NCBI RefSeq assembly: GCF_003012935.1
Contig: NZ_PUDR01000001.1
Location: 138,182 to 202,181 of the forward strand
Source: Pannonibacter carbonis
GTDB taxonomy: Bacteria; Pseudomonadota; Alphaproteobacteria; Rhizobiales; Stappiaceae
Direction of reading: 5' to 3'
Length of the DNA stretch: 64,000 nt
In this document: in pieces, positions 1-64,000 of the stretch
Position numbering within the stretch: the stretch's first letter is position 1
Layout of the letters: every line of letters begins with the position of its first letter
The notes under the pieces: generated by a model
What the model was told of the DNA's origin: nothing
Database searches by the model: none
Seen by the model: the letters and a program-made list of their open reading frames with translations, nothing else
Translations under genes and position numbers: made by a program

Positions 1-446
1 TTCTTCGAGCATTCGCGGCCCTCGTAGAGGGTCGGATACCAATAGAGATTATCGCGCCTCTCGAAGACCGGCAGTACGGCCTTGCGGCTGGCCGAGGTGT
101 AGGAGCCGAACACCGACACGCACTTGTCGCCGACGACAAGCTTGCGGGCCTTTTCGGCAAAGGTAGCCGGATCGGACGCCGGATCCTCGACGATCGGCAC
201 GATCTTCATGCCGTTAATGCCGCCAGCCGCGTTGATCTCCTCGATCGCCAGCAGCGTCGCCTTGTTGAGCGACTCCTCGATGATGCCCGTCGTACCGGTC
301 AGCGAGAACAGGACACCCACCTTGATCTCGCCATTGGCGGCGCGCGCCAGCGACATGTTCTTGTTCCAGATGTGCGGGAACCCGGTCGCGGCAAAGGCGC
401 CGGTGGCGGCAATGCCTTTCAGGAAACTGCGTCTTTTCATGGTCAT
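1..446 (-). CDS. Amide/urea ABC transporter substrate-binding protein (5' part only)
   Basis: This is the first 148 codons of a periplasmic binding protein; the rest lies beyond the left edge. It begins with a twin-arginine type signal ([11 protein letters not shown]) followed by a small-residue stretch. The mature part reads [15 protein letters not shown], then [11 protein letters not shown] and PTLYEG, as in the urea/short-chain amide binding proteins (UrtA, FmdD type) and in AmiC, its paralog encoded at 1438-2580. The start at 446 follows GGAGGG by four bases; ATG 440 is an alternative. It lies downstream of amiC-amiR on the same strand, so amide-inducible import of urea, formamide or a short aliphatic amide is likely. 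The exact substrate cannot be read from the sequence. Confidence 0.88.
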
Positions 447-469
447 GCAACCCTCCGGTCGGAAATGCG

Positions 470-513
470 AAAAGCCCCGCGCTGACCGCCTTGCAGGCGG
501 ACGGCGTCGAGGC
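470..513 (-). terminator. Second terminator-like hairpin in the binding-protein leader
   Basis: On the minus strand an outer stem (CGAGGC/GCCCCG region, 513-508 with 479-474, one G-U pair) encloses a strong inner hairpin, CCGCC-loop-GGCGG (500-486), and is followed by TTTT. It ends about 12 bases before the GGAGGG of the binding-protein gene, so it could attenuate transcription or mask the ribosome binding site. It is read from sequence only. Confidence 0.45.
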
Positions 514-592
514 TCCCTTGCCATCGCTTTTTTGTGGGCGGACAACGCCGCGGACATGCAGGACCGAGTTCTGACGACACAGGTTCGTCAAA

Positions 593-671
593 ATAAAAAA
601 CCCCGCAAACCGACCCTGAAGGTCAATTGCGGGGCACTGATGCCTGCATTTCGGGACGGCCTCGTTGCCAT
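593..671 (-). promoter_or_regulatory. Candidate ANTAR (AmiR) antitermination leader before the binding-protein gene
   Basis: Reading the minus strand, a first hairpin has stem ATGGC/GCCGT and hexaloop AACGAG (671-656), with A at loop position 1 and G at position 4, as known for ANTAR targets. After 11 bases comes GGC-ATCAGT-GCC (644-633), whose 3' side runs into an intrinsic terminator: CCCCGCAA (634-627) pairs with TTGCGGGG (608-601), with an inner GACC/GGTC stem, then TTTTTTATTTT. The second loop has A1 but G at position 5, so the match is incomplete. It sits between amiR and the gene AmiR would be expected to control. The terminator is clear; the antitermination reading is inference. Confidence 0.6.
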
Positions 672-702
672 CCGCCGAGCGTTTCTTACGCTCGATTAAA
701 TG

Positions 703-1419
703 TTAACCAAGCAATTCCTGCGAGTCAACAATTGCATTGGCGATTGCGCCGATGGAAACACGTTTCGACATCGCCTGACGACGCAGAAACTGATAGGCAT
801 CCTCTTCGCTCATGCCTTTGCGATGCATGATGATGGATTTGGCCCGCTCGACGCTGCGCATGTTCCGCAGGTTCTCGTCCAGCTTGTCGATCCGTCCGCG
901 CAGCCGCTGTTCATAGCGGAAATGATCGCGGGCCAGGGCCAGCGTGCATTGCAGGGTCAGGGGATCGGCCGGCAGAACCAGAACACCATGGGCGGCCGTG
1001 TCCCGCAGCAGGTCCGGCCGGAACGGCGCATTCTTTGGCAGGAGAGCGACGAGCGCAGACTCCGGTTCTCCCGGCAACCAGGGCACGCGGGTCGGCAGAT
1101 CCTCGACCAGATCGCACAGCAGCATGTCGTATCCGGTCGGCAAGGTCGCCGGAACCGGCCAGACATGCTGCGGCCGGGCCCGCAGCTTCTGCAATTCACG
1201 GATCAGGGCATCGCCCTCACCGGTCCGCTCGGTTATGACGCCGATGCTGACATCGGCAAATGGAAATGTCGTCTGTCCAGGACGGGCGACCGGACGCCCC
1301 TGGGGCACCGGTGCCGCAACGCGTGATGAGGACAGCGACAGCAGACTGCGCCGTCCGCGTCCATCCCCGTCTGTCAGGCTCGGTCCCCTGTCAAAGCCAT
1401 TAGTCGGTCTCATGCTCAT
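703..1419 (-). CDS. amiR: ANTAR-domain transcription antitermination regulator, AmiR-like
   Basis: A 238-residue cytoplasmic RNA-binding regulator. The C-terminal 70 or so residues form an ANTAR domain: a long helix (RSVERAKSIIMHRKGMSEEDAYQ region, around 190-215) followed by FLRRQAMSKRVSIGAIANAIV. The N-terminal part resembles the pseudo-receiver of AmiR/NasT. In Pseudomonas, AmiR is held inactive by AmiC and is released by amides to bind leader RNA and prevent termination. Here amiC lies 18 bases upstream on the same strand, so the pair is intact. Likely targets are the two attenuator-like leaders at 593-671 and 5479-5560. The start at 1419 has only a weak AAGAGCGG upstream; ATG 1413 is possible. 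Confidence 0.88.
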   Translation of the reverse strand: MSMRPTNGFDRGPSLTDGDGRGRRSLLSLSSSRVAAPVPQGRPVARPGQTTFPFADVSIGVITERTGEGDALIRELQKLRARPQHVWPVPATLPTGYDMLLCDLVEDLPTRVPWLPGEPESALVALLPKNAPFRPDLLRDTAAHGVLVLPADPLTLQCTLALARDHFRYEQRLRGRIDKLDENLRNMRSVERAKSIIMHRKGMSEEDAYQFLRRQAMSKRVSIGAIANAIVDSQELLG

Positions 1420-1437
1420 CAGATCCGCTCTTCCGGT

Positions 1438-2580
1438 TCAAGCATAGGCAAGGTTCCGCGCGTAGCCGATCAGGTAGGGATCAGCCTTCACCCGGGTTGG
1501 AGATTCGTAGACAAGATCAAACTGGCCTTGCCGGTTCGCCTTGCCGATCCGGGTCCACAAGTCCGTGTGACCGCAGACAGGATTGACGGAAATGTTGCCC
1601 TGCGGGGCGTCATATTCCGAGCCCATCACGGTGTTGCGCAGGACCTCGGTGTCCAGCGAGTTGGTCTCGGCCAGCGTCTTTGCAAAGACGTGCACCTGAA
1701 AATAGGCTGCCTCCAGACACATGTTGGTCGACTGGTCCTCGCCATAGCGCTTCTTGTAGAGCTGGACGAAGGAGGAGTTCCTGGCGCCATCGATCCCCTG
1801 AAAATAGGGGGCCGCAGTGATGTGGCCTTCACCGACGTCGAAGCCCATGGCCTGGATCTCCGCTTCCGTCGTGGTCAGGCTGGCGATGGGCATGATCTTC
1901 GGATCAAAGCCCATGTCATGGTACGTCTGATACAGGAAAATCGTGCTGTCGCCGACGACGGTCGAGAAGATCACATCCGGCTGGGCGGCCTTCACCTCGC
2001 GCAGCAGCGGCTGGAACTCTGACCGGTCCGCAGACAGGCGCACATAGCGCTCGCCAACCACTTCGCCGCCGCTGTTGGCCACCAGCTCGCGCATGATGCG
2101 GTTGCTCTCGCGCGGATAGACATAGTCCGAGCCAATGAAGAAAAAACGCCGGCCATACATGTCCATCAGCAGGCGGCACAGCTCGACACTGTTCTGGTTG
2201 GGCGCGGCGCCCGTGTAGATCACGTTCGGCGAGAACTCGAAGCCCTCGTACAGCGTCGGATACCACAAGAGGCCGTTCAGCCGCTCGACCACCGGAAGCA
2301 CCGCCCGGCGGCTGGAGGACGTATAGCACCCGAACATGGTGGTGACGCCGTCCTCGATCATCAGTTTCTTGGCGCAACGGCCAAAGGCGCGGGCTTCGGA
2401 GCCCGGGTCATAGATCACCGGTTCGATCGGACGGCCATTGATGCCGCCGGCTGCGTTGATTTCGTCGATGGCCGTCAGCGTGCCGCGCAGCTGCGTTTCC
2501 TCGATGACGGCCATGAAACCGCTCTGGGAAAACAACACCCCGACGCGCCATGGGGCGGACGTCTGTTCAGATCCTCTCAC
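1438..2580 (-). CDS. amiC: Amide sensor and negative regulator AmiC
   Basis: A periplasmic-binding-protein fold used as a cytoplasmic sensor. It sequesters AmiR until an amide binds. It matches Pseudomonas AmiC along its length: VGVLFSQSG, GGINGRPIE, GCYTSSSRRAVLPVVER, YPTLYEGFE, PNQNSVEL, IGSDYVYPRESN, VFSTVVG and IASLTTTEAE. The open frame extends to 2793, but that extension looks non-coding and no signal peptide is present. I prefer GTG 2580, which gives 380 residues (AmiC is about 385) and sits six bases after GAGGGG; ATG 2625 (with AGGG) and ATG 2646 are alternatives. It is followed 18 bases later by amiR. It is paralogous to the transporter binding protein at 1-446, but it lacks the export signal seen there. 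Confidence 0.88.
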   Translation of the reverse strand: MRGSEQTSAPWRVGVLFSQSGFMAVIEETQLRGTLTAIDEINAAGGINGRPIEPVIYDPGSEARAFGRCAKKLMIEDGVTTMFGCYTSSSRRAVLPVVERLNGLLWYPTLYEGFEFSPNVIYTGAAPNQNSVELCRLLMDMYGRRFFFIGSDYVYPRESNRIMRELVANSGGEVVGERYVRLSADRSEFQPLLREVKAAQPDVIFSTVVGDSTIFLYQTYHDMGFDPKIMPIASLTTTEAEIQAMGFDVGEGHITAAPYFQGIDGARNSSFVQLYKKRYGEDQSTNMCLEAAYFQVHVFAKTLAETNSLDTEVLRNTVMGSEYDAPQGNISVNPVCGHTDLWTRIGKANRQGQFDLVYESPTRVKADPYLIGYARNLAYA

Positions 2581-2857
2581 CTCGATCCCCTCGTCTGCTG
2601 GTCCTGCCTTGCTTCGCCAAGTCATCCAAGCCCTGCGCTGCCGCATCTGGCCAACGCCCCGCGACTGACTGGCCATTGCAAAGCCAGTTTCGTCGTCACT
2701 TCGCCTGATCCCCGGCGAGGATGACAGCCGGAACGAAAGACGCTGAACCAGCAGAACAAGTCCTGCCAGCTTGCGACCTTGCGCAGGCGTCAATGGCGGA
2801 TCAGGACCGCCAGATCAGCGATGTCTGAGACATTACGCGCACTCTATTCCCCTCAAC

Positions 2858-2886
2858 GCCCTTTGTTGGGCACCCGTTTTTCGGGT
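2858..2886. other. Two tandem hairpins in the gap upstream of amiC
   Basis: GCCC-TTTGTT-GGGC (2858-2871) is directly followed by ACCCG-TTTTT-CGGGT (2872-2886) and TGTTTTTTATT on the plus strand. On the minus strand, the direction of amiC, there is no T-tract. The remainder of the 2581-2953 gap shows nothing else I can name beyond the hairpin at 2914-2938 and possible amiC promoter sequence. Confidence 0.4.
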
Positions 2887-2913
2887 TGTTTTTTATTCCA
2901 GCTGCCGCAAACT

Positions 2914-2938
2914 GGCGGATGAACCAGCTTCACCCGCC
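2914..2938 (-). terminator. Hairpin just after the hydrolase gene
   Basis: Reading the minus strand, GGCGGGTGAA pairs with TTCATCCGCC (one G-U pair) around loop GCTGG. It begins 16 bases past the hydrolase stop codon. There is no clean T-run, so it may end or stabilise the permease-hydrolase message. Confidence 0.5.
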
Positions 2939-2953
2939 AATTCGTTAACATGA

Positions 2954-3976
2954 TCACGAATTGAGCAGCTCTTTCAGCTTTTCGTCAAGGAACTTTACAT
3001 CGACCGGGCTGGTTCCCGGCCCGCCGGCAAAATGCCCCCAGACGGATTCAAACACGATCAGCTTGGCATTGGGCATATGCGCCACCTCGAACTCGCTGTC
3101 TTCCGGCGGGAAGTAGAGATCGGTCCGGCTTGGCATGACGAACGCCTTGGCCTTGATTGCCCCGAGCGCCTTGCGGAAATCGCCGTTGTAAAGCTCGTTG
3201 TCGCTGATGTCGCCATTCTGCCAGGTCCACAGCATGGTGAGCAGGTTGTTGGCATCCTTCGGCAGGAAGAAGCCTTCCCAGAAGGCAACGAGGAAGTCTT
3301 CCAGTGAGGAATAGCCCAGCGCCTTCAGATCAAGTTCCTGGCGATAGAATGCCTGCGAGAAGCCCCAGCCGGCATAGACGCGCGCCATGGCGCGCAGGCC
3401 CCTTTCCGGTTTCTTGTCGCCGTACCAGCCGTTGTTGAAGGCCGCATCTGCGGTGAGTGCGGCCTTGACGCCTTCCAGGAACACGAAATTATGCCGCGAG
3501 CACTTGGCCGAGCCGCAGAACGGCGCGATCCGCTCCACCATGTCGGGATACATCGCGCCCCAGTGGAACGTCTGCAGCGCCCCCATCGACCAGCCTGTCA
3601 CCAGCGGCAGCTTGGTAATACCGAAATGCTCTGTCACCAGCTGGTGCTGGGCGCGCACGTTGTCATAGGCGGTGATCTGCGGAAACCGCGACGCGTTGTA
3701 AGGTTCCGGCGTGTTACTTGGCGAGGATGACAGGCCGTTGCCGAGCATGTTGGGAATGATGATGAAATACTTGTCCGGATCGAGCGCCATGCCCTTGCCG
3801 ATCAGCCATTCGTTGTCGGGATGCTGGCCCGAATACCAGGTCGGATAGACGATGGCATTGTCCTTGGCCGGCGACAGCGTGCCGAAGGTCTTGTAGGCGA
3901 GCTTGGCGCCCCGCAAGGTCGCCCCCCGCTGCAGGCGGAAATCTCCCAGATCGTACAGCTTGTAATCGACGCTCAT
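2954..3976 (-). CDS. Alpha/beta hydrolase of the MetX (homoserine acetyltransferase-like) family
   Basis: A 340-residue cytoplasmic alpha/beta-fold enzyme. Early motifs LAYKTFGTL and YPTWYSGQH, the nucleophile elbow GWSMGALQ (Ser near residue 138), the late PSRTDLYFPPEDSE segment carrying the acid, and VWGHFAGGPG carrying the catalytic His are as in the homoserine O-acetyltransferase superfamily. Methionine-gene neighbours are absent; instead it sits between an NCS1 permease and amiCR. I infer a hydrolase or acyltransferase acting on an imported amide or pyrimidine-related compound, not methionine synthesis. The open frame runs to 4216, but ATG 3976 (MSVDYKLYDLG) is preceded by AAAGGGGA and starts the homologous region. 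Spacing to the permease stop is 74 bases. Confidence 0.78.
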   Translation of the reverse strand: MSVDYKLYDLGDFRLQRGATLRGAKLAYKTFGTLSPAKDNAIVYPTWYSGQHPDNEWLIGKGMALDPDKYFIIIPNMLGNGLSSSPSNTPEPYNASRFPQITAYDNVRAQHQLVTEHFGITKLPLVTGWSMGALQTFHWGAMYPDMVERIAPFCGSAKCSRHNFVFLEGVKAALTADAAFNNGWYGDKKPERGLRAMARVYAGWGFSQAFYRQELDLKALGYSSLEDFLVAFWEGFFLPKDANNLLTMLWTWQNGDISDNELYNGDFRKALGAIKAKAFVMPSRTDLYFPPEDSEFEVAHMPNAKLIVFESVWGHFAGGPGTSPVDVKFLDEKLKELLNS

Positions 3977-4050
3977 GAAACTCAGTCCCCTTTGGTCTTT
4001 CTTGATGTGGCAGCCGGGAGCGCCAATTCGGCCCCCCGGCTGCCGCTTTG

Positions 4051-5370
4051 TCAGGCCGAAGCTTTCTGCGCGGCACTTGCCTGGCCGATCACCGCGTAGG
4101 CGATGCCGCCGGCAAGACCGGCGCAGATCGCGGTCGACAGATACGGCGCGTAGAACTCGACAACGAAGGCCACCAGCGAGCCGATGATCCAGGCGAGGAA
4201 CGCCTGACCGCGCCAATCCTGGTCGATCACCGCCGGGCGGCGCAGGACATACTGGTCAACGATGATGATGGCACCGATCGGCGGCACCAGAATGCCAAGC
4301 AGCGACAGCCATTCGATGAAGAAGGCCCAGACGTTGCCGGCGGCGACCACGATGCCGATGATGCCAAGCACCACGGCCATGATGCGCATATGGCTCGACA
4401 GGATGCGCGACCAGCCCGTCGCCGCATTGTAGAGGCAGTGGGCGCAGACCGAGCCGAGGTTGCAGTAGAGGAACAGGAAGGCCAGCACGCTCAGGAAGCC
4501 GATCTGCTTGGCATTCATGTAACCGAACATGTTGTCGGCCCCGAACGGATTGGCATCCGGCACGGCAAGCGCGGCCGTCGTCACGCCGCCCACCAGCATC
4601 GCTACAAGGTTGGCGAAGGGGAAGGCACTGAAGGTTGCGACCAGCGAACTCTTGCTGTCGGCGGCCCAGCGGTTGAAGTCGGCCGTCACCGTGCCTGCAT
4701 CGATGAAGAGCGCGATCACGACCGTGAGGCCGACACCCATCGACATCGTCGCCACGCCATTGTTGCCAGCGTAAGCGTAGATCGCATCCCAGCTCGTCGT
4801 CGATGCCGCGTCGAACATCACGTAAAGGCCGAGGATGATGAAGGCAGGCACCGACACGAGGCCGATGGCATGCAATCCGCGTACCCCGACGAAGGTGATG
4901 CCGATGTAGAGCACGCCGGCCAGCACCGTCATCATCACGTAGTTGAGTTCATAGGCGGTGCTGATCAGCGCGCCGGTGATCCCGGTCTGCACGGCATACC
5001 AGCCGAGCAGCAGCGTCGACAAAAGGCCCGACGCCAGCACATATCCCTTGCGGCCGAAGACGACACTGGCCATCAGCGCGAAATTGAAACCGGTCTTGGT
5101 CCCAAGCAGCCCCAACAGCCCGACATAGACCAGCATGATGAGATTGCCGACGATCATCGCCGTCAGCGCATTGGCAAATCCCATGCCCAGCACCAGCAAC
5201 GAGCCCGTCATGGCCCCGGTGATGATCATCGGAAACCCGATCCACACCGTGGTGACCGAGAACATGCTGCGCCGCGCCGCCATGGGCACTGCGGTGTGTT
5301 CGTATTCCGCTCCGAGCACGTGGTCGACTTCGCTTTCCACGGCTTCCACATTCTGCGTCAGTTTTGACAT
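4051..5370 (-). CDS. NCS1-family cytosine/purine permease-like transporter
   Basis: A 439-residue integral membrane protein with about 12 hydrophobic segments, similar to CodB-type NCS1 sodium or proton symporters for nucleobases, allantoin and hydantoins. The N-terminal VPMAARRSMFSVTTVWIGFP is the typical NCS1 opening, and the GFNFALMASVVFGRKG and FNRWAADSKSS segments fit the family. The start at ATG 5370 (MSKLTQN) follows GAGGGGA by five bases; a longer frame to 5403 lacks support. It heads a minus-strand unit with the hydrolase and lies upstream of amiCR. Its own leader carries a terminator overlapped by a possible ANTAR hairpin pair, suggesting control by AmiR. The substrate is unknown; a small nitrogen compound such as an amide or pyrimidine is plausible. 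Confidence 0.83.
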   Translation of the reverse strand: MSKLTQNVEAVESEVDHVLGAEYEHTAVPMAARRSMFSVTTVWIGFPMIITGAMTGSLLVLGMGFANALTAMIVGNLIMLVYVGLLGLLGTKTGFNFALMASVVFGRKGYVLASGLLSTLLLGWYAVQTGITGALISTAYELNYVMMTVLAGVLYIGITFVGVRGLHAIGLVSVPAFIILGLYVMFDAASTTSWDAIYAYAGNNGVATMSMGVGLTVVIALFIDAGTVTADFNRWAADSKSSLVATFSAFPFANLVAMLVGGVTTAALAVPDANPFGADNMFGYMNAKQIGFLSVLAFLFLYCNLGSVCAHCLYNAATGWSRILSSHMRIMAVVLGIIGIVVAAGNVWAFFIEWLSLLGILVPPIGAIIIVDQYVLRRPAVIDQDWRGQAFLAWIIGSLVAFVVEFYAPYLSTAICAGLAGGIAYAVIGQASAAQKASA

Positions 5371-5478
5371 GCGACTCCCCTCTTCCTGTTCGTCACAAGC
5401 CAAATTGCGGCGAGGTCAGCCAGGCTCGTTCGGGCACGACTTCCTCGCCCCCGGCATCGGTTCTTCAGACCCAGAAAC

Positions 5479-5560
5479 GCAAAAAGGCCTCCGCATGGCT
5501 CCGTAGAAGGAGACATGAGGAGGCCTTTTTGCCTGCGTTTTCGTCCGGCGCCGGTGCCGG
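5479..5560 (-). promoter_or_regulatory. Candidate ANTAR antitermination leader of the NCS1 permease gene
   Basis: Reading the minus strand, hairpin one is CCGGC-ACCGGC-GCCGG (5560-5545), with A1 and G4 in a six-base loop. Exactly ten bases later comes AGGC-AAAAAG-GCCT (5534-5521). The second hairpin lies inside the 5' arm of a strong intrinsic terminator: GCAAAAAGGCCTCC (5532-5519) pairs perfectly over 14 bases with 5492-5479 and ends in TTTTTGC. Forming the second hairpin would prevent the terminator, the arrangement known for ANTAR leaders. The second loop lacks G4. The terminator is bidirectional, with T-runs on both strands. Confidence 0.6.
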
Positions 5561-5588
5561 GGCCCGGTATTTATCCGGACAAGCAATA

Positions 5589-5617
5589 ACGATAATGCGC
5601 GGCTGCCCCGGTGTCAA
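5589..5617 (-). promoter_or_regulatory. Sigma-70-type promoter for the NCS1 permease leader
   Basis: On the minus strand a perfect -35 TTGACA (5617-5612) is followed after 17 bases by TATCGT (5594-5589). Transcription would start near 5582, just upstream of the two leader hairpins and the terminator, consistent with an attenuated leader of about 210 bases. Confidence 0.55.
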
Positions 5618-5722
5618 TTGCGTGGATTGCGGCCAATCCGCCTTCGCAGCTGCCGCAAGGGTCTGCGTAGAAACACGGTTGCTCACGACGCAAAACCACA
5701 GCACCCTGTCGCCCGGACGAGA

Positions 5723-5745
5723 CGGGGTCTCTGTAGCAGACCCCG
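5723..5745 (+). other. Hairpin upstream of the TAXI binding-protein gene
   Basis: CGGGGTCT (5723-5730) pairs perfectly with AGACCCCG (5738-5745) around a seven-base loop, 56 bases before the start codon. No T-run follows. It could be a leader structure of the TRAP operon. I see no clear promoter in 5618-5801. Confidence 0.4.
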
Positions 5746-5801
5746 CATCCTAACCAACGCGCCGAATGGCGCGGTTCTGAGGAAAACAGGGAGGACTATC
5801 C

Positions 5802-6755
5802 ATGCGCTTCATGTCGCGCACGCTCGCCGTCGCCGCCGTTGCCGCCACCGCGCTCACCGGTGCCATGGCTCCGGCCAAGGCTGAATTCATCAACATCCTG
5901 ACCGGTGGTACATCTGGCGTGTACTATCCGCTTGGTGTTGCGCTCTCCAAGATCTACGGCGAAAAGATCGAGGGCGCGCGTCCGCAGGTCCAGGCCACCA
6001 AGGCTTCGGTCGAAAACCTCAACCTGCTGCAGCAGGGCAAGGGCGAGCTGGCCTTTGCGCTCGGCGACAGCGTCAAGCTGGCCTGGGAAGGCAATGCCGA
6101 TGCGGGCTTCAAGGCTCCGCTCGACAAGCTGCGCGGCATTGCCGCCGTCTATCCGAACTACATCCAGATCGTCGCGTCCAAGGACAGCGGCATCACCACG
6201 CTTGACCAGCTCAAGGGCAAGTCCCTCTCCGTCGGCGCGGCAAAGTCGGGCACCGAGTTGAACGCCCGTGCGATCTTCCAGGCTGCCGGCCTGATGTACA
6301 CGGACCTCGCCAAGACCGAGTACCTGCCCTTCGCAGAATCTGTCGAGCTGATGAAGAACCGTCAGCTGGACGCCACGCTGCAGTCCGCCGGCCTCGGCGT
6401 TGCCTCGATCAAGGACCTCGCCACCTCGGTGCCGATCAACGTCGTGGCCGTCCCTGCGGACATCGTTGCCAACCTCGGCGCACCCTACGTCGCAGCCACC
6501 ATCCCGGCCGGGACCTATCAGGGCCAGGAAGCAGATGTCTCCTCGGTCGCGGTCATCAACTTCCTCGTCACCCATGAGGATGTGTCGGAAGAAACCGCCT
6601 ACCAGATGACCAAGCAGCTGTTCGAAAACCTGCCGGACATGGTCGCAGCCCATGCAGCCGCCAAGGCGATCAACCTGGAAAAGGCCCAGGACGGCATGCC
6701 GATCCCGCTGCATCCGGGTGCCGAGCGCTACTACAAGGAAAAGGGCCTGATGTAA
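5802..6755 (+). CDS. TAXI-family TRAP transporter solute-binding protein
   Basis: A 317-residue periplasmic protein with a Sec signal peptide (residues 1-28, ending AMAPAKA-EF). The mature start FINILTGGTSGVYYPLG is the TAXI signature, followed by QATKASVENLNLL, GELAFALGDSV, the core KGKSLSVGAAKSGTELNA and a C-terminal HPGAERYYKEKG. It captures a substrate for the fused permease encoded at 6895-8976. TAXI substrates are mostly uncharacterised and none can be named here. The start follows GGGAGG by eight bases. It begins a plus-strand operon, divergent from the NCS1 permease. Confidence 0.93.
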   Translation: MRFMSRTLAVAAVAATALTGAMAPAKAEFINILTGGTSGVYYPLGVALSKIYGEKIEGARPQVQATKASVENLNLLQQGKGELAFALGDSVKLAWEGNADAGFKAPLDKLRGIAAVYPNYIQIVASKDSGITTLDQLKGKSLSVGAAKSGTELNARAIFQAAGLMYTDLAKTEYLPFAESVELMKNRQLDATLQSAGLGVASIKDLATSVPINVVAVPADIVANLGAPYVAATIPAGTYQGQEADVSSVAVINFLVTHEDVSEETAYQMTKQLFENLPDMVAAHAAAKAINLEKAQDGMPIPLHPGAERYYKEKGLM

Positions 6756-6787
6756 CCGGGCTTTTCGGACACGAACGCGAACGTGTC

Positions 6788-6823
6788 ATTCCCTTCCCCT
6801 GGCGCCCGCCGGGGGGAGGGAAT
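6788..6823 (+). terminator. Intercistronic hairpin between TRAP binding protein and permease
   Basis: ATTCCCTTCCCC (6788-6799) and GGGGGGAGGGAAT (6811-6823) form a long GC-rich stem with a short loop and no T-run. In transport operons such a structure usually protects the upstream binding-protein message or partly terminates, giving excess binding protein. Confidence 0.6.
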
Positions 6824-6894
6824 TGTCGTTGAAGCGCGTGGCCGGGCATGTCTTTCCGTCTTGATCCTCAACGACCCCATTCACGGACACCAGC

Positions 6895-8976
6895 GTGACC
6901 AGCAAGACCGACACCGCGCCAACGGCGCATGACCTGCATTCCATTGGCTTTCCCAAGACGACAGAAGGCCGGTTGCTGTTCTGGATCGCCGTCGCATTCT
7001 CCGCCTTCCAGATTGCCACTGCCGCCCATGTCATCGACATGCCGAGCCAGGTCGTCCGGGCGGTCCATGTCGGCTTTCTGGGTTTGCTGGCTTTTCCGCT
7101 GATCGCTGCGGCCCGTCATGCCGCTCCCGCTTTCAGGGGCCTTGCATGGCTGCTTGCTGCCGCGAGCGTCAGTGTGGCTGCCTATCAGTGGTTCGACTAT
7201 ACGGAGTTGCTCATTCGTGCCGGCGATCCCCTGCCGCGCGATATTGTGTTCGGTGTTATTGCAATCACCATAGTGTTCGCGGCGGCCTGGGTCATGATGG
7301 GCGCGGCCCTGCCGTTTATTGCAGGTCTGTTTCTGGCCTATTGCCTGTTCGGTGAGTACCTGCCGGCCCCACTCGACCATCGCGGCTATGACTTCGCCCA
7401 GGTCATCGAGCACATGGCCTATGGCACGGAAGGCATCTACGGCATTCCGGTCTACGTCAGTTCCAGCTTCATCTTCCTCTTCATCCTGTTTGGCTCGTTC
7501 CTCGAGCGCGCAGGCATGATCAAGCTCTTCACCGATGTCAGCCTTGGCCTCGTTGGGCACGCCACCGGTGGTGCTGCCAAGGTATCGGTCATTTCCTCCG
7601 GCTTGATGGGCACGATATCCGGGTCAGGCGTTGCCAATGTGGTGACCACCGGACAGTTCACGATCCCCCTGATGAAAAGCTTCGGTTACCGCTCGGCCTT
7701 CGCTGGCGGCGTCGAGGCCACCTCATCCATGGGCGGCCAGCTCATGCCGCCAGTGATGGGCGCGGTCGCCTTCATCATGGCCGAGACGCTTGGCGTCGAG
7801 TATTTCGAGGTCGTCAAGGCAGCGCTCATTCCGGCCATCCTGTATTTCGCCTCGGCCTTCTGGATGGTCCACCTGGAAGCCGGCAAGCGGAACCTCCGCG
7901 GCATGGCGAAATCCGAACTGCCCTCGGTATCCAAGGCCCTCAGGCAGGGCTGGTACCTGATCCTGCCGCTTGCGGTTCTGGTCTATCTTCTGTTCGGCGG
8001 CTTCACGCCGCTTTACGCAGGCACCATCGGCCTTGGCCTCACGGTCCTGCTCATCCTTGGCGGCTCGGTCGCTCTCGGGCTTCCCTCGCAACTCATCAGG
8101 ATCCTCTTCTGGATCGGCCTCGGACTCGTCGCCGCCGCCTTCTTCCAATTCGGCATCAAGGTGATCCTGGCTGCCGTCGCGATCCTTATTACCATTTGCG
8201 CCTTCACGCGCGGCGGACGGCAAACGCTGGCAGATTGCCGTGACAGCCTTGCAGATGGCGCCCGCTCCGCCCTTCCGGTTGGCGTCGCCTGCGCGCTGGT
8301 CGGCATCATCATCGGCACCATGACACTAACGGGAGCGGCCAACACCTTCGGCCAGTTTATCGTCAGCGTCGGCCAGAACAGCCTGTTCCTCTCGCTGCTT
8401 CTGACCATGGTCACCTGCATCGTGCTCGGCATGGGCATTCCCACCATTCCGAACTACATCATCACCTCGTCCATTGCAGGACCTGCTCTTCTGGAACTTG
8501 GCGTACCGCTGATCGTCAGCCACATGTTCGTGTTCTATTTCGGCATTCTCGCCGATTTGACGCCGCCTGTTGCTCTTGCCTGTTTCGCCGCCAGCCCGAT
8601 TGCCAAGGAAAGTGGCCTCAAGATCTCCTTCGAGGCGATCAAGGTGGCGGCGGCCGGCTTCGTCATCCCCTTCATGGCCGTCTATACACCGGCCCTGATG
8701 CTGCAGGACGGCGGTGCTCTGGCAGCCGCAATCGGCTACGGACCAGCCGTCGCTTATGTCGTGGTGAAAGTGGCATTTGCCATCAGCTTGTGGGGAGCCG
8801 CCGTTATCGGCTGGCTGGGCGTCCCGCTGGCTCTTTGGCAGCGCGCCCTTGCCATGGCAGCAGCGTTTACACTCGTCGCCGCCCTGCCGATCACGGATGA
8901 GATCGGCTTCGCCCTGGGCGTCGCCTTTGTCGTCGTCACCTGGCTCGCCAACCGCAAGGCGGGCAAGCCGGCATGA
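6895..8976 (+). CDS. Fused TRAP transporter permease (4TM-12TM, DctQM type)
   Basis: A 693-residue inner-membrane protein joining the small and large TRAP permease subunits, as is normal for TAXI systems. The N-terminal 150 residues hold four hydrophobic segments; the large domain carries AGMIKLFTDVSLGLVGHATGG and SGSGVANVVTTGQFTIPLMKS, and the second half repeats the pattern (GMGIPTIPNYIITS, LADLTPPVALA). Length agrees with the family. The start is GTG 6895, the only sensible in-frame start, with a weak ribosome binding site, so translation may depend on the upstream gene 139 bases away. Its stop overlaps the next start by ATGA. Confidence 0.93.
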   Translation: MTSKTDTAPTAHDLHSIGFPKTTEGRLLFWIAVAFSAFQIATAAHVIDMPSQVVRAVHVGFLGLLAFPLIAAARHAAPAFRGLAWLLAAASVSVAAYQWFDYTELLIRAGDPLPRDIVFGVIAITIVFAAAWVMMGAALPFIAGLFLAYCLFGEYLPAPLDHRGYDFAQVIEHMAYGTEGIYGIPVYVSSSFIFLFILFGSFLERAGMIKLFTDVSLGLVGHATGGAAKVSVISSGLMGTISGSGVANVVTTGQFTIPLMKSFGYRSAFAGGVEATSSMGGQLMPPVMGAVAFIMAETLGVEYFEVVKAALIPAILYFASAFWMVHLEAGKRNLRGMAKSELPSVSKALRQGWYLILPLAVLVYLLFGGFTPLYAGTIGLGLTVLLILGGSVALGLPSQLIRILFWIGLGLVAAAFFQFGIKVILAAVAILITICAFTRGGRQTLADCRDSLADGARSALPVGVACALVGIIIGTMTLTGAANTFGQFIVSVGQNSLFLSLLLTMVTCIVLGMGIPTIPNYIITSSIAGPALLELGVPLIVSHMFVFYFGILADLTPPVALACFAASPIAKESGLKISFEAIKVAAAGFVIPFMAVYTPALMLQDGGALAAAIGYGPAVAYVVVKVAFAISLWGAAVIGWLGVPLALWQRALAMAAAFTLVAALPITDEIGFALGVAFVVVTWLANRKAGKPA

Positions 8977-9329
8977 GCACTTGCCTGATGGCGGGCACGC
9001 TGATGCTCGCCATCTCCGGCACCTTCACCCTGAGCTGGACCCATTCGGTGGAAAAGACCGTCTGGGAGGAAACCTGGGACATGACCCCGGCCGGCCTCGT
9101 TGCCCGCGAGGCCCGTGTCCGAGGTTCTGGCGCGGGCATGGACCCCGGCGACGGCGCGCGGCTTGTTGACGGCTGGTGGGTCTGGACCCCATCCCTACCG
9201 CCGCAGACCGCATTGACCCTCGCCGCATCCGGCGCAACCGGCAGCGGCTGGCGCCTCTGTGCGGACGGCACCTGCCATGACCTTGGCACCACAGCCTCGG
9301 ACCCGATCCAGGTTTTGCCCTGCCCGTGA
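8973..9329 (+). CDS. DUF1850 protein, TAXI-TRAP partner
   Basis: A 118-residue protein with a hydrophobic N-terminus (MSTCLMAGTLMLAISGTF) that may be a signal or anchor. The body has FTLSWTHSVEKTVWEETWDM, where SWTHSVE is the DUF1850 hallmark, then LVAREARVRGSGAGM and a GWWVW segment. DUF1850 genes accompany TAXI-TRAP operons widely; the molecular role is unknown. It starts inside the permease stop (ATGA) and so is translationally coupled. It ends 22 bases from the convergent iolB stop. Confidence 0.85.
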   Translation: MSTCLMAGTLMLAISGTFTLSWTHSVEKTVWEETWDMTPAGLVAREARVRGSGAGMDPGDGARLVDGWWVWTPSLPPQTALTLAASGATGSGWRLCADGTCHDLGTTASDPIQVLPCP

Positions 9330-9351
9330 TGCGGACAGTTCGCCCGCAGGC

Positions 9352-10164
9352 CTACTTCGCCAGATCCCGCTGGTAGATCCAGTCGTGATCGGGATGGTTT
9401 TTGAAGCGCCACTTGCGCATGGGGCCAGCCATGACGTTGAGATAGTACATCTCGTAGCCATAGGGCGCGCCGCAGGGGTGGTGCCCCTTGGGCACCAGAA
9501 CCACGTCATGGTTGCTCACAGCCATGGTCTCGTCCAGCGAGCCGTCTTCCGTGAACACCCGCTGGATGCCGAAGCCCTGTGCCGGGTTGAGCCGGTGGTA
9601 GTAGGTCTCTTCCAGATAGGTCATGTCGGGGAAATTGTCCTCGTCATGCCGGTGCGGCGGGTAGGACGACCAGTGGCCGGACGGCGTGAACACTTCCGTC
9701 ACCAGCAGGCTGCCGGCCACATCCCGCCCTTCCATGGCGATATTGTGGATGTAGCGGGTGTTGGTCCCCTGCCCGCGGCTTTCCAGCGTCAGCCCTTCGG
9801 GACCGAGCAATTGCACCGGATGGGTGGACTGCCCCGGCGCAGTGCAGACCGCAAGCGTCAAGGCCGTCGTTGCCCGCACCTGCCATTCCGACTTGTCCGG
9901 CACGTAGACGCAGGCCGGCGGCAGTTTCTCGAACACGTCGAGCCGCAGGCCAAGCTCGCCAAAGGACTGGCCTCCGGCGCTCACCTCGGCCTTGCCCTCG
10001 ACCAGAACGAGGATCGCCTCGCGGCCGCCGGTCGCCTCGCGCACCTCCTCGCCCGCCTCCAGGCGGTAGAGGTCGAAGCCGACATAGCCCCAGTTTGCGG
10101 CCTCGGGCGTGATGGCGTGAACCTTGCCACGGGTGCCGGTCGGCCGGCGCAACAGATTGGTCAT
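9352..10164 (-). CDS. iolB: 5-deoxy-glucuronate isomerase
   Basis: A 270-residue double-cupin enzyme of myo-inositol breakdown converting 5-deoxy-D-glucuronate into 2-deoxy-5-keto-D-gluconate. Diagnostic segments are GREAILVLVEGKAEV, the metal-binding SSYPPHRHDEDNFP, LEETYYHRLNPAQGFGIQRVF, VLVPKGHHPCGAPYGYEMYYLNVMAG read in parts, and a terminal DHDWIYQRD. Length is typical. It is the last gene of the minus-strand iol unit and overlaps the preceding small gene by ATGA. Confidence 0.97.
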   Translation of the reverse strand: MTNLLRRPTGTRGKVHAITPEAANWGYVGFDLYRLEAGEEVREATGGREAILVLVEGKAEVSAGGQSFGELGLRLDVFEKLPPACVYVPDKSEWQVRATTALTLAVCTAPGQSTHPVQLLGPEGLTLESRGQGTNTRYIHNIAMEGRDVAGSLLVTEVFTPSGHWSSYPPHRHDEDNFPDMTYLEETYYHRLNPAQGFGIQRVFTEDGSLDETMAVSNHDVVLVPKGHHPCGAPYGYEMYYLNVMAGPMRKWRFKNHPDHDWIYQRDLAK

Positions 10165-10370
10165 GACTTGTCTCCAGCGTCATCCGGCTTGGGTCGGTAA
10201 CTCACCAGCAGCATCCAGGCCGCATAGGCAGCGACCGCGACGAAGAACAACGCCCAGCCGGTCGCCCCGGTCCAGGCCTCCACACCGGCCCAGGCCAGTG
10301 TCACCCCGACAATGGCAAGGCGGCGCCACAGGGGCCGGTAAAAGGGATGATCCGGGTCGATAATCTTCAT
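10161..10370 (-). CDS. Small two-helix membrane protein (possibly DUF3329-like)
   Basis: A 69-residue protein beginning MKIIDPDHPFYRPLWRRL, followed by two hydrophobic segments (residues about 18-34 and 37-56) and a charged tail. Proteins with this opening are common in rhizobial-order genomes, usually unnamed or listed as DUF3329; the function is unknown. The start at 10370 has AGAGA five bases upstream; an extension to 10397 is unsupported. It overlaps iolB by four bases, so it is coupled to iol expression. Confidence 0.7.
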   Translation of the reverse strand: MKIIDPDHPFYRPLWRRLAIVGVTLAWAGVEAWTGATGWALFFVAVAAYAAWMLLVSYRPKPDDAGDKS

Positions 10371-10539
10371 CAGGGTCTCTTTGTTGGAAGGGAACACGGC
10401 GACAGAGTGCTCCGGCTATAGCAACACGCGAGGCCGTACGCTTCACATTTCCCGTTGAAACGGCCCAGAGCCCATGAGCCGCTAGAAGCATTGCGACCTC
10501 AATGAAGATACCAGCTCGACTGTCTTGCCGGGCCTGTCA

Positions 10540-10566
10540 GCCCCCCTCCCCCTCGTGGGGAGGGGA
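10540..10566. repeat. GC-rich palindromic repeat, copy 1
   Basis: The sequence CCCCTCCCC-CTCGT-GGGGAGGGG is a short perfect hairpin in the gap 10371-10600, downstream of iolE. Near-identical cores occur at 25029 and 25190, so this is a dispersed family. It may help end the iolE message. Nothing else is seen in the gap. Confidence 0.65.
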
Positions 10567-10600
10567 GCCGAGGTGCTGCGGCTTCATCCATGCGCAAACC

Positions 10601-11503
10601 TCACATTCGGCGATCCAGCCCCACATCCTTGGCCAGCGCCTTCAGCGCCTTCAGTCCCATGCTCTGGTACTCGAAGGGGATGCGGACACTCGGGTCCTGC
10701 TCGGCCTCGATCACCAGCCAGCCCTCATAGCCATGCGCCGCCGCCGTGGCCAGAACCGGGCGGAAGTCGACGCCGCCCTCCGGGTCACCCGGCACGGTGA
10801 AAACGCCGCGGCGCACGCCTTCGAGGAACGACAACCCCTCCTCGCGCACCTGGCGCATGATCGCCGGACGCACGTTCTTGGCATGAAGGTGACGCACGCG
10901 GGCCATGTGGCGCTCGGCCACCGCCGCCGGGTTGCCGCCGCCGAAGTAGCAGTGGCCGGTGTCGAACAAGAGCTTCGTGGCCGGGCCCGTGTGCTTCATG
11001 AACAGGTCGATTTCCGTCTCGCTCTCCACCACCGTGCCCATGTGGTGGTGATAGACCAGCGTGATGCCCTGCTCGGCCGCAAAGGCCGCCAGCGCCTCGA
11101 CGCCATGGCCGAAATCGGCCCATTCGGAAGCCGCCAGCACCGGCTTGTTGTTCACCGGCACGGCGTCATTGCCATGGATGGCGTTGGAGGTCTCGCAGGT
11201 GATGATCACCTTGGAGCCGACAGCCTTCAGCAGGTCAAGGAAGGGCTGCATCGCCGCCTTCTCGTCCGCGATGGAATTGGTCAGAAGATTGAGCGAGTGC
11301 CAGCCGGAGATGTACTTGAGGCCGCGTCCGCCCAGTTCCTTTGCGATGCCCTCGGGCGTCACGGGCAGCTTGTGCCCCTTCTCGATGCCGTCGAAGCCGA
11401 TCTTCGCGGTTTCATCCAGGCACTGCTCGAGCGAGATATGCGCGCCGAGCGTCTGGTCGTCGTCGTTGGACCAGGCGATGGGATTGGTGCCGTAAAGGAT
11501 CAT
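10601..11503 (-). CDS. iolE: Myo-inosose-2 dehydratase
   Basis: A 300-residue TIM-barrel enzyme (AP-endonuclease-2 superfamily) that dehydrates 2-keto-myo-inositol to the trihydroxycyclohexane dione. Typical IolE features are [16 protein letters not shown] at the N-terminus, [18 protein letters not shown], the [10 protein letters not shown] metal-site region, [11 protein letters not shown] and HAKNVRP, with a late [10 protein letters not shown]. Length is normal. It starts three bases after the iolD stop, so the two are probably coupled. Confidence 0.97.
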
Positions 11504-11506
11504 GGC

Positions 11507-13333
11507 TCAGTGTCTTTCCTGCAGCTTGCGTTCGTAATTCTCGCGGGCCGCCCGCACCTCGGCGCGGGGGGAAACTTCCGGAACCGCCACATCCCACCAG
11601 TGGCCGCCATGCGGGGTGGACGGATAGGGGTCGGTGTCGATCACCACCACGAATGGACCGGTCGCCGTCTTGGCCTCGGCAAGCGCGGCCTCCAGCTCGG
11701 CGATCGAACCGGCCTTCACGGCCTTCGCCCCCATGGCGCCGGCATGGGCGACGAAATCGATTTGGCTCGGATTGGCGTGGATCGTATGGTCGAGGAGGTT
11801 GTTGAACTCGGCCCCGCCGGTGCCCATCTGCAGCCGGTTGATGCAGCCATAGCCCCGGTTGTCGGTGATCACGACGGTGATCTTCTGGCCGAGCATGACG
11901 GCGCTGGCCAGCTCCGAGTTCATCATCATGTAGCTGCCGTCACCGACCATGCAGATCACGTCCCGCTCAGGCTCGGCCATCTTGATGCCGAGCGCCCCGG
12001 CGATCTCGTAACCCATGCAGGAGAAGCCGTATTCCATGTGATAGGACATGGGACGCGACGCCTTCCACAGCTTGTGCAGCTCGCCCGGCATGGTGCCGGC
12101 CGCGCACATGACGACCGTGTCGGGTCCGGCCGCCCGCTGCACGGCGCCGATCACCTGTTGATCGGTCGGCAGGCCGTTGGCCTCTCCCACCGGCGCCGCC
12201 GTTAACGGATCGACCTTAGCAAACCACGCCTGCTTGAGCCCGGCCGACACCTCCGGGCCCTGATGCTGGCCGAGACCGGCGCTCAGTTCATCGAGACAGG
12301 CGCGGGCATCGCCCTGGAGCGGCACCGCGCCATGCTTCATCGCGTCATAGGCCGCGACGTTGATCGACACCAGCTTGCGCGCCGGGTTGCGGAACAGGCC
12401 CCACGAACCGGTGGTGAAATCCTGGAACCGCGTGCCGACGCCGATCACCAGATCAGCCTCGGCCGCGACGGTATTGGCGCTTTCCGCCCCGGTGACACCC
12501 ACGGGACCGAGGTTCATCGGATGATCCCACGGCAGGGCTGACTTGCCGGCCTGGCTTTCGACCACGGGAATGCGATGGCGGGCGGCAAACCGGGCGAGAG
12601 CCGCGGTGGCGCCGGAGTAATGCACGCCGCCGCCAGCGACGATGACGGGCCGCCTGGCGGCGCAGATGAGACCGATGACCTCGACCAGTTCGCTTTCGTC
12701 CGGCCGGATCCGGCGCTGGCGCCAGACGCGCGGCGCGAAGAATTCCTCCGGCCAGTCATAGGCTTCCGCCTGCACATCCTGGCAGAAGGCGAGCGTCACC
12801 GGACCGCAGTCGGCGGGATCGGTCATCACCGCCATGGCGCGCGGCAGCGCGGTCAGAAGCTGTTCCGGCCGGGTGATGCGGTCGAAATAGCGCGACACCG
12901 GACGGAAGCAGTCATTGGCGCTGACGGTGCCATCGCCGAAATCCTCGATCTGCTGCAGCACCGGGTCCGGGCCCCGGTTGGCAAACACGTCGCCGGGCAC
13001 GAACAGCACCGGCAGACGGTTGACATGCGCGAGCGCTGCGGCCGTCACCATGTTGGTGGCGCCCGGTCCGATCGACGAGGTGACGGCCATGGCGCGGCGG
13101 CGGCCAAGCTGCTTGGCATAGGCAATGGCGGCATGGGCCATGCCCTGCTCGTTGTGGCCGCGATAGGTCGGCAGCTCGCTGCGAATGCCGTGCAGTGCCT
13201 CGCCGATCCCGGCCACGTTGCCGTGCCCGAAGATGGCCCAGACGCCGGCGATGAAGGGCACGCCGTCCTCGGTCATCTGCCGGGTCAGCCAGCGGACCAT
13301 CGCCTGCGCGGCGGTTAGTCGGATCTTGCTCAT
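11507..13333 (-). CDS. iolD: 3D-(3,5/4)-trihydroxycyclohexane-1,2-dione acylhydrolase
   Basis: A 608-residue thiamine-diphosphate enzyme that opens the inositol ring. The N-terminal domain contains YRGHNEQGMAHAAIAYAK with the essential Glu, and SIGPGATNMVTAAA. The central domain has VIVAGGGVHYSG. The C-terminal cofactor domain has EYGFSCMGYEIAGALG and GDGSYMMMNSELASA, the GDG...N cofactor motif. It starts at ATG 13333, which overlaps the iolC stop by ATGA; the longer frame to 13444 overlaps iolC and is not credible. It lies between iolC and iolE in the iol unit. Confidence 0.97.
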   Translation of the reverse strand: MSKIRLTAAQAMVRWLTRQMTEDGVPFIAGVWAIFGHGNVAGIGEALHGIRSELPTYRGHNEQGMAHAAIAYAKQLGRRRAMAVTSSIGPGATNMVTAAALAHVNRLPVLFVPGDVFANRGPDPVLQQIEDFGDGTVSANDCFRPVSRYFDRITRPEQLLTALPRAMAVMTDPADCGPVTLAFCQDVQAEAYDWPEEFFAPRVWRQRRIRPDESELVEVIGLICAARRPVIVAGGGVHYSGATAALARFAARHRIPVVESQAGKSALPWDHPMNLGPVGVTGAESANTVAAEADLVIGVGTRFQDFTTGSWGLFRNPARKLVSINVAAYDAMKHGAVPLQGDARACLDELSAGLGQHQGPEVSAGLKQAWFAKVDPLTAAPVGEANGLPTDQQVIGAVQRAAGPDTVVMCAAGTMPGELHKLWKASRPMSYHMEYGFSCMGYEIAGALGIKMAEPERDVICMVGDGSYMMMNSELASAVMLGQKITVVITDNRGYGCINRLQMGTGGAEFNNLLDHTIHANPSQIDFVAHAGAMGAKAVKAGSIAELEAALAEAKTATGPFVVVIDTDPYPSTPHGGHWWDVAVPEVSPRAEVRAARENYERKLQERH

Positions 13334-15240
13334 GCTGCCACTCCCTGCGCTGCCCGCGCCTTGTCCCAGGCAGCCGACAGTTTCGCGAAATTCGCCGCCA
13401 TCAGCGCGACGGCGCCCTTGTCGTCGATGGTTCCGGCGAGCCACGCCCGCGCGGCCTCGCTGTAGATGGTGCGTCCGACCGCAAAGCCCTTCACGAGGTC
13501 ATGCCGCGCGGCCTCCTCGAAGCAGGCCATCAGCTCGGCCTCCGGCGCGTCCAGCCCCAGCACCACGATGCCGCGCACATGCGGATCATGGCCCTTGATC
13601 ATGGCGCAGGTCCTGGCCCAGGCTTCGGCCGAGCGCATCGGCTCGAGCTTCCACCAGTCCGGATAGATCCCCAGCCGGTAGAACCGGTCGATGATCTCCG
13701 CGGTCGTGTCATCGTCCACCGGGGCGACCTTGGAGGGAATGACTTCCAGCAGGAACTCCAGCCGGTTGCGGCGGGCGGCCGCATAAAGCCGCTGGATCAC
13801 GGCCTCCTGCTCGGCCCACATCGCGGCGTCGTCCTGCGGATGGCAGAAGCAGAGCACCTTGACCACATGATCAAGCGGCCACTCGTTGAGCCCGCCATAG
13901 TCGGGCCCGATGTCGGGCTCCAGCGTCAACGGCCGCGATCCCGGCCATTCAACCGGACGGCCGATCCAGAGACCCTTGCCGGCCGCCTTGTGCAGCGCCG
14001 AGCGGCCGAGCCGGCCATCACACAGAAGGCCGTAGCCCTTGCGTCCGCTGGCCACCCGCTCGACGGCATCGAGGCACAGCTCCTTGAAGGCACCGATCTT
14101 CTCGGCCGTTGCCCCCGGCAGTTCCTCCATCTGCTTGCGATGATCGAAGGCGAAGACATGCATCTCGCTCCAGTCGCCGCTGCGGGTGGTCGACCAGTGG
14201 ATCTGCTCCAGCTCCGCGTCCTTGCGCAGCGCCGGCGTGACGACGCCGCGCTTGAGGAAGAACTGCAGCTCGTCCCAGGAGGGATAGGCCGGCGTGCAGC
14301 CGTGCCGCGACACCGCAAAGGCGCCACAGGCATTGGCATAGGTCAGCGCCCGCACCCAGGTCTCGCCGTCAAGCCAGCCCTTGAGAAGTCCCGACATGAA
14401 ACCGTCGCCGGCTCCAAGAACATTGAACACCTCGATCGGGAAACCGGGACCGCTCTCGCCGTCATCCAGCCTGTCGGGGATCACACCGGTGAAGGCGACA
14501 GCCCCCATTGGCCCGCGCTTGCAGACGAGCGTCGCCCGGCTCAGCTCGCGGACCCGGCGCAGCGCCGCCACGGTGTCCGTGGTGCCGCCGGCGATGTGGA
14601 ATTCCTCTTCGGTGCCGACGATCAGGTCGAACAGCGGCAGATGCTGCTGCAGCCGTGCGGTCACCTGATCAGACGCGATGAAGCGGTTCTCGCCGTCGCC
14701 GTGCCCGGACAGGCCCCAGAGGTTTGGACGATAGTCGATGTCGAGCGCGGTCTGGCCACCGGTTTCCCGCGCGATGCGCAGGGCCTTCAGCACAGCTGCC
14801 TCGGTGCGCGGATGCGACAGGTGCGTTCCGGTCGCCACCACGGCGCGGGCGCTGGCGATGAAGGCCGGATCGATGTCCGCCTCGCACAAGGCCATGTCGG
14901 CGCAGTTCTCGCGGTAGAAGATGAGAGGGAACTGCTTGTCGTCACGGATGCCGAGGATCACGAGGGCGGTGAGACGCTCCGGGTCAGTCTTGACCCCGGT
15001 CACGTCAACCCCCTCGCGAACCAACTGTTCGCGGATGAAGCGGCCCATGTGCTCATCGCCGACGCGGGTGATCAGCGCCGACTTGAGGCCCAGGCGGGCG
15101 CTGCCGGCCGCCATGTTGGTTGGAGAGCCGCCAATGTATTTCTGGAAGCTCGCCATGTCCTCAAGCCGGCCGCCGATCTGCGAGCCATAGAGATCGACCG
15201 ACGAACGGCCGATGGTGATGAGATCGAGGGTCTTGCTCAT
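13330..15240 (-). CDS. iolC: 5-dehydro-2-deoxygluconokinase fused to a DUF2090 aldolase-like domain
   Basis: A 636-residue two-domain protein. Residues about 1-320 form a PfkB sugar kinase (GRSSVDLYGSQIGGRLED, KYIGGSPTNMAAG, and NVLGAGDGFMSGLLKG with the catalytic Asp) that phosphorylates 2-deoxy-5-keto-gluconate. Residues about 330-630 form a DUF2090 TIM barrel (MHVFAFDHRKQMEELPG) thought to act as the following aldolase, the step done by IolJ elsewhere. The fusion is common in Alphaproteobacteria. No iolJ or iolA is seen in the window. The start at ATG 15240 is preceded by TGAGG; TTG 15249 in frame is an alternative. It is followed in overlap by iolD. Confidence 0.95.
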   Translation of the reverse strand: MSKTLDLITIGRSSVDLYGSQIGGRLEDMASFQKYIGGSPTNMAAGSARLGLKSALITRVGDEHMGRFIREQLVREGVDVTGVKTDPERLTALVILGIRDDKQFPLIFYRENCADMALCEADIDPAFIASARAVVATGTHLSHPRTEAAVLKALRIARETGGQTALDIDYRPNLWGLSGHGDGENRFIASDQVTARLQQHLPLFDLIVGTEEEFHIAGGTTDTVAALRRVRELSRATLVCKRGPMGAVAFTGVIPDRLDDGESGPGFPIEVFNVLGAGDGFMSGLLKGWLDGETWVRALTYANACGAFAVSRHGCTPAYPSWDELQFFLKRGVVTPALRKDAELEQIHWSTTRSGDWSEMHVFAFDHRKQMEELPGATAEKIGAFKELCLDAVERVASGRKGYGLLCDGRLGRSALHKAAGKGLWIGRPVEWPGSRPLTLEPDIGPDYGGLNEWPLDHVVKVLCFCHPQDDAAMWAEQEAVIQRLYAAARRNRLEFLLEVIPSKVAPVDDDTTAEIIDRFYRLGIYPDWWKLEPMRSAEAWARTCAMIKGHDPHVRGIVVLGLDAPEAELMACFEEAARHDLVKGFAVGRTIYSEAARAWLAGTIDDKGAVALMAANFAKLSAAWDKARAAQGVAA

Positions 15241-15253
15241 CCGCCTCAAGTCC

Positions 15254-16258
15254 TCAGCCTGTAACTTCGCTCAAGCTGACCGCCCGGCCTTCGGCCACGG
15301 ACTTCAGCGCGGCTTCGGCGAGGGCGAGCGCCTTCAGCCCGTCGTCGCCCGTGGTCGGCGGAACCGACTTCTCACCCACGGCCTTGATGAAGGCGGCAAT
15401 CTCCGCCGCATAGGCCGCCGTGTAGCGGGTCATGAAGAAGTCCATCAGCGGCGGCTTGTGATAGCCGCTGGCGTTAGCGATCTCGATGTTCGCCTCGCGC
15501 AGGTTCTCCGCCGCCACCAGACCTTCCGACCCCAGCACCTCGATGCGCTGGTCATAGCCATAGACCGCGCGGCGGGTGTTGGTGATGATCGCCTGACGAC
15601 CCGAGGCCGTGCGCAGGATGATGTTGACACTGTCATAGTCGCCGCGCTTGCCGATCTCGGCATCGACGAGGACAGAGGCCGACGCCATCACCGTCTCGAC
15701 TTCCTCGCCCAGCAGCCACCGGGCCACGTCAAAGTCGTGGATCGTCATGTCGCGGAAGATGCCGCCCGAGCGGGAGATGTACTCATACGGCGGGGGCGAG
15801 GGATCACGCGAGGTGATCGTCACCATCTCCACCTTGCCGATCTTGCCAGCATCGATCGCGCCCTTGAGCGCTGCGAAATGCGGGTCGAAGCGGCGGTTGA
15901 AGCCGACCATCAGCGTCGCACCGGTCTCCTTCACCACCTTGAGGCAGTTCTTCACCCGGGTAACATCCAGATCCACCGGCTTCTCGCAGAAGATGGCCTT
16001 GCCGGCGCGGGCAAAGCGCTCGATCAGGTCGGCGTGGGTGTCGGTCGGGGTGCAGATGACGACGGCATCGACGTCGCCAGCGGCCTCGATCTCGTCAATC
16101 GTACGGATGGCACAGGAGTGAGTAGCTGCAAGGCTTTCGGCAGCAGCGGCAACCGGGTCGGCGACGGCGACAAGCACCGCCCCGTCGGTCGACGCAATCG
16201 CCTTGGCGTGTACCCGGCCGATGCGGCCAGCGCCCAGGACTGCAAATCGCATGGTCAT
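15254..16258 (-). CDS. iolG: Myo-inositol 2-dehydrogenase
   Basis: A 334-residue NAD-dependent Gfo/Idh/MocA oxidoreductase that starts inositol catabolism by making 2-keto-myo-inositol. The Rossmann motif is FAVLGAGRIGRVHA; the lysine of EKPVD (about residue 96) and the DMTIHDFDVARWL segment, with its catalytic Asp and His, match IolG/IdhA. Length is normal. It lies 13 bases upstream of iolC and 40 bases downstream of the transporter ATPase, fully inside the iol operon. Confidence 0.96.
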   Translation of the reverse strand: MTMRFAVLGAGRIGRVHAKAIASTDGAVLVAVADPVAAAAESLAATHSCAIRTIDEIEAAGDVDAVVICTPTDTHADLIERFARAGKAIFCEKPVDLDVTRVKNCLKVVKETGATLMVGFNRRFDPHFAALKGAIDAGKIGKVEMVTITSRDPSPPPYEYISRSGGIFRDMTIHDFDVARWLLGEEVETVMASASVLVDAEIGKRGDYDSVNIILRTASGRQAIITNTRRAVYGYDQRIEVLGSEGLVAAENLREANIEIANASGYHKPPLMDFFMTRYTAAYAAEIAAFIKAVGEKSVPPTTGDDGLKALALAEAALKSVAEGRAVSLSEVTG

Positions 16259-16298
16259 GTCAGTTGTTTCCCAAGATTGAGATCAGTTTCGTCGCAAC

Positions 16299-17078
16299 TC
16301 AGATCGTTCCGCCGAGCGAGCCTTCCAGCTCCGCCAGTTCCTTGCCGCCTGCCATCAGGTCCTGCAATTCCTCCGGCTTGATTTCCCCGCGTAATGCGGT
16401 GCCGAGCGTCTTGCCACGGTTGAGCACCGTGAACCGGTCGCCCACTGCCATGGCATGGCGCACATTGTGGGTGATGAAGACGACACCGATGCCACGCTTG
16501 CGCACCTTGTCGATGGTGGCGAGCACGTTGGAGGTCTGGCGCACGCCGAGGGCAGAGGTCGGCTCGTCGAGGATCAGCACCTTGGCACCGAAATAGACCG
16601 CGCGGGCAATCGCCACCGTCTGGCGCTCACCACCCGACAGGGTGCCAACAGCCTGTTCGGCTCCACGCAAGTGGATGCCCATGGACGCCATCTCTTCCAG
16701 CGTGACCTTGTTGGCCTTGTCGAAGTCGATGAACTTGAACGGTCCGAAGCGCTTCTCCGGCTCGCGGCCCATCCAGAAATTGCGCGTGACGGACATCAGC
16801 GGGATCATCGCAAGATCCTGGTACACCGTCGCAATCCCGGCCCCCATGGCGTCCCGCGGGCTGTCGAAGGTGACCGGCTTGCCGTCAATCAGGATCTCGC
16901 CGGAGGACGGCTTGTGCACGCCCGACATGGTCTTGATGAAGGTGGACTTGCCGGCCCCGTTGTCGCCGAGGAGGCAATGGCATTCCCCGGCCTTGACCTC
17001 GAAGCTGACACCGGCCAGGGCGATCACGGGGCCGAAGTGCTTCTGGATGTTCTTGAGTTCGATGAGCGGGGCGGACAT
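16299..17078 (-). CDS. Inositol/sugar ABC transporter ATP-binding protein (FrcA-like)
   Basis: A 259-residue single-nucleotide-binding-domain ATPase of the carbohydrate uptake type 2 group. It has Walker [10 protein letters not shown], signature [14 protein letters not shown] and Walker [13 protein letters not shown], and the switch His in FITHNV. It is half the length of the usual RbsA/MglA tandem ATPases, as in the fructose transporter FrcA. Its start overlaps the permease stop by one base, and it is followed by iolG. Import of myo-inositol is inferred from position. Confidence 0.93.
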
Positions 17079-18175
17079 CAGCGTTCTCCCGTGATCATGC
17101 GGCGGATGTAGGTGTTGAGGATCACGGCCAGGATCAGGATCGTACCGAGGAACACCCGGAACAAGGAGCTTTCAGCACCGGAGAAGAACAGGCCCTGCTG
17201 CACCACGCCGAAGATGATGGCCCCAAGCGCGGCCCCGATCACCGAGCCATATCCGCCCGTAAGCAGAGCGCCGCCGATCACCACGCAGATGATCGCCTCG
17301 AATTCCTTGAGCAAGCCACGATCCGCAGCAGCCGAGCCGAATTCGATCACCTGACAGGTGGCGAAAACACAGGCGCAAAAGGCGGTGAACATGAACATCG
17401 TCACCTTCACGCGAGCGACCGGCACGCCGACATAACGGGCAGCCTGGGCATCACCGCCTGCGGCGAAGATCCAGTTGCCGAACTTGGTCCGGGTCAGGAG
17501 GACATGCCCGAAAGCCACCAACAGCAGCGCCCAGATCACCAGCATCGGCACGCCTTCGACCACGGGCTGGCCGGCGCGGGTACCGGCAACAAATTTCTCG
17601 ATCAGACCGATGTCAGCGAACCAAGCAAAAAGGTCCTTCAGCACCACGCCGCCGAACAGGAAGGCAAGCCAGTCGTTCTGGGCAACGTCCTTGACGCCGC
17701 CAATGATGGTCTGGCGCGTGGTCAGGATCGACAGCCAGATGGTCAGGCCGCGGAGGATATAAAGGAACGCGAGGGTCACGATGAAGGACGGCAGGCCCGT
17801 CTTGATCACCAGCATGCCGTTGACCCAGCCGAGTGCCAGGCAGATCGCAAAGGCAGCCAGGATCGCGGCCCAGACAGGCCAGCCCATCTGCACGCTGAGA
17901 ATGGCGATGACAACGCCGGCAAAGCCAATCATGGAGCCGACCGAAAGGTCAAACTCACCCGCGATCATCAGCAGGCAGGCGCCGACGGCGATGATGGCGA
18001 ACTGGGCGGAGACGACGGTCCAGTTGCGAATACCTTCCGGCGAGAACATGCCGGAATCGCCGGCGATCAGCAGGAAGAACAGGAAGACCAGAAGGGTGCC
18101 GGTGGTTGCGCCCAGCTCGGGCCGGATCATGGCACGGCGCAGGGCCGAGACCTGCTTGATGCGCTCGTCCGTCAT
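17078..18175 (-). CDS. Inositol/sugar ABC transporter permease (FrcC-like)
   Basis: A 365-residue membrane protein of the RbsC/FrcC family with about ten hydrophobic segments. Family motifs include [34 protein letters not shown], and the cytoplasmic-loop region [20 protein letters not shown] which contacts the ATPase. The N-terminal 30 residues are hydrophilic. It lies between the binding protein and ATPase genes and overlaps the ATPase start by one base. A terminator-like hairpin separates it from the binding-protein gene, which would favour excess binding protein. Confidence 0.93.
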
Positions 18176-18204
18176 GAATGCCTCGATTGTCAGGAAAGAT
18201 CGGT

Positions 18205-18237
18205 CAAAAAAGAGCCGGGGCAGCAGGCCGCCCCGGC
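18205..18237 (-). terminator. Intercistronic terminator-like hairpin in the inositol transporter operon
   Basis: On the minus strand GCCGGGGC (18237-18230) pairs with GCCCCGGC (18221-18214) around an eight-base loop and is followed by TCTTTTTTGAC. It lies between the binding-protein stop and the permease start and should cause partial termination. Confidence 0.75.
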
Positions 18238-18264
18238 AGGCGGACGTGTCGTCTGGGAGGAGAC

Positions 18265-19206
18265 TTAGCGGTACTGACCAGCCAGCTTTTCGACCAGTTC
18301 GATGTTGTCCTTGGTCACGAAGCCCGGGCCGGAGTTGACCGGGTTGCTCGGCATCACGCCATAGCGGGCGAGGTTGGTCAGGAACACGACCGGCAGGTAG
18401 CCCTGCAGGTACGGCTGCTGGTCGATGGCGAAGTCGATCTTGCCGGCCTTGATGCCAGCGGCAATCTCGCCGGACAGGTCAAACGTACCGAACATCATGC
18501 TGCCAGCCTTACCGGACTGCTCGAGCGCCGCAAGCGTCGGATGGGCCGAGGTGGGACCGAGCGCCAGGATGGCGTTGGTGTCCGGGTTGCTCTGCAGGAA
18601 GGCCGAGACCTTGTTCTGGATTTCAGCCGGGTCCTGGCCCGCGTCGATCATCTGGTTGCCCAGCTCGACGCCGAGAGCAGCGGCAAAGCCCTGGCAGCGT
18701 TCGACCGAAGCCGGGTTGGTGATGTAGTGATTGACGCAAAGGAACTTCTTTGCGCCCGCTGCACCCAGACGCTCGCCGGCGCCAAAGCCTGCGTCATACT
18801 CGGGCTGGCCCACATGGGTGAGCGCGCCGAGCTTCTTGGACTGCTCGACGGTGCCGGAGTTGATGGTGATGACCGGAATGCCGCGCGCGACGGCTTCGGT
18901 GATCGGACCGGAGAGAACATCGTAGTCGGCGATGGTGACAATGATGCCATCCGGCCGCGAGGCAGCGGCTTGCTCGACGATACGAGCCATGTCAGCAAGG
19001 TCACCGGTCGGCGGGTTGCGGTACTCGACCGACACCTTCATCTGGTCGCCGGCGACGGCGATGGCATTCTTGATGGTGTTCCACCAGCTGTCACTGTCTG
19101 GCGCATGGCTGACGAGGACGAACTTTTCGCCTTCAGCAGAAGCCGGAGCGGCAAAACCGGCGACAGCAAACACCGCCGCAGCAATGGCGGTCAGGGTCTT
19201 TCTCAT
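18265..19206 (-). CDS. Inositol/sugar ABC transporter substrate-binding protein
   Basis: A 313-residue periplasmic protein of the ribose/galactose-binding group. Residues 1-24 are a Sec signal ending AAPASA-EG. The mature chain has FVLVSHAPDSDSWWNTIKNA, then RPDGIIVTIADYDVL, the hinge region VITINSG and a late AIDQQPYLQGYLPV typical of the family. It is the first transporter gene of the iol unit, with an IolR-type operator about 90 bases upstream. The SD is GGAGG in the leader. Inositol as substrate is inferred from the operon; FrcB-like sugars remain possible. Confidence 0.92.
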   Translation of the reverse strand: MRKTLTAIAAAVFAVAGFAAPASAEGEKFVLVSHAPDSDSWWNTIKNAIAVAGDQMKVSVEYRNPPTGDLADMARIVEQAAASRPDGIIVTIADYDVLSGPITEAVARGIPVITINSGTVEQSKKLGALTHVGQPEYDAGFGAGERLGAAGAKKFLCVNHYITNPASVERCQGFAAALGVELGNQMIDAGQDPAEIQNKVSAFLQSNPDTNAILALGPTSAHPTLAALEQSGKAGSMMFGTFDLSGEIAAGIKAGKIDFAIDQQPYLQGYLPVVFLTNLARYGVMPSNPVNSGPGFVTKDNIELVEKLAGQYR

Positions 19207-19289
19207 GAATTCCTCCCAAATCGGTTGTCCCGGAGGCTCCCTCCGTCCGGGCCGCGCGGCGTCTGAGTAAACCCATCGCCAGTCGCTAT

Positions 19290-19303
19290 GGAATATTCAT
19301 TCT
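19290..19303. promoter_or_regulatory. Probable IolR operator upstream of the inositol transporter
   Basis: GGAATATTCATTCT matches the GGAA-N6-TTCC motif of the Sinorhizobium RpiR-type IolR except for the last base. It lies 84 bases before the binding-protein start, in the only AT-rich stretch of the gap between iolR and the transporter. Confidence 0.55.
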
Positions 19304-19330
19304 ATTTTTCGATTCAATGCAACAACTTTT

Positions 19331-20152
19331 TTATGGCTCGATTCTACGCCCTGCACCCACAGCAACCGCCAAAGCGATGGCAAGCGACAAGGTGGCCGAG
19401 AGCGCACGGAACGATCCGAAGTCCACTTCCGAAACGGAAAGCACCGTAGCATCAAGCTTTTGCAGCGGACTCATCACCGTATCCGTGATGGCAATAACCG
19501 GCAGATCGAGCCCCCTCGCGACTTCTGCCAGTTCCACCGTTTCGGCGCTGTAAGGGGCAAATGTGATCGCGATCAGCGCATCCCCAGGCCGCAGGGCATG
19601 GCGGCGGTCGAGCTTTCCAACAGCATCATGCAACAGGGCCGGCACGCTCATCTTCTCGAAGGCATAGGCAAGATAGGCCGCCACGGGGAAGGTCCGGCGC
19701 AGGCCAATGATATGCACCATCTCCGCCTCGGCGAGCAGCTTGACGGCCTTGTCGAGACTGCGGCTATCAACCGTATTTGCCAGATTTTCCAGTGACATGC
19801 GTCCAGCATCGATGAATTCGGCCAGCAGCGCCGACGGGCTCCCGGCCCCGCTTTCACGCAGGTTCTTCAACCGCGTCGCGTAATCCGGCCAGCCTTGCGA
19901 ATAGGCATCGCGGAACAGCCGCTGCATTTCCGTGTAGCCGGAGAAGCCGAGGATCTTGCAGAAGCGCATCAGCGCCGAAGGCTGCACTCCGGCGGCCAGG
20001 GCCATGTCCGCGACCGTGGAGACCGCGATCCGGTCGGTGTTGGCGGACAGATATTCCGCACACTGGCGCAGCCGCTTCGGCAGTGTTTCCGAAGCCTCCA
20101 GCAGACGCGCGTGGAAGGCTTCAACTGTGCGCGGGGCCGGACGCTGGGACAT
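19331..20152 (-). CDS. iolR: RpiR-family transcriptional regulator, IolR-like
   Basis: A 273-residue DNA-binding repressor. The N-terminal 80 residues form the RpiR helix-turn-helix (VSTVADMALAAGVQPSALMRFCKILGFSG). Residues about 125-260 form a SIS sugar-phosphate sensor domain (MVHIIGLRRTFPVAAYLAYAF, GDALIAITFAPYSAETVELAE). In rhizobia this family controls inositol catabolism, with an inositol intermediate as the likely inducer. It lies directly upstream of the iol transporter on the same strand and divergent from a Gfo/Idh gene, with GGAA-N6-TTCC-type motifs on both sides. Confidence 0.88.
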   Translation of the reverse strand: MSQRPAPRTVEAFHARLLEASETLPKRLRQCAEYLSANTDRIAVSTVADMALAAGVQPSALMRFCKILGFSGYTEMQRLFRDAYSQGWPDYATRLKNLRESGAGSPSALLAEFIDAGRMSLENLANTVDSRSLDKAVKLLAEAEMVHIIGLRRTFPVAAYLAYAFEKMSVPALLHDAVGKLDRRHALRPGDALIAITFAPYSAETVELAEVARGLDLPVIAITDTVMSPLQKLDATVLSVSEVDFGSFRALSATLSLAIALAVAVGAGRRIEP

Positions 20153-20216
20153 CGTGATTCCTTACAGGCATCTGTTCTTGCTTGACAAAACACGATAGCG
20201 CCGCGATGACAGAATT

Positions 20217-20230
20217 GGAACAAAAATTCC
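20217..20230. promoter_or_regulatory. Perfect IolR-type operator between iolR and the Gfo/Idh gene
   Basis: GGAACAAAAATTCC is an exact GGAA-N6-TTCC palindrome, extended by T and A on the flanks. It sits 24 bases before the divergent dehydrogenase and 65 bases before iolR. It should allow IolR to repress both itself and the dehydrogenase. Confidence 0.7.
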
Positions 20231-20253
20231 ATTTCGTATCGGGAGGATTTTGA

Positions 20254-21372
20254 ATGACCCTGGGGATAGGTCTGATCGGCACAGGTTTCATGGGAAAGGC
20301 CCATGCCCTGGCCTGGCGCAACGCCCGCGCGGTGTTGGGAACCGTTCCCGACGTGCGGCTGGAACTGCTCTGCGACACGCCGGCCGACAAGGCAGCAAGC
20401 TTTGCCAACCAGTTCGGCTTCGCCCGTTCGACCGATGACTGGAAGGCCCTGGTCACCGATCCAAAGGTGGACATCGTCTCCATCACGACCCCGAACCGCT
20501 TCCACAAGGAGATGGCCCTTGCCGCTCTCGCCGCCGGCAAGCACGTCTGGTGCGAGAAGCCGATGGGCCTGACGCTGGCGGACGGCGAGGAGATGGCGGC
20601 AGCCGCGGCAGCCAGCGGCAAGACCACGATGGTCGGCTACAACTACATCCGCAATCCGGCCTTCCGTCACGCGCAGAAGCTGGTTGAAGCCGGGCGGATC
20701 GGCCGCCTCGTGCATGTGCGCGGCATTGTCGATGAGGACTATCAGGCAGATCCAGATCTGGCCTGGACCTGGCGCGCGCGCCTGGAGGAAGCCGGCCTCG
20801 GCACGCTCGGCGACCTTGGCTGTCATCTCGTCTCGATGCTGATGGGCCTCTGCGGTCCGATCGAAAGCCTTGTTGCCGACATGCAGACTGTCCACACCAC
20901 CCGCCCCCTCGCCGACGGCTCCGGTCGCGGCGCGGTGGAGAACGAGGACACCGCCACCGCCCTCCTGCGTTTCGCCAGCGGCGTGCAAGGCTCCCTGTCC
21001 ACCTCGCGCTCCGCCTGGGGCCGCAAGAACCGCCTCGGCTTCGAACTGCATGGCACGAAGGGCATGCTGGTCTTCGATCAGGAGTGCATGAACGAGCTGC
21101 AGCTCTATGTGAACGAGGGACCGAAGGCCGAGCAGGGCTTCCGCACCATCCTGTCGGGCCCCGAGCACGGCGTTTATGGCGCGTTCTGCCCCGCTCCCGG
21201 CCATCAGGTCGGCTTCAATGACCTCAAGGTCATCGAGGCGGCGGAACTCCTCACCGCCATCACGAACGGCACCCGGCCGCACCCGGATTTCGCCGCGGCG
21301 CTGGAGTTCGAAAAGGTGATCCATGGCATCGCCGAAAGCGCACGCACAGGTCGTCGCATCAGCATTGCCTGA
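20254..21372 (+). CDS. Gfo/Idh/MocA oxidoreductase, probable second inositol dehydrogenase
   Basis: A 372-residue NAD(P)-dependent dehydrogenase. The Rossmann motif is IGLIGTGFMGKAHA; EKPMGLTLADG carries the conserved Lys near residue 97, and GDLGCHLVSMLMGL carries the catalytic His. It resembles the IolX/IolW and sugar dehydrogenase branch more than iolG. It is divergent from iolR with an exact operator in between, so it likely oxidises another inositol isomer (scyllo- or chiro-inositol) or a related cyclitol. The exact substrate is inference. The start has GGGAGG nine bases upstream. Confidence 0.88.
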   Translation: MTLGIGLIGTGFMGKAHALAWRNARAVLGTVPDVRLELLCDTPADKAASFANQFGFARSTDDWKALVTDPKVDIVSITTPNRFHKEMALAALAAGKHVWCEKPMGLTLADGEEMAAAAAASGKTTMVGYNYIRNPAFRHAQKLVEAGRIGRLVHVRGIVDEDYQADPDLAWTWRARLEEAGLGTLGDLGCHLVSMLMGLCGPIESLVADMQTVHTTRPLADGSGRGAVENEDTATALLRFASGVQGSLSTSRSAWGRKNRLGFELHGTKGMLVFDQECMNELQLYVNEGPKAEQGFRTILSGPEHGVYGAFCPAPGHQVGFNDLKVIEAAELLTAITNGTRPHPDFAAALEFEKVIHGIAESARTGRRISIA

Positions 21373-21433
21373 GAAAGCGGCCGCGTCGATCCCGTCGGGA
21401 ACGGCGCGGCGCAAACTGCCAGCTACACAGAAG

Positions 21434-22075
21434 CTAGCCGGCGCGACGCGCGGCCTTGAGACGCGCCTGACGTCCGCCCCGTCGCCCTTGCGCAACTGCG
21501 GCGGCGGTTGCCACCCGCGCAAGGTCAGTTACCTGCACGAGCGCGGGGACCAGCACCGGGCCAAACCGCACGCGGTCCGGCTCAGCCGCATCATCGCGTT
21601 GTTCCAGTCTTGCAACGGCGGGATACGAGCTGCGAGCAAAGCCGACGAGATCGTCGATCCGCTCGCGCCCCTCCAGTCCGCCGAAGACATAGGCAAGCCC
21701 GTCGCGGACTGTGAAAGCCATCAGGCATCCGTCGTTGGATCCAGCGGATTGCGGGCAGCCGCTGCGCACCCGGCCAGTCAGATGCGAGTCTGTCAGATCA
21801 AAGGCTTCGGCCACGTCACCGGCCAACGCAATCTGCCGCGCCAAGAGGCGCGCCATGATGCAGGGACGCCCCGTTCGCCGGCACATTGTCGAAAAGCCAT
21901 CGGCTCTGCCAGGCACGGATGTCGGTGATTGTGAAACGCTATCAGGATGTGAGGAAGTGGAGTCCACCGTGTCGCCCTCCGCGAACGGACGCGGGGTGGG
22001 CGGGGCCGCAAAGCTGGATGCGGCCGGATCTGCTTCCGGAAACTGCGCGTGCCATCTTGCCTCCTGCCGGGGCAC
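21434..22075 (-). CDS. Cobalamin-riboswitch-controlled DUF1636-like protein (start uncertain)
   Basis: The reading frame is well supported by codon use from about 21890 down to the stop. The protein has MCRRTGRPCIMARLLA, LTGRVRSGCPQ, DGCLMAF, AYVFGGLEGRERIDDLVGFA and a late RFGPVLVPAL, which resemble DUF1636 predicted metal-binding proteins (Cys-rich, YVFG motif) often found with cobalamin genes. The frame opens at GTG 22075, but the first 60 residues are low-complexity and no good ribosome site precedes it. A strong AGGAGG-CAAG-ATG at 22055 is in another frame and gives only 36 codons. ATG 21886 or 21856 are other starts. A frameshift or a leader peptide is possible. Family assignment is tentative. 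Confidence 0.55.
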   Translation of the reverse strand: MPRQEARWHAQFPEADPAASSFAAPPTPRPFAEGDTVDSTSSHPDSVSQSPTSVPGRADGFSTMCRRTGRPCIMARLLARQIALAGDVAEAFDLTDSHLTGRVRSGCPQSAGSNDGCLMAFTVRDGLAYVFGGLEGRERIDDLVGFARSSYPAVARLEQRDDAAEPDRVRFGPVLVPALVQVTDLARVATAAAVAQGRRGGRQARLKAARRAG

Positions 22076-22094
22076 CCCGCCCGGTTTGGTTCAA

Positions 22095-22292
22095 GGGATG
22101 ATGGCAGGTCTCCTGACTTGCGGGTCACAGCGCCCCTGTCCCTTCCCGGCCGTTCAGGCCAGTGGTTCTGACAGGTTTGCTCGCCGCCTACAGTTGCGGG
22201 GGCAGTCCCGGAGTTGGCAGATGCTCACATCCGCCGCACCGGATTCCCTTTTCATCCTCCCGTCGCCAGTCGGCGGCGGAAGGAACCATCTT
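22095..22292 (-). ncRNA. Cobalamin riboswitch
   Basis: On the minus strand the leader has the conserved cobalamin-riboswitch parts in order: a GGTTCCTTCC opening, GATGAAAAGGGAA, GGACTGCCCCCGCAACTGTA around 22210-22188, and the closing TGACCCGCAAGTCAGGAGACC at 22124-22104 read in parts. It ends about 20 bases before the downstream frame and 40 before the strong AGGAGG-ATG. It represses its gene when adenosylcobalamin or a similar cobamide is plentiful. Confidence 0.95.
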
Positions 22293-22361
22293 GGACAAGG
22301 CTAGACCAGCGCCCCGCTCATGGCAACCGCTGCCAAAGGCGGATACACAACCTGCCGGGGA

Positions 22362-23210
22362 TCAACGGAACAACAGGACCGGCACCTTGCAGGCGCGCAG
22401 CATCTGCGTCGTCGTCGACCCGATCAGCAACGTCCGGATCCGGGAATGGCCATAGGCGCCCATGACCAGAAGATCGACAGCCTCACGTTCGATTGCCTCG
22501 GCAATCACGGTTTCCGGCGCGCCTTCGCGAACCTCGGCGCTCACGGTGAAGCCCGCAGTCTCCAGCTGTGCCTTTGCGCCTTCCAGCTTCCGCTTCAGTT
22601 CATCGCTTGGGCTGCCCGCCATCAGGAGCCGGGCCTCAAGCCCGGTGAGCAGCGGACTGCGCGAAACGTGATCCACCGCCTTCAGGCTGCTTGTGCCGCC
22701 ATCGAAGGCAATCAGGAAACGCTGCAGCGGCTTGAACGCCCGCGAGGCCACAAACAGCGGCTTGTGACTTGCCCGGGCGAGACGCTCGAGATTCGAGCCA
22801 AGGTGCAATTTGTTGAAATCTGCCGCTTCGCCCCGCTTGCCGACTATGATCATCTCGGCATCGGCTTCCAGATCTGCAATCGCCTCCACAACTTCGCCGT
22901 GACGCAGCCGTTCACTCACGCTGACGCCACTGGCCGCAACAATGCCCCTGGCATCCTCAAGCAGCGCCCTGCCCTGCTTTTGCGCCAGTTTTGAGCGCTC
23001 CTCATCCAGCCGCGTGAGTTCGGTCAGCAATGCCGTTCGCGCACCAAGCGCAATCGAACCGCTAAGATCGGCACTCTCCACCGCAGGGCGGGTCAACACA
23101 TGTACGAGTTCAACTGGGAGTGACAACCGGCCGGCAATCCAGGCCGCATGTTCGCAGACGCTGCGCCCATAGACTGAGGCATCCACCAGGGCGACGATTT
23201 TGCTACTCAT
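22362..23210 (-). CDS. Tandem UspA universal stress protein
   Basis: A 282-residue soluble protein with two UspA domains. The first (1-145) begins SKIVALVDASVYGRSVCEHA and ends MIIVGKRGEA...LGSNLERLARASHKPLFVA. The second (155-282) begins RFLIAFDGGTSS and ends DLLVMGAYGHSRIRTLLIGSTT, a complete ATP-binding G-2x-G-9x-G(S/T) motif, whereas the first copy is less regular. It lies 13 bases after the SulP gene and is likely co-transcribed. SulP-UspA pairs recur in bacteria, suggesting control of the transporter or a shared stress response. Confidence 0.9.
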   Translation of the reverse strand: MSSKIVALVDASVYGRSVCEHAAWIAGRLSLPVELVHVLTRPAVESADLSGSIALGARTALLTELTRLDEERSKLAQKQGRALLEDARGIVAASGVSVSERLRHGEVVEAIADLEADAEMIIVGKRGEAADFNKLHLGSNLERLARASHKPLFVASRAFKPLQRFLIAFDGGTSSLKAVDHVSRSPLLTGLEARLLMAGSPSDELKRKLEGAKAQLETAGFTVSAEVREGAPETVIAEAIEREAVDLLVMGAYGHSRIRTLLIGSTTTQMLRACKVPVLLFR

Positions 23211-23223
23211 CCTTGGCTCTCCT

Positions 23224-24708
23224 TCAATGGGCCATCAGCTTGTCGAGCCCGCCCGGCTTGTCATGCAAGGCCAGGCGGTCGACGATGGTCTCGCTCGCCT
23301 CATTGAGGCCCACGATGCTGACTTCAGCTCCCTCACGACGGAACTTCAACACCACCATGTCGAGCGCAGCCACGCTGGAAATGTCCCAGATATGTGCCTT
23401 CGACACGTCGATGATCACCCGCTCCAGCACTTCCTTGAAGTTGAACGCGGCCGTGAAATCCTCGACCGAGGCAAAGAACACCTGCCCCTCGACCACATAC
23501 ACCCGCTCACGCCCATCGGCGGACAGATCCGATGTCACGCGGAAGATCTGGGAAATCTTCCAGGCAAAGAAGATACCGGACAACAACACCCCGACGAGAA
23601 CGCCAATTGCAAGGTTGTGGGTGAAGACGACAAAAGCGACCGTCGCCAGCATGACCACCGAGGAACTGCGCGGATGACTGCGCAGGTTGAGGATGGACGA
23701 CCAGCTGAAGGTTCCGATCGACACCATGATCATGATCGCCACGAGAGCAGGCATCGGGATCTGGCGCACCCAGTCACCAAGCACCACGATCAGGAACAGC
23801 AGCATCACACCCGCGACAAAACAGGACAGCCGCCCGCGCCCGCCTGATTTCACATTGATCATCGACTGGCCGATCATGGCACAGCCCGCCATGCCGCCGA
23901 TGAACCCTGTTGCGCAATTGGCAAGGCCCTGGCCGATGCACTCCTGATTGCGGTCGGAGGGCGTATCGGTCAGCTCATCGACCAGCTGCTGGGTCATGAG
24001 GGATTCCAGCAGGCCCACGGCCGCAACAGCCGCCGAGTAAGGCAGCACGATCAGGAAGGTTTCCAGCGTCAGCGGCACATCCGGCAGGAGGAACACCGGC
24101 AGGGTTGAGGGCAGTTCGCCCATATCGCCGACCGTGCGCACATCAAGGCCGAACCAGATGGCAAGGCCTGTCAGCACGAAGATGCAGACGAGCGGCGATG
24201 GCACCGCACGGGTGATGTAGGGGAACAGATAGATGATCCCGAGACCGGCCGCCGTCATCACATAGGTCAGCGGCGTCACGCCGATCAGTTCCGGCAGCTG
24301 CGCCATGAAGATAAGGATCGCCAGCGCATTGACGAAGCCGGTCATCACCGAGCGCGAGACGAAGCGCATGACATGGCCCAGCCGCAGCAGCCCTGCCCCC
24401 ACCTGCAGCACACCGGCGAGGATGGTCGCCGCCAGCAGATATTGCAGGCCATGCTCCTTCACCAGTGTGACCATCAGCACGGCCGTTGCCGCCGTCGCGG
24501 CGGAAATCATGCCCGGACGCCCGCCTGCAATGGCGGTGATGACGGCAATGGAGAAGGAGGCATAGAGGCCGATCTTGGGATCAACCCCGGCGATGATCGA
24601 AAAGGCGATGGCCTCGGGGATGAGGGCAAGGGCCACAAGCAGGCCCGAGACGAGATCGGCGCGGGTGTTGCCGAACCACTGGTTCCGGTATGCGGAGAGT
24701 GAGATCAT
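23224..24708 (-). CDS. SulP-family anion transporter with STAS domain
   Basis: A 494-residue inner-membrane protein with about 12-14 hydrophobic segments. Typical SulP motifs are [43 protein letters not shown], and [23 protein letters not shown]. Residues about 385-494 form a C-terminal STAS domain ([36 protein letters not shown]). The substrate may be sulfate or bicarbonate, and the sequence does not decide. It is paired with a universal stress protein and starts a two-gene unit. The upstream gap holds an ACCCGG/CCGGGT hairpin around 24820-24838, possibly in its leader. Confidence 0.92.
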
Positions 24709-25027
24709 GGGAAATCCGTTCAGATGATCGGGGCATCACTGGCGGAAAACCGGCCAGTTCAAACTGTATGGATGCGGGATCACGTGAATTGTCCGGCGGA
24801 TCGGCGGCCGGAAGAGCCACCCGGAATTGCACCGGGTCCTGATGACTTATGGGATTTTACCTAACCCGGCAGACGCTGCAGCGCAACATCACAAGCGCGC
24901 AAATTGAGACAAGATCGGCTGGGCATCAGATTCTCTCCCACCTTCAGCTACTGCATGCATACATCTTGTCTGCAGCCGTCCACGGCGTGGGGAAGGGCGG
25001 CATTTGGGTTGCTCCAGCACGGCCTTT

Positions 25028-25072
25028 CAGCCCCCCTCCCCCTGGTGGGGAGGGGCAAGGGGGTGGGGGGAA
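25028..25072. repeat. GC-rich palindromic repeat, copy 2
   Basis: The element contains CCCCTCCCC-CTGGT-GGGGAGGGG followed by CAAGGGGGTGGGG. It lies in the 24709-25320 gap and faces copy 3 in inverse orientation about 100 bases away, so the two could form one large stem. The rest of this 612-base gap holds the sulP upstream region and no gene I can support. Confidence 0.75.
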
Positions 25073-25170
25073 ATGCCTTTCCGGAGGGCAAAGAACCCAA
25101 TAATCCCGACGCTGTTATTTCTGATAGTCTGTATAGAAAACGTCTATCTTTCAGATATTTGCTGCTTCAG

Positions 25171-25213
25171 ACCCCCCCGCCCCTAACCCCTCCCCACCAG
25201 GGGGAGGGGGGCG
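25171..25213. repeat. GC-rich palindromic repeat, copy 3 (inverted to copy 2)
   Basis: CCCCGCCCCTAACCCC followed by TCCCCACCAGGGGGAGGGG mirrors the repeat at 25028-25072. It ends 108 bases before the glpK stop codon, so the pair may also mark the end of the glp operon. Confidence 0.75.
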
Positions 25214-25320
25214 GAAGCGTCCTGTCATAAACCAGATGTGTCACTGCGGGCTACCGCCTCAACCCATGTGAGAGGCTGAAGACCTTTGCCAGAGGCTAAA
25301 CCATCTATCCCAGCCAGCCT

Positions 25321-26808
25321 TCAAAGGCTCATGGTCGCGGCGACGGCGGATTTCCAGGCGCCGTATTTGCGCTGGCGCTCGTCTTCGCCGATGGCCGGCT
25401 CGAAACGCCGTTCGATGGCCCAGCTTTCGGAAAAACCATCCATGTCCGGATAGACCCCGGCCTGCATCCCGGCAAGCCACGCTGCGCCCAGGGCTGTCGT
25501 CTCCAGCACAGTCGGCCGGTCCACCGGCGCACCGATGATGTCGGACAGGAACTGCATCGCCCAGTCATTGGCGCTCATGCCCCCATCGACGCGCAACACG
25601 GGCTGTCCGGCAGCATTCGTCCAGTCAACCTGCATGGCTTCCAGCAGGTCGCGCGTCTGGTAGCCAACGCTCTCCAGTGCCGCCTTGGCAAACTCGCCAG
25701 GCCCGGAATTTCGCGTCAGGCCATAAATGGCACCGCGGCAGTCCGGGCGCCAGTACGGAGCACCAAGACCGGTAAAGGCCGGCACCAGAATGACCGATTG
25801 ACCGGGATCGGCCGTCTCGGCCAGCGCTTGCGTTTCTTTTGCCTCACGGATGATTTTCAGCCCGTCGCGCAGCCACTGCACAACGGCCCCTGCGATGAAG
25901 ATCGAGCCTTCCAGCGCATAGGTCGGCTTGCCGGCGATCTGATAGGCGATGGTTGTCAGCAGGCGGCTCTTGGACGTCACCGGTGTGTCGCCGGTGTTGA
26001 GCAGAGCAAAGCAACCGGTGCCATAGGTGGACTTCATCATGCCCGGCTGGAAGCAGGCCTGTCCCACAGTTGCCGCCTGCTGGTCGCCGGCAACGCCGAG
26101 GATCGGGATCTCACGTCCGAACAGGTCGGCGCGTGTATGACCGAACTCGGCGGCGCAGTCCTTCACCTCTGGCAGCATGCCCATCGGAATATCGAGGAGG
26201 TTGCAGATCTCCGTGCTCCACTCACCCTTGTGGATGTCATAGAGCAACGTGCGCGCGGCATTTGTCGCGTCAGTCACATGAACCGCGCCACCGGTAAGCC
26301 GCCAGATCAGGAACGTGTCGACCGTTCCAAAAAGCAGTTCCCCGCGTTCGGCTCGCCCCCGAGCCCCCTCGACCGTATCAAGCACCCACTTCAGCTTGGT
26401 GCCGGAAAAATACGGGTCGAGCAAAAGGCCGGTCTTGGCCGCGACCATCGCCTCATGGCCCTCGTCCTTGAGGCGGCGGCAGAGATCCGCCGTGCGGCGG
26501 TCCTGCCAGACGATGGCGTTATAGACCGGTTGACCGGTGGCGCGATCCCACACGACGGTGGTCTCGCGCTGGTTGGTGATGCCAATGGCGGCAATGTCGT
26601 GCCCGCTCTTGCCGGCACGCTCGATAGCAGCGCGGCAAGCCCCTGCGGTCGTGGACCACAGGTCGGCCGGATCGTGTTCCACCCAGCCCGGATGCGGATA
26701 GATCTGCGGAAACTCTTCCTGCGCGCTGGCGACAATCTTCAGCGACTTGTCGAACAGAATGGCACGGCTGGATGTCGTCCCCTGGTCGATGGCGAGAATA
26801 TGCGTCAC
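25321..26808 (-). CDS. glpK: Glycerol kinase
   Basis: A 495-residue FGGY-family kinase making sn-glycerol 3-phosphate from glycerol and ATP. The N-terminal phosphate site reads [38 protein letters not shown] and [16 protein letters not shown] follow, and the C-terminal adenosine site is [18 protein letters not shown]. Length is normal. It is the last gene of the glp unit, 196 bases after glpV. That gap carries an odd-centred perfect palindrome (26868-26882), so glpK may also have its own promoter. Confidence 0.98.
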
Positions 26809-26867
26809 GTCGGCCTCCCCGATTGCGCCTGATCTTGCTGTCAGCGTCTGGTCATTCCGCTTAACAG

Positions 26868-26882
26868 GCTGACCTGGTCAGC
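26868..26882. promoter_or_regulatory. Perfect palindrome upstream of glpK
   Basis: GCTGACC-T-GGTCAGC is a 15-base palindrome 60 bases before glpK, with a partial second copy (ACCAGGTCAGC) near 26944. It differs from the glpR-type operators at 34615-34673. It could be a regulator site or a small hairpin. Confidence 0.4.
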
Positions 26883-27004
26883 TCAATGGCTCGCCGCAAT
26901 CCTCCCCCGGAAGACAGGCGTCGGCACAATGGACATTGCGCTCACCAGGTCAGCCCGAAGGCGGGACCTTGCGGCCCCGCCCCCGATTGTCGATGGGTAC
27001 GTGC

Positions 27005-28711
27005 TTATTTCCAGGAAGCGATCAGGTCGTCATAGGAGACGGTGATCGGCTGTTCCTTTTCATCCGGGATCGGACCCTTCGGTGCGCCCGGCTGGTCGAA
27101 CCAGTACTCGGCGGTCTGGACTTCGTTCAGCTTCGGACCGAACTCGCCCTGCACGCCGGCACGTTCCAGGCGCTCAAGCACTTTCTCCTGCTCGGCGCAG
27201 AGTGCATCCATTGCTGCCTGCGGGGTCTTGGCACCGGACGACGCATCGCCGATGTTCTGCCACCACAGCTGGGCCAGCTTCGGGTAGTCCGGAACGTTGG
27301 TGCCGGTCGGCGACCACTGCAGACGGGCCGGCGAGCGATAGAACTCGATCAGACCGCCAAGCTTCGGTGCGCGCTCGGTGAAGCTGTCATGCGCAAGGGT
27401 GGACTCGCGGATGAAGGTCAGGCCAACGTGGCTCTTCTTCACGTCCACGGTCTTGGACGTGACGAACTGGGCATAGAGCCAGGCCGCCTTGGCGCGGTCA
27501 ACCGGAGTGGACTTCATCAGCGTCCAGGAACCAGCGTCCTGATAGCCGACCTTCATGCCTTCTTCCCAGTACACGCCATGCGGCGAGGGAGCCATGCGCC
27601 ACTTCGGCGTGCCATCCTCGTTCACGACCGGCAGGCCCGGCTTGACCATGTCGGCGGTGAAGGCGGTGTACCAGAACATCTGCTGAGCGATTTCGCCCTG
27701 GGCAGGAACCGGGCCGGCTTCGCCGAACACCATGCCGGCAGCAGCCGGCGGAGCGTACTTGTTCAGCCAGTCGATGTACTTGGTGATCGAGTACACAGCA
27801 GCCGGGCCGTTGGTGTCGCCGCCACGGGCAACGCAGGAACCAACCGGCTGGAAGTTCTCGTTGACGCGGATGCCCCACTCGTCGACCGGCAGGCCGTTCG
27901 GTTCGCCCTTGTCACCGGCACCTGCCATCGACAGCCACGCATCGGTGAAGCGCCAGCCAAGCGACGGGTCCTTCTTGCCGTAGTCCATGTGGCCATAGAC
28001 CTTCTTGCCGTCGATTTCACGGCCGGTGAAGAACTCGGCAATGTCCTCGTAGGCAGACCAGTTGACCGGTACGCCGAGCTCATAGCCATACTTGGCCTTG
28101 AAGTCGGCCTTGTTCTTCTCGTCGTTGAACCAGTCATACCGGAACCAGTAAAGGTTCGCGAACTGCTGGTCGGGCAGCTGATAGAGCTTGCCGTCCGGAC
28201 CGGTGGTGAACTTGGTGCCGATGAAGTCGGCCAGATCGAGACCCGGATTGGTCACGTCCTTGCCTTCACCAGCCATCCAGTCAGTCAGGTTGCGAGCCTG
28301 CTGGTAGCGCCAGTGGGTACCGATCAGGTCGCTATCGTTGATATAGGCGTCGTAGATGTTCTCGCCGGACTGCATCTGGGTCTGCAGCTTCTCGACGACG
28401 TCACCTTCACCGATCAGGTCGTGCGTGATCTTGATGCCGGTGATCTTGGTAAAGGCGTCAGCCAGAACCTTGGATTCGTATTCATGGGTGGTGATCGTCT
28501 CGGAGACGACCTTGATTTCCATGCCCTTGAACGGAGCGGCAGCGTCGATGAACCACTGCATCTCCTTTTCCTGGTCCGCGCGGCTCAGGGCCGACTGCGT
28601 GCCGATTTCAGCGTCCAGGAACTTCTTTGCCGCTTCCATGTCGGCAAAGGCGCTTCCGGTCGAAACCAGCATGGCAAGGGCCATGGCCGTCGAAGTGTAA
28701 TACACTTTCAT
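27005..28711 (-). CDS. glpV: Glycerol ABC transporter substrate-binding protein GlpV
   Basis: A 568-residue periplasmic protein, unusually long for a sugar-binding protein and typical of GlpV of the rhizobial glycerol transporter. A signal peptide covers residues 1-23 (ending GSAFA-DM). The mature chain begins AAKKFLDAEIGTQSALSR, with later SGENIYDAYINDSDLIGTHW, YWFRYDWF and SPTGTNVPDYPKLAQLWW. It lies downstream of glpU and upstream of glpK, inside the glycerol operon. Binding of glycerol or glycerol-related polyols is known for the family. Confidence 0.94.
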   Translation of the reverse strand: MKVYYTSTAMALAMLVSTGSAFADMEAAKKFLDAEIGTQSALSRADQEKEMQWFIDAAAPFKGMEIKVVSETITTHEYESKVLADAFTKITGIKITHDLIGEGDVVEKLQTQMQSGENIYDAYINDSDLIGTHWRYQQARNLTDWMAGEGKDVTNPGLDLADFIGTKFTTGPDGKLYQLPDQQFANLYWFRYDWFNDEKNKADFKAKYGYELGVPVNWSAYEDIAEFFTGREIDGKKVYGHMDYGKKDPSLGWRFTDAWLSMAGAGDKGEPNGLPVDEWGIRVNENFQPVGSCVARGGDTNGPAAVYSITKYIDWLNKYAPPAAAGMVFGEAGPVPAQGEIAQQMFWYTAFTADMVKPGLPVVNEDGTPKWRMAPSPHGVYWEEGMKVGYQDAGSWTLMKSTPVDRAKAAWLYAQFVTSKTVDVKKSHVGLTFIRESTLAHDSFTERAPKLGGLIEFYRSPARLQWSPTGTNVPDYPKLAQLWWQNIGDASSGAKTPQAAMDALCAEQEKVLERLERAGVQGEFGPKLNEVQTAEYWFDQPGAPKGPIPDEKEQPITVSYDDLIASWK

Positions 28712-28761
28712 TCAGTTTCCTCCCGAGTGATTTGATCCGAAGATCAGGTTGCCTTTCGTCT

Positions 28762-29034
28762 TCAGACCCAGCGGAACACCGCAAAGGCGTAGACGAGACA
28801 GGCGATCAGAGCCCCCCAGAGGGGGGCGCCGAAGGCGGCGAGCCAGCCAAGCGTGATGAAGGCTGAGCCCAAAAGGGTGATGAAGAGACGGTCCCCGCGC
28901 GTCGTCTCGATGCGCAGCACGCCGACACGGGGCGTCTCCGGAAAGCGGATTGCCAGAGTGGTGAAGACCACCAGCAAGGTCGCAATCGTGGCAAAGAAGA
29001 TCGCGGTCGGCGCGGTCCAGGCCATCCAGTCCAT
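28762..29034 (-). CDS. glpU: DUF2160 small membrane protein GlpU
   Basis: A 90-residue protein with two hydrophobic helices (about 8-30 and 52-85) separated by the hydrophilic FPETPRVGVLRIETTRGDR, which is conserved in DUF2160. It is known only as a component of the glpSTPQUV glycerol transporter region; its role is unproven. It sits between the permease glpQ (17 bases away) and the binding protein glpV. Confidence 0.9.
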   Translation of the reverse strand: MDWMAWTAPTAIFFATIATLLVVFTTLAIRFPETPRVGVLRIETTRGDRLFITLLGSAFITLGWLAAFGAPLWGALIACLVYAFAVFRWV

Positions 29035-29051
29035 ATCTGTTCTCCCTCAGA

Positions 29052-29911
<860 letters not shown>

Positions 29912-29912
<1 letters not shown>

Positions 29913-30783
29913 CAGAAGCCCTGCCTTTTGTCGAGGTTGGTCATGACGGTGTAGAACACCCAGGAAATCAGCAGGATCACGAGGAAGTACATGATCGAGA
30001 AGGCTGCGGCCGGACCGAGGTCAAACTGGCCGAGTGCCATCTTGACGAGGTCGATCGACAGGAAGGTCGTCGAGTTGCCCGGCCCGCCACCGGTGACCAC
30101 GAAGGGCTCGGTGTAGATCATGAAACTGTCCATGAAGCGCAGCAGGATGGCGATCATCAGCACGCCCTGCATCTTCGGCAGCTCGATGTAGCGGAACACG
30201 CTCCAGCGGCTGGCCTGGTCGATCTTCGCCGCCTGATAGTAGGCATCCGGGATCGACTGCAGACCGGCATAGGCGAGCAGCGCCACCAGCGAGGTCCAGT
30301 GCCACACGTCCATCACGATGACCGTGGCCCAGGCGGCGACAGCGTCCTGCGTGTAATTGTAGGAGATGCCGAGGGCATGCAGCGTGGCACCCAGCAGACC
30401 GATGTCGACGCGGGCAAAGATCTGCCAGATGGTGCCGACCACGTTCCACGGAATGAGCAGCGGCAGCGCCATCAGGATGAGGCAGAACGAGGCCCAGAAG
30501 CCGCGCTTGGGCATGTTCAGCGCGATGAAGATGCCGAGCGGGATCTCGATGGCCAGGATCACGGCCGAGAAGATCAGCTGACGGCCGAGCGCATCCCAGA
30601 GGCGCTTGGAATGCAGCATTTCATCGAACCATTCGACACCAGCCCAGAAGAACTGGTTGTTGCCGAACGTGTCCTGGACCGAGTAGTTCACCACCGTCAT
30701 CAGCGGGATCACCGCCGAGAAGGCGACGAGCACGAGAACGGGAAGGACAAGGAACCAGGCCTTGTGATTGACGGTCTTTTCCA

Positions 30784-30784
<1 letters not shown>
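29912..30784 (-). CDS. glpP: Glycerol ABC transporter permease GlpP
   Basis: A 290-residue MalF-type permease with six hydrophobic segments, beginning AWFLVLPVLVLVAFSAVIPL. The EAA region reads SIPDAYYQAAKIDQASRW around residues 190-207, and the C-terminus is ILLISWVFYTVMTNL. It overlaps the glpT stop upstream and the glpQ start downstream by one base each, so the transporter genes are tightly coupled. Confidence 0.95.
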
Positions 30785-31860
<1,076 letters not shown>

Positions 31861-31870
31861 GGGTCCCTCC

Positions 31871-32959
31871 TCACGCTGCCAGCGCATAGGCGGCCGGAGC
31901 CACCAGCGCGCCGTCCTGGCCGAAGACATAGACATGCGAGGGGTCGAGATAGACCTTCAGCGCGGCCCCCAGGGTGAGGTCATGCACGCCATGGATCAGG
32001 CCAACCCAGCGCTCGCCATGATGTTCAAGGTGCACGAAAGTCTCCGATCCGGTGATTTCGGTCACCGCGAGCTGGGCGGTGAACTCCATCGCATCCGTGC
32101 TGTGCCGGTGCAGTTCGAGATGGTTCGGCCGGAAGCCGGCGATGTAGCGGCCATCGTGCAGCTCGGCGAGCTTGCCGGCGGCCGGGATCGACTGTCCGTC
32201 CCCGAACATCAGCTTGGCACCTGCCTTGGCGATCTGCAGGAAGTTCATCGGCGGATCGGAGAACACGCGTGCCGTCGTTGCATCGACGGGCCGGCGATAG
32301 ACCTCCGGCGTCGGCCCGAACTGGGTCACCCGGCCCTGCCACAGCGTGGCCGCGTTGCCACCCAGAAGCAGCGCCTCTTCCGGCTCCGTCGTCGCGTAGA
32401 CGAAGATCGATCCTGAGGCTTCGAAGATCTTCGGGATCTCGACGCGCAGCTCTTCGCGCAGCTTGTAATCAAGGTTGGCCAGCGGCTCGTCGAGCAGAAC
32501 CAGGCCGGCGTTCTTGACCAGTGCGCGCGCCAACGCGCAGCGCTGCTGCTGGCCACCGGACAGCTCCAGCGGCTTGCGCTTCAGCATCGGCGTCAGCTTC
32601 ATCAGCTCCGCCGTCTTGTGCACGGCCTTGTCGATCTCCGCCGACGACTTGCCCATCAGCCGCAAAGGACTGGCAATATTGTCGTAAACGGTCATCGCCG
32701 GATAGTTGATGAACTGCTGATAGACCATGGCAACGGCGCGGTCCTGCACGCGCATGCCGGTCACGTCCTTGCCGTTCCAGAGGATGCGGCCGGTCGTCGG
32801 CTTGTCGAGCCCAGCCATCAACCGCATCAGCGATGTCTTGCCAGCCGACGTCGGTCCGAGCAGCACATTCATGCTGCCCTCACGCAAGGTCAGGTCTGTC
32901 GGGTGGATATGGGTTGCCCCACCCGCGACCTTGGAGACATTCTCCAGGACCAGGGTCAT
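31871..32959 (-). CDS. glpS: Glycerol ABC transporter ATP-binding protein GlpS
   Basis: A 362-residue ATPase partner of GlpT. Walker A is LGPTSAGKTS, the signature is the canonical LSGGQQQRCALARA and Walker B is LVLLDEPLANLD. The switch region reads FVYATTEPEEALLLG, with Thr in place of the usual His, so one of the two composite ATP sites is likely degenerate. The C-terminal region is MalK-like. It is 22 bases downstream of glpD and ten upstream of glpT. The start at ATG 32959 (MTLVLENVSKVAGG) is the family start. Confidence 0.94.
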   Translation of the reverse strand: MTLVLENVSKVAGGATHIHPTDLTLREGSMNVLLGPTSAGKTSLMRLMAGLDKPTTGRILWNGKDVTGMRVQDRAVAMVYQQFINYPAMTVYDNIASPLRLMGKSSAEIDKAVHKTAELMKLTPMLKRKPLELSGGQQQRCALARALVKNAGLVLLDEPLANLDYKLREELRVEIPKIFEASGSIFVYATTEPEEALLLGGNAATLWQGRVTQFGPTPEVYRRPVDATTARVFSDPPMNFLQIAKAGAKLMFGDGQSIPAAGKLAELHDGRYIAGFRPNHLELHRHSTDAMEFTAQLAVTEITGSETFVHLEHHGERWVGLIHGVHDLTLGAALKVYLDPSHVYVFGQDGALVAPAAYALAA

Positions 32960-32981
32960 AATTCTCGTCCTCCCATTCCTG

Positions 32982-34583
32982 CTACTGCGCCGCGGCCGCC
33001 CCGTGCCGGGCCGTGCAGGCATTCTTTATCCATTGATCCAGCGCTGCCACTTCAGCGGCGCTCAGGCGCAGGCCCATTTTTGAGCGACGCCAGACGACGT
33101 CCTCGGCGCTGCGCGCATATTCCTTGTCGATCAACCAGTTGACTTCACGTTCGGTCAGGTTCCAGCCGAAGTGAGCACCCAGATCCTCCACCCGGGTCGC
33201 ACCTTTCAGGATCTCCAGCGCCTCGGTTCCATAGGCTTTCACAAGACGACGAGCCCAGCGCTCATCAAGGAACGGATGCGCGCTCATCAGTTCACGCACC
33301 AATGCTTCGACGCCATCAACCGGGAAGTTGCCACCCGGCAGCGGCACGCGCGCGGTCCAGGCAGCACCAGCTGCCGGGAAATGCGGCACGATCTTTTCCA
33401 GCGCATGCTCGGCGAGCTTGCGATAGGTGGTGATCTTGCCGCCGAACACATTGAGCAGCGGCGCGCCGCCGGTCTCGTCCACCTTCAGCACATAGTCGCG
33501 GGTCGCGGCTGTCGCAGACTTGGCACCGTCGTTGTAGAGCGGGCGAACACCCGAATAGCTCCAGACGATGTCGTCCACGGTGACCGGCTTCTTGAAGTAG
33601 CCCGAGGCGAACTTCAGCAGGTAGTCGCGCTCCTGATCCGTGCAGACCGGCTTGATGCCCGGCTCCGGATGGTCGGCATCGGTCGTGCCGATCAGGGTAA
33701 AATCGGTCTCGTAAGGGATCGCAAAGATGATGCGGCCGTCTTCGCCCTGGAAGAAGTAGCACTTGTCGTGATCGTAGAGCTTCTTCGTAACGATGTGGCT
33801 GCCGCGCACCAGGCGCACGCTTTCCTGCGAATTGGAGCGCACCGTGTTGCGGATCACGTCGCCGACCCAGGGGCCGCCGGCGTTGACCAGCATCCGGGCA
33901 TGGCGGCGGAACTGCTCACCCGTGTCGCGGTTTTCAAGCAGGATCTGCCACTGCCCGTCGACGCGCTCGGCCGACAGCACCTTGGTGCGCACCATGATCT
34001 CGGCGCCTCGGGCGGCCGCATCACGGGCATTGAGCACCACGAGCCGGGAGTCCTCGATCCAGCAATCCGAATATTCATAGGCCTTGGCAAAGCGGTCCTG
34101 CAGCGGCTTGCCTTCAGGGCCGGCCTTCAGATCGACCGTCGACGTGCCCGGCAGGATCTTGCGGCCGCCGAGGTTGTCATAGAGGAACAGGCCAAACCGG
34201 ATCAGCCAGGCCGGACGACGCCCTTTCATCCAGGGCATCACCATGTTGAGCAACTTCGAGGTCGGCGTCTCGCCTTCGAACCGCATGTCCTTGTGGTAAG
34301 GAAGCACGAAGCGCATGGGCCAGGAAATATGCGGCATCGCCGTCAGCAGCGTTTCGCGCTCGATCAGCGCCTCGCGCACCAGCCGCACCTCGAAGTACTC
34401 GAGGTAGCGCAAGCCGCCATGGAACAGCTTTGTCGAGGCGGATGAGGTTGCGGAGGCAAGGTCATTCATCTCCGCCAGCGAGACGGTCAGACCACGTCCG
34501 GTCGCGTCACGGGCGATGCCGCAGCCATTGATGCCGCCGCCGATGATGAACAGATCGACCACCTGATCTTGCTGCAATGCCAC
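32982..34583 (-). CDS. glpD: Glycerol-3-phosphate dehydrogenase (aerobic)
   Basis: A 533-residue FAD enzyme at the inner membrane that oxidises sn-glycerol 3-phosphate to dihydroxyacetone phosphate and feeds electrons to quinone. The FAD-binding motif is LFIIGGGINGCGIARDATGRG; ASATSSASTKLFHGGLRYLE, LVNAGGPWVGDVI, GTTDADHPE and WSYSGVRPLY are characteristic. The open frame to 34703 runs through the operator region, so a downstream start is needed. GTG 34583 lies nine bases after GGGAGG and is preferred; GTG 34589 is closer to the SD. It is the first gene of the glp operon. Confidence 0.96.
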   Translation of the reverse strand: MALQQDQVVDLFIIGGGINGCGIARDATGRGLTVSLAEMNDLASATSSASTKLFHGGLRYLEYFEVRLVREALIERETLLTAMPHISWPMRFVLPYHKDMRFEGETPTSKLLNMVMPWMKGRRPAWLIRFGLFLYDNLGGRKILPGTSTVDLKAGPEGKPLQDRFAKAYEYSDCWIEDSRLVVLNARDAAARGAEIMVRTKVLSAERVDGQWQILLENRDTGEQFRRHARMLVNAGGPWVGDVIRNTVRSNSQESVRLVRGSHIVTKKLYDHDKCYFFQGEDGRIIFAIPYETDFTLIGTTDADHPEPGIKPVCTDQERDYLLKFASGYFKKPVTVDDIVWSYSGVRPLYNDGAKSATAATRDYVLKVDETGGAPLLNVFGGKITTYRKLAEHALEKIVPHFPAAGAAWTARVPLPGGNFPVDGVEALVRELMSAHPFLDERWARRLVKAYGTEALEILKGATRVEDLGAHFGWNLTEREVNWLIDKEYARSAEDVVWRRSKMGLRLSAAEVAALDQWIKNACTARHGAAAAQ

Positions 34584-34614
34584 GGACACGAACCTCCCGG
34601 AACCGGTCTTTTGT

Positions 34615-34673
34615 GAACACAAACGAACCACAAAACCCCATTCACAGTCAATGAACGATTTTCGTTTGTGTTC
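34615..34673. promoter_or_regulatory. Paired inverted GlpR-type operators before glpD
   Basis: GAACACAAACGAA (34615-34627) and its exact reverse complement TTCGTTTGTGTTC (34661-34673) flank 33 bases in front of glpD. The TTCG/CGAA and GTTC/GAAC cores fit the DeoR/GlpR operator type. A third TTCGTTTT follows at 34671-34678. They should let GlpR loop or bind cooperatively to repress the operon. Confidence 0.65.
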
Positions 34674-34822
34674 GTTTTTGATTCTTCGCGTCAATCCAAG
34701 CACTTAGCTGAGGCAAACCGCCGCAGCCCGCGCTTTCGCGGCCATGTTGCCGGAAATAAAGGACTTTTTGTGCGTTGCGGTATCGAACTTTTGCGCTGCA
34801 ATAGTCGATCACATTTCGATCG

Positions 34823-34873
34823 TATGTTCGCACTTGCGCTAAAAACTTGAAAAAGGGAGCCAAAGCGAACATA
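34823..34873. promoter_or_regulatory. Inverted TATGTTCGC operators before glpR
   Basis: TATGTTCGC (34823-34831) is mirrored by GCGAACATA (34865-34873), the half-site of the classical GlpR operator. The second half-site lies 22 bases before the glpR start, which suggests autoregulation. Confidence 0.6.
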
Positions 34874-34894
34874 GTACCCATGCCCCAAGGGAAT

Positions 34895-35668
34895 ATGACC
34901 GTGTCACAGACCTTCCGCCAGCCAGAGATTCTCGAGCTCGCCCGACAGCAGGGAAAGGTCACTGTTGAAGGCCTTGCCGAGCATTTCGGCGTCACCGTCC
35001 AGACCATCCGCCGCGACCTGTCAGAGCTGTCCGACAGCGGCAAGCTGGAACGTGTCCACGGCGGCGCCATCCTGCCATCCGGCGTGACGAACATCGGCTA
35101 TGAGGACCGCAGAAACCTCAATCGCGACGCCAAGACAGCGATTGCCACGCAATGCGCCCGGGCCATTCCGAGCGACGTGTCGGTGTTCCTGAACATCGGC
35201 ACCAGTACGGAAGCGGTCGCCCGCGAGCTGCTGCACCATCGCAACCTGATGGTGGTCACCAACAACATGAATGTCGCCAACATCCTGGTCGGAAACCCGG
35301 ACTGCCAGGTGATCGTTGCCGGCGGGGCCTTGCGGCGCACGGATGGCGGTCTTGTCGGCAACCTGACGACCCGCACCATCGAGCAGTTCAAGTTCGATTT
35401 TGCCGTCATCGGCTGCTCCGCCCTTGATGAGGAAGGCGACCTGCTCGACTTCGACATCCAGGAAGTCGGCGTCAGCCAGACCATCATCCGTCAGGCGCGC
35501 AAGACGTTCCTGGTCTCAGACCATTCCAAGTTCCAGCGCACGGCCCCGGCCCGCATCACCTCGCTGGCGCGCATCGACACCTTCTTCACGGACTACCCAC
35601 TGCCCAGCCCCCTCGCCATCCGCTGCGAAGGCTGGGGCACCAAGGTCGTGGTCTGCGGCGAAGGCTGA
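34895..35668 (+). CDS. glpR: DeoR-family glycerol regulon repressor
   Basis: A 257-residue repressor. The N-terminal DeoR helix-turn-helix reads RQPEILELARQQGKVTVEGL, LAEHFGVTVQTIRRDLSEL and LERVHGGAI. The C-terminal sensor domain contains FLNIGTSTEAVARELL, VVTNNMNVANIL and GGALRRTDGGLVG, as in E. coli GlpR, which senses glycerol 3-phosphate. It is divergent from glpD, with two sets of inverted repeats between them. ATG 34895 follows AAGGGA closely and GTG 34901 is nearly as good; the open frame to 34847 crosses an operator half-site. Confidence 0.93.
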   Translation: MTVSQTFRQPEILELARQQGKVTVEGLAEHFGVTVQTIRRDLSELSDSGKLERVHGGAILPSGVTNIGYEDRRNLNRDAKTAIATQCARAIPSDVSVFLNIGTSTEAVARELLHHRNLMVVTNNMNVANILVGNPDCQVIVAGGALRRTDGGLVGNLTTRTIEQFKFDFAVIGCSALDEEGDLLDFDIQEVGVSQTIIRQARKTFLVSDHSKFQRTAPARITSLARIDTFFTDYPLPSPLAIRCEGWGTKVVVCGEG

Positions 35669-35772
35669 GGCAACGCGCCTGCGGCACACGGCCCATCCGC
35701 CAAAAAAACGGCTGACAAGGCACGCCGGGCGGACTACAGCCTGCCGCAGTCATTTCCGTGCCGGAGGCCCTG

Positions 35773-36465
35773 ATGTCCGCGAAGCCGCACACCCTGATCG
35801 CTCCCTCCATGCTTGCCAGCGATTTCTCGCGTCTGCGCGATGAGCTGCGCGCTGTTGACGCTGCTGGCGCCGACTGGATCCATCTTGATGTGATGGATGG
35901 CCATTTCGTGCCGAACATCACCTATGGACCGGACGTGATCGCCGCCATGCGGCCGCACACCACCAAGGTGTTCGATACGCACCTGATGATCGCACCCTGC
36001 GACGCCTATCTGGAGGCCTTCGCCAAGGCCGGATCGGACATCATCACCGTTCATGCCGAGGCAGGACCTCATCTCGACCGCTCGCTGCAGGCGATCCGGG
36101 CGCTTGGCAAGAAGGCGGGCGTCTCGCTCAACCCGAGTACCCCGGAAAGCGTCATCGAATATGTGCTCGACCGGCTCGACCTGATCCTGGTCATGACGGT
36201 GAACCCCGGTTTCGGCGGCCAGAAGTTCATTCACGCCATGGTCGACAAGGTCGCCCGCATCCGCAAGATGATCGGTGACCGGCCGATCGATATCGAGGTC
36301 GACGGCGGCATTGCCCCGGACACCGCCCCGCTCGTCGCTGCCGCTGGCGCGAACGTGCTGGTTGCCGGGTCTGCGGTGTTCAAGGGCGGCACGCCGGAAA
36401 CATCGAATATCTATGCCGCGCAGATTGCCGCGATCCGAACGGCGGCCGACGCCACCCGCTCGTGA
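35773..36465 (+). CDS. rpe: Ribulose-phosphate 3-epimerase
   Basis: A 230-residue TIM-barrel, metal-dependent enzyme interconverting ribulose 5-phosphate and xylulose 5-phosphate. It has [13 protein letters not shown], the metal-site [14 protein letters not shown] with its His and Asp, [22 protein letters not shown] and the phosphate-binding [11 protein letters not shown] and [11 protein letters not shown] 35773 has GGAGG five bases upstream and is preferred to GTG 35758. It is followed, with a four-base overlap, by a phosphoglycolate phosphatase, a common rpe-gph pairing in Proteobacteria. Confidence 0.97.
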
Positions 36466-37145
36466 GCCGCGCAATGCGAGCGGTTGTCTTTGATCTGGAC
36501 GGGACGCTGGTGGACAGCGTCGCGGCCATCGCCGATGTCGGCAACAGCCTGATGCTGGAACTCGGTCTTGCCGCCCTCAGCGTCGAAGAAGCGCGCGGTT
36601 ACATCGGCAACGGCGCGGCGAAGTTTGTGGAGCGTGCGCTTGCCGCCCGCGCCATCAACGCCGATGCAGCCACGCTTGCCCATCACGTCGAGCGCTTCGA
36701 GGAAATCTATGGCGCGGCGCCAGGCTCGGCCAACCCGCCGTTTGCCGGTGCCGAGCTGGCGCTCAAGACCTTGAAGGCCGAAGGTGTCCGCATCGGGCTT
36801 TGCACCAACAAGCCCGGCATCCCGACCGCCAACCTCCTGGCAGCACTTGGCTGGAGCGATCTGTTCGAGGTGGTGATCGCCGGCGACAGTCTGGCCACCC
36901 GCAAGCCGGATCCGGCACCGCTGATCGAAGCAGCCCGCCGTCTTGGCACCGACGTCACCGCACCGGGCTTTGCCTATGTCGGCGACAGCGAGGTCGATGC
37001 AGAGACAGCCGAGCGCGCTGGCAGCCGCTTTGCCCTCTTCACGCTGGGCTACCGCAAGCAGCCGGTCGAGGCGCTTACGCATACGATCGCCTTCGACGAC
37101 CTGGCGGCCCTGCCTGCCCTTCTGGCCGATCTCGCCGCCCGCTGA
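36462..37145 (+). CDS. gph: Phosphoglycolate phosphatase (HAD family)
   Basis: A 227-residue haloacid-dehalogenase phosphatase. Motif I is [13 protein letters not shown], motif II is GLCTNKP, and motif III/IV is [12 protein letters not shown] with [18 protein letters not shown]. The alpha-helical cap between residues 15 and 85 fits the Gph group. It removes phosphate from 2-phosphoglycolate. GTG 36462 overlaps the rpe stop (GTGA); ATG 36474 is an alternative start. A strong terminator spans its stop codon. Confidence 0.93.
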
Positions 37146-37166
37146 TCGCGCGGCGAGATCTTTTTT
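37128..37166 (+). terminator. Intrinsic terminator after rpe-gph
   Basis: GATCTCGCCGC (37128-37138) pairs perfectly with GCGGCGAGATC (37150-37160) and is followed by TTTTTT. The upstream arm lies inside the last gph codons and the stop is in the loop, so the gene end doubles as terminator. Confidence 0.9.
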
Positions 37167-37172
37167 AACGCG

Positions 37173-38384
37173 TCAGTGGGAGACGCCCGATCCGCCGACG
37201 CTGACGATCGTGTAGGGCATGCCCTCCACCTTGATCGTGCCGGCTTCCTTCAGCGTATCGGCGTCGATCTTGCGGATGACGCCCGCGCGCGGGTCGGTCA
37301 GCAGCACCGTCTCACCTGCGATCGCCAGACGCGGCCGCGGGTCGGCCCAGTGCCCGTCCATCGAATAGGCTTCCGTGACAGCCGCGCTCGCTTCAATCTT
37401 CGCTTCCAGCATGTTGAAGCGATGCAAGGTGCCATCCTCCGTCAGGACGAAGGCGTGCTCTGCATGGGCCGGATCGAGGATGAAGTCGACGCGCCGGGCC
37501 GGCAGCTTGGCATAGGTGAAATGCGGCGCGTCGGCCGGATCCACGACGACGAGCCCATCGGCACCGTAGTTGCCAAGGAAGGCCTGCATCCCCTTCACGC
37601 CGAGCAGCGTGCCCGTCTTGCCCTGCGGTAGATCTGAACCGTAGGGCAGCAGCTTGAACTCGGGCTTGGCACCATCGGCCTTCACCGCCAGCACGCCATC
37701 GCCGCAGCCTGCCGCCAGATAAGCGCCCGAGAAGGCTTCACCGTGGATGCCCGGGCAGGACGCCAGCTCCGACACCGGCTTTCCAGCCTGATCAAAGGCC
37801 TGCAGCCCAAGACGCGGCAGGTTCTCCGCGCCAGCCGGCTTTTCGGTCGCCGACACCGTGGAGAGTACATAGTTCCCCATGACGGCGACAAAGCCATGGT
37901 GCGGCACCGACTGCGGGAAGTCCTTCAGCACCGGATCACCGGCGAGCAGGCCCTTCACATCCGCCAATGCGGCACGGCCATCCTTGTCGAAGTTCACGGC
38001 CAGAAGGCCGGAATGCTCGACCACATGCACCGGATAACCGCCGGTCAACGCCGTCGGCAGCTTGGCCGGCTCACTGACCTCGATATCGGAATGGTCGCCG
38101 TGGCTCTCGATGACGACACCGGTCTTCAGGAAGTCGACCCGGTTCTTGTCGCCCTGCACGGCTGCGATGCCCTGTCCATCACCGAAAGCATAGATGCGGG
38201 CTGGACCTTCGACGTCGAAGCTCCAGCGTTTTTCAGGCTGGTCCAGGTCCAGCGCGGTGATCTTGCCGCTCGCATGGTCGCCAATGAACACGCGCCAATG
38301 GGTCTTGCCTGCCTCGTCCGCGATGACGGGAAGAGTGAGGCCGGCGCTGAACAAAAGGGCCAGCGCGGTTGTCCGTCTGAACAT
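37173..38384 (-). CDS. aztD: AztD-like periplasmic zinc metallochaperone
   Basis: A 403-residue secreted beta-propeller-like protein. The signal peptide is residues 1-22 (ending PVIA-DE). The chain carries repeated short strands and the His-rich segments HWRVFIGDHASGKITALD, VIESHGDHSDIEV, PVHVVEH, PHHGFVAVMG and CPGIHGEAFSGAY, which match the zinc metallochaperone AztD. AztD normally accompanies the AztABC zinc transporter and delivers zinc to AztC. Here no AztABC is adjacent, although a Mn/Zn ABC transporter lies 10 kb away. ATG 38384 follows GGAG by five bases. A Zur-like box is immediately upstream. It is a single-gene unit between gph and an ABC ATPase gene. Confidence 0.72.
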   Translation of the reverse strand: MFRRTTALALLFSAGLTLPVIADEAGKTHWRVFIGDHASGKITALDLDQPEKRWSFDVEGPARIYAFGDGQGIAAVQGDKNRVDFLKTGVVIESHGDHSDIEVSEPAKLPTALTGGYPVHVVEHSGLLAVNFDKDGRAALADVKGLLAGDPVLKDFPQSVPHHGFVAVMGNYVLSTVSATEKPAGAENLPRLGLQAFDQAGKPVSELASCPGIHGEAFSGAYLAAGCGDGVLAVKADGAKPEFKLLPYGSDLPQGKTGTLLGVKGMQAFLGNYGADGLVVVDPADAPHFTYAKLPARRVDFILDPAHAEHAFVLTEDGTLHRFNMLEAKIEASAAVTEAYSMDGHWADPRPRLAIAGETVLLTDPRAGVIRKIDADTLKEAGTIKVEGMPYTIVSVGGSGVSH

Positions 38385-38394
38385 TGGAACTCCT

Positions 38395-38419
38395 ATAAAT
38401 GTTATTACATTACATTTAT
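38395..38419. promoter_or_regulatory. Zur-like palindrome before aztD
   Basis: ATAAATGT (38395-38402) and ACATTTAT (38412-38419) form a perfect AT-rich inverted repeat. Its centre, TGTTAT-TAC-ATTACA, is one base short of a symmetric zinc-uptake-regulator type site. It covers the position expected for the aztD promoter and is the only AT-rich stretch nearby. Zinc-responsive repression is inferred. Confidence 0.6.
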
Positions 38420-38525
38420 ACCGAGCTGGGTTGTGCGGCGCAAGCGCGAATGCCGCCTTCACCGATCCGCCGATGTTCCCGCCGGGTTTCAACAAACCGT
38501 CATCAAGCTGGCTTAAGCCGCAGGC

Positions 38526-39572
38526 ATGTCGATCAAACTTGAACAAGTCACGAAGGTTTTCGGCGCGCAGCGCGTGCTCGATGACGTCTCACTCACCATC
38601 GCGGAGGGCGAGTTCTTTGTCGTCCTCGGCCCATCCGGCTGCGGCAAATCCACATTGCTGCGCCTGATCTCAGGCCTTGAACCGCTCGACGGCGGCCGGA
38701 TCGAGATCAACGGCCGAGAAGTGGCCTCAGGCACACAGCACTTGCCACCGGAAGCGCGGGGCGTCGGCGTGGTGTTCCAGTCCTATGCGCTCTGGCCGCA
38801 CATGAGCGTGGCGGCGAACGTCGCCTTCCCGCTCGAAACAGCAGGCAAGACAAAGGCCGAGATCACGCAGCGTACCGATGAGTGCCTGTCGACCGTGGAA
38901 CTGACGCGCTTTGCTGATCGCAAGCCCGCCGATCTGTCCGGAGGCCAGCGCCAGCGTGTTGCATTGGCCCGCTGCCTTGCCCAGGGCGCGTCCACGATCC
39001 TGATGGACGAACCTCTCGCCAATCTCGACCCGCATCTGCGCGGCGCGATGGAGGAGGAACTGTCCGCCTTCCATAAGGCAAGCGGCGCGACGACGCTGTT
39101 CATCACCCACGATCAGCGCGAGGCGATGGCGCTCGCCGACCGGATCGCCATCCTGTGGGAAGGCCGGCTGCTGCAGGCCGATGCGCCCGAGGTGATCTAT
39201 CGCCGCCCGAAAAGCCGTCAGGTCGCCGGCTTCATCGGCCAGGGTGCCATCACAACGGTCGCTGTGCTTGGATCGCAGGGCAGCAACGCCAACGTCCGGC
39301 TTGCCGGCTGCGAGTTCACCGTGTCCGCAACGCCCGGGACGCCGACGGGCACAGCCGCCTTGCTGCTGCGTCCGGAGGATCTTGAAGTCGGTGCCGCCGA
39401 TGCCCGTCTCATGGGGCGGATCGGCCGCACGGTCTATCGCGGCGGCTTCCACGAGGCCGAGATCAGCCTGCCGGGAAGCGAGACGCCGCTGCTGGCAAGG
39501 GTGCCAATGAAGCCGCAAGCGGGCGCCGAGATTGGCGTTTCCATCCGGTCAGGCTGGGTGCTGCCAGCCTGA
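38526..39572 (+). CDS. ABC transporter ATP-binding protein, Fbp/2-aminoethylphosphonate type
   Basis: A 348-residue ATPase. Walker A is LGPSGCGKST, the Q-loop is VFQSYALWPHMSV, the signature is LSGGQRQRVALARC, Walker B is TILMDEPLANLDPHL and the switch is FITHDQREAMALADR. A C-terminal TOBE-like region (about 240-345) follows. It belongs with iron(III), putrescine and 2-aminoethylphosphonate importers. It faces the fused permease gene convergently, only 15 bases apart, so one transporter appears to be split over two transcripts. The partners are inferred from position. Its last codons lie inside a perfect 17-bp hairpin. Confidence 0.88.
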   Translation: MSIKLEQVTKVFGAQRVLDDVSLTIAEGEFFVVLGPSGCGKSTLLRLISGLEPLDGGRIEINGREVASGTQHLPPEARGVGVVFQSYALWPHMSVAANVAFPLETAGKTKAEITQRTDECLSTVELTRFADRKPADLSGGQRQRVALARCLAQGASTILMDEPLANLDPHLRGAMEEELSAFHKASGATTLFITHDQREAMALADRIAILWEGRLLQADAPEVIYRRPKSRQVAGFIGQGAITTVAVLGSQGSNANVRLAGCEFTVSATPGTPTGTAALLLRPEDLEVGAADARLMGRIGRTVYRGGFHEAEISLPGSETPLLARVPMKPQAGAEIGVSIRSGWVLPA

Positions 39573-39580
39573 CCGGATGG
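39541..39580. terminator. Perfect 17-bp hairpin at convergent gene ends
   Basis: CCATCCGGTCAGGCTGG (39541-39557) pairs without mismatch with 39564-39580 around a six-base loop GTGCTG. It contains the stop codon of the ATPase gene and ends eight bases before the stop of the convergent permease gene. It has no T-run, but the stem is strong enough to protect both message ends or stop polymerase in both directions. Confidence 0.7.
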
Positions 39581-39587
39581 CCGAGGA

Positions 39588-41303
39588 TCAGTCCCGCCAG
39601 GGAATACACCCGGCGGGAACCCGGCGAGCCAGGCCATTCATGGCGATCATTACCAGAACGGTGGCAAGCACCACGACCGTGGACATTGCAGCCGCCAGTG
39701 TCGTGGAGCCTCCATCCTCGTAGTTGAAGATCGTCGTTCCAATGGTTTCGGTGCCCGAGGACCACAGCAGCGCCGACACCGTCACCTCATTATAGGCGGT
39801 GAGGAACACCAGGATCGCCCCGGAAGCCGCTGCCGGCGCAACCAGCGGCGCAAAGATCCGGCGAAGACGGGTCAGATAGCCAGCCCCCGCGACCCGGGCC
39901 GCGTCTTCAAGGCTCTTGTCCATCTGCAGATAGGCCGCCGTGACCGGCTTCAGCCCCACCGACAGGAACACTGCCACATAGGCGAGCAGAATGATCCAGA
40001 GCGTGCCATAGAGCGAGACACCGATCAGCGGCAGGGGCTTGAGGAATGCCAGGATGAAGGCAATCGACACCACCAGCCCGGGAACGGCAAAGGCAACATC
40101 GGCCTGCGCCGCCGCAAGGCTCGCTGCCTGCCGCTTGCGTCCTTGCCGCAGCACCATGAGATGCCCAAGGCCAATGGCCACAGCCGCGATGACAAGTGCG
40201 GCAACAGCAGCGATGAATGTCGAATTGGCAAAGGCCCTGAGCGTCACACTCTGCCGCCACAATACCTCGACGAAATTGTTGAAGGTGATCGTTTCTGGCC
40301 CCAGGACCAGGCCGTAGGTCGGCACCAGCGATGTTGCAACCAGCGCGGTAAAGGGCAGGACCAGCGTCAGGGCAACAAAACCCCACAGCCCGACTTCCAG
40401 CGGCAACCGCCCTTTACCGAGCGCATAGGCAAGAGGTGCCTGCGGCAACCCGATCAGGGTCGAGCGCATCCGCCGCTGCAACAGTGATTGCACGCCCACC
40501 GCAATCAACGTGACCACCGCCAGCACCACCGAAATCACAGCCACATTCGGCAGCACATCCGGCCCGAAACTGGCCAGCCGCCGCCACATCAGCACCGGCA
40601 GCGTTGTGTAGCGCGCCGGAATGCCGATCATCGCGTTGATGCCGAAATTGCCAAGCGCCGCAACGAAAGCCAGCATGAAGCCCGCCAGCAACGACGGCCC
40701 GATCAAGGGCAGAGTGATGCGGATCAGAACGCGTGAACCACCGGCCCCGCACACCCGCGCCGCATCGGCGAGTTCACGCGGCAAAGATCGAAGCGCTGCA
40801 CGCAGGATCAGGAACACCAGCGGCGCATGCTGCAAGGCCAGCAGGCTGACGAGGCCGGTGAAGGAATAGATCGCCGGCGTCACGCCCATCTCCGGGGCGA
40901 GGCCGAGTGGCTTCAGGACCGGACTGCCCGGCCCCATGGCCTGGATCCAGGCAATCGCGATGACATGCGGCGGGATCATCATCGGCAGCAGCAGGCAGAA
41001 CACCAGGAGGCCCTTGGACCGCACGTCTGTCAAACCGATCGCCAGCGCCAGCCCGGCGCCGATGACCGTCGCGATCAATGCCGACAAGAAGCTGCTTTCA
41101 AAGGAATTCCAGAGCGCCCTCTGGACCGACTTGTTGCTCATGGCCTCAATCAGCGGCCCGAGATCAAGCCCGCCTGGCCCGGTTAGGCCAACCTTGAACA
41201 GAAGCACCAGCGGCAGGCCGCAAATCAGCGTCACCACCACAACGAGAACGGCGAGGGTAATCCCCTCGCCGTCCGGAAGCACCTTGCGGAAAAATGCGGT
41301 CAT
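39588..41303 (-). CDS. Fused ABC transporter permease, Fbp/2-aminoethylphosphonate type
   Basis: A 571-residue inner-membrane protein with two permease domains in one chain, each with about six hydrophobic segments. The first EAA-like loop reads PRELADAARVCGAGGSRV (about 175-192), the second KSLEDAARVAGAGYLTRL (about 465-482). Length and architecture match FbpB and the proposed 2-aminoethylphosphonate permease PhnU2. It follows the binding-protein gene by six bases on the minus strand. The ATPase is on the opposite strand, converging on it. Confidence 0.9.
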   Translation of the reverse strand: MTAFFRKVLPDGEGITLAVLVVVVTLICGLPLVLLFKVGLTGPGGLDLGPLIEAMSNKSVQRALWNSFESSFLSALIATVIGAGLALAIGLTDVRSKGLLVFCLLLPMMIPPHVIAIAWIQAMGPGSPVLKPLGLAPEMGVTPAIYSFTGLVSLLALQHAPLVFLILRAALRSLPRELADAARVCGAGGSRVLIRITLPLIGPSLLAGFMLAFVAALGNFGINAMIGIPARYTTLPVLMWRRLASFGPDVLPNVAVISVVLAVVTLIAVGVQSLLQRRMRSTLIGLPQAPLAYALGKGRLPLEVGLWGFVALTLVLPFTALVATSLVPTYGLVLGPETITFNNFVEVLWRQSVTLRAFANSTFIAAVAALVIAAVAIGLGHLMVLRQGRKRQAASLAAAQADVAFAVPGLVVSIAFILAFLKPLPLIGVSLYGTLWIILLAYVAVFLSVGLKPVTAAYLQMDKSLEDAARVAGAGYLTRLRRIFAPLVAPAAASGAILVFLTAYNEVTVSALLWSSGTETIGTTIFNYEDGGSTTLAAAMSTVVVLATVLVMIAMNGLARRVPAGCIPWRD

Positions 41304-41309
41304 TGACCT

Positions 41310-42287
41310 TTAGCCGCCGAAGATTTCCGTGAACTTCGCCTTGTTGGCAGCATCGCCTTCAAGCGCCTTGGCCGGGTCGAACGGCAGCAGCTTGATGGTC
41401 TCGCGGGCCGGGAAGCCAGCCGGCGGGGTCACGCCCGGATGCGCCGGCAGATAGCCCTGCTTGGACGCCAGTTCCTGGCCTTCCGTGGAGATCAGGAAGT
41501 CGACAAAGGCCTTGGCAGCGGCCGGGTTCTGGGCGGTGGAGAGGATCGCCACCGGCTCGGTCACGGCAGAGACGCCTTCTTCCGGGAACACGAAATCCAC
41601 CGGAGCGCCCTGCGCCTTGCCACGGATCGGCATGTAGTCGACCATGAAGCCATAGAGCTTCTCGCCGCCGGCAATCGCCTTGTAGACGCCGCCGTTGCCC
41701 CCCTGCGGGTTCGCGCCCTGCTCTGCCAGCTTCTCGTAATAGGCCCAGCCGAGATCCGGGTTGCCGGTGATGGCAACCATGTGGATGGTCGCAGCGCCCG
41801 AAGTCAGCGGCGACGGCATCGCCAGCTTGTCCTTCACTTCAGCCTTGAGCAGGTCCTTGTAGGACGTCGGCTTCACCGGGGCATTGGTGTTGTACATGAT
41901 GCCGGTGGTGATCAGCTTGGTGGAGAAATAGGTCTTGTCCGTGTCCATGATCGCCGGGTCATAGGCCGACACGTCAGCGCCCTCATGCTTCATGAGGCGG
42001 CCTTCCTGCTTCAGGCTTTCCATGGTGACGGTGTCGGCAATCAGCAGCAGGTCAGGCTTCGGTGCACCGGCTTCGATCTCGGCGCGCAGCTTGGCCATCA
42101 CCTGGGTCGTGCCGTCACGGACCCACTCGACGTCAACTGCCGGATATTTGGCCTTGAACGCGTCAACCGTCTGCTGGGCATCTTCATTCGGCTGGGACGT
42201 GTAGAGCACCAGCTTGCCGGAAACGTCGGCAGCCTGGACCTGACCGGCAATAAGCAGCGCAGTGGCGGCAATGAGCAGCTTCTTCAT
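41310..42287 (-). CDS. ABC transporter substrate-binding protein, phosphonate/iron-type family
   Basis: A 325-residue periplasmic protein with a signal peptide (residues 1-19, ending GQVQA-AD). The mature start GKLVLYTSQPNEDAQQTVDAF is that of the type-2 binding proteins for iron(III) and 2-aminoethylphosphonate. RDGTTQVMAKLRAEIEAG and LLIADTVTMESLKQEGRL follow. Tyr-pairs of iron binders are not obvious, and the Pho box 65 bases upstream and the PhnM-like neighbour favour a phosphonate or phosphate-ester substrate. It is the first gene of the binding-protein/permease unit. The substrate is not proven. Confidence 0.88.
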   Translation of the reverse strand: MKKLLIAATALLIAGQVQAADVSGKLVLYTSQPNEDAQQTVDAFKAKYPAVDVEWVRDGTTQVMAKLRAEIEAGAPKPDLLLIADTVTMESLKQEGRLMKHEGADVSAYDPAIMDTDKTYFSTKLITTGIMYNTNAPVKPTSYKDLLKAEVKDKLAMPSPLTSGAATIHMVAITGNPDLGWAYYEKLAEQGANPQGGNGGVYKAIAGGEKLYGFMVDYMPIRGKAQGAPVDFVFPEEGVSAVTEPVAILSTAQNPAAAKAFVDFLISTEGQELASKQGYLPAHPGVTPPAGFPARETIKLLPFDPAKALEGDAANKAKFTEIFGG

Positions 42288-42351
42288 GATGGATCCCTGT
42301 CATTCGCGCGCCGCCCATGCGGCGCAGCTGGGGCGGCTCTAACAGCGTTTG

Positions 42352-42380
42352 ATGACAGTTTTGTTGACCGATTGTTACAG
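42352..42380 (-). promoter_or_regulatory. Pho box (three PhoB repeats) before the binding-protein gene
   Basis: On the minus strand CTGTAAC-AATC-GGTCAAC-AAAA-CTGTCAT contains three 7-base repeats at exact 11-base spacing, close to the PhoB consensus CTGTCAT-N4-CTGTCAT. It ends 64 bases before the start codon, a usual position. This predicts induction of the transporter at low phosphate. Confidence 0.78.
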
Positions 42381-42562
42381 CTTTTTGAAATTCATTAGCC
42401 GGCAAATTTCATACTGTGCAGTTTCTCAGGGCTTTTCCAGAATTTCGCCGGATGTGATGTGCAGCCTGCACCGCCTGTCCTCAGACGCCGCGACACAAAG
42501 CAGCGAACGCGTCTCCACCAGAGCTACGGGAAGCCGTTCCGGTCCTTACAGGACCCAGAGCC

Positions 42563-43744
42563 TCAATGGACAACATTGCCCGCGCGCCACACACGGCGCA
42601 GGATCGGGTGTCCGGCGTGCAAGCGAACCTGCAGCAGGTCGGCCCGGCGTCCGGAAGCGATTTCACCTCGGTCCACAAGCCCGGCTGCCTCCGCAGGCGA
42701 CTTGCTGACGAGCCGGACGGCCTCTGGCAGGCGGCTGTCATCGGCCCCGTCGAGGCCGATCAGGAACGCCGCATCGAACATGGATCGCGGTACGTAGTCC
42801 GAGGCGAGCATGTCGAGAATACCTTCATCCAGCAATTCACCCATGGAGACATTGCCCGACTGGGAGCCGCCACGCAGGATGTTGGGCGCGCCTCCCACAT
42901 TCAGCATGCCCTTTTCCCGGGCATAGCGGGCTGCTTCGATGGTGCAGGGAAACTCTGAAATCAGGATGCCGTCGGCCACGGCTTCATCGATATGCGCCAG
43001 TTCCGTGTCGTCATGCGACAACAGCGGTTTGCCATGCGCCTTCGCCAAGCCAATCACCACCGGACGAACCCCTGCGCTGATTCCATCGGCCACGGCGAGC
43101 ATGTCGGCCATCTCGGCTTCTACGACCTGTTGCGCGTGTCCCGTCTCGGCCATCCGGCGCTGGATGTAAGCCGCCACGTCGCGGCTTTGGCGACGCCCCG
43201 GCAGATGCTCCATCACAGAGACAACACGCACGATGTCGCGCGCGATCGACGCTTCGGTCAGGCGCGGCGTGTTGGTATCCACGAGTTCGCAGCGCAGATG
43301 CACAAGGTGCTCGGCGCGCAGGAGGCCAGCCATCTGCGCTTCCTCGAGTGCATCAATCATCGGCACAAGAATTTCCAGCCGCTCCGGGTTCTTGACGGTC
43401 GCACCGACACACAAGCTGTCAAAGACAGTCGTGATACCCGCCCCGATGATCTGGCTGTCGTGCGCAAGCGCCGCCCGGAACGGGTTCCACTTCACATGCG
43501 CGCGCGGGAAGACATGTTTCTCGAAATGGTCGGTGTGAATGTCGACAAGACCCGGCAGCAAATAGTCGCCGTCGAGATCGACTGCACCAAGCCTGGCCGG
43601 CGCACGGCCTTCGCCAACCTCGGCAATCTGGTTGCCACGCAGCACCACATGGCCCGAGATCACCCGGTCAGCAAGCACGAGGCGGGCGTTGTCAAACACC
43701 GTTTCAATCGCGCTTGCAGCGACGGGATGGTCCATTCGGGTCAT
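42563..43744 (-). CDS. phnM: PhnM-like amidohydrolase (phosphonate diphosphatase family)
   Basis: A 393-residue member of the amidohydrolase superfamily. The metal site DIHTDHFEKHVFPR (about residue 63), AGITTVFDSLCVG, LVHLRCELV, the late HDDTELAHIDEAVADG and FPCTIEAARYAREKG, and the closing SDYVPRSMFDAAFLI match PhnM, alpha-D-ribose 1-methylphosphonate 5-triphosphate diphosphatase. No phnGHIJKL genes lie in the window, so its role here may differ. It is preceded 37 bases upstream by a TIM-barrel gene on the same strand and followed by the Pho-controlled transporter. ATG 43744 has AAGGA eight bases upstream. Confidence 0.88.
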   Translation of the reverse strand: MTRMDHPVAASAIETVFDNARLVLADRVISGHVVLRGNQIAEVGEGRAPARLGAVDLDGDYLLPGLVDIHTDHFEKHVFPRAHVKWNPFRAALAHDSQIIGAGITTVFDSLCVGATVKNPERLEILVPMIDALEEAQMAGLLRAEHLVHLRCELVDTNTPRLTEASIARDIVRVVSVMEHLPGRRQSRDVAAYIQRRMAETGHAQQVVEAEMADMLAVADGISAGVRPVVIGLAKAHGKPLLSHDDTELAHIDEAVADGILISEFPCTIEAARYAREKGMLNVGGAPNILRGGSQSGNVSMGELLDEGILDMLASDYVPRSMFDAAFLIGLDGADDSRLPEAVRLVSKSPAEAAGLVDRGEIASGRRADLLQVRLHAGHPILRRVWRAGNVVH

Positions 43745-43781
43745 GTGGTCAATCCTTGAAAATAGAAGTAAAGTCAGATGC

Positions 43782-44600
43782 TTATTGTGCCAGACCCTGC
43801 GCCTGCAGCCAGGCGATGGAGGCAGGCACCTCATCCAGATTGCGCAACTCGATGATGAGGCGCGGCTGGCTCGTCAGATCGGCAAGCGCGGCAAACACCG
43901 AATGCCAGCGGATTGTGCCCTGACCAAGGCTCCAGTGCCGATCGGCATAGCCGTCCGCGTCCTGCAGATGGATGTGGCGCAGCCTGTTGCCCGCCGCGCG
44001 GACGTAGTAGTCGACCGGGGGGGCGCCGGTGGAACCATGCGCGTAATGGGCATGGCCTGTGTCGATGGATACGGCAACGGCGCTGGACTGGAAGCTGTCG
44101 GCCAGGATGACCCGGTCCTTCGGGTCCTTGTCCTCGATGTTCTCGATCACCAGTTCGCAGCCGATGGCTTCAGCGCGCTTCACCGGCTCGGCCATGATTG
44201 CATGGCAGCGCTCCATCACCCGCTGGCGGGCCGAGGCGTAGTTGTCGAAGTTGTTGTAGTCCCAGGTGGAATACGGGCTGTGCACGACCATGTGGGTGGC
44301 GCCCAGCGCCTCGCACACCTCAAGCCCCTGCAGCAGGCGGCGGGTGACAACCGCTGCAATATCCGGATCCGGGTTGGCGATGTTCATGCCCCAGAACGGG
44401 CCATGGATACCAATGCGTCCGGTGTGACCATCCAGCACCTTCTTTGCCCGTTCGACCAGCGGCTTCCAGTCGCCATTGAGGACGTCTGCATTGACGAAGT
44501 CTTGCAGTTCGAGATCGCGCGGCTTTTCGGTCATCAGCGCCCGATGGCGCTCATAGGCATCGAGCGTAAGCGCCGCACCAACGACAGGAAGAGTGCTCAT
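43782..44600 (-). CDS. Sugar phosphate isomerase/epimerase-like TIM-barrel protein
   Basis: A 272-residue AP-endonuclease-2/xylose-isomerase-like barrel. Metal-site segments IGIHGPFWGMNIANPD, MVVHSPYSTWDYNNF, LVIENIEDKDP with a conserved Glu, SIDTGHAHYAHG, and HIHLQDADGYADRHW with the final LIIELRN are all present. The enzyme should act on a small sugar or sugar phosphate. It is the first gene of a two-gene unit with the PhnM-like enzyme. A weaker Pho-box-like repeat lies 93-121 bases upstream. I cannot name the reaction; an isomerase or epimerase step on the product of a phosphate-ester or phosphonate pathway is a reasonable guess. Confidence 0.8.
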   Translation of the reverse strand: MSTLPVVGAALTLDAYERHRALMTEKPRDLELQDFVNADVLNGDWKPLVERAKKVLDGHTGRIGIHGPFWGMNIANPDPDIAAVVTRRLLQGLEVCEALGATHMVVHSPYSTWDYNNFDNYASARQRVMERCHAIMAEPVKRAEAIGCELVIENIEDKDPKDRVILADSFQSSAVAVSIDTGHAHYAHGSTGAPPVDYYVRAAGNRLRHIHLQDADGYADRHWSLGQGTIRWHSVFAALADLTSQPRLIIELRNLDEVPASIAWLQAQGLAQ

Positions 44601-44692
44601 AATCAGATCCTTCAGGGCGGGACCCGGTCATTCGGCCGGGCGTCAAAAGGCGGGAGAGAAAATTCATGCGAATGACTCGCGCACTTTCTCAT

Positions 44693-44721
44693 AATGCCGA
44701 TGTTTGACAGGAAAGCGACAT
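44693..44721 (-). promoter_or_regulatory. Possible weak Pho box before the TIM-barrel gene
   Basis: On the minus strand ATGTCGC-TTTC-CTGTCAA-ACAT-CGGCATT gives three 7-base blocks at 11-base spacing; only the middle block matches CTGTCAT closely (6 of 7). It suggests co-regulation with the transporter but is weaker than the site at 42352-42380. Confidence 0.4.
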
Positions 44722-44749
44722 GGCAGCGGAAATGTCGCGGCAAAGCCGG

Positions 44750-45694
44750 TCAATACCCGCGCTGCCGGTCAACGGCCGCCGGGACTTCGCCCGTGGAAAA
44801 GTACCGGCTGAGGTTCTCTGCGACGATCAGGCTTGCGGTCGAGGGCGTCGTCGGCGCGCTGACATGCGGCAAGATCGTAACGCTCGGATGCTCCCACAAG
44901 GGATCATCAACCGGCAAGGGTTCGCGGGCAAAGACATCGAGCACGGCGTGGGACAGTCGCCCCGCATCAAGGGCCGCAACAAGCGCCGTTGTATCGACAA
45001 TCGCTCCTCGGGCAAAATTGATCAGTCCAGCTTGACTGGGCAGCAAGGCGAGGCGTCTGGCATCGAGCAGACCGCGCGTCTCGCTGGTCAGGGGTAGCAA
45101 GACAACAAGAATATCTGACAAGGACAACACGGCATCGAGCCCGTCCGGGCCTGAGTGACAGGCGACGCCCTCGACTATTTGCGGTGTCCGGCTCCAGCCG
45201 GTCACGTTGAATCCATTGGCCCGCAGCCGCCGCGCGGAAAGCGCCCCAAGATTTCCCAGCCCGAGAATGCCGACCGTTCGCTCCTGCGGCAGCCTGTGCG
45301 GACGCTCGGCCCAGATGCGCTGGTCCTGCTGGCGGCGGTAGGCCGGAACATCCCGGTGCAGATAGAGCGTGAAAGTCAGCACCGCCTCGGCCATGGTCTC
45401 GGCAAGCTGCGGATCCGTCATCCGGACGATGGCAAGGGGCATGTCTTCAAGCTCAGAAACAAGCCGCTCAACCCCGGCCCACAGGCTCTGCACCCAGACA
45501 AGCGATGGCAGGCTGCGCAGTTCATCCGGTTCCGGATTGGCAATGATCGCGACGGACGCCGCCTGCCGCTCCGCTTCCGAAAGAGCCGTCAGGGGACGAA
45601 TGTCCATGTCAGGCAGATGGACGGCGAACACCGAAAGCCAATGCGCCTGCTCATCCAGGCTGATGCGGGTGACGAAGGGAATGACAGGACGCAT
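44750..45694 (-). CDS. D-isomer-specific 2-hydroxyacid dehydrogenase (GhrA-like)
   Basis: A 314-residue NAD(P)H enzyme of the glyoxylate/hydroxypyruvate reductase A group. The NAD-binding motif is VGILGLGNLGALSARRL. FARGAIVDTTALVAALD, the catalytic DVFAREPLPVDDPLWEHP with its Glu, and the final LPHVSAPTTP with the catalytic His are all present. The ATG at 45694 (MRPVIPFVTRIS) is preferred; the frame extends to GTG 45748. It lies upstream of the TIM-barrel gene on the same strand, separated by 149 bases containing the weak Pho-like site, so it is probably transcribed separately. Confidence 0.88.
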   Translation of the reverse strand: MRPVIPFVTRISLDEQAHWLSVFAVHLPDMDIRPLTALSEAERQAASVAIIANPEPDELRSLPSLVWVQSLWAGVERLVSELEDMPLAIVRMTDPQLAETMAEAVLTFTLYLHRDVPAYRRQQDQRIWAERPHRLPQERTVGILGLGNLGALSARRLRANGFNVTGWSRTPQIVEGVACHSGPDGLDAVLSLSDILVVLLPLTSETRGLLDARRLALLPSQAGLINFARGAIVDTTALVAALDAGRLSHAVLDVFAREPLPVDDPLWEHPSVTILPHVSAPTTPSTASLIVAENLSRYFSTGEVPAAVDRQRGY

Positions 45695-45776
45695 GACACC
45701 ATCCAGTGCTTGACCCAAGGCTCCCGGTCCGGGCGCCGGATTGAGCACCAGTCTCTAGCATGGCAACCCGCTTGCG

Positions 45777-47870
45777 TCAGGTTCCGATGGCGCGGGCGTT
45801 GGGCTTTTCCTCGACCCGGTCTTCGGCAAGAGCGGCCAGATGCAGGCCATCGCGCAGCATCAGGACCTGAGCGGAGGCAAGGGGCATGGGCCGGCCGAAC
45901 AGAAAACCTTGCACCGTCGGGCAACCTTCGGAACGCAGGAAGTTCAGTTGCTCTTGCGTTTCAACACCTTCGGCAAGCACGGGAATGTTGAGACTGTCAG
46001 CGATCAGCAAGGTCGCCCGGACAATCGCCGCCGCCTGGGGTTTCTCAACAACGCTCTGGATGAAGCTGCGATCGATCTTGATCTTGTCGAAGGGGAAATT
46101 CTGCAACAGGGACAGGGATGAGTACCCGGTTCCAAAGTCGTCCATCGCAACCGTGACACCGAGGCTTTTCAGCCCATTTATGGTTGCAAGGGCGCGGGAC
46201 TGATCTTCGATCAGACCGCTTTCCGTCAGCTCGATCTCCAGCCGCGCCGGATCCAGGCCTGTTTCAGCCAGAACCTCAGCGACCTTAGCCGGAAGGTCAG
46301 CCTGCGTCAGCTGGTAGGGCGCGACATTGACTGCAACCCGATAGCGCTCAGGCCAGCTGGCCGCATCCCGGCAGGCCTGGCGCAACACGTGGTCACCGAT
46401 GTCCAGGATCAACCCGGTGCGTTCGGCCAATGGAATGAAAACATTGGGAGAAATTGTCCCGAGGGTCGGATGGTTCCAACGCACAAGCGCCTCGAACCCG
46501 ACAATCTCCAGGGTGCTCGTGTCATTCTGTGGCTGATAATAGATCTCAAGCTGATCACCGGCGATTGCCGAGCGCAGGTCAATCGACAACACCGCGCGGC
46601 TGCGATTGTCCTCGTCCATCCCTTCGCTGTAGCGGCAAATCTGGTTCGACCCGAAAGTCTTGGCCTGTACGGCAGCAAGTTCAGCACGGGTGAACAGGAC
46701 CTGCGGTTGAATTCCATTGTCCGGTGACAGGGCAATGCCGATCCCACTACCAAGTGTAATATTGCTGTCGGCAACGCGATGCGGACCAATAATCGCAAGA
46801 TGAAGCCGCTCAGCAAAACGCCGTGCCTCCCCGCGACCAAAGACATTCGGCTTCAGCGCGATGAACTCGTCACCACTGATACGAGCGACAAACTCATCAC
46901 CCTGCAATATTTCGCGAAGTCTTGAACCGAGAAGACGCAGGACTGCATCACCAGTATCTTGACCGTGCGCACCATTGATATTTCGGAACTGTTCTAGATC
47001 GATAGCAAGGACCGCAACACGCGCCGCCGTCTGCGTGTTGGCCGCAATCATGTCGCTCAGTTGCCGCTCCGCATAAGCCCGATTCGGAAGGCCAGTCAGT
47101 GCATCATAGAGCGCAAGCCGCTGGAGCGTCGCTGAAGCCTCATTTGTGCTATCAACATCAATGGCATAAGCAGATCCAACGGTTGCAAGGATCAGGAGCG
47201 TGATGCCAATCACCGCTGCTAGCATGAACCCGTCCGGCAACGCCTGGACAGGCACGTCAGTGACAAACCCGGGAGTGATGGTAATCGCGGTCATGCCGGT
47301 GAAGTGCATGGAAACAATGGCAAAAATCATTGAAACCGCGGCACCGTAGCGGCAGAAGCGGGTCACTGGCCGGCAAATGCGGTTCATCGCCAGCGCACCA
47401 AATGCGCCTCCAAGCAAAATCGAGGCGACGATGTAGCCGGAGTTCCATTCGATAACACCGGGAACCTGGAAGGCGGCCATGCCGGTGTAATGCATGGCAG
47501 CGATGCCAAGCCCGAAGATTAATCCACCAATTTCAATGAGATAGCTGGTAGCCGTCCGTGCTGCGATGAAAAAGCCGGCGGCGCTTGACGCCATCACCAT
47601 GACCAGGCTGAGGAAAGTCAGACCTGGCTCGAATGTCCGCTCGAACGGGACGATGTAACCGAGCATGGCAGAAAAATGCGTTGTCCAGATGGTGCTGCCG
47701 GCAACCAGCGAGGCGAGGAACAGCCAAAGCAACCGGCGCGACCCCTCGCTCCTGCGCACGCGCGCAAAGAGCCGCATGGAGAGTACAGACCCCATGACGC
47801 AGATGAGCGCTGCGAGCGCGACGTAGCGCAGATCATGCGCAACAGCTATACAGGACAGAACCGTAAGCAT
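45777..47870 (-). CDS. MHYT-GGDEF-EAL membrane c-di-GMP protein
   Basis: A 697-residue protein. Residues about 1-230 form an MHYT sensor with seven hydrophobic segments and repeated His-Tyr motifs ([37 protein letters not shown]), thought to bind metal or sense a diatomic gas. Residues about 245-410 form a GGDEF domain whose motif reads RISGDEF, with Ser in place of the first Gly. Residues about 425-680 form an EAL domain with [24 protein letters not shown] and [11 protein letters not shown], all the residues for phosphodiesterase activity. Net c-di-GMP hydrolysis is likely. It stands alone between a dehydrogenase gene and the metal transporter. Confidence 0.94.
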
Positions 47871-47972
47871 TTACATCTCACGACCTGTAGGCAATACATC
47901 AGGTGGTCGTAAAGCTTTGCTAACGTTTCGGAGGTTTTGCGACTAGGGTGAATGAAATCTTAGCGAAACACT

Positions 47973-48905
47973 TCAACTCCCGATTGCTTTCGACATCCCG
48001 ATCCGTGCCCGGCGCGGCCCGAAGAGACAGGCAACAAGGAGCACAACACCGGCCACTGTGGCGATCATTCCGGCCGCGCTGACGGCGTTGTCATAGCCGA
48101 GCAAAATCGGGCCATAACCTGCCAAAACATAGCCAATCACTGCCGAAAACGCGGCAAACGCGACACTCCAGCCGATCTGGCGCACGAGGCTGTCGGTCAT
48201 CAGTCGGGCAGCGGCTGGAGGACAGATGAACATGGCGATGACGATGATCGATCCGACAGCGTCAAAGGCCGCAACCGCCGCCAGCGCCGCCGCCATGACC
48301 AGCCCCAGTCCGATCAGCCCGACCGGCAGGCCGATCGCGGCGGCATAGCCCTCGTCGAAGGTCGACAGCTTGAGCGGGCGCCAGAAGATCACGGTCAGCA
48401 CGACGATCAGACCGGCGACAATGGCCATCCGGGTCAGTTCCGGCGGAAGGTCGGCAAGCGCGACGGGATCAAGCAGCGAGTTCCAGCTTTCCGCCGACAG
48501 CCAGATGAGACTTTCCAGATTGCCGTAGAGCGCGTGCTCGACATCAAGATGAACCCGGCTGGTGTTGCTCTGCTCCAGGAGCAGGACGCCGGCGGCAAAG
48601 AGGCCAGTGAAGACAACGCCCATGGCGGCGCCCGGTTCGATGCGGCCAAGACGCCGGATCAATTCGATCATCACAACCGACACCAGCGCCGCCCCTGCCG
48701 CCCCAAGTAGCATGGGCCAGGTTTCCAGCGACCCGGTGACAAGGAAGGCAATGATGATGCCGGGCAGGACCACGTGGGAGATGGCATCGCCCACCAAAGC
48801 CTGGCGCCGCAGGATGAGGAAATTGCCCGGCAGGGCGCAGGCGATGGCCGCGAGCACGCCGATCAGCAACGGGGTCAGGCTGAGCTGGACGAATTCCGCA
48901 CCCAT
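47973..48905 (-). CDS. Mn/Zn ABC transporter permease (TroD/SitD-like)
   Basis: A 310-residue inner-membrane protein of the ABC-3 family with about eight hydrophobic segments. It has the family motif PGNFLILRRQALVGDAISHVVLPG, with ALVGDAISH, and AAFDAVGSIIVIAMFICPPAAARL. Together with the longer permease upstream it forms a heterodimeric channel for manganese or zinc. It follows that gene by three bases and is the last in the operon. Confidence 0.9.
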   Translation of the reverse strand: MGAEFVQLSLTPLLIGVLAAIACALPGNFLILRRQALVGDAISHVVLPGIIIAFLVTGSLETWPMLLGAAGAALVSVVMIELIRRLGRIEPGAAMGVVFTGLFAAGVLLLEQSNTSRVHLDVEHALYGNLESLIWLSAESWNSLLDPVALADLPPELTRMAIVAGLIVVLTVIFWRPLKLSTFDEGYAAAIGLPVGLIGLGLVMAAALAAVAAFDAVGSIIVIAMFICPPAAARLMTDSLVRQIGWSVAFAAFSAVIGYVLAGYGPILLGYDNAVSAAGMIATVAGVVLLVACLFGPRRARIGMSKAIGS

Positions 48906-48908
48906 CGG

Positions 48909-50150
48909 TCAGGCTCCTGCGGCTTTGGGGCCAAGATGACGGTCGAGACTGGCAATCTCGTCAGCGGTCAAAACTTCGGCAATCCCGGTCAGTCCGTCAT
49001 AGCGCCCGGTGACGGCCTCCTGCGGATGCAGCTGCCGGGCAATGCGCCAGCGGTTTTCGTCCAGCAAGGCCCGTGCGGCCTCCGCCCTGCCCGCTTCCGT
49101 CGGCTGCCGGTCGGCACGCAGATACCCGGCCCGGGCGAGAACGCGGAGCGTAAGCCGGTCGTGGATTGGCTCGCCATGCGCCAGCGCGAGCAAACCCTGC
49201 CTGAGGTGAACCTTGTGCTGGAACCGGCGGTGCGCCACTGCGCTCGCCAGCACGCCGCGCCGGGGCGCAACGAGCAGCGACAGGACGAAGAGCCCGACGC
49301 CCACCAGGACAATGATCGGGCCCGTGGGGAGATTGGGCGCCGACGCGGAAATCGCCGAGCCGACATACCCGGCAAGCGCACCGAACACCCCGGCGAGCAG
49401 GGCGACCGTTCCCGTCCGCTCGCTCCAGAACCGGGCTGTCACCGGGGGAATGACCAGCAGCGCGACGATAAGGATGAGGCCGACCAGCTTCAGGCCGATG
49501 ACGGTGATCGCCAGCACCAGACCCAGCATGACCGCATCCATGCGGGTGACTGAAATGCCTGTCGCCTCGGCATAGCCGGGATCGAAGCAGACGATGGTCA
49601 GCGGCCGGCGGAACAGGAGGATCAGCAACGCGCAGAGCGCGCCGCCGGCGGCAATCAGCAGCGCATCCGCGAACAGCATCCCGGCGGTCGAGCCGAGCAG
49701 GAAGCCCTCAAGCCCGGCTTGCCGGCCGCGGTCCATCACCTGGATGACCGTCAGCAACACAATGCCGAAGCCGAAGAACACCGACAGCACGGCGCCGATG
49801 GCGGTGTCCTCGGCGAGGCGCGTGCGGCGGGTGATGGCCGTGACAGCCAGCAGCCCCAGCCCGGCGGAGAGCGCAGAGCCGATCAGAAGGCCGACAAGGG
49901 ACCGGCCACTGCCGCCGAAGGCGACCATGATCATGAAGGCAAGGCCGACACCCGGCAGCGTCGCATGCGCAATGGCATCGCTTACCAATGTGCGCTTGCG
50001 CAGGAACAGGAAGGTGCCCGCCGCACCGGCGGACCCGCCAAGCAGGGCCGCACCGATGCCGACCAGCGCGGCGTTGTAGCCAGCCCCAAGTGCCAGCGCA
50101 TCGAGGAAGCCGATAAATTCGGGTGGCAGGACGGAGAGGAGCGTGCTCAT
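48909..50150 (-). CDS. Mn/Zn ABC transporter permease with C-terminal winged-helix-like extension
   Basis: A 413-residue protein. Residues about 1-285 are an ABC-3 permease (FLRKRTLVSDAIAHATLPGVG, CFDPGYAEATGISV, LVGLILIVALLVIPPVTARF). The last 125 residues are hydrophilic: HRRFQHKVHLRQGLLALAHGEP, LRVLARAGYLRADRQPTEAG, ARALLDENRWRIARQL and LTADEIASLDRHLGPKA. This looks like a winged-helix DtxR-type tail, as in TroC-like permeases and in chlamydial YtgCR fusions. The tail could sense metal or bind DNA, but that is inference. The start at ATG 50150 lies four bases past the ATPase stop. Confidence 0.88.
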   Translation of the reverse strand: MSTLLSVLPPEFIGFLDALALGAGYNAALVGIGAALLGGSAGAAGTFLFLRKRTLVSDAIAHATLPGVGLAFMIMVAFGGSGRSLVGLLIGSALSAGLGLLAVTAITRRTRLAEDTAIGAVLSVFFGFGIVLLTVIQVMDRGRQAGLEGFLLGSTAGMLFADALLIAAGGALCALLILLFRRPLTIVCFDPGYAEATGISVTRMDAVMLGLVLAITVIGLKLVGLILIVALLVIPPVTARFWSERTGTVALLAGVFGALAGYVGSAISASAPNLPTGPIIVLVGVGLFVLSLLVAPRRGVLASAVAHRRFQHKVHLRQGLLALAHGEPIHDRLTLRVLARAGYLRADRQPTEAGRAEAARALLDENRWRIARQLHPQEAVTGRYDGLTGIAEVLTADEIASLDRHLGPKAAGA

Positions 50151-50154
50151 CGGA

Positions 50155-50967
50155 TCAGGCCGGCAGCCGCAGCTGTTCAAGATGGCCGCCAGCCAGCCGA
50201 CCGCCATAGGTCGCCTGCAGGTTGGCCTCGCTAAAGGTGGTGGCAACCGGCCCTTCGGCGATCTTGCGCAGGTTGATCATCAGGCAATGATCGAAATAGT
50301 CCGTCACGGTGGCAAGGTCATGATGGACGCAGACCACTGTCCGCCCCTCATCCTTCAGCGACTTCAGCACATCGACAATGGCGCGCTCGGTCGCGGCATC
50401 GACGCCGGCGAAAGGCTCGTCGAGCAGATAGAGATCAGCGCGCTGCGCCAGGGCGCGAGCAAGAAAGACGCGTTGCTGCTGGCCACCGGACAGCTGCCCG
50501 ATCTGCCGGCTGGCGAAATCGGCCATGCCGACGCGGTCAAGGCAGGCGGCAGCAAACTGCCGGTGCCGGCTGCGAACAAAGCCGAGGAGCCCCAGTTCGC
50601 GCGACAACCCCATCAGCACCACATCCTCGACGGTGGTGGGAAAATCCCAGTCGACGGAGGCGCGCTGCGGCACATAGGCAATGCGGTGACGGGCGCGGGC
50701 AAGCGGAACACCGAAGACCTCAACCCGGCCCGACAGCCGCGGAATGATGCCGAGTGTCGCCTTGAGCAAGGTGGACTTGCCGGCGCCATTCGGCCCGATG
50801 ATCGCGGCCATTGCCCCCTCGGGGATCCTGGCTTCGACGGAAAAGACCGCCGGTTTGCCGCCGTAGGAAACGGTCATTTCGGACAGGGCCAGCGCTGTCG
50901 CGGGCGTTTGGGAGGCGGGCTGGCCGGACGTGTCGGAGGCAACGAGTTCAAGCGAGGGAGATGTCAT
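50155..50967 (-). CDS. Mn/Zn ABC transporter ATP-binding protein
   Basis: A 270-residue ATPase of the TroB/SitB/ZnuC group. Walker A is IGPNGAGKST, the Q-loop region IAYVPQRASVDWDFPTTV is typical of manganese transporters, the signature is LSGGQQQRVFLARA and Walker B is LYLLDEPFAGVD, with switch VCVHHDL. The start at ATG 50967 (MTSPSLELVAS) has AGGACAGG upstream. It lies between the binding-protein and permease genes, 39 bases after the former's stop. Confidence 0.94.
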   Translation of the reverse strand: MTSPSLELVASDTSGQPASQTPATALALSEMTVSYGGKPAVFSVEARIPEGAMAAIIGPNGAGKSTLLKATLGIIPRLSGRVEVFGVPLARARHRIAYVPQRASVDWDFPTTVEDVVLMGLSRELGLLGFVRSRHRQFAAACLDRVGMADFASRQIGQLSGGQQQRVFLARALAQRADLYLLDEPFAGVDAATERAIVDVLKSLKDEGRTVVCVHHDLATVTDYFDHCLMINLRKIAEGPVATTFSEANLQATYGGRLAGGHLEQLRLPA

Positions 50968-51006
50968 GATCCTGTCCTGTTGCCGCACATCGGTGTTGCC
51001 CCTGGT

Positions 51007-51978
51007 TCAAAGCCCGGCGGAAAGCCGTCCGGTCCTGCCACCCGCGGGCGCGGTCCCGCCCAATGCCCTGGCGATCAGGGTGACGTTGTGGTCGATCATT
51101 CCAAAATACGTGCCTTCATAGGTGCCGGTTTCACCCATCGCATCGGAGAACAGCTCGCCGCCAATGCGCACCTCGTGGCCCTTCGCCGCAGCCCCCTCGA
51201 TCAGGGCGCGGATGTTGCGGTCCGAGACGGAGCTCTCGACAAAGACCGCCGCGATCTTGCGGCTGACGAGCAGGTCAACCAGCTCGGACACACGGTTGAG
51301 GCCGGCCTCGCTCTGTGTCGAGATGCCCTGGATGCCGATCACCTCATAGCCATAGGCCCGGCCGAAATAGCTGAAGGCATCATGCGCGGTCAGCAGCACC
51401 CGCGAGCCCTCCGGCACGCTGGCCAGAACCTCCCGGCTGTAGGTATCCAACGCGGCAAGCTCGGCCAGATAGACCTCGGCATTGGCCTTGAATGCAGCCG
51501 CTTCAGACGGCTGTGCCTCGGTGAGCGCGTCCCGGACTGCGACGACCACTTCGGTCCACAGGGCCGGGTCCATCCAGACATGCGGGTCATAGCGCCCGGC
51601 GTAGTCCTGGTGCCCGAGCAGGCGGGACGTGTCGACCGCATCGGCAACCGCGACGACCCGGCGCTTCTTCGCCAGATCGGCGAAGAAGTCCTCCATCTGC
51701 GCCTCGAGATAGAGACCGTGCCAGAGCACCAGATCGGCCTTGGTCATGGCGACAATGTCGCTGCGGGTCTGGCGGTAGGAATGCGGATCAACGCCCGGGC
51801 CCATCAGTGCGGTAACCGTTACCGCCTCGCCGCCTACGGCGCGGGCCGCATCGGCAATCATGCCGGTGGTGGCGACAACCGACAGGGGCGCCGCCGAAAG
51901 AACTGGCACCCCGCCGGAGAGCAGAACCGTGACGGCGATCAACGCCGATTTCAGAATTCCCCGTCGAGCGAACACCAT
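51007..51978 (-). CDS. Mn/Zn ABC transporter substrate-binding protein (TroA/SitA-like)
   Basis: A 323-residue periplasmic metal-binding protein. The signal peptide covers about residues 1-29. Metal ligands are visible: the His of GPGVDPHSYRQT, YDPHVWMDPALW, LTAHDAFSYFGRAYG, and the late Asp of IGGELFSDAMGE. No His-rich loop of ZnuA type is present, which favours manganese over zinc. The early VVATTGMIADAARAVGGE is standard. It is the first gene of a four-gene operon, with a Fur/Mur-like site about 83-103 bases upstream. Confidence 0.93.
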   Translation of the reverse strand: MVFARRGILKSALIAVTVLLSGGVPVLSAAPLSVVATTGMIADAARAVGGEAVTVTALMGPGVDPHSYRQTRSDIVAMTKADLVLWHGLYLEAQMEDFFADLAKKRRVVAVADAVDTSRLLGHQDYAGRYDPHVWMDPALWTEVVVAVRDALTEAQPSEAAAFKANAEVYLAELAALDTYSREVLASVPEGSRVLLTAHDAFSYFGRAYGYEVIGIQGISTQSEAGLNRVSELVDLLVSRKIAAVFVESSVSDRNIRALIEGAAAKGHEVRIGGELFSDAMGETGTYEGTYFGMIDHNVTLIARALGGTAPAGGRTGRLSAGL

Positions 51979-52040
51979 GTCTCAGACCCCTTCCCTGCCA
52001 CTGTCGCGCGGCAGCGCAACAAAGGCAAATGCTTTTAAGA

Positions 52041-52083
52041 ATGACTTGCAAGAAAGATGATGCAATTGCGAATGAGTTGCAAG
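52041..52083. promoter_or_regulatory. Fur/Mur-like operator region before the metal transporter
   Basis: TGCAATTGCGAATGAGTTGCA (52061-52081, 21 bases, cited for its TGCAA/TTGCA ends) resembles alphaproteobacterial Fur/Mur boxes. ATGACTTGCAAG and ATGAGTTGCAAG occur as direct repeats at 52041 and 52072. The stretch is AT-rich against a GC-rich background and fits the binding-protein promoter. Confidence 0.55.
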
Positions 52084-52186
52084 AGGGGAAATGAGCAACG
52101 TCGCTGGCTGGGCGGGAGTGCAAGACGCGGGCGATGGAGCGGAGGCGCGACGCGGGATGGCAGCGCACCCAGCGCCAGGCCCCCCC

Positions 52187-52892
52187 TCGTCGCTCCTGCG
52201 CAGGCAGGAGCCCAGTAATCGAGGCATCAAAGCCTGAGACTCCCATCATCCACCGGGGATACTGGATCCCCGCCTTCGCGGGGATGACGACCGAGGGGAG
52301 GATGGTGAAGCGGGGACGGCGGAGGGAGGATGGCGGCGTTGCAGAGCGAGGGTGGCAATAGCCGTCCGCATCCCACCTATCCGCTCGTCGCTCCTGCGAA
52401 GGCAGGAGCCCAGTAACCGGGGCAGCCTCGGATAGAACACCCAACGCCCACCGGGGCTACTGGATCCCCGCCTTCGCGGGGATGACGACCGGGGGGAGGA
52501 TGGTGGAGCGGGGACGGCGGAGGGGGGATGGCGGAGGGGGGATGGCGGGTTGCGAAGCGGCGCGGCAATAGCCGTCCGCGCCTCACCCCTCCCCTCGTCG
52601 CTCCTGCGCAGGCAGGAGCCCAGTAACCGAGGCGGCCTCGGATGGAACACCCAACGCCCACCGGGGGTACTGGATCCCCGCCTTCGCGGGGATGACGACC
52701 GGGGGGAGGATAGCGGAGCGGGGACGGCGGAGGGGGGATGGCGGCGTTGCAGAGCGAGGGTGGCAATAGCCGTCCGCATCCCCCCCCTCGTCGCTCCTGC
52801 GCAGGCAGGAGCCCAGTAACCGGGGCGGCCTCGGATAGAACACCCAACGCCCGCCGAGGGTACTGGATCCCCGCCTTCGCGGGGATGACCGC
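52187..52892. repeat. Tandem array of four REPIN-like elements
   Basis: Four copies (52187-52290, 52385-52488, 52595-52698, 52788-52892) repeat about every 200 bases. Each joins two inverted REP-like halves: TCGTC-GCTCCTGC...GCAGGAGC-CCAGTA and TACTGG-ATCCCCGC-CTTC-GCGGGGAT-GACGA. Each half is a hairpin, and the two halves mirror each other. The roughly 95-base spacers are also repeated (GGCAATAGCCGTCCGC, CGGGGACGGCGGAG), so the array grew by tandem duplication. It fills the 51979-52982 gap apart from the operator. Open frames here are not genes. Confidence 0.9.
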
Positions 52893-52922
52893 CGAGGGGA
52901 GGATGGTGGAGCAGTTTACGAA

Positions 52923-52954
52923 CAAAAAAAACCCCGGCGCAGGACGCCGGGGGG
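52923..52954 (-). terminator. Intrinsic terminator of the fasciclin gene
   Basis: On the minus strand CCCCGGCGTC and GCGCCGGGG form a stem around a short loop, followed by TTTTTTTTGTT. It lies 30-60 bases after the fasciclin stop codon. Confidence 0.88.
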
Positions 52955-52982
52955 TGGGGCTTACTGCGAGGGGAGACGCAGA

Positions 52983-53555
52983 TCAGCTGGCCGGCAGCAG
53001 GACGGTGTCGACCACGTGGATGACGCCGTTGGACTGGTCGACATCGGCGATGGTGACGGTGGACATGTTGCCCTGGCCATCCTCGATCATGATCTTGCCG
53101 TCCATGGCCTTGGCCGTGAAGGTGCAGCCGCCGACGGTTTCGATCTTGGCGCTGCCTTCACCGCTGGTGATCATTTTCGACAGGGCGTCGGACATGACTT
53201 CAGCGCCCACCACATGGCAGGTGAGGATCTTGGTCAGCTGGGCCTTGTTTTCCGGCTTCAGCAGCGTGTCGACCGTGCCGGCCGGCAGCTTGGCGAAGGC
53301 GTCATTGGTCGGGGCGAAAACGGTGAAGGGGCCGGTGCCAGCCAGGGTGTCGACGAGGCCAGCGGCCTTGACGGCGGCGATCAGCGTGGTGTGATCCTTG
53401 GAGTTCACGGCGTTTTCGACGATGTTCTTTTCCGGATACATCGGAGCGCCGCCGACTTCCTTGGTCATGCCGGCCGCGATGGCGGTGACACCCATGAGAG
53501 CCAGGACGCCAGCAGCGATGCCGGCACGAAGCGAGGTCTTGATCAGGGTCTGCAT
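52983..53555 (-). CDS. Fasciclin (FAS1) domain secreted protein
   Basis: A 190-residue secreted protein. A signal peptide covers residues 1-28 (ending TAIAA-GM). One FAS1 domain spans about 50-188: DHTTLIAAVKAAGLVDTLAG, GPFTVFAPTNDAFAKLPAGT (H1 box), LTKILTCHVVGAEVM, and VTIADVDQSNGVIHVVDTVLLP (H2 box). Such proteins act in adhesion or at the cell surface. It is monocistronic, with a good terminator. In mycobacteria FAS1 proteins MPT70/MPT83 are controlled by SigK/RskA; an ECF sigma/RskA-like pair lies about 5 kb away here, a possible regulatory link. Confidence 0.95.
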   Translation of the reverse strand: MQTLIKTSLRAGIAAGVLALMGVTAIAAGMTKEVGGAPMYPEKNIVENAVNSKDHTTLIAAVKAAGLVDTLAGTGPFTVFAPTNDAFAKLPAGTVDTLLKPENKAQLTKILTCHVVGAEVMSDALSKMITSGEGSAKIETVGGCTFTAKAMDGKIMIEDGQGNMSTVTIADVDQSNGVIHVVDTVLLPAS

Positions 53556-53794
53556 CGAAAGTCTCCTCTTGCGTGACGAAGCACCCTCTGTCGGGGCGTT
53601 CAGGAGGAGTTACGGCGGGCCTTGCCGGAAAGTTTCAGGCGCTTTTGCATTTTTCTGGCAGCGGCGTTTTCACCCGGCAAAGGGCCTGGCAGCAGCGGCA
53701 ACTGTGAATCGCCTGCGGGATGCCGCTTTATTGCCGCACCGCTCCGCTTTATGGTCGCCGCCCGATCATGACCGACATCACTGGAGCGCCGCCC

Positions 53795-56233
53795 ATGTCC
53801 GATTTCAGCGAAAGCCCCGAAGGCTTTGCCGCAACGCCCGCCGCAGCCCGGAAGACCCAGGTCGCGCCCGAGGTGGCCCTGCGCATCGCCCGGCGCATTG
53901 CCGAGGAAATCGCCTGCCAGCCGGCGCAGGTGAATGCAACGGTCCAGCTCCTCGATGAAGGCGCGACCGTTCCCTTCATCGCCCGCTACCGCAAGGAAGT
54001 CACCGGCGGGCTGGATGACACGCAGCTGCGCAAGCTCGAGGAGCGGCTGATCTATCTGCGCGAGATGGAAGACCGGCGCGGCGCGATCCTGAAATCCATC
54101 GAGGAACAGGGCAAGCTGACCGACGATCTGGCGCTCAAGATCGCCAAGGCCGACACCAAGGCCGTGCTGGAAGACCTCTATCTGCCGTTCAAGAAGAAGC
54201 GCCGGACCAAGGCCCAGATCGCCCGCGAGGCCGGACTGGAGCCGCTCGCCGATGCGCTGCTGGCCAATCCGATGCTGTCGCCGGAGAGTGAGGCCGTTGC
54301 CTTCGTCAGCGAGGAAAAGGGCGTTGCCGACGGCAAGGCCGCCCTTGATGGGGCCCGCCAGATCCTGATGGAGCGCTTTTCGGAAAACGCCGAACTGGTT
54401 GGCCGTCTGCGCGAGCATCTGGTTGCCAAGGGCGTCGTCACGTCCAAGGTGATCGACGGCCAGCAGGAAGCCGGCGCAAAGTTCGCCGACTATTTCGACT
54501 ACACCGAGACCTGGGCCAAGATCCCGAGCCACCGCGCGCTCGCCCTGTTCCGTGGCCGCAACGAAGGCGTGCTGGCGGTGGAGCTGACGGTGGACGCCGA
54601 TGTCACCGAGGGGCTGAAGCCGGCCGAGCGCATGGTCGCCCATGCTGCCGGCATTTCCGATCAGGGCCGCCCGGCCGACAAGTGGCTGATGGATGTCGCC
54701 CGCTGGACCTGGAAGGTGAAGCTCGCCCTGCATCTCGAACTCGACCTGATGGGCACCTTGCGCGACAAGGCCGAGGAGGAGGCGATCCAGGTCTTTGCCC
54801 GCAACCTCAAGGACTTGCTGCTGGCCGCTCCCGCCGGTGCCCGCGCCACGCTGGGTCTTGATCCCGGCATCCGCACCGGCGTGAAGGTTGCCGTCGTCGA
54901 TGCCACCGGCAAGCTGGTGGAGACGGCAACGGTCTATCCGTTCCAGCCGAGGAACGACGTGGCGGGCGCCCGGAACGCGCTGCTGGCGCTGATCGCCCGG
55001 CACAAGGTCGGGCTGATTGCCATCGGCAACGGCACCGCCAGCCGCGAGACCGACCGTCTTGCCGCCGAGGTGATTGCCGACATTCCGGTCGCCATGCGTC
55101 CGATCAAGGTCATCGTCAACGAGGCTGGCGCGTCGATCTACTCGGCCTCCGAACTTGCCTCGAAGGAAATGCCGGGCGTCGACGTGTCGCTGCGCGGTGC
55201 GGCCTCCATCGCCCGCCGCCTGCAGGATCCGCTGGCCGAGCTGGTGAAGATCGAGCCGAAGTCCATCGGTGTCGGCCAGTATCAGCATGACGTCAACCAG
55301 ACCAAGCTTGCCCGTGCGCTGGACGCGGTGGTGGAAGATGCGGTGAACGCCGTTGGCGTTGATCTCAACACCGCCTCGCCGGCCCTGCTCGCCCGCATCT
55401 CAGGCCTTGGCGAGGGTCTGGCGAAAGCCATCGTCGAGCATCGCGACACGATCGGCGGCTTCCGCAGCCGCAAGCAGCTGATGGATGTGCCGCGTCTTGG
55501 CGCGAAAGCCTTCGAGCTCTGCGCCGGCTTCCTGCGCATCCGCGATGGCGACAATCCGCTCGATGCCTCCTCCGTGCATCCGGAAGCCTATCCGCTTGCC
55601 GCCCGCATCGTGCAGGCCTGCGGCCGCGATGTGCGCCAGATCATGGGCGACAGCGCCTTCCTGAAGACGCTGAATGCGGCCCAGTTCACCGACGAGCGTT
55701 TCGGCCTGCCGACCGTGCGCGACATCATTGCCGAGCTGGAAAAGCCCGGCCGTGACCCGCGCCCGGAGTTCAAGACCGCGACGCTTCTGGACGGTGTCGA
55801 GGAGGTCTCGGACCTCAAGCCGGGCATGAAGCTGGAAGGCACGGTCACCAACGTCACCAACTTCGGTGCCTTTGTCGACATTGGCGTGCACCAGGACGGG
55901 CTCGTGCATGTGTCGCAGCTGGCCGACAAGTTTGTCGATGATCCGCACAAGGTGGTGAAGGCCGGTGACATCGTCTCCGTCACCGTGGTCGAGGTCGACG
56001 TAAAGCGCAAGCGCATCGCCCTGACGATGAAGAAGGCCGCCGACTATCAGGCCGGCCGCGAGCGGTCCGACACACGCGGTCCTGATCGCGATGGTCCGCG
56101 CGGCCCGCGTCCGGGCGGTGGTGGCGGTCCGCGTGGTGGCGGCAAGCCGGGCGGTGCGCCGGCCCCCAGCGGCGGCGGCAACAGCGCCATGGCCGCCGCC
56201 CTCGCCGCCGCCATGAACCGCGGCCGCAAGTAA
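53795..56233 (+). CDS. tex: Tex family transcription accessory protein
   Basis: An 812-residue RNA-binding protein linked to transcription and stress. The N-terminal Tex domain ([20 protein letters not shown]) is followed by a YqgF-like nuclease fold near residue 350 ([17 protein letters not shown]), helix-hairpin-helix motifs near 530 ([20 protein letters not shown]) and an S1 domain near 672-745 ([20 protein letters not shown]). The last 45 residues are a Gly/Arg/Pro-rich tail. ATG 53795 lies eight bases after GGAG; ATG 53768 is possible. It converges on fumC across a long inverted repeat. Confidence 0.97.
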
Positions 56234-56327
56234 GATCACACCGAGAGGATAAAGGGCGGCGCCTCGCGCCGCTCTTGTTTGTTGTAGGACGAACTCACGA
56301 GCATAACGCTGTGCCTGGCCGGTTTCG

Positions 56328-56505
56328 CAGGCGCCCCTCTCCCCCCCTTGAGGGGGAGATGCCCCCGGGAGGGGGCAGAGGGGGGTAAAACCTGTCCAGA
56401 CGGCATTGCGCCGTATTTGTCGAGATGCAGATACCCCCCCTCTGTCTGCTGGCGCAGACATCTCCCCCTCAAGGGGGGAGAGGGGCGCCTCGTTCGGGGG
56501 GCAGG
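56328..56505. repeat. Long GC-rich inverted repeat between tex and fumC
   Basis: GGCGCCCCTCTCCCCC and TTGAGGGGGAGATG (about 56332-56361) are mirrored by CATCTCCCCCTCAAGG and GGAGAGGGGCGCC (about 56458-56490). The inner parts CAGAGGGGGGT and ACCCCCCCTCTG also pair. The whole could form a stem of some 60 bases at the convergent gene ends. It fills most of the 56234-56558 gap; nothing else is seen. Confidence 0.75.
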
Positions 56506-56558
56506 CGATCGAACGCATTCGAGCGAAAGCGATACCGGGCAAATTGCCAACGGTGGCG

Positions 56559-57944
<1,386 letters not shown>

Positions 57945-58072
57945 GTCGGCTCCTTGCGGGAATCGGGCACTCCTGCCCTCAGGTTGATCGCGTCCGCCGA
58001 CACTCCTGCACGGTCAGGCAGAAAGGGCAAGGTAGGTTAGAGACAGATCCCCCCTCCGCCATCCTCCCCCGG

Positions 58073-58676
58073 TCGTCATCCCCGCGAAGGCGGGGATCCA
58101 GTAGCCCCGGTAGATGTTGGGAGTTTCAGCCGAAAGCCCCTCGGTTACTGGGCTCCTGCCTGCGCAGGAGCGACGAGGGGAGAGGCTCAGGCTGCTTTGC
58201 CGCGCCGCGAGCCGTCGCCGCTCCGCCGTCCTCCCCACGGTCGTCATCCCCGCGAAGGCGGGGATCCAGTAGCCCCGGTGGACGTTGAGAGTTTCAGGCT
58301 TTGATGCCTCGGTTACTGGGCTCCTGCCTGCGCAGGAGCGACGAAGGAAGGGCCTGGCTGCTTTGCCGCGCCGCGAGCCGTTCCCGCTCCGCCATCCTCC
58401 CCCGGTCGTCATCCCCGCGAAGGCGGGGATCCAGTAGCCCCGGTGGACGTTGAGAGTTTCAGGCTTTGATGCCTCGGTTACTGGGCTCCTGCCTTCGCAG
58501 GAGCGACGTGGGGAGAGGCTCAGGCTGCTTTACCGCGCCGCGAGCTGTCCCCGCTCCGCCATTCTCCCCACGGTCGTCATCCCCGCGAAGGCGGGATCCA
58601 GTAGTCCCGGTGGATGTTGGGTGTTTCAGCCGAGGCCGTCCCGGTTACTGGGCTCCTGCCTGCGCAGGAGCGACGA
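58073..58676. repeat. Second array of four REPIN-like elements, opposite orientation
   Basis: Copies at 58073-58176, 58241-58344, 58406-58508 and 58574-58676 repeat about every 166 bases and use the same two REP halves as the array at 52187-52892, in reverse order. The spacer (CAGGCTGCTTTGCCGCGCC and the following CTCCGCC block) differs from that of the first array. The last copy has lost one G in GCGGGATCC, which weakens its hairpin. The array fills the 57945-58700 gap; no gene is supported there. Confidence 0.9.
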
Positions 58677-58700
58677 AGGGGAGGAGTTCGTGACTGAGTA

Positions 58701-59513
58701 TCAACGCGGTTCGGGGATCAGTTTGCCGGAGTAGACGACGGGGCCGGTCGGGTCGCCGTTGGGGGAGCCGCCCTTGGGTTCGAGGGTGATGGCGATGGCG
58801 GCATCGGTGCGGCCATAGTCGGCATCGCGGACCGGCAGATGCGTGATATCCGCGCTGTCGGCCAGCACGCCGAGAGATAGCGGCGGACGGCTGCCATCAC
58901 CGGCGAGATACCAGACTTCAAGGCTGCGGTCGGCCGGTTGCTCGGCGCCGAGATCCCGCAGCGACACGATCCCGGTCTCGATATCGACGCTGACGACAAT
59001 CGCTGGCTGCGCGCCGTCGCGGTTGACGACGGCAAGATACTTCTGCCCGGCCACGACAGGTTCCGTCTCTGGCAGCGGGGCCAGCAGCAGGGCCGCAAGG
59101 CTGGCGGCCAGCGCGGTGCTGGTGGCGGCAGCGGCAAGCGCGGCCGCGCGCCAGCGGTTCAGGCGGCGCAGGAGAAGGTCCGACGCCGGTGACATCGATG
59201 CAGCGGCCAGAACCGGCGCAGAGGCGGTCTCGTTCTGTCTTTCGATCTGGCCTGCTATCTGGGCCTCGATGCGGGCAAAGAGATCGGCCGGCGGGGCGAC
59301 GGGTGGCACGCTGTCGTCCAGCGGAGCAAGGCGCCGGCGCCAGTCCGCGACCAGCCGGGCGAAGTCCGGATCGGTTTCCAGCCGCAGGTCGGCGTCGCGG
59401 CGCTCACGCTCAGACAGGCTGCCCAGCACGAATTCACCGGCCAGAGCGTCAAGCTCGAGCCGGTCATCGGGGCCGGTGGGGGCAGGTCCTGGCGGTGTGG
59501 AGCGTCCTGTCAT
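58701..59513 (-). CDS. Anti-sigma factor, RskA-like
   Basis: A 270-residue membrane protein. The N-terminal part (about 15-85) is a zinc-free anti-sigma domain (ELDALAGEFVLGSLSERERRDADLR, WRRRLAPLDDSVPP). One transmembrane segment lies near 120-145 (AAALAAAATSTALAASLAALLL). The periplasmic part has LEVWYLAGDGSRPPLSLGVL and LEPKGGSPNGDPTGPVVYSGKL, the RskA domain pattern. ATG 59513 overlaps the sigma-factor stop by ATGA. It should hold the ECF sigma factor at the membrane until a periplasmic signal triggers its proteolysis. Confidence 0.92.
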   Translation of the reverse strand: MTGRSTPPGPAPTGPDDRLELDALAGEFVLGSLSERERRDADLRLETDPDFARLVADWRRRLAPLDDSVPPVAPPADLFARIEAQIAGQIERQNETASAPVLAAASMSPASDLLLRRLNRWRAAALAAAATSTALAASLAALLLAPLPETEPVVAGQKYLAVVNRDGAQPAIVVSVDIETGIVSLRDLGAEQPADRSLEVWYLAGDGSRPPLSLGVLADSADITHLPVRDADYGRTDAAIAITLEPKGGSPNGDPTGPVVYSGKLIPEPR

Positions 59514-60139
59514 TCGCGGTCCATGCAATCCTTCAACCGCATCAGGCCGCGGCGGAGCCATGTCTTGATCGTGGCCTCGGGCTTGTCATATCGCACGGCC
59601 AGTTCCTCGCGGGAATAGCCTTCGCAATAGGCAAGAACGACGCAATCGCGCTGGATATCCTCCAGTTCACCGAGACAGACGCGCAAGGTGCTGCGGTCGG
59701 CATGCCCCATGAGCCCGGCGGCCGGATCGGCAATCGCCTCCAGTTCGCCCTCCTCCTGCACAACCTCCAGCGACTGCACCCGCCCACGGCGGATCTGGTC
59801 GATGGCGGCATTGCGCGCGATGGCAGCGAGCCAGGTGATCGGGCGGCCGCTTGCCGGGTCGTAGCGGGCAGCGTTCTGCCAGACCTTCACATAGGCTTCC
59901 TGCAGCACCTCCTGCGCCTTGTCCCTGTCCCTGCAGATACGCAGGACCACGCCGAAAAGTTTCGCCGAGGTTGCATCATAAAGCGCACGGAAGGCCGACC
60001 GATCACCCCGCGCCGTCGCGCTGATCAGCGGCGCGAGGTCGAAGGCCATCTCGGCGGCAAGAGTGTCGGCAACGTCCGGCACAGGATCTCCCCGTTCCTG
60101 CAGGGCGCGTTGCCGGAGGGCAAGGCCAGGTCGGTTCAT
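59510..60139 (-). CDS. ECF sigma factor (RskA-partnered, SigK-like)
   Basis: A 209-residue group IV sigma factor. Region 2 reads RSAFRALYDATSAKLFGVVLRI, AQEVLQEAYVKVW and ITWLAAIARNAAIDQIRRGR; region 4 reads QRDCVVLAYCEGYSREELA and KPEATIKTWLRRGLMRLKDCM. It is coupled to its anti-sigma gene by a four-base overlap. The start at 60139 has no strong SD; an internal ATG 60049 would lose part of a non-conserved N-terminus. The longer frame to 60289 overlaps the upstream AraC gene. Its regulon may include the FAS1 gene at 52983-53555, by analogy to SigK. Confidence 0.92.
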   Translation of the reverse strand: MNRPGLALRQRALQERGDPVPDVADTLAAEMAFDLAPLISATARGDRSAFRALYDATSAKLFGVVLRICRDRDKAQEVLQEAYVKVWQNAARYDPASGRPITWLAAIARNAAIDQIRRGRVQSLEVVQEEGELEAIADPAAGLMGHADRSTLRVCLGELEDIQRDCVVLAYCEGYSREELAVRYDKPEATIKTWLRRGLMRLKDCMDRE

Positions 60140-60170
60140 GGAGAAGATACGGCAACCGGCGGAGGGTGGA

Positions 60171-61130
60171 TCAGCCGGATGCTGGCATGGGCGAAGGCGC
60201 AACGGCGGCATGACGGCGCACATGTCCCGCCGACTGGGAAAACTGGCGCTGGAACGCGCGCGAAAAGGCGGCCTCGGACCTGTAGCCAACGCGGGCGGCC
60301 ACCTCCGCCACCGTTTCCCCCCGGGTCAGATGCGACCAGGCCAGCTGCATGCGCCACCAGCCCAAATACTGCAACGGCGTCCAGCCACTGCTGGCCCGGA
60401 AGGCATCGGCATAAGACGTGCGGGACATGCCGGAGAGCCGCGCCAGCTCGACAAGCGTCCAGTCATGCGCCGGCTGCGCCTGCATGGCGCTGACAGACCG
60501 TGCCAGACGCGGGTTTGCGTAGAGCGACAGGACACCGGCCCCGCCCGGCGCGGTCGCGATGTAGTGGCGCAGCGCATAGGCGAAGAGCAGCTCCGACAGC
60601 TTGTCCAGAATCGCGCCCGACGCGATCCCGCCGTTCATGTTTTCGCCGATGATGATGTCCAGGAGGGAGCGCAGCCAGAAATTGGCCGGATCGAAGCGGA
60701 CAATGAACATCTCCGGCAGAGCATCGAGAACATGGTGGCTAGCCCGATGCGCAAACCGGAACTCGCCACAGAGGAGCCCAGTCCCCTCTACCTCGCGGCC
60801 GAGCCGGAAGTCGACAATCCGCTGCGGGCCCTCCTGCGGCACGGCCGGCACCATGCTGTGCGGCAGCTCGCGCGGAAAGATGACCAGATCCCCCGCCCCC
60901 AACGCGCCATGAAACACGCCCGGAACATCCAGGATGAAACTGCCGGTGGTGGCAACGTGGAAGCAGGTGACCCCGACCAGACGCTCTGTCAGCCGCCAGT
61001 TGCCGCAGACCTTGGCGTTGAAATAGACATGCGCCTCAACGTCCAGCAACCGGAGAACCGCAGATAGTCCGCATTGATCGGACGATTGAGCATTAATCTC
61101 GAACTCTGAAGCATTCATAGTCCGATACAT
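60171..61130 (-). CDS. AraC-family transcriptional regulator with cupin sensor domain
   Basis: A 319-residue regulator. The N-terminal 190 residues form a cupin-type (cupin_6) sensor (HVYFNAKVCGNWRL, GDLVIFPRELPHSM, DPANFWLRSLLDII). The C-terminal 100 residues have two helix-turn-helix motifs: WTLVELARLSGMSRTSYADAFR and TVAEVAARVGYRSEAAFSRAFQ. It is divergent from the AhpD-hydrolase-aldehyde dehydrogenase operon, 56 bases away, and is its likely regulator. CTGACCC (61142-61148) and GGGTCAG (61178-61184) form an inverted repeat in the shared gap. The start may be 61130 or ATG 61118. Confidence 0.92.
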   Translation of the reverse strand: MYRTMNASEFEINAQSSDQCGLSAVLRLLDVEAHVYFNAKVCGNWRLTERLVGVTCFHVATTGSFILDVPGVFHGALGAGDLVIFPRELPHSMVPAVPQEGPQRIVDFRLGREVEGTGLLCGEFRFAHRASHHVLDALPEMFIVRFDPANFWLRSLLDIIIGENMNGGIASGAILDKLSELLFAYALRHYIATAPGGAGVLSLYANPRLARSVSAMQAQPAHDWTLVELARLSGMSRTSYADAFRASSGWTPLQYLGWWRMQLAWSHLTRGETVAEVAARVGYRSEAAFSRAFQRQFSQSAGHVRRHAAVAPSPMPASG

Positions 61131-61186
61131 TAGCTCTAATCCTGACCCAGCGCAACCAAGGCGCAGACAGTCCGAAAGGGTCAGAC

Positions 61187-61726
61187 ATGACGGAATTCAC
61201 CAGCTACACAGCGGCAACCGCAACCGGCAAGGCCAAGACGCTGCTGGAAGGCATCCAGAAGGCCTATGGCTTCGTCCCGAACCTGTTTGCCTACATGGCC
61301 GAGGCTCCCGAGACCATCGAGGCCTATCTCGCGCTGAACGACCTGATCAGCAAGACCAGCCTGACACCGGCGCAACAGCAGATCGCCCTCCTGGCGGCCA
61401 GCACCGAGAACGACTGCGATTTCTGCAAGGTGGCGCATCAGGCCCTGGGCAAGGCAAAGGGCGCGTGCCCGAAGACACTGGCGGCCATTGTCGCTGGCAC
61501 GCCCATCGAGAATGCCAGCGACAGCGCGCTCGCAGCCTTCACGAGGGAGATGGTGCGCGCGCGCGGAAGAGCCAGCGAAGCTGCCATCGGCCAGTTCCTC
61601 GCGGCCGGTTTTACCCGTCAGCAGATCTTTGAAGTGGTGCTGATCCTCTCAATCAAGACGCTGTCGAACTACAGCAACCACCTGACCCACCCGGAAGCAA
61701 ATCCGGAATTCCTCAAGATGCTCTGA
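61187..61726 (+). CDS. AhpD-like carboxymuconolactone decarboxylase family protein
   Basis: A 179-residue protein with one CMD domain. The redox motif NDCDFCKVAHQAL (Cys-X-X-Cys plus His, about residues 85-97) is the AhpD-type active site, so a peroxidase or thiol-redox role is more likely than decarboxylation. An early LLEGIQKAYGFVPNLFAYMA and a late FEVVLILSIKTLSNYSNHL are standard for the family. AAGGG lies seven bases before the ATG. It leads a three-gene plus-strand operon divergent from the AraC regulator. Confidence 0.92.
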   Translation: MTEFTSYTAATATGKAKTLLEGIQKAYGFVPNLFAYMAEAPETIEAYLALNDLISKTSLTPAQQQIALLAASTENDCDFCKVAHQALGKAKGACPKTLAAIVAGTPIENASDSALAAFTREMVRARGRASEAAIGQFLAAGFTRQQIFEVVLILSIKTLSNYSNHLTHPEANPEFLKML

Positions 61727-61798
61727 GGCAACAGGGACCGGCCCGGGCTGAACCCGGGCCGGCCAGCACAAGCGCAACGCTCAATGGGAGGAGCACGC

Positions 61799-62566
61799 AT
61801 GACCATCCATCACCATACCCTCGGCAGTGGACCGCAGAAGATCATAGCCCTGCACGGCTGGCTCAGCGATCATCAGGTCTATGAGCCGGCGTTCCGGCAT
61901 TTTGATCAGGACCGCTTCACGGTCGCCTTTGCCGACTGGCGCGGCTATGGCCGCTCGCGCGGGATGAACGCCGACTATACAAGCGATCAGATGGCCGACG
62001 ACGTGGCGGCGCTGGCCGGGAAACTGGGGTGGCAGCGCTGCCATCTGGTTGACCATTCGATGGGAGGAACTGCCGTCCTGAAGACGGCGCTGCGGCACCC
62101 TGAGCTGGTGGCGTGCGGCATTGCGGTTACGCCTGTTCCTGCCAGTGGTCACGCCCTGGACGAAGGCACGCGGCGGTTCTTTGAACAGGCGGCGGAAGAC
62201 GACACGGCTTTGGCCGAGATCTTCAACGCGCTGACCGGCCAGCGGCACAGCCGTAATTTTCTCGCCGGCATGGTCGCAGCGACCCGGGAATCTACGGGCG
62301 CAAGCACCCTGCTTGGATATCTCGACACCTGGACGCTGTCGGATTTTGGCGACGAGTTGAGTGGGCTGGACACGCCCTTCCTTGTCATCACGGGCCAGCA
62401 CGACGGCGCGCTCGACCTGGAAACAATCCGGGAGCCGATGTCGCGGCAGCTGAAGCGGGTGCAGTTCGAGACGATTGCCTCGGCCGGTCATTATCCGATG
62501 GTGGAGACACCGGTCGAGCTCGTCGATCGCATCGAGGCCTTCATCGCGGCGGTGGCGGGACGATGA
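61799..62566 (+). CDS. Alpha/beta hydrolase
   Basis: A 255-residue alpha/beta-hydrolase. It has the oxyanion loop LHGWLSDHQVY, FADWRGYGRSRG, nucleophile elbow VDHSMGGTAVL (Ser near 89), acid region VITGQHDGALD and catalytic His in SAGHYPMVETP. The elbow reads Asp-His-Ser-Met-Gly where most members have Gly-His-Ser, a notable change two residues before the nucleophile. ATG 61799 lies six bases after GGGAGGA. Its stop overlaps the next start by ATGA. The substrate is unknown; an ester or lactone whose product is oxidised by the following dehydrogenase is plausible. Confidence 0.88.
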   Translation: MTIHHHTLGSGPQKIIALHGWLSDHQVYEPAFRHFDQDRFTVAFADWRGYGRSRGMNADYTSDQMADDVAALAGKLGWQRCHLVDHSMGGTAVLKTALRHPELVACGIAVTPVPASGHALDEGTRRFFEQAAEDDTALAEIFNALTGQRHSRNFLAGMVAATRESTGASTLLGYLDTWTLSDFGDELSGLDTPFLVITGQHDGALDLETIREPMSRQLKRVQFETIASAGHYPMVETPVELVDRIEAFIAAVAGR

Positions 62567-64000
62567 GGACGGAACCGGTCATGACCCTGTGGGAGGCTGG
62601 CGCTGGCCAGCCTCTCGACGACCCGTCGCTGCTGCGCACCGATGGACTGATCGGCGGACGCTGGACCGCCGGCAAGGTACGCCATGACATCAGCAATCCG
62701 GCAACGGGTGAGCCCTTGGCCAAGGTCGCAAACCTGGACGAGGGAGATGTCGAGGCTGCGATCTCAGCGGCGGCTTCGGCATTCCCAAGGTGGCGCGCCA
62801 CATCGGCCCGGCAGCGCTCGCGTTTGTTGATGGAGTGGTATCACCTGATCAGGCGGCACGAAGACGATCTCGCCCGGATCCTGACGGCGGAACAGGGCAA
62901 GCCGCTGGGTGAAAGCCTGTCCGAGGTGCGCTACGGCGCTAGTTATGTCGAATGGTTTGCCGAAGAAGCGCGCAGGCTCAACGGTGAGATCGTTCCGGTG
63001 GAAGACACGGCAACCCGCGCGCTGGTGTTGCGGCAGCCGGTCGGCGTCTGCGCCGCGATCACCCCCTGGAATTTTCCGCTCGCGATGGTCACCCGCAAGG
63101 TCGCCCCGGCGCTCGCCGCGGGATGTCCGGTGGTGCTCAAACCCTCGGAACAGACGCCGCTGACCGCGCTGGCCCTTGCCGAGCTCACGGTGCGTGCGGG
63201 GATTCCTGACGGGGTGATCAACGTCGTTCCGGCCGCGCGCGACAGGGCTGCAGAAATCGGAGCGGCCTTGTGCGCCAGTCCGGTTATCCGGCATCTGTCC
63301 TTCACCGGGTCAACGGACATTGGCCGTCTGCTGATGCGCCAGTCGGCTACGACGGTGAAACGCCTGAGCCTGGAACTGGGGGGCAATGCCCCCTTTCTGG
63401 TCTTCGATGATGCCGACCTGGACAGCGCTGTCGAAGGCGCAATCGCGAGCAAGTTCCGCAATGCCGGCCAGACCTGCGTCTGTGCAAACCGGTTTCTGGT
63501 TCAGGACGGCATTCACGACGCGTTCGTCAGCCGCCTGACCGAGCGGGCGGCGAGCCTTCGCTGCGGCAATGGTATCGAGCGGGACGTGCAGATCGGCCCG
63601 TTGATCGACGAGCGGGCACTGCGCCGCATGGAAACGGTCGTGACCGATGCGCTCAGTCATGGGGCAATGCTTGAGACTGGTGGACAGCGGATCGGGCAAC
63701 GGCACTTTGCGCCGACAGTGCTGTCCAAAGCCAGCCACGCGATGCGCTGTGCGCAGGAAGAGATTTTTGGACCGATTGCACCGGTGTTCCGCTTCCGCAC
63801 CGAAGAGGATGCGATCCTCGCCGCCAACGCGAGCGAGGCCGGGCTCGCCGCTTATGTCTTCACGCGTGACATGGGCCGGCTGATCCGGGTCAGCGAGGCG
63901 CTCGAGTGCGGCATGGTCGGAGCCAACACCGGGCGGATATCGAATGCAGAACTGCCATTTGGCGGCGTGAAGCAATCCGGTCTCGGCCGGGAAGGCTCAC
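62563..64000 (+). CDS. NAD(P)-dependent aldehyde dehydrogenase, succinate-semialdehyde type (3' end missing)
   Basis: The first 479 codons of an aldehyde dehydrogenase, cut by the window end a few residues before its C-terminus. It shows VGVCAAITPWNFPLAMVTRK, KPSEQTPLTALALAE, the coenzyme loop SFTGSTDIGRLL, LELGGNAPFLVFDDAD with the general-base Glu, NAGQTCVCANR with the catalytic Cys, EEIFGPIAPVFRF, and late PFGGVKQSGLGREG. It resembles GabD-type succinate-semialdehyde dehydrogenases. ATG 62563 overlaps the hydrolase stop; ATG 62581 is an internal alternative. It is the third gene of the operon, and more genes may follow. Confidence 0.93.
   Translation, partial: MRTEPVMTLWEAGAGQPLDDPSLLRTDGLIGGRWTAGKVRHDISNPATGEPLAKVANLDEGDVEAAISAAASAFPRWRATSARQRSRLLMEWYHLIRRHEDDLARILTAEQGKPLGESLSEVRYGASYVEWFAEEARRLNGEIVPVEDTATRALVLRQPVGVCAAITPWNFPLAMVTRKVAPALAAGCPVVLKPSEQTPLTALALAELTVRAGIPDGVINVVPAARDRAAEIGAALCASPVIRHLSFTGSTDIGRLLMRQSATTVKRLSLELGGNAPFLVFDDADLDSAVEGAIASKFRNAGQTCVCANRFLVQDGIHDAFVSRLTERAASLRCGNGIERDVQIGPLIDERALRRMETVVTDALSHGAMLETGGQRIGQRHFAPTVLSKASHAMRCAQEEIFGPIAPVFRFRTEEDAILAANASEAGLAAYVFTRDMGRLIRVSEALECGMVGANTGRISNAELPFGGVKQSGLGREGS

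Follow-up and report, generated by a model that had tools for sequence, protein, structure and literature searches.

The leader that precedes an NCS1-family permease gene in Pannonibacter carbonis is very probably an ANTAR-type antiterminator through which AmiR controls the permease and the neighbouring hydrolase gene, with a second leader of the same kind gating an ABC transporter and the amidase gene amiE. The layout of the leader, covariation among relatives, reciprocal covariance models, gene-order counts and co-occurrence with AmiR together make AmiR control, and hence membership of the permease in the amide regulon, very probable; AmiR binding and antitermination we infer from the same comparisons. 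Such control had been proposed in a preliminary description of the 64-kb stretch of DNA analysed here (64,000 nucleotides, hereafter the window), and it is supported by conservation of the leader, by the position of its promoter and by models of the two leader types that recognise each other.

Direct reading of the minus strand found every element of the preliminary description in its place, namely a promoter, a first hairpin (P1), ten bases, and a second hairpin (P2) inside the 5′ arm of a 14-bp terminator (Table 1). The promoter hexamers TTGACA (5617-5612) and TATCGT (5594-5589), 17 nt apart, were also recovered by a consensus scan (10/12 matches) as one of four promoter-like sites in 5.4 kb, where shuffles gave 1.0. 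Both hairpins have six-base loops, on stems of 5 and 4 bp where a dual-hexaloop leader has at least 3 bp, and the 10-nt linker between them (5544-5535) falls within the range of ~5-12 nt reported for eut leaders. Loop 1 (ACCGGC) has adenine in position 1 and guanine in position 4 (A1 and G4); loop 2 (AAAAAG) has A1 and is without G4. The terminator stem is perfect over 14 bp, GCAAAAAGGCCTCC at 5532-5519 pairing with GGAGGCCTTTTTGC at 5492-5479, and ends ~110 nt upstream of the permease ATG (5370); as P2 (5534-5521) overlaps the arm at 5532-5519, P2 and the terminator are mutually exclusive. Folding of the 126-nt leader gave a z-score of -5.49, and none of 200 shuffles was equally stable. The P1 arm of this leader has an alternative partner in an upstream GUCCGG, the competing stem taking up 21% of the ensemble, and P1 is absent from the minimum-energy fold (-19.5 kcal/mol), the fold with both P0 and P1 (-18.9 kcal/mol) lying 0.6 kcal/mol above it. 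Since 5-bp hexaloops with A1 and G4 have a background of ~0.08 per 140 nt in the window, P1 alone is weak evidence, and the case rests on the combination of elements and on comparison.

On the minus strand the order is permease, hydrolase, AmiC-like sensor, AmiR, an intergenic leader and the gene for a binding protein (SBP), and the run from permease to amiR is presumed to be co-transcribed. The permease scores below the cut-off of the NCBIfam cytosine permease model. AmiR has the AmiR_N and ANTAR domains of its family and adjoins the AmiC-like sensor; the distance of 2.6 kb previously given for it holds from the permease stop, that from the leader being ~4.1 kb. SBP and the AmiC-like sensor are 46-48% identical in most loci, and in L004 (loci and their genomes carry L numbers) the SBP gene is followed by ABC transporter genes and then by the aliphatic amidase gene amiE (AmiE 721 bits, cut-off 427; UrtC above cut-off, the remaining ABC genes named by eye). 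The intergenic leader consists of P1 (GGATGGC-AACGAG-GCCGTCC), nine bases, P2 (GGC-ATCAGT-GCC) and a terminator, and is where an AmiR target would be expected, between amiR and the SBP gene. Its loop 2 is without G4, like that of the permease leader of the same genome. The same amiR-SBP leader is present in the closely related Pannonibacter sp. SL95 (L011), the permease of which is 99% identical. The fold of the possible tandem unit at 510-554 is unremarkable (z 0.03); two tandem units are seemingly present also in SBP leaders of Mesorhizobium, Nitratireductor and Shinella.

Elsewhere in the window, two short hairpins precede amiC at 2850-2890 (minus strand), CCCG-AAAAA-CGGG and GCCC-AACAAA-GGGC; no U-run accompanies them there, and the first is terminator-like on the plus strand. 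A cobalamin riboswitch (22086-22305, minus strand, 132 bits) and a match to the sul1 RNA family (24787-24842, minus strand, 76 bits) were also recorded.

Table 1. Features of the permease leader and of the gene run behind it, by window position. R1 is the covariance model trained on permease leaders (see text).
Feature	Position	Strand	Basis or remark
Promoter TTGACA-17-TATCGT	5589..5617	(-)	Direct read and consensus scan; similar in aligned leaders
P0, upstream hairpin GUCCGG-AUAAAUA-CCGGGC	5562..5580	(-)	Optional, lineage-dependent
P1, hexaloop hairpin CCGGC-ACCGGC-GCCGG, loop with A1 and G4, 5 bp	5545..5560	(-)	Direct read
P2, hexaloop hairpin AGGC-AAAAAG-GCCT, 4 bp, A1 but A4 for G4	5521..5534	(-)	Overlaps terminator 5′ arm
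Intrinsic terminator, 14-bp outer stem, more inner pairs, U-run	5479..5532	(-)	Direct read and folding
NCS1-family permease (CodB-like)	4051..5370	(-)	Pfam PF02133; PDB 7qoa cytosine permease, E 1.3e-31
Alpha/beta hydrolase, PRK07581 family	2954..3976	(-)	NF005757, 568 bits, cut-off 332
AmiC-like sensor, Peripla_BP_5, start codon uncertain	1438..2793	(-)	Domain search
AmiR, AmiR_N and ANTAR	703..1419	(-)	PF21332 41.3 bits, PF03861 58.5 bits, both above cut-off; PDB 1qo0 AmiR, E 4.6e-13
Promoter-like TTGACT-17-TAACAT, over the amiR end, before the amiR-SBP leader	700..728	(-)	Consensus scan
amiR-SBP leader: P1, P2, terminator, U-run	595..673	(-)	Hairpin and terminator search; R1 match 632-674, 26.1 bits
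Weak candidate for a tandem second leader, ahead of the SBP gene	510..554	(-)	R1 15.5 bits, E 0.019 in 5.3 kb
SBP gene start, binding protein related to the AmiC-like sensor	1..446	(-)	Runs out of the window

Among relatives, an untrained search for the layout alone (a P1 hexaloop followed by a P2 hexaloop within a terminator arm) was positive for 19 of 83 permease leaders and for none of 249 dinucleotide shuffles, and loop 1 had A1 and G4 in 15 of the 19. This figure was obtained with a relaxed terminator finder, chosen so that terminators with a paired U-run would count, and excludes L017, L032, L039 and L079, which were found with a stricter finder and lost with the relaxed one. For alignment, 24 permease leaders were selected by eye, leaving out the near-identical L007, L011, L012 and L048 and leaders without visible hairpins; L036, L067 and the Rhodobacteraceae, recognised only later, also stand outside the 24 rows. 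In this alignment 98% of cells pair vs 25-50% when slid, and double-change cells number 29 vs 7.3 in shuffles (0/500 with as many) and 1 to 8 in slid versions. Two of five covariation measures were less decisive, the number of pairs with a double change (4; 91/500 shuffles) and of pair types (12; 11/500). Because the rows were chosen for their hairpins the alignment leans towards structure; the test with reciprocal models, below, leans less. Double changes occur in three P1 pairs and one P2 pair, the other three of the four P2 pairs being invariant, so the covariation that the first account had proposed as a check was borne out mainly for P1.

Across the same 24 leaders, loop 1 has A1 in 23 and G4 in 21, and loop 2 has A1 in 17, G4 in eight and A4 in 16. 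Linkers are of 7-16 nt, exceeding 12 nt in four leaders (L017, L020, L053 and L073). A TTGACA-like promoter with 17-nt spacing that ends 20-30 nt before P1 was found in 14/24 leaders vs 28/4800 shuffles; its position, rather than mapping, predicts a start upstream of P1, and not the start downstream of the hairpins that had been named as fatal to the proposal. P0 was rejected as a constant component of the motif: the hairpin at its position is unusually stable in 13/24 permease leaders but in 4/20 SBP leaders, so P0 is optional.

Two covariance models were compared, R1 trained only on permease leaders (the 24-row alignment) and R2 trained only on 16 amiR-SBP leaders, the alignment of which itself covaries (16 double-change cells vs 5.3, 0/500; 71/500 and 70/500 on two of the five measures). 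Over the window, R1 scored the permease leader at 40.5 bits (in training) and the amiR-SBP leader at 26.1 bits (outside training), the next match reaching 16.8; R2 scored the amiR-SBP leader at 36.9 bits (in training via L011) and the permease leader at 22.6 bits (outside training), the next reaching 13.9. The suggested scan with a covariance model thus came out the same way from both sides, each model, built from one leader type, ranking the same two window leaders first and second. Over the whole 4.78-Mb genome, the SBP leader came second with R1 (E 0.18; 150 of 4275 first-look candidates scored) and the permease leader third with R2 (E 0.105; 150 of 7647 scored). These E-values are rough and singly modest; the strength of the result is that both models single out the same two sites in one operon. 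R1 scores of L006, L007 and L008 were 40.5, 39.7 and 38.3 bits. About a dozen R2 matches of at least 16 bits lie at neither leader type (e.g. in L037, 23.0 bits), and the ORFs around eight other R1 matches in the genome itself (L091-L098) included no obvious nitrogen gene.

A family search found the permease in 5/87 genomes, the present one included. A search for permease loci, with the best 80 of 86 matches retained, yielded a set of 78, which was examined for gene order. The hydrolase accompanies the permease in 73 of the 78 (it was not found in L029, L044, L064, L084 and L088). Where the permease stands directly behind amiE (29/78 loci), the leader is present in 0/29; among the other 49 loci, R1 scored at least 22 bits in 25, of which 20 are training rows (p 5e-7), and 17-22 bits in a further three (L067, 21.3 bits; L076; and L072, 17.6 bits), a match of 17 bits being absent in 21. 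R2, with no permease leader in its training, scored at least 16 bits in 20/49 vs 0/29 (p 2e-5), these counts being of loci and not of independent events, with a large share of the 29 coming from Bradyrhizobium. Of the 21 R1-negative loci, ten belong to Rhodobacteraceae (family assigned from the genus name), and in seven of the ten (L013, L016, L018, L022, L027, L030 and L085) an AACG/AATG hexaloop was seen by eye before a terminator, with a second loop that departs from the model. In the Rhodobacteraceae leaders L016, L027 and L085, the second loop looks seven-membered (e.g. GGC-AATGAAA-GCC), with A1 and G4. The leaders of L072, L075, L076 and L077, mostly betaproteobacterial, seem to carry in P1 a recurrent C-C mismatch below the hexaloop.

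A downstream amiR on the same strand within 5 kb was found at 12 permease loci, and the leader is present in 11 of them, the miss being L021, with an amiR 34% identical; conservation of the leader in relatives that keep amiC-amiR and the permease, on which the preliminary description had staked its proposal, therefore holds with this one exception. An R2 match of 21.5 bits lies in L021 (12639-12679) directly downstream of the divergent amiR, and its permease leader gave no match. In L067 a leader-like match lies between amiR and the permease. Five loci (L031, L037, L041, L059 and L064) have the order amiC-amiR-amiE-permease, amiR and amiE lying 0.2-0.7 kb apart, the hydrolase next in four, and amiR-like proteins that are 30-33% identical. 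The finder reported no dual hexaloops between amiR and amiE in 11 loci; a terminator was seen there by eye in L031, L041 and L064.

ANTAR proteins were surveyed in 22 genomes, mostly without amiR beside the permease. An AmiR_N protein is present in 13/13 genomes with a leader of at least 22 bits (that of L029 scores below the curated cut-off) vs 3/9 others (Fisher p 0.001), and L072, with its weak leader (17.6 bits), is a counter-example, no ANTAR protein having been found in that genome. In L003 (G000 C31), a third ANTAR protein adjoins another AmiC-like sensor and seemingly peptide-type ABC permeases. The Pannonibacter genome encodes three ANTAR proteins, and NasT likewise acts via leader hairpins of nitrogen genes (PMC6759348), so the leader might be an ANTAR antiterminator bound by a protein other than AmiR, either NasT-like or the third. 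This is improbable, because six other genomes with the leader each yielded a single ANTAR protein, of AmiR type (L020, L029, L036, L038, L042 and L044; four are MAGs, L029 and L036 not being so labelled, which makes the absence of others less than certain), the best match of the permease leader in the window is the amiR-SBP leader, and permease and amiR stand in one gene run.

An ordinary terminator, either ending an upstream transcript or acting as a constitutive attenuator, with the hexaloops as by-products of GC-rich sequence, would suit a fold that the terminator dominates, the alternative pairing of P1, and the placing of P2 inside the terminator arm, itself enough to hold much sequence constant. 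It is very improbable in view of the layout (0/249 shuffles), of P1, which lies outside the terminator, covaries and keeps A1 (23/24) and G4 (21/24), of the promoter-like site just upstream in 14/24 leaders, and of the 0/29 leaders at permease genes behind amiE. Terminator leaders of transporters are often riboswitches, but the chance that this terminator answers to a ligand-binding riboswitch, or to another RNA-binding protein, is slight indeed, since no Rfam family matched the leader at gathering score (a permissive search gave six matches far below cut-offs, the best, ctRNA_p42d, having E 0.05 and 20.1 bits vs 50), what is seen to be conserved amounts to two small hairpins, with no larger aptamer, and the leader co-occurs with AmiR.

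Against AmiR-controlled antitermination stands loop 2, which is without G4 in the window and in 16/24 aligned leaders. The preliminary description had named this as its weak point; the departure is real, and is common to most aligned relatives and to the amiR-SBP leader of the same genome. As G4 in loop 2 is a defining feature, the leader is a variant of the dual-hexaloop leader, though one that very probably works as such. G4 of loop 2 matters in EutV (PMC3369931), where Arg142, Lys149, Glu160 and Tyr164 contact G4 (PMC8934654). In an alignment read by hand, with a +2 offset in numbering that matches all eleven named EutV residues, the window AmiR keeps Lys, Glu and Tyr and has Met for Arg142. 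The AmiRs of Bradyrhizobium, with A4 loops, have the same residues at the contact positions as the window AmiR, and the clade of L038, L042, L044 and L047 has His for Tyr164, yet G4 loops. A switch of AmiR residues as the explanation of A4 loops was set aside, none being seen at the contact positions compared. In Bradyrhizobium SBP leaders (L040, L045, L087 and others), both loops are off-rule (GACAGC/GAGAGC and AACAAA, with A at position 4), and Lys149, Glu160 and Tyr164 are unchanged in the AmiR of those loci.

Antitermination by AmiR would proceed along the lines laid out for ANTAR proteins in PMC3369931 and PMC8934654. By default the nascent RNA would fold the terminator and transcription would halt ahead of the permease; binding of its amide by the AmiC-like sensor would release AmiR, which would dock on the P1 hexaloop and hold P2. 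Because P2 uses the 5′ arm of the terminator, polymerase is proposed to read on into permease, hydrolase, amiC and amiR, after which the second such leader would gate the ABC transporter and amiE. Tentatively, and with rather less than even confidence, AmiR may here work with one canonical hexaloop, P1 (A1, G4) serving to recruit and P2, freed from the G4 rule, being degenerate ([AG]AAAAG or similar), so that the roles of the two loops separate; at the same level of confidence, the NCS1 permease, mostly with the PRK07581 hydrolase, may be an undescribed module for uptake and processing of short-chain amides, able to replace the amide ABC transporter. Natural leaders that break the A1/G4 rule in loop 2 offer a direct test of the idea that an ANTAR dimer visits hexaloops successively (PMC8934654).

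Short-chain amides are a natural guess for the permease cargo. Apart from the 29 loci with amiE in front of the permease, the permease-hydrolase pair adjoins an AmiF-type formamidase in two Thiomicrorhabdus genomes, with no leader there, and in Guyparkeria its neighbours are AmiE on one side and an FmdA formamidase on the other. Among the genes listed as raised in Mycobacterium smegmatis when nitrogen is limiting are those of a cytosine permease (msmeg_3402) and a formamidase (msmeg_3403), whose locus numbers are consecutive (PMC4617892). The leader offers a clue to what is carried by a CodB-like NCS1 subfamily, for which annotation would give cytosine permease, and its recurrence in some two dozen related genomes, before a transporter that keeps company with amide-degrading genes, suggests that bacteria use an NCS1 transporter, controlled by an amide sensor, for amide nitrogen. 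If AmiR control is true, a transporter class is added to the amide regulon, and R1 and R2 together provide a means of seeking AmiR regulons where Rfam matched no family at the permease leader.

A covariance search of 2012 had urea, nitrate and ammonium transporters among its matches (PMC3369931); no paper on AmiR control of an NCS1 permease was among the matches listed by literature searches, and the supplementary tables of that paper may hold an NCS1 match. The closest known system, the amiE leader of Pseudomonas aeruginosa with AmiC-AmiR (PMC3369931), has the same AmiC-like sensor, AmiR, and a pair of hexaloop mini-hairpins of which the second sits at the foot of an intrinsic terminator; here, however, the genes behind the leader are those of an NCS1 permease and an alpha/beta hydrolase, an ABC transporter and amiE would be under a second leader, and loop 2 is without G4. 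The eut leaders of Enterococcus faecalis are alike in their dual hairpins, in P2 lying inside the terminator and in a linker within 5-12 nt, but EutV is a phospho-receiver protein and both loops of the eut leaders carry A1 and G4 (PMC3369931, PMC8934654). The NasT leaders of Bradyrhizobium belong to this class of RNA switch and likewise serve nitrogen genes (PMC6759348), whereas their sensor and ligand are others, and NasT would be unneeded for the permease leader in those genomes that yielded no ANTAR protein besides an AmiR-type one.
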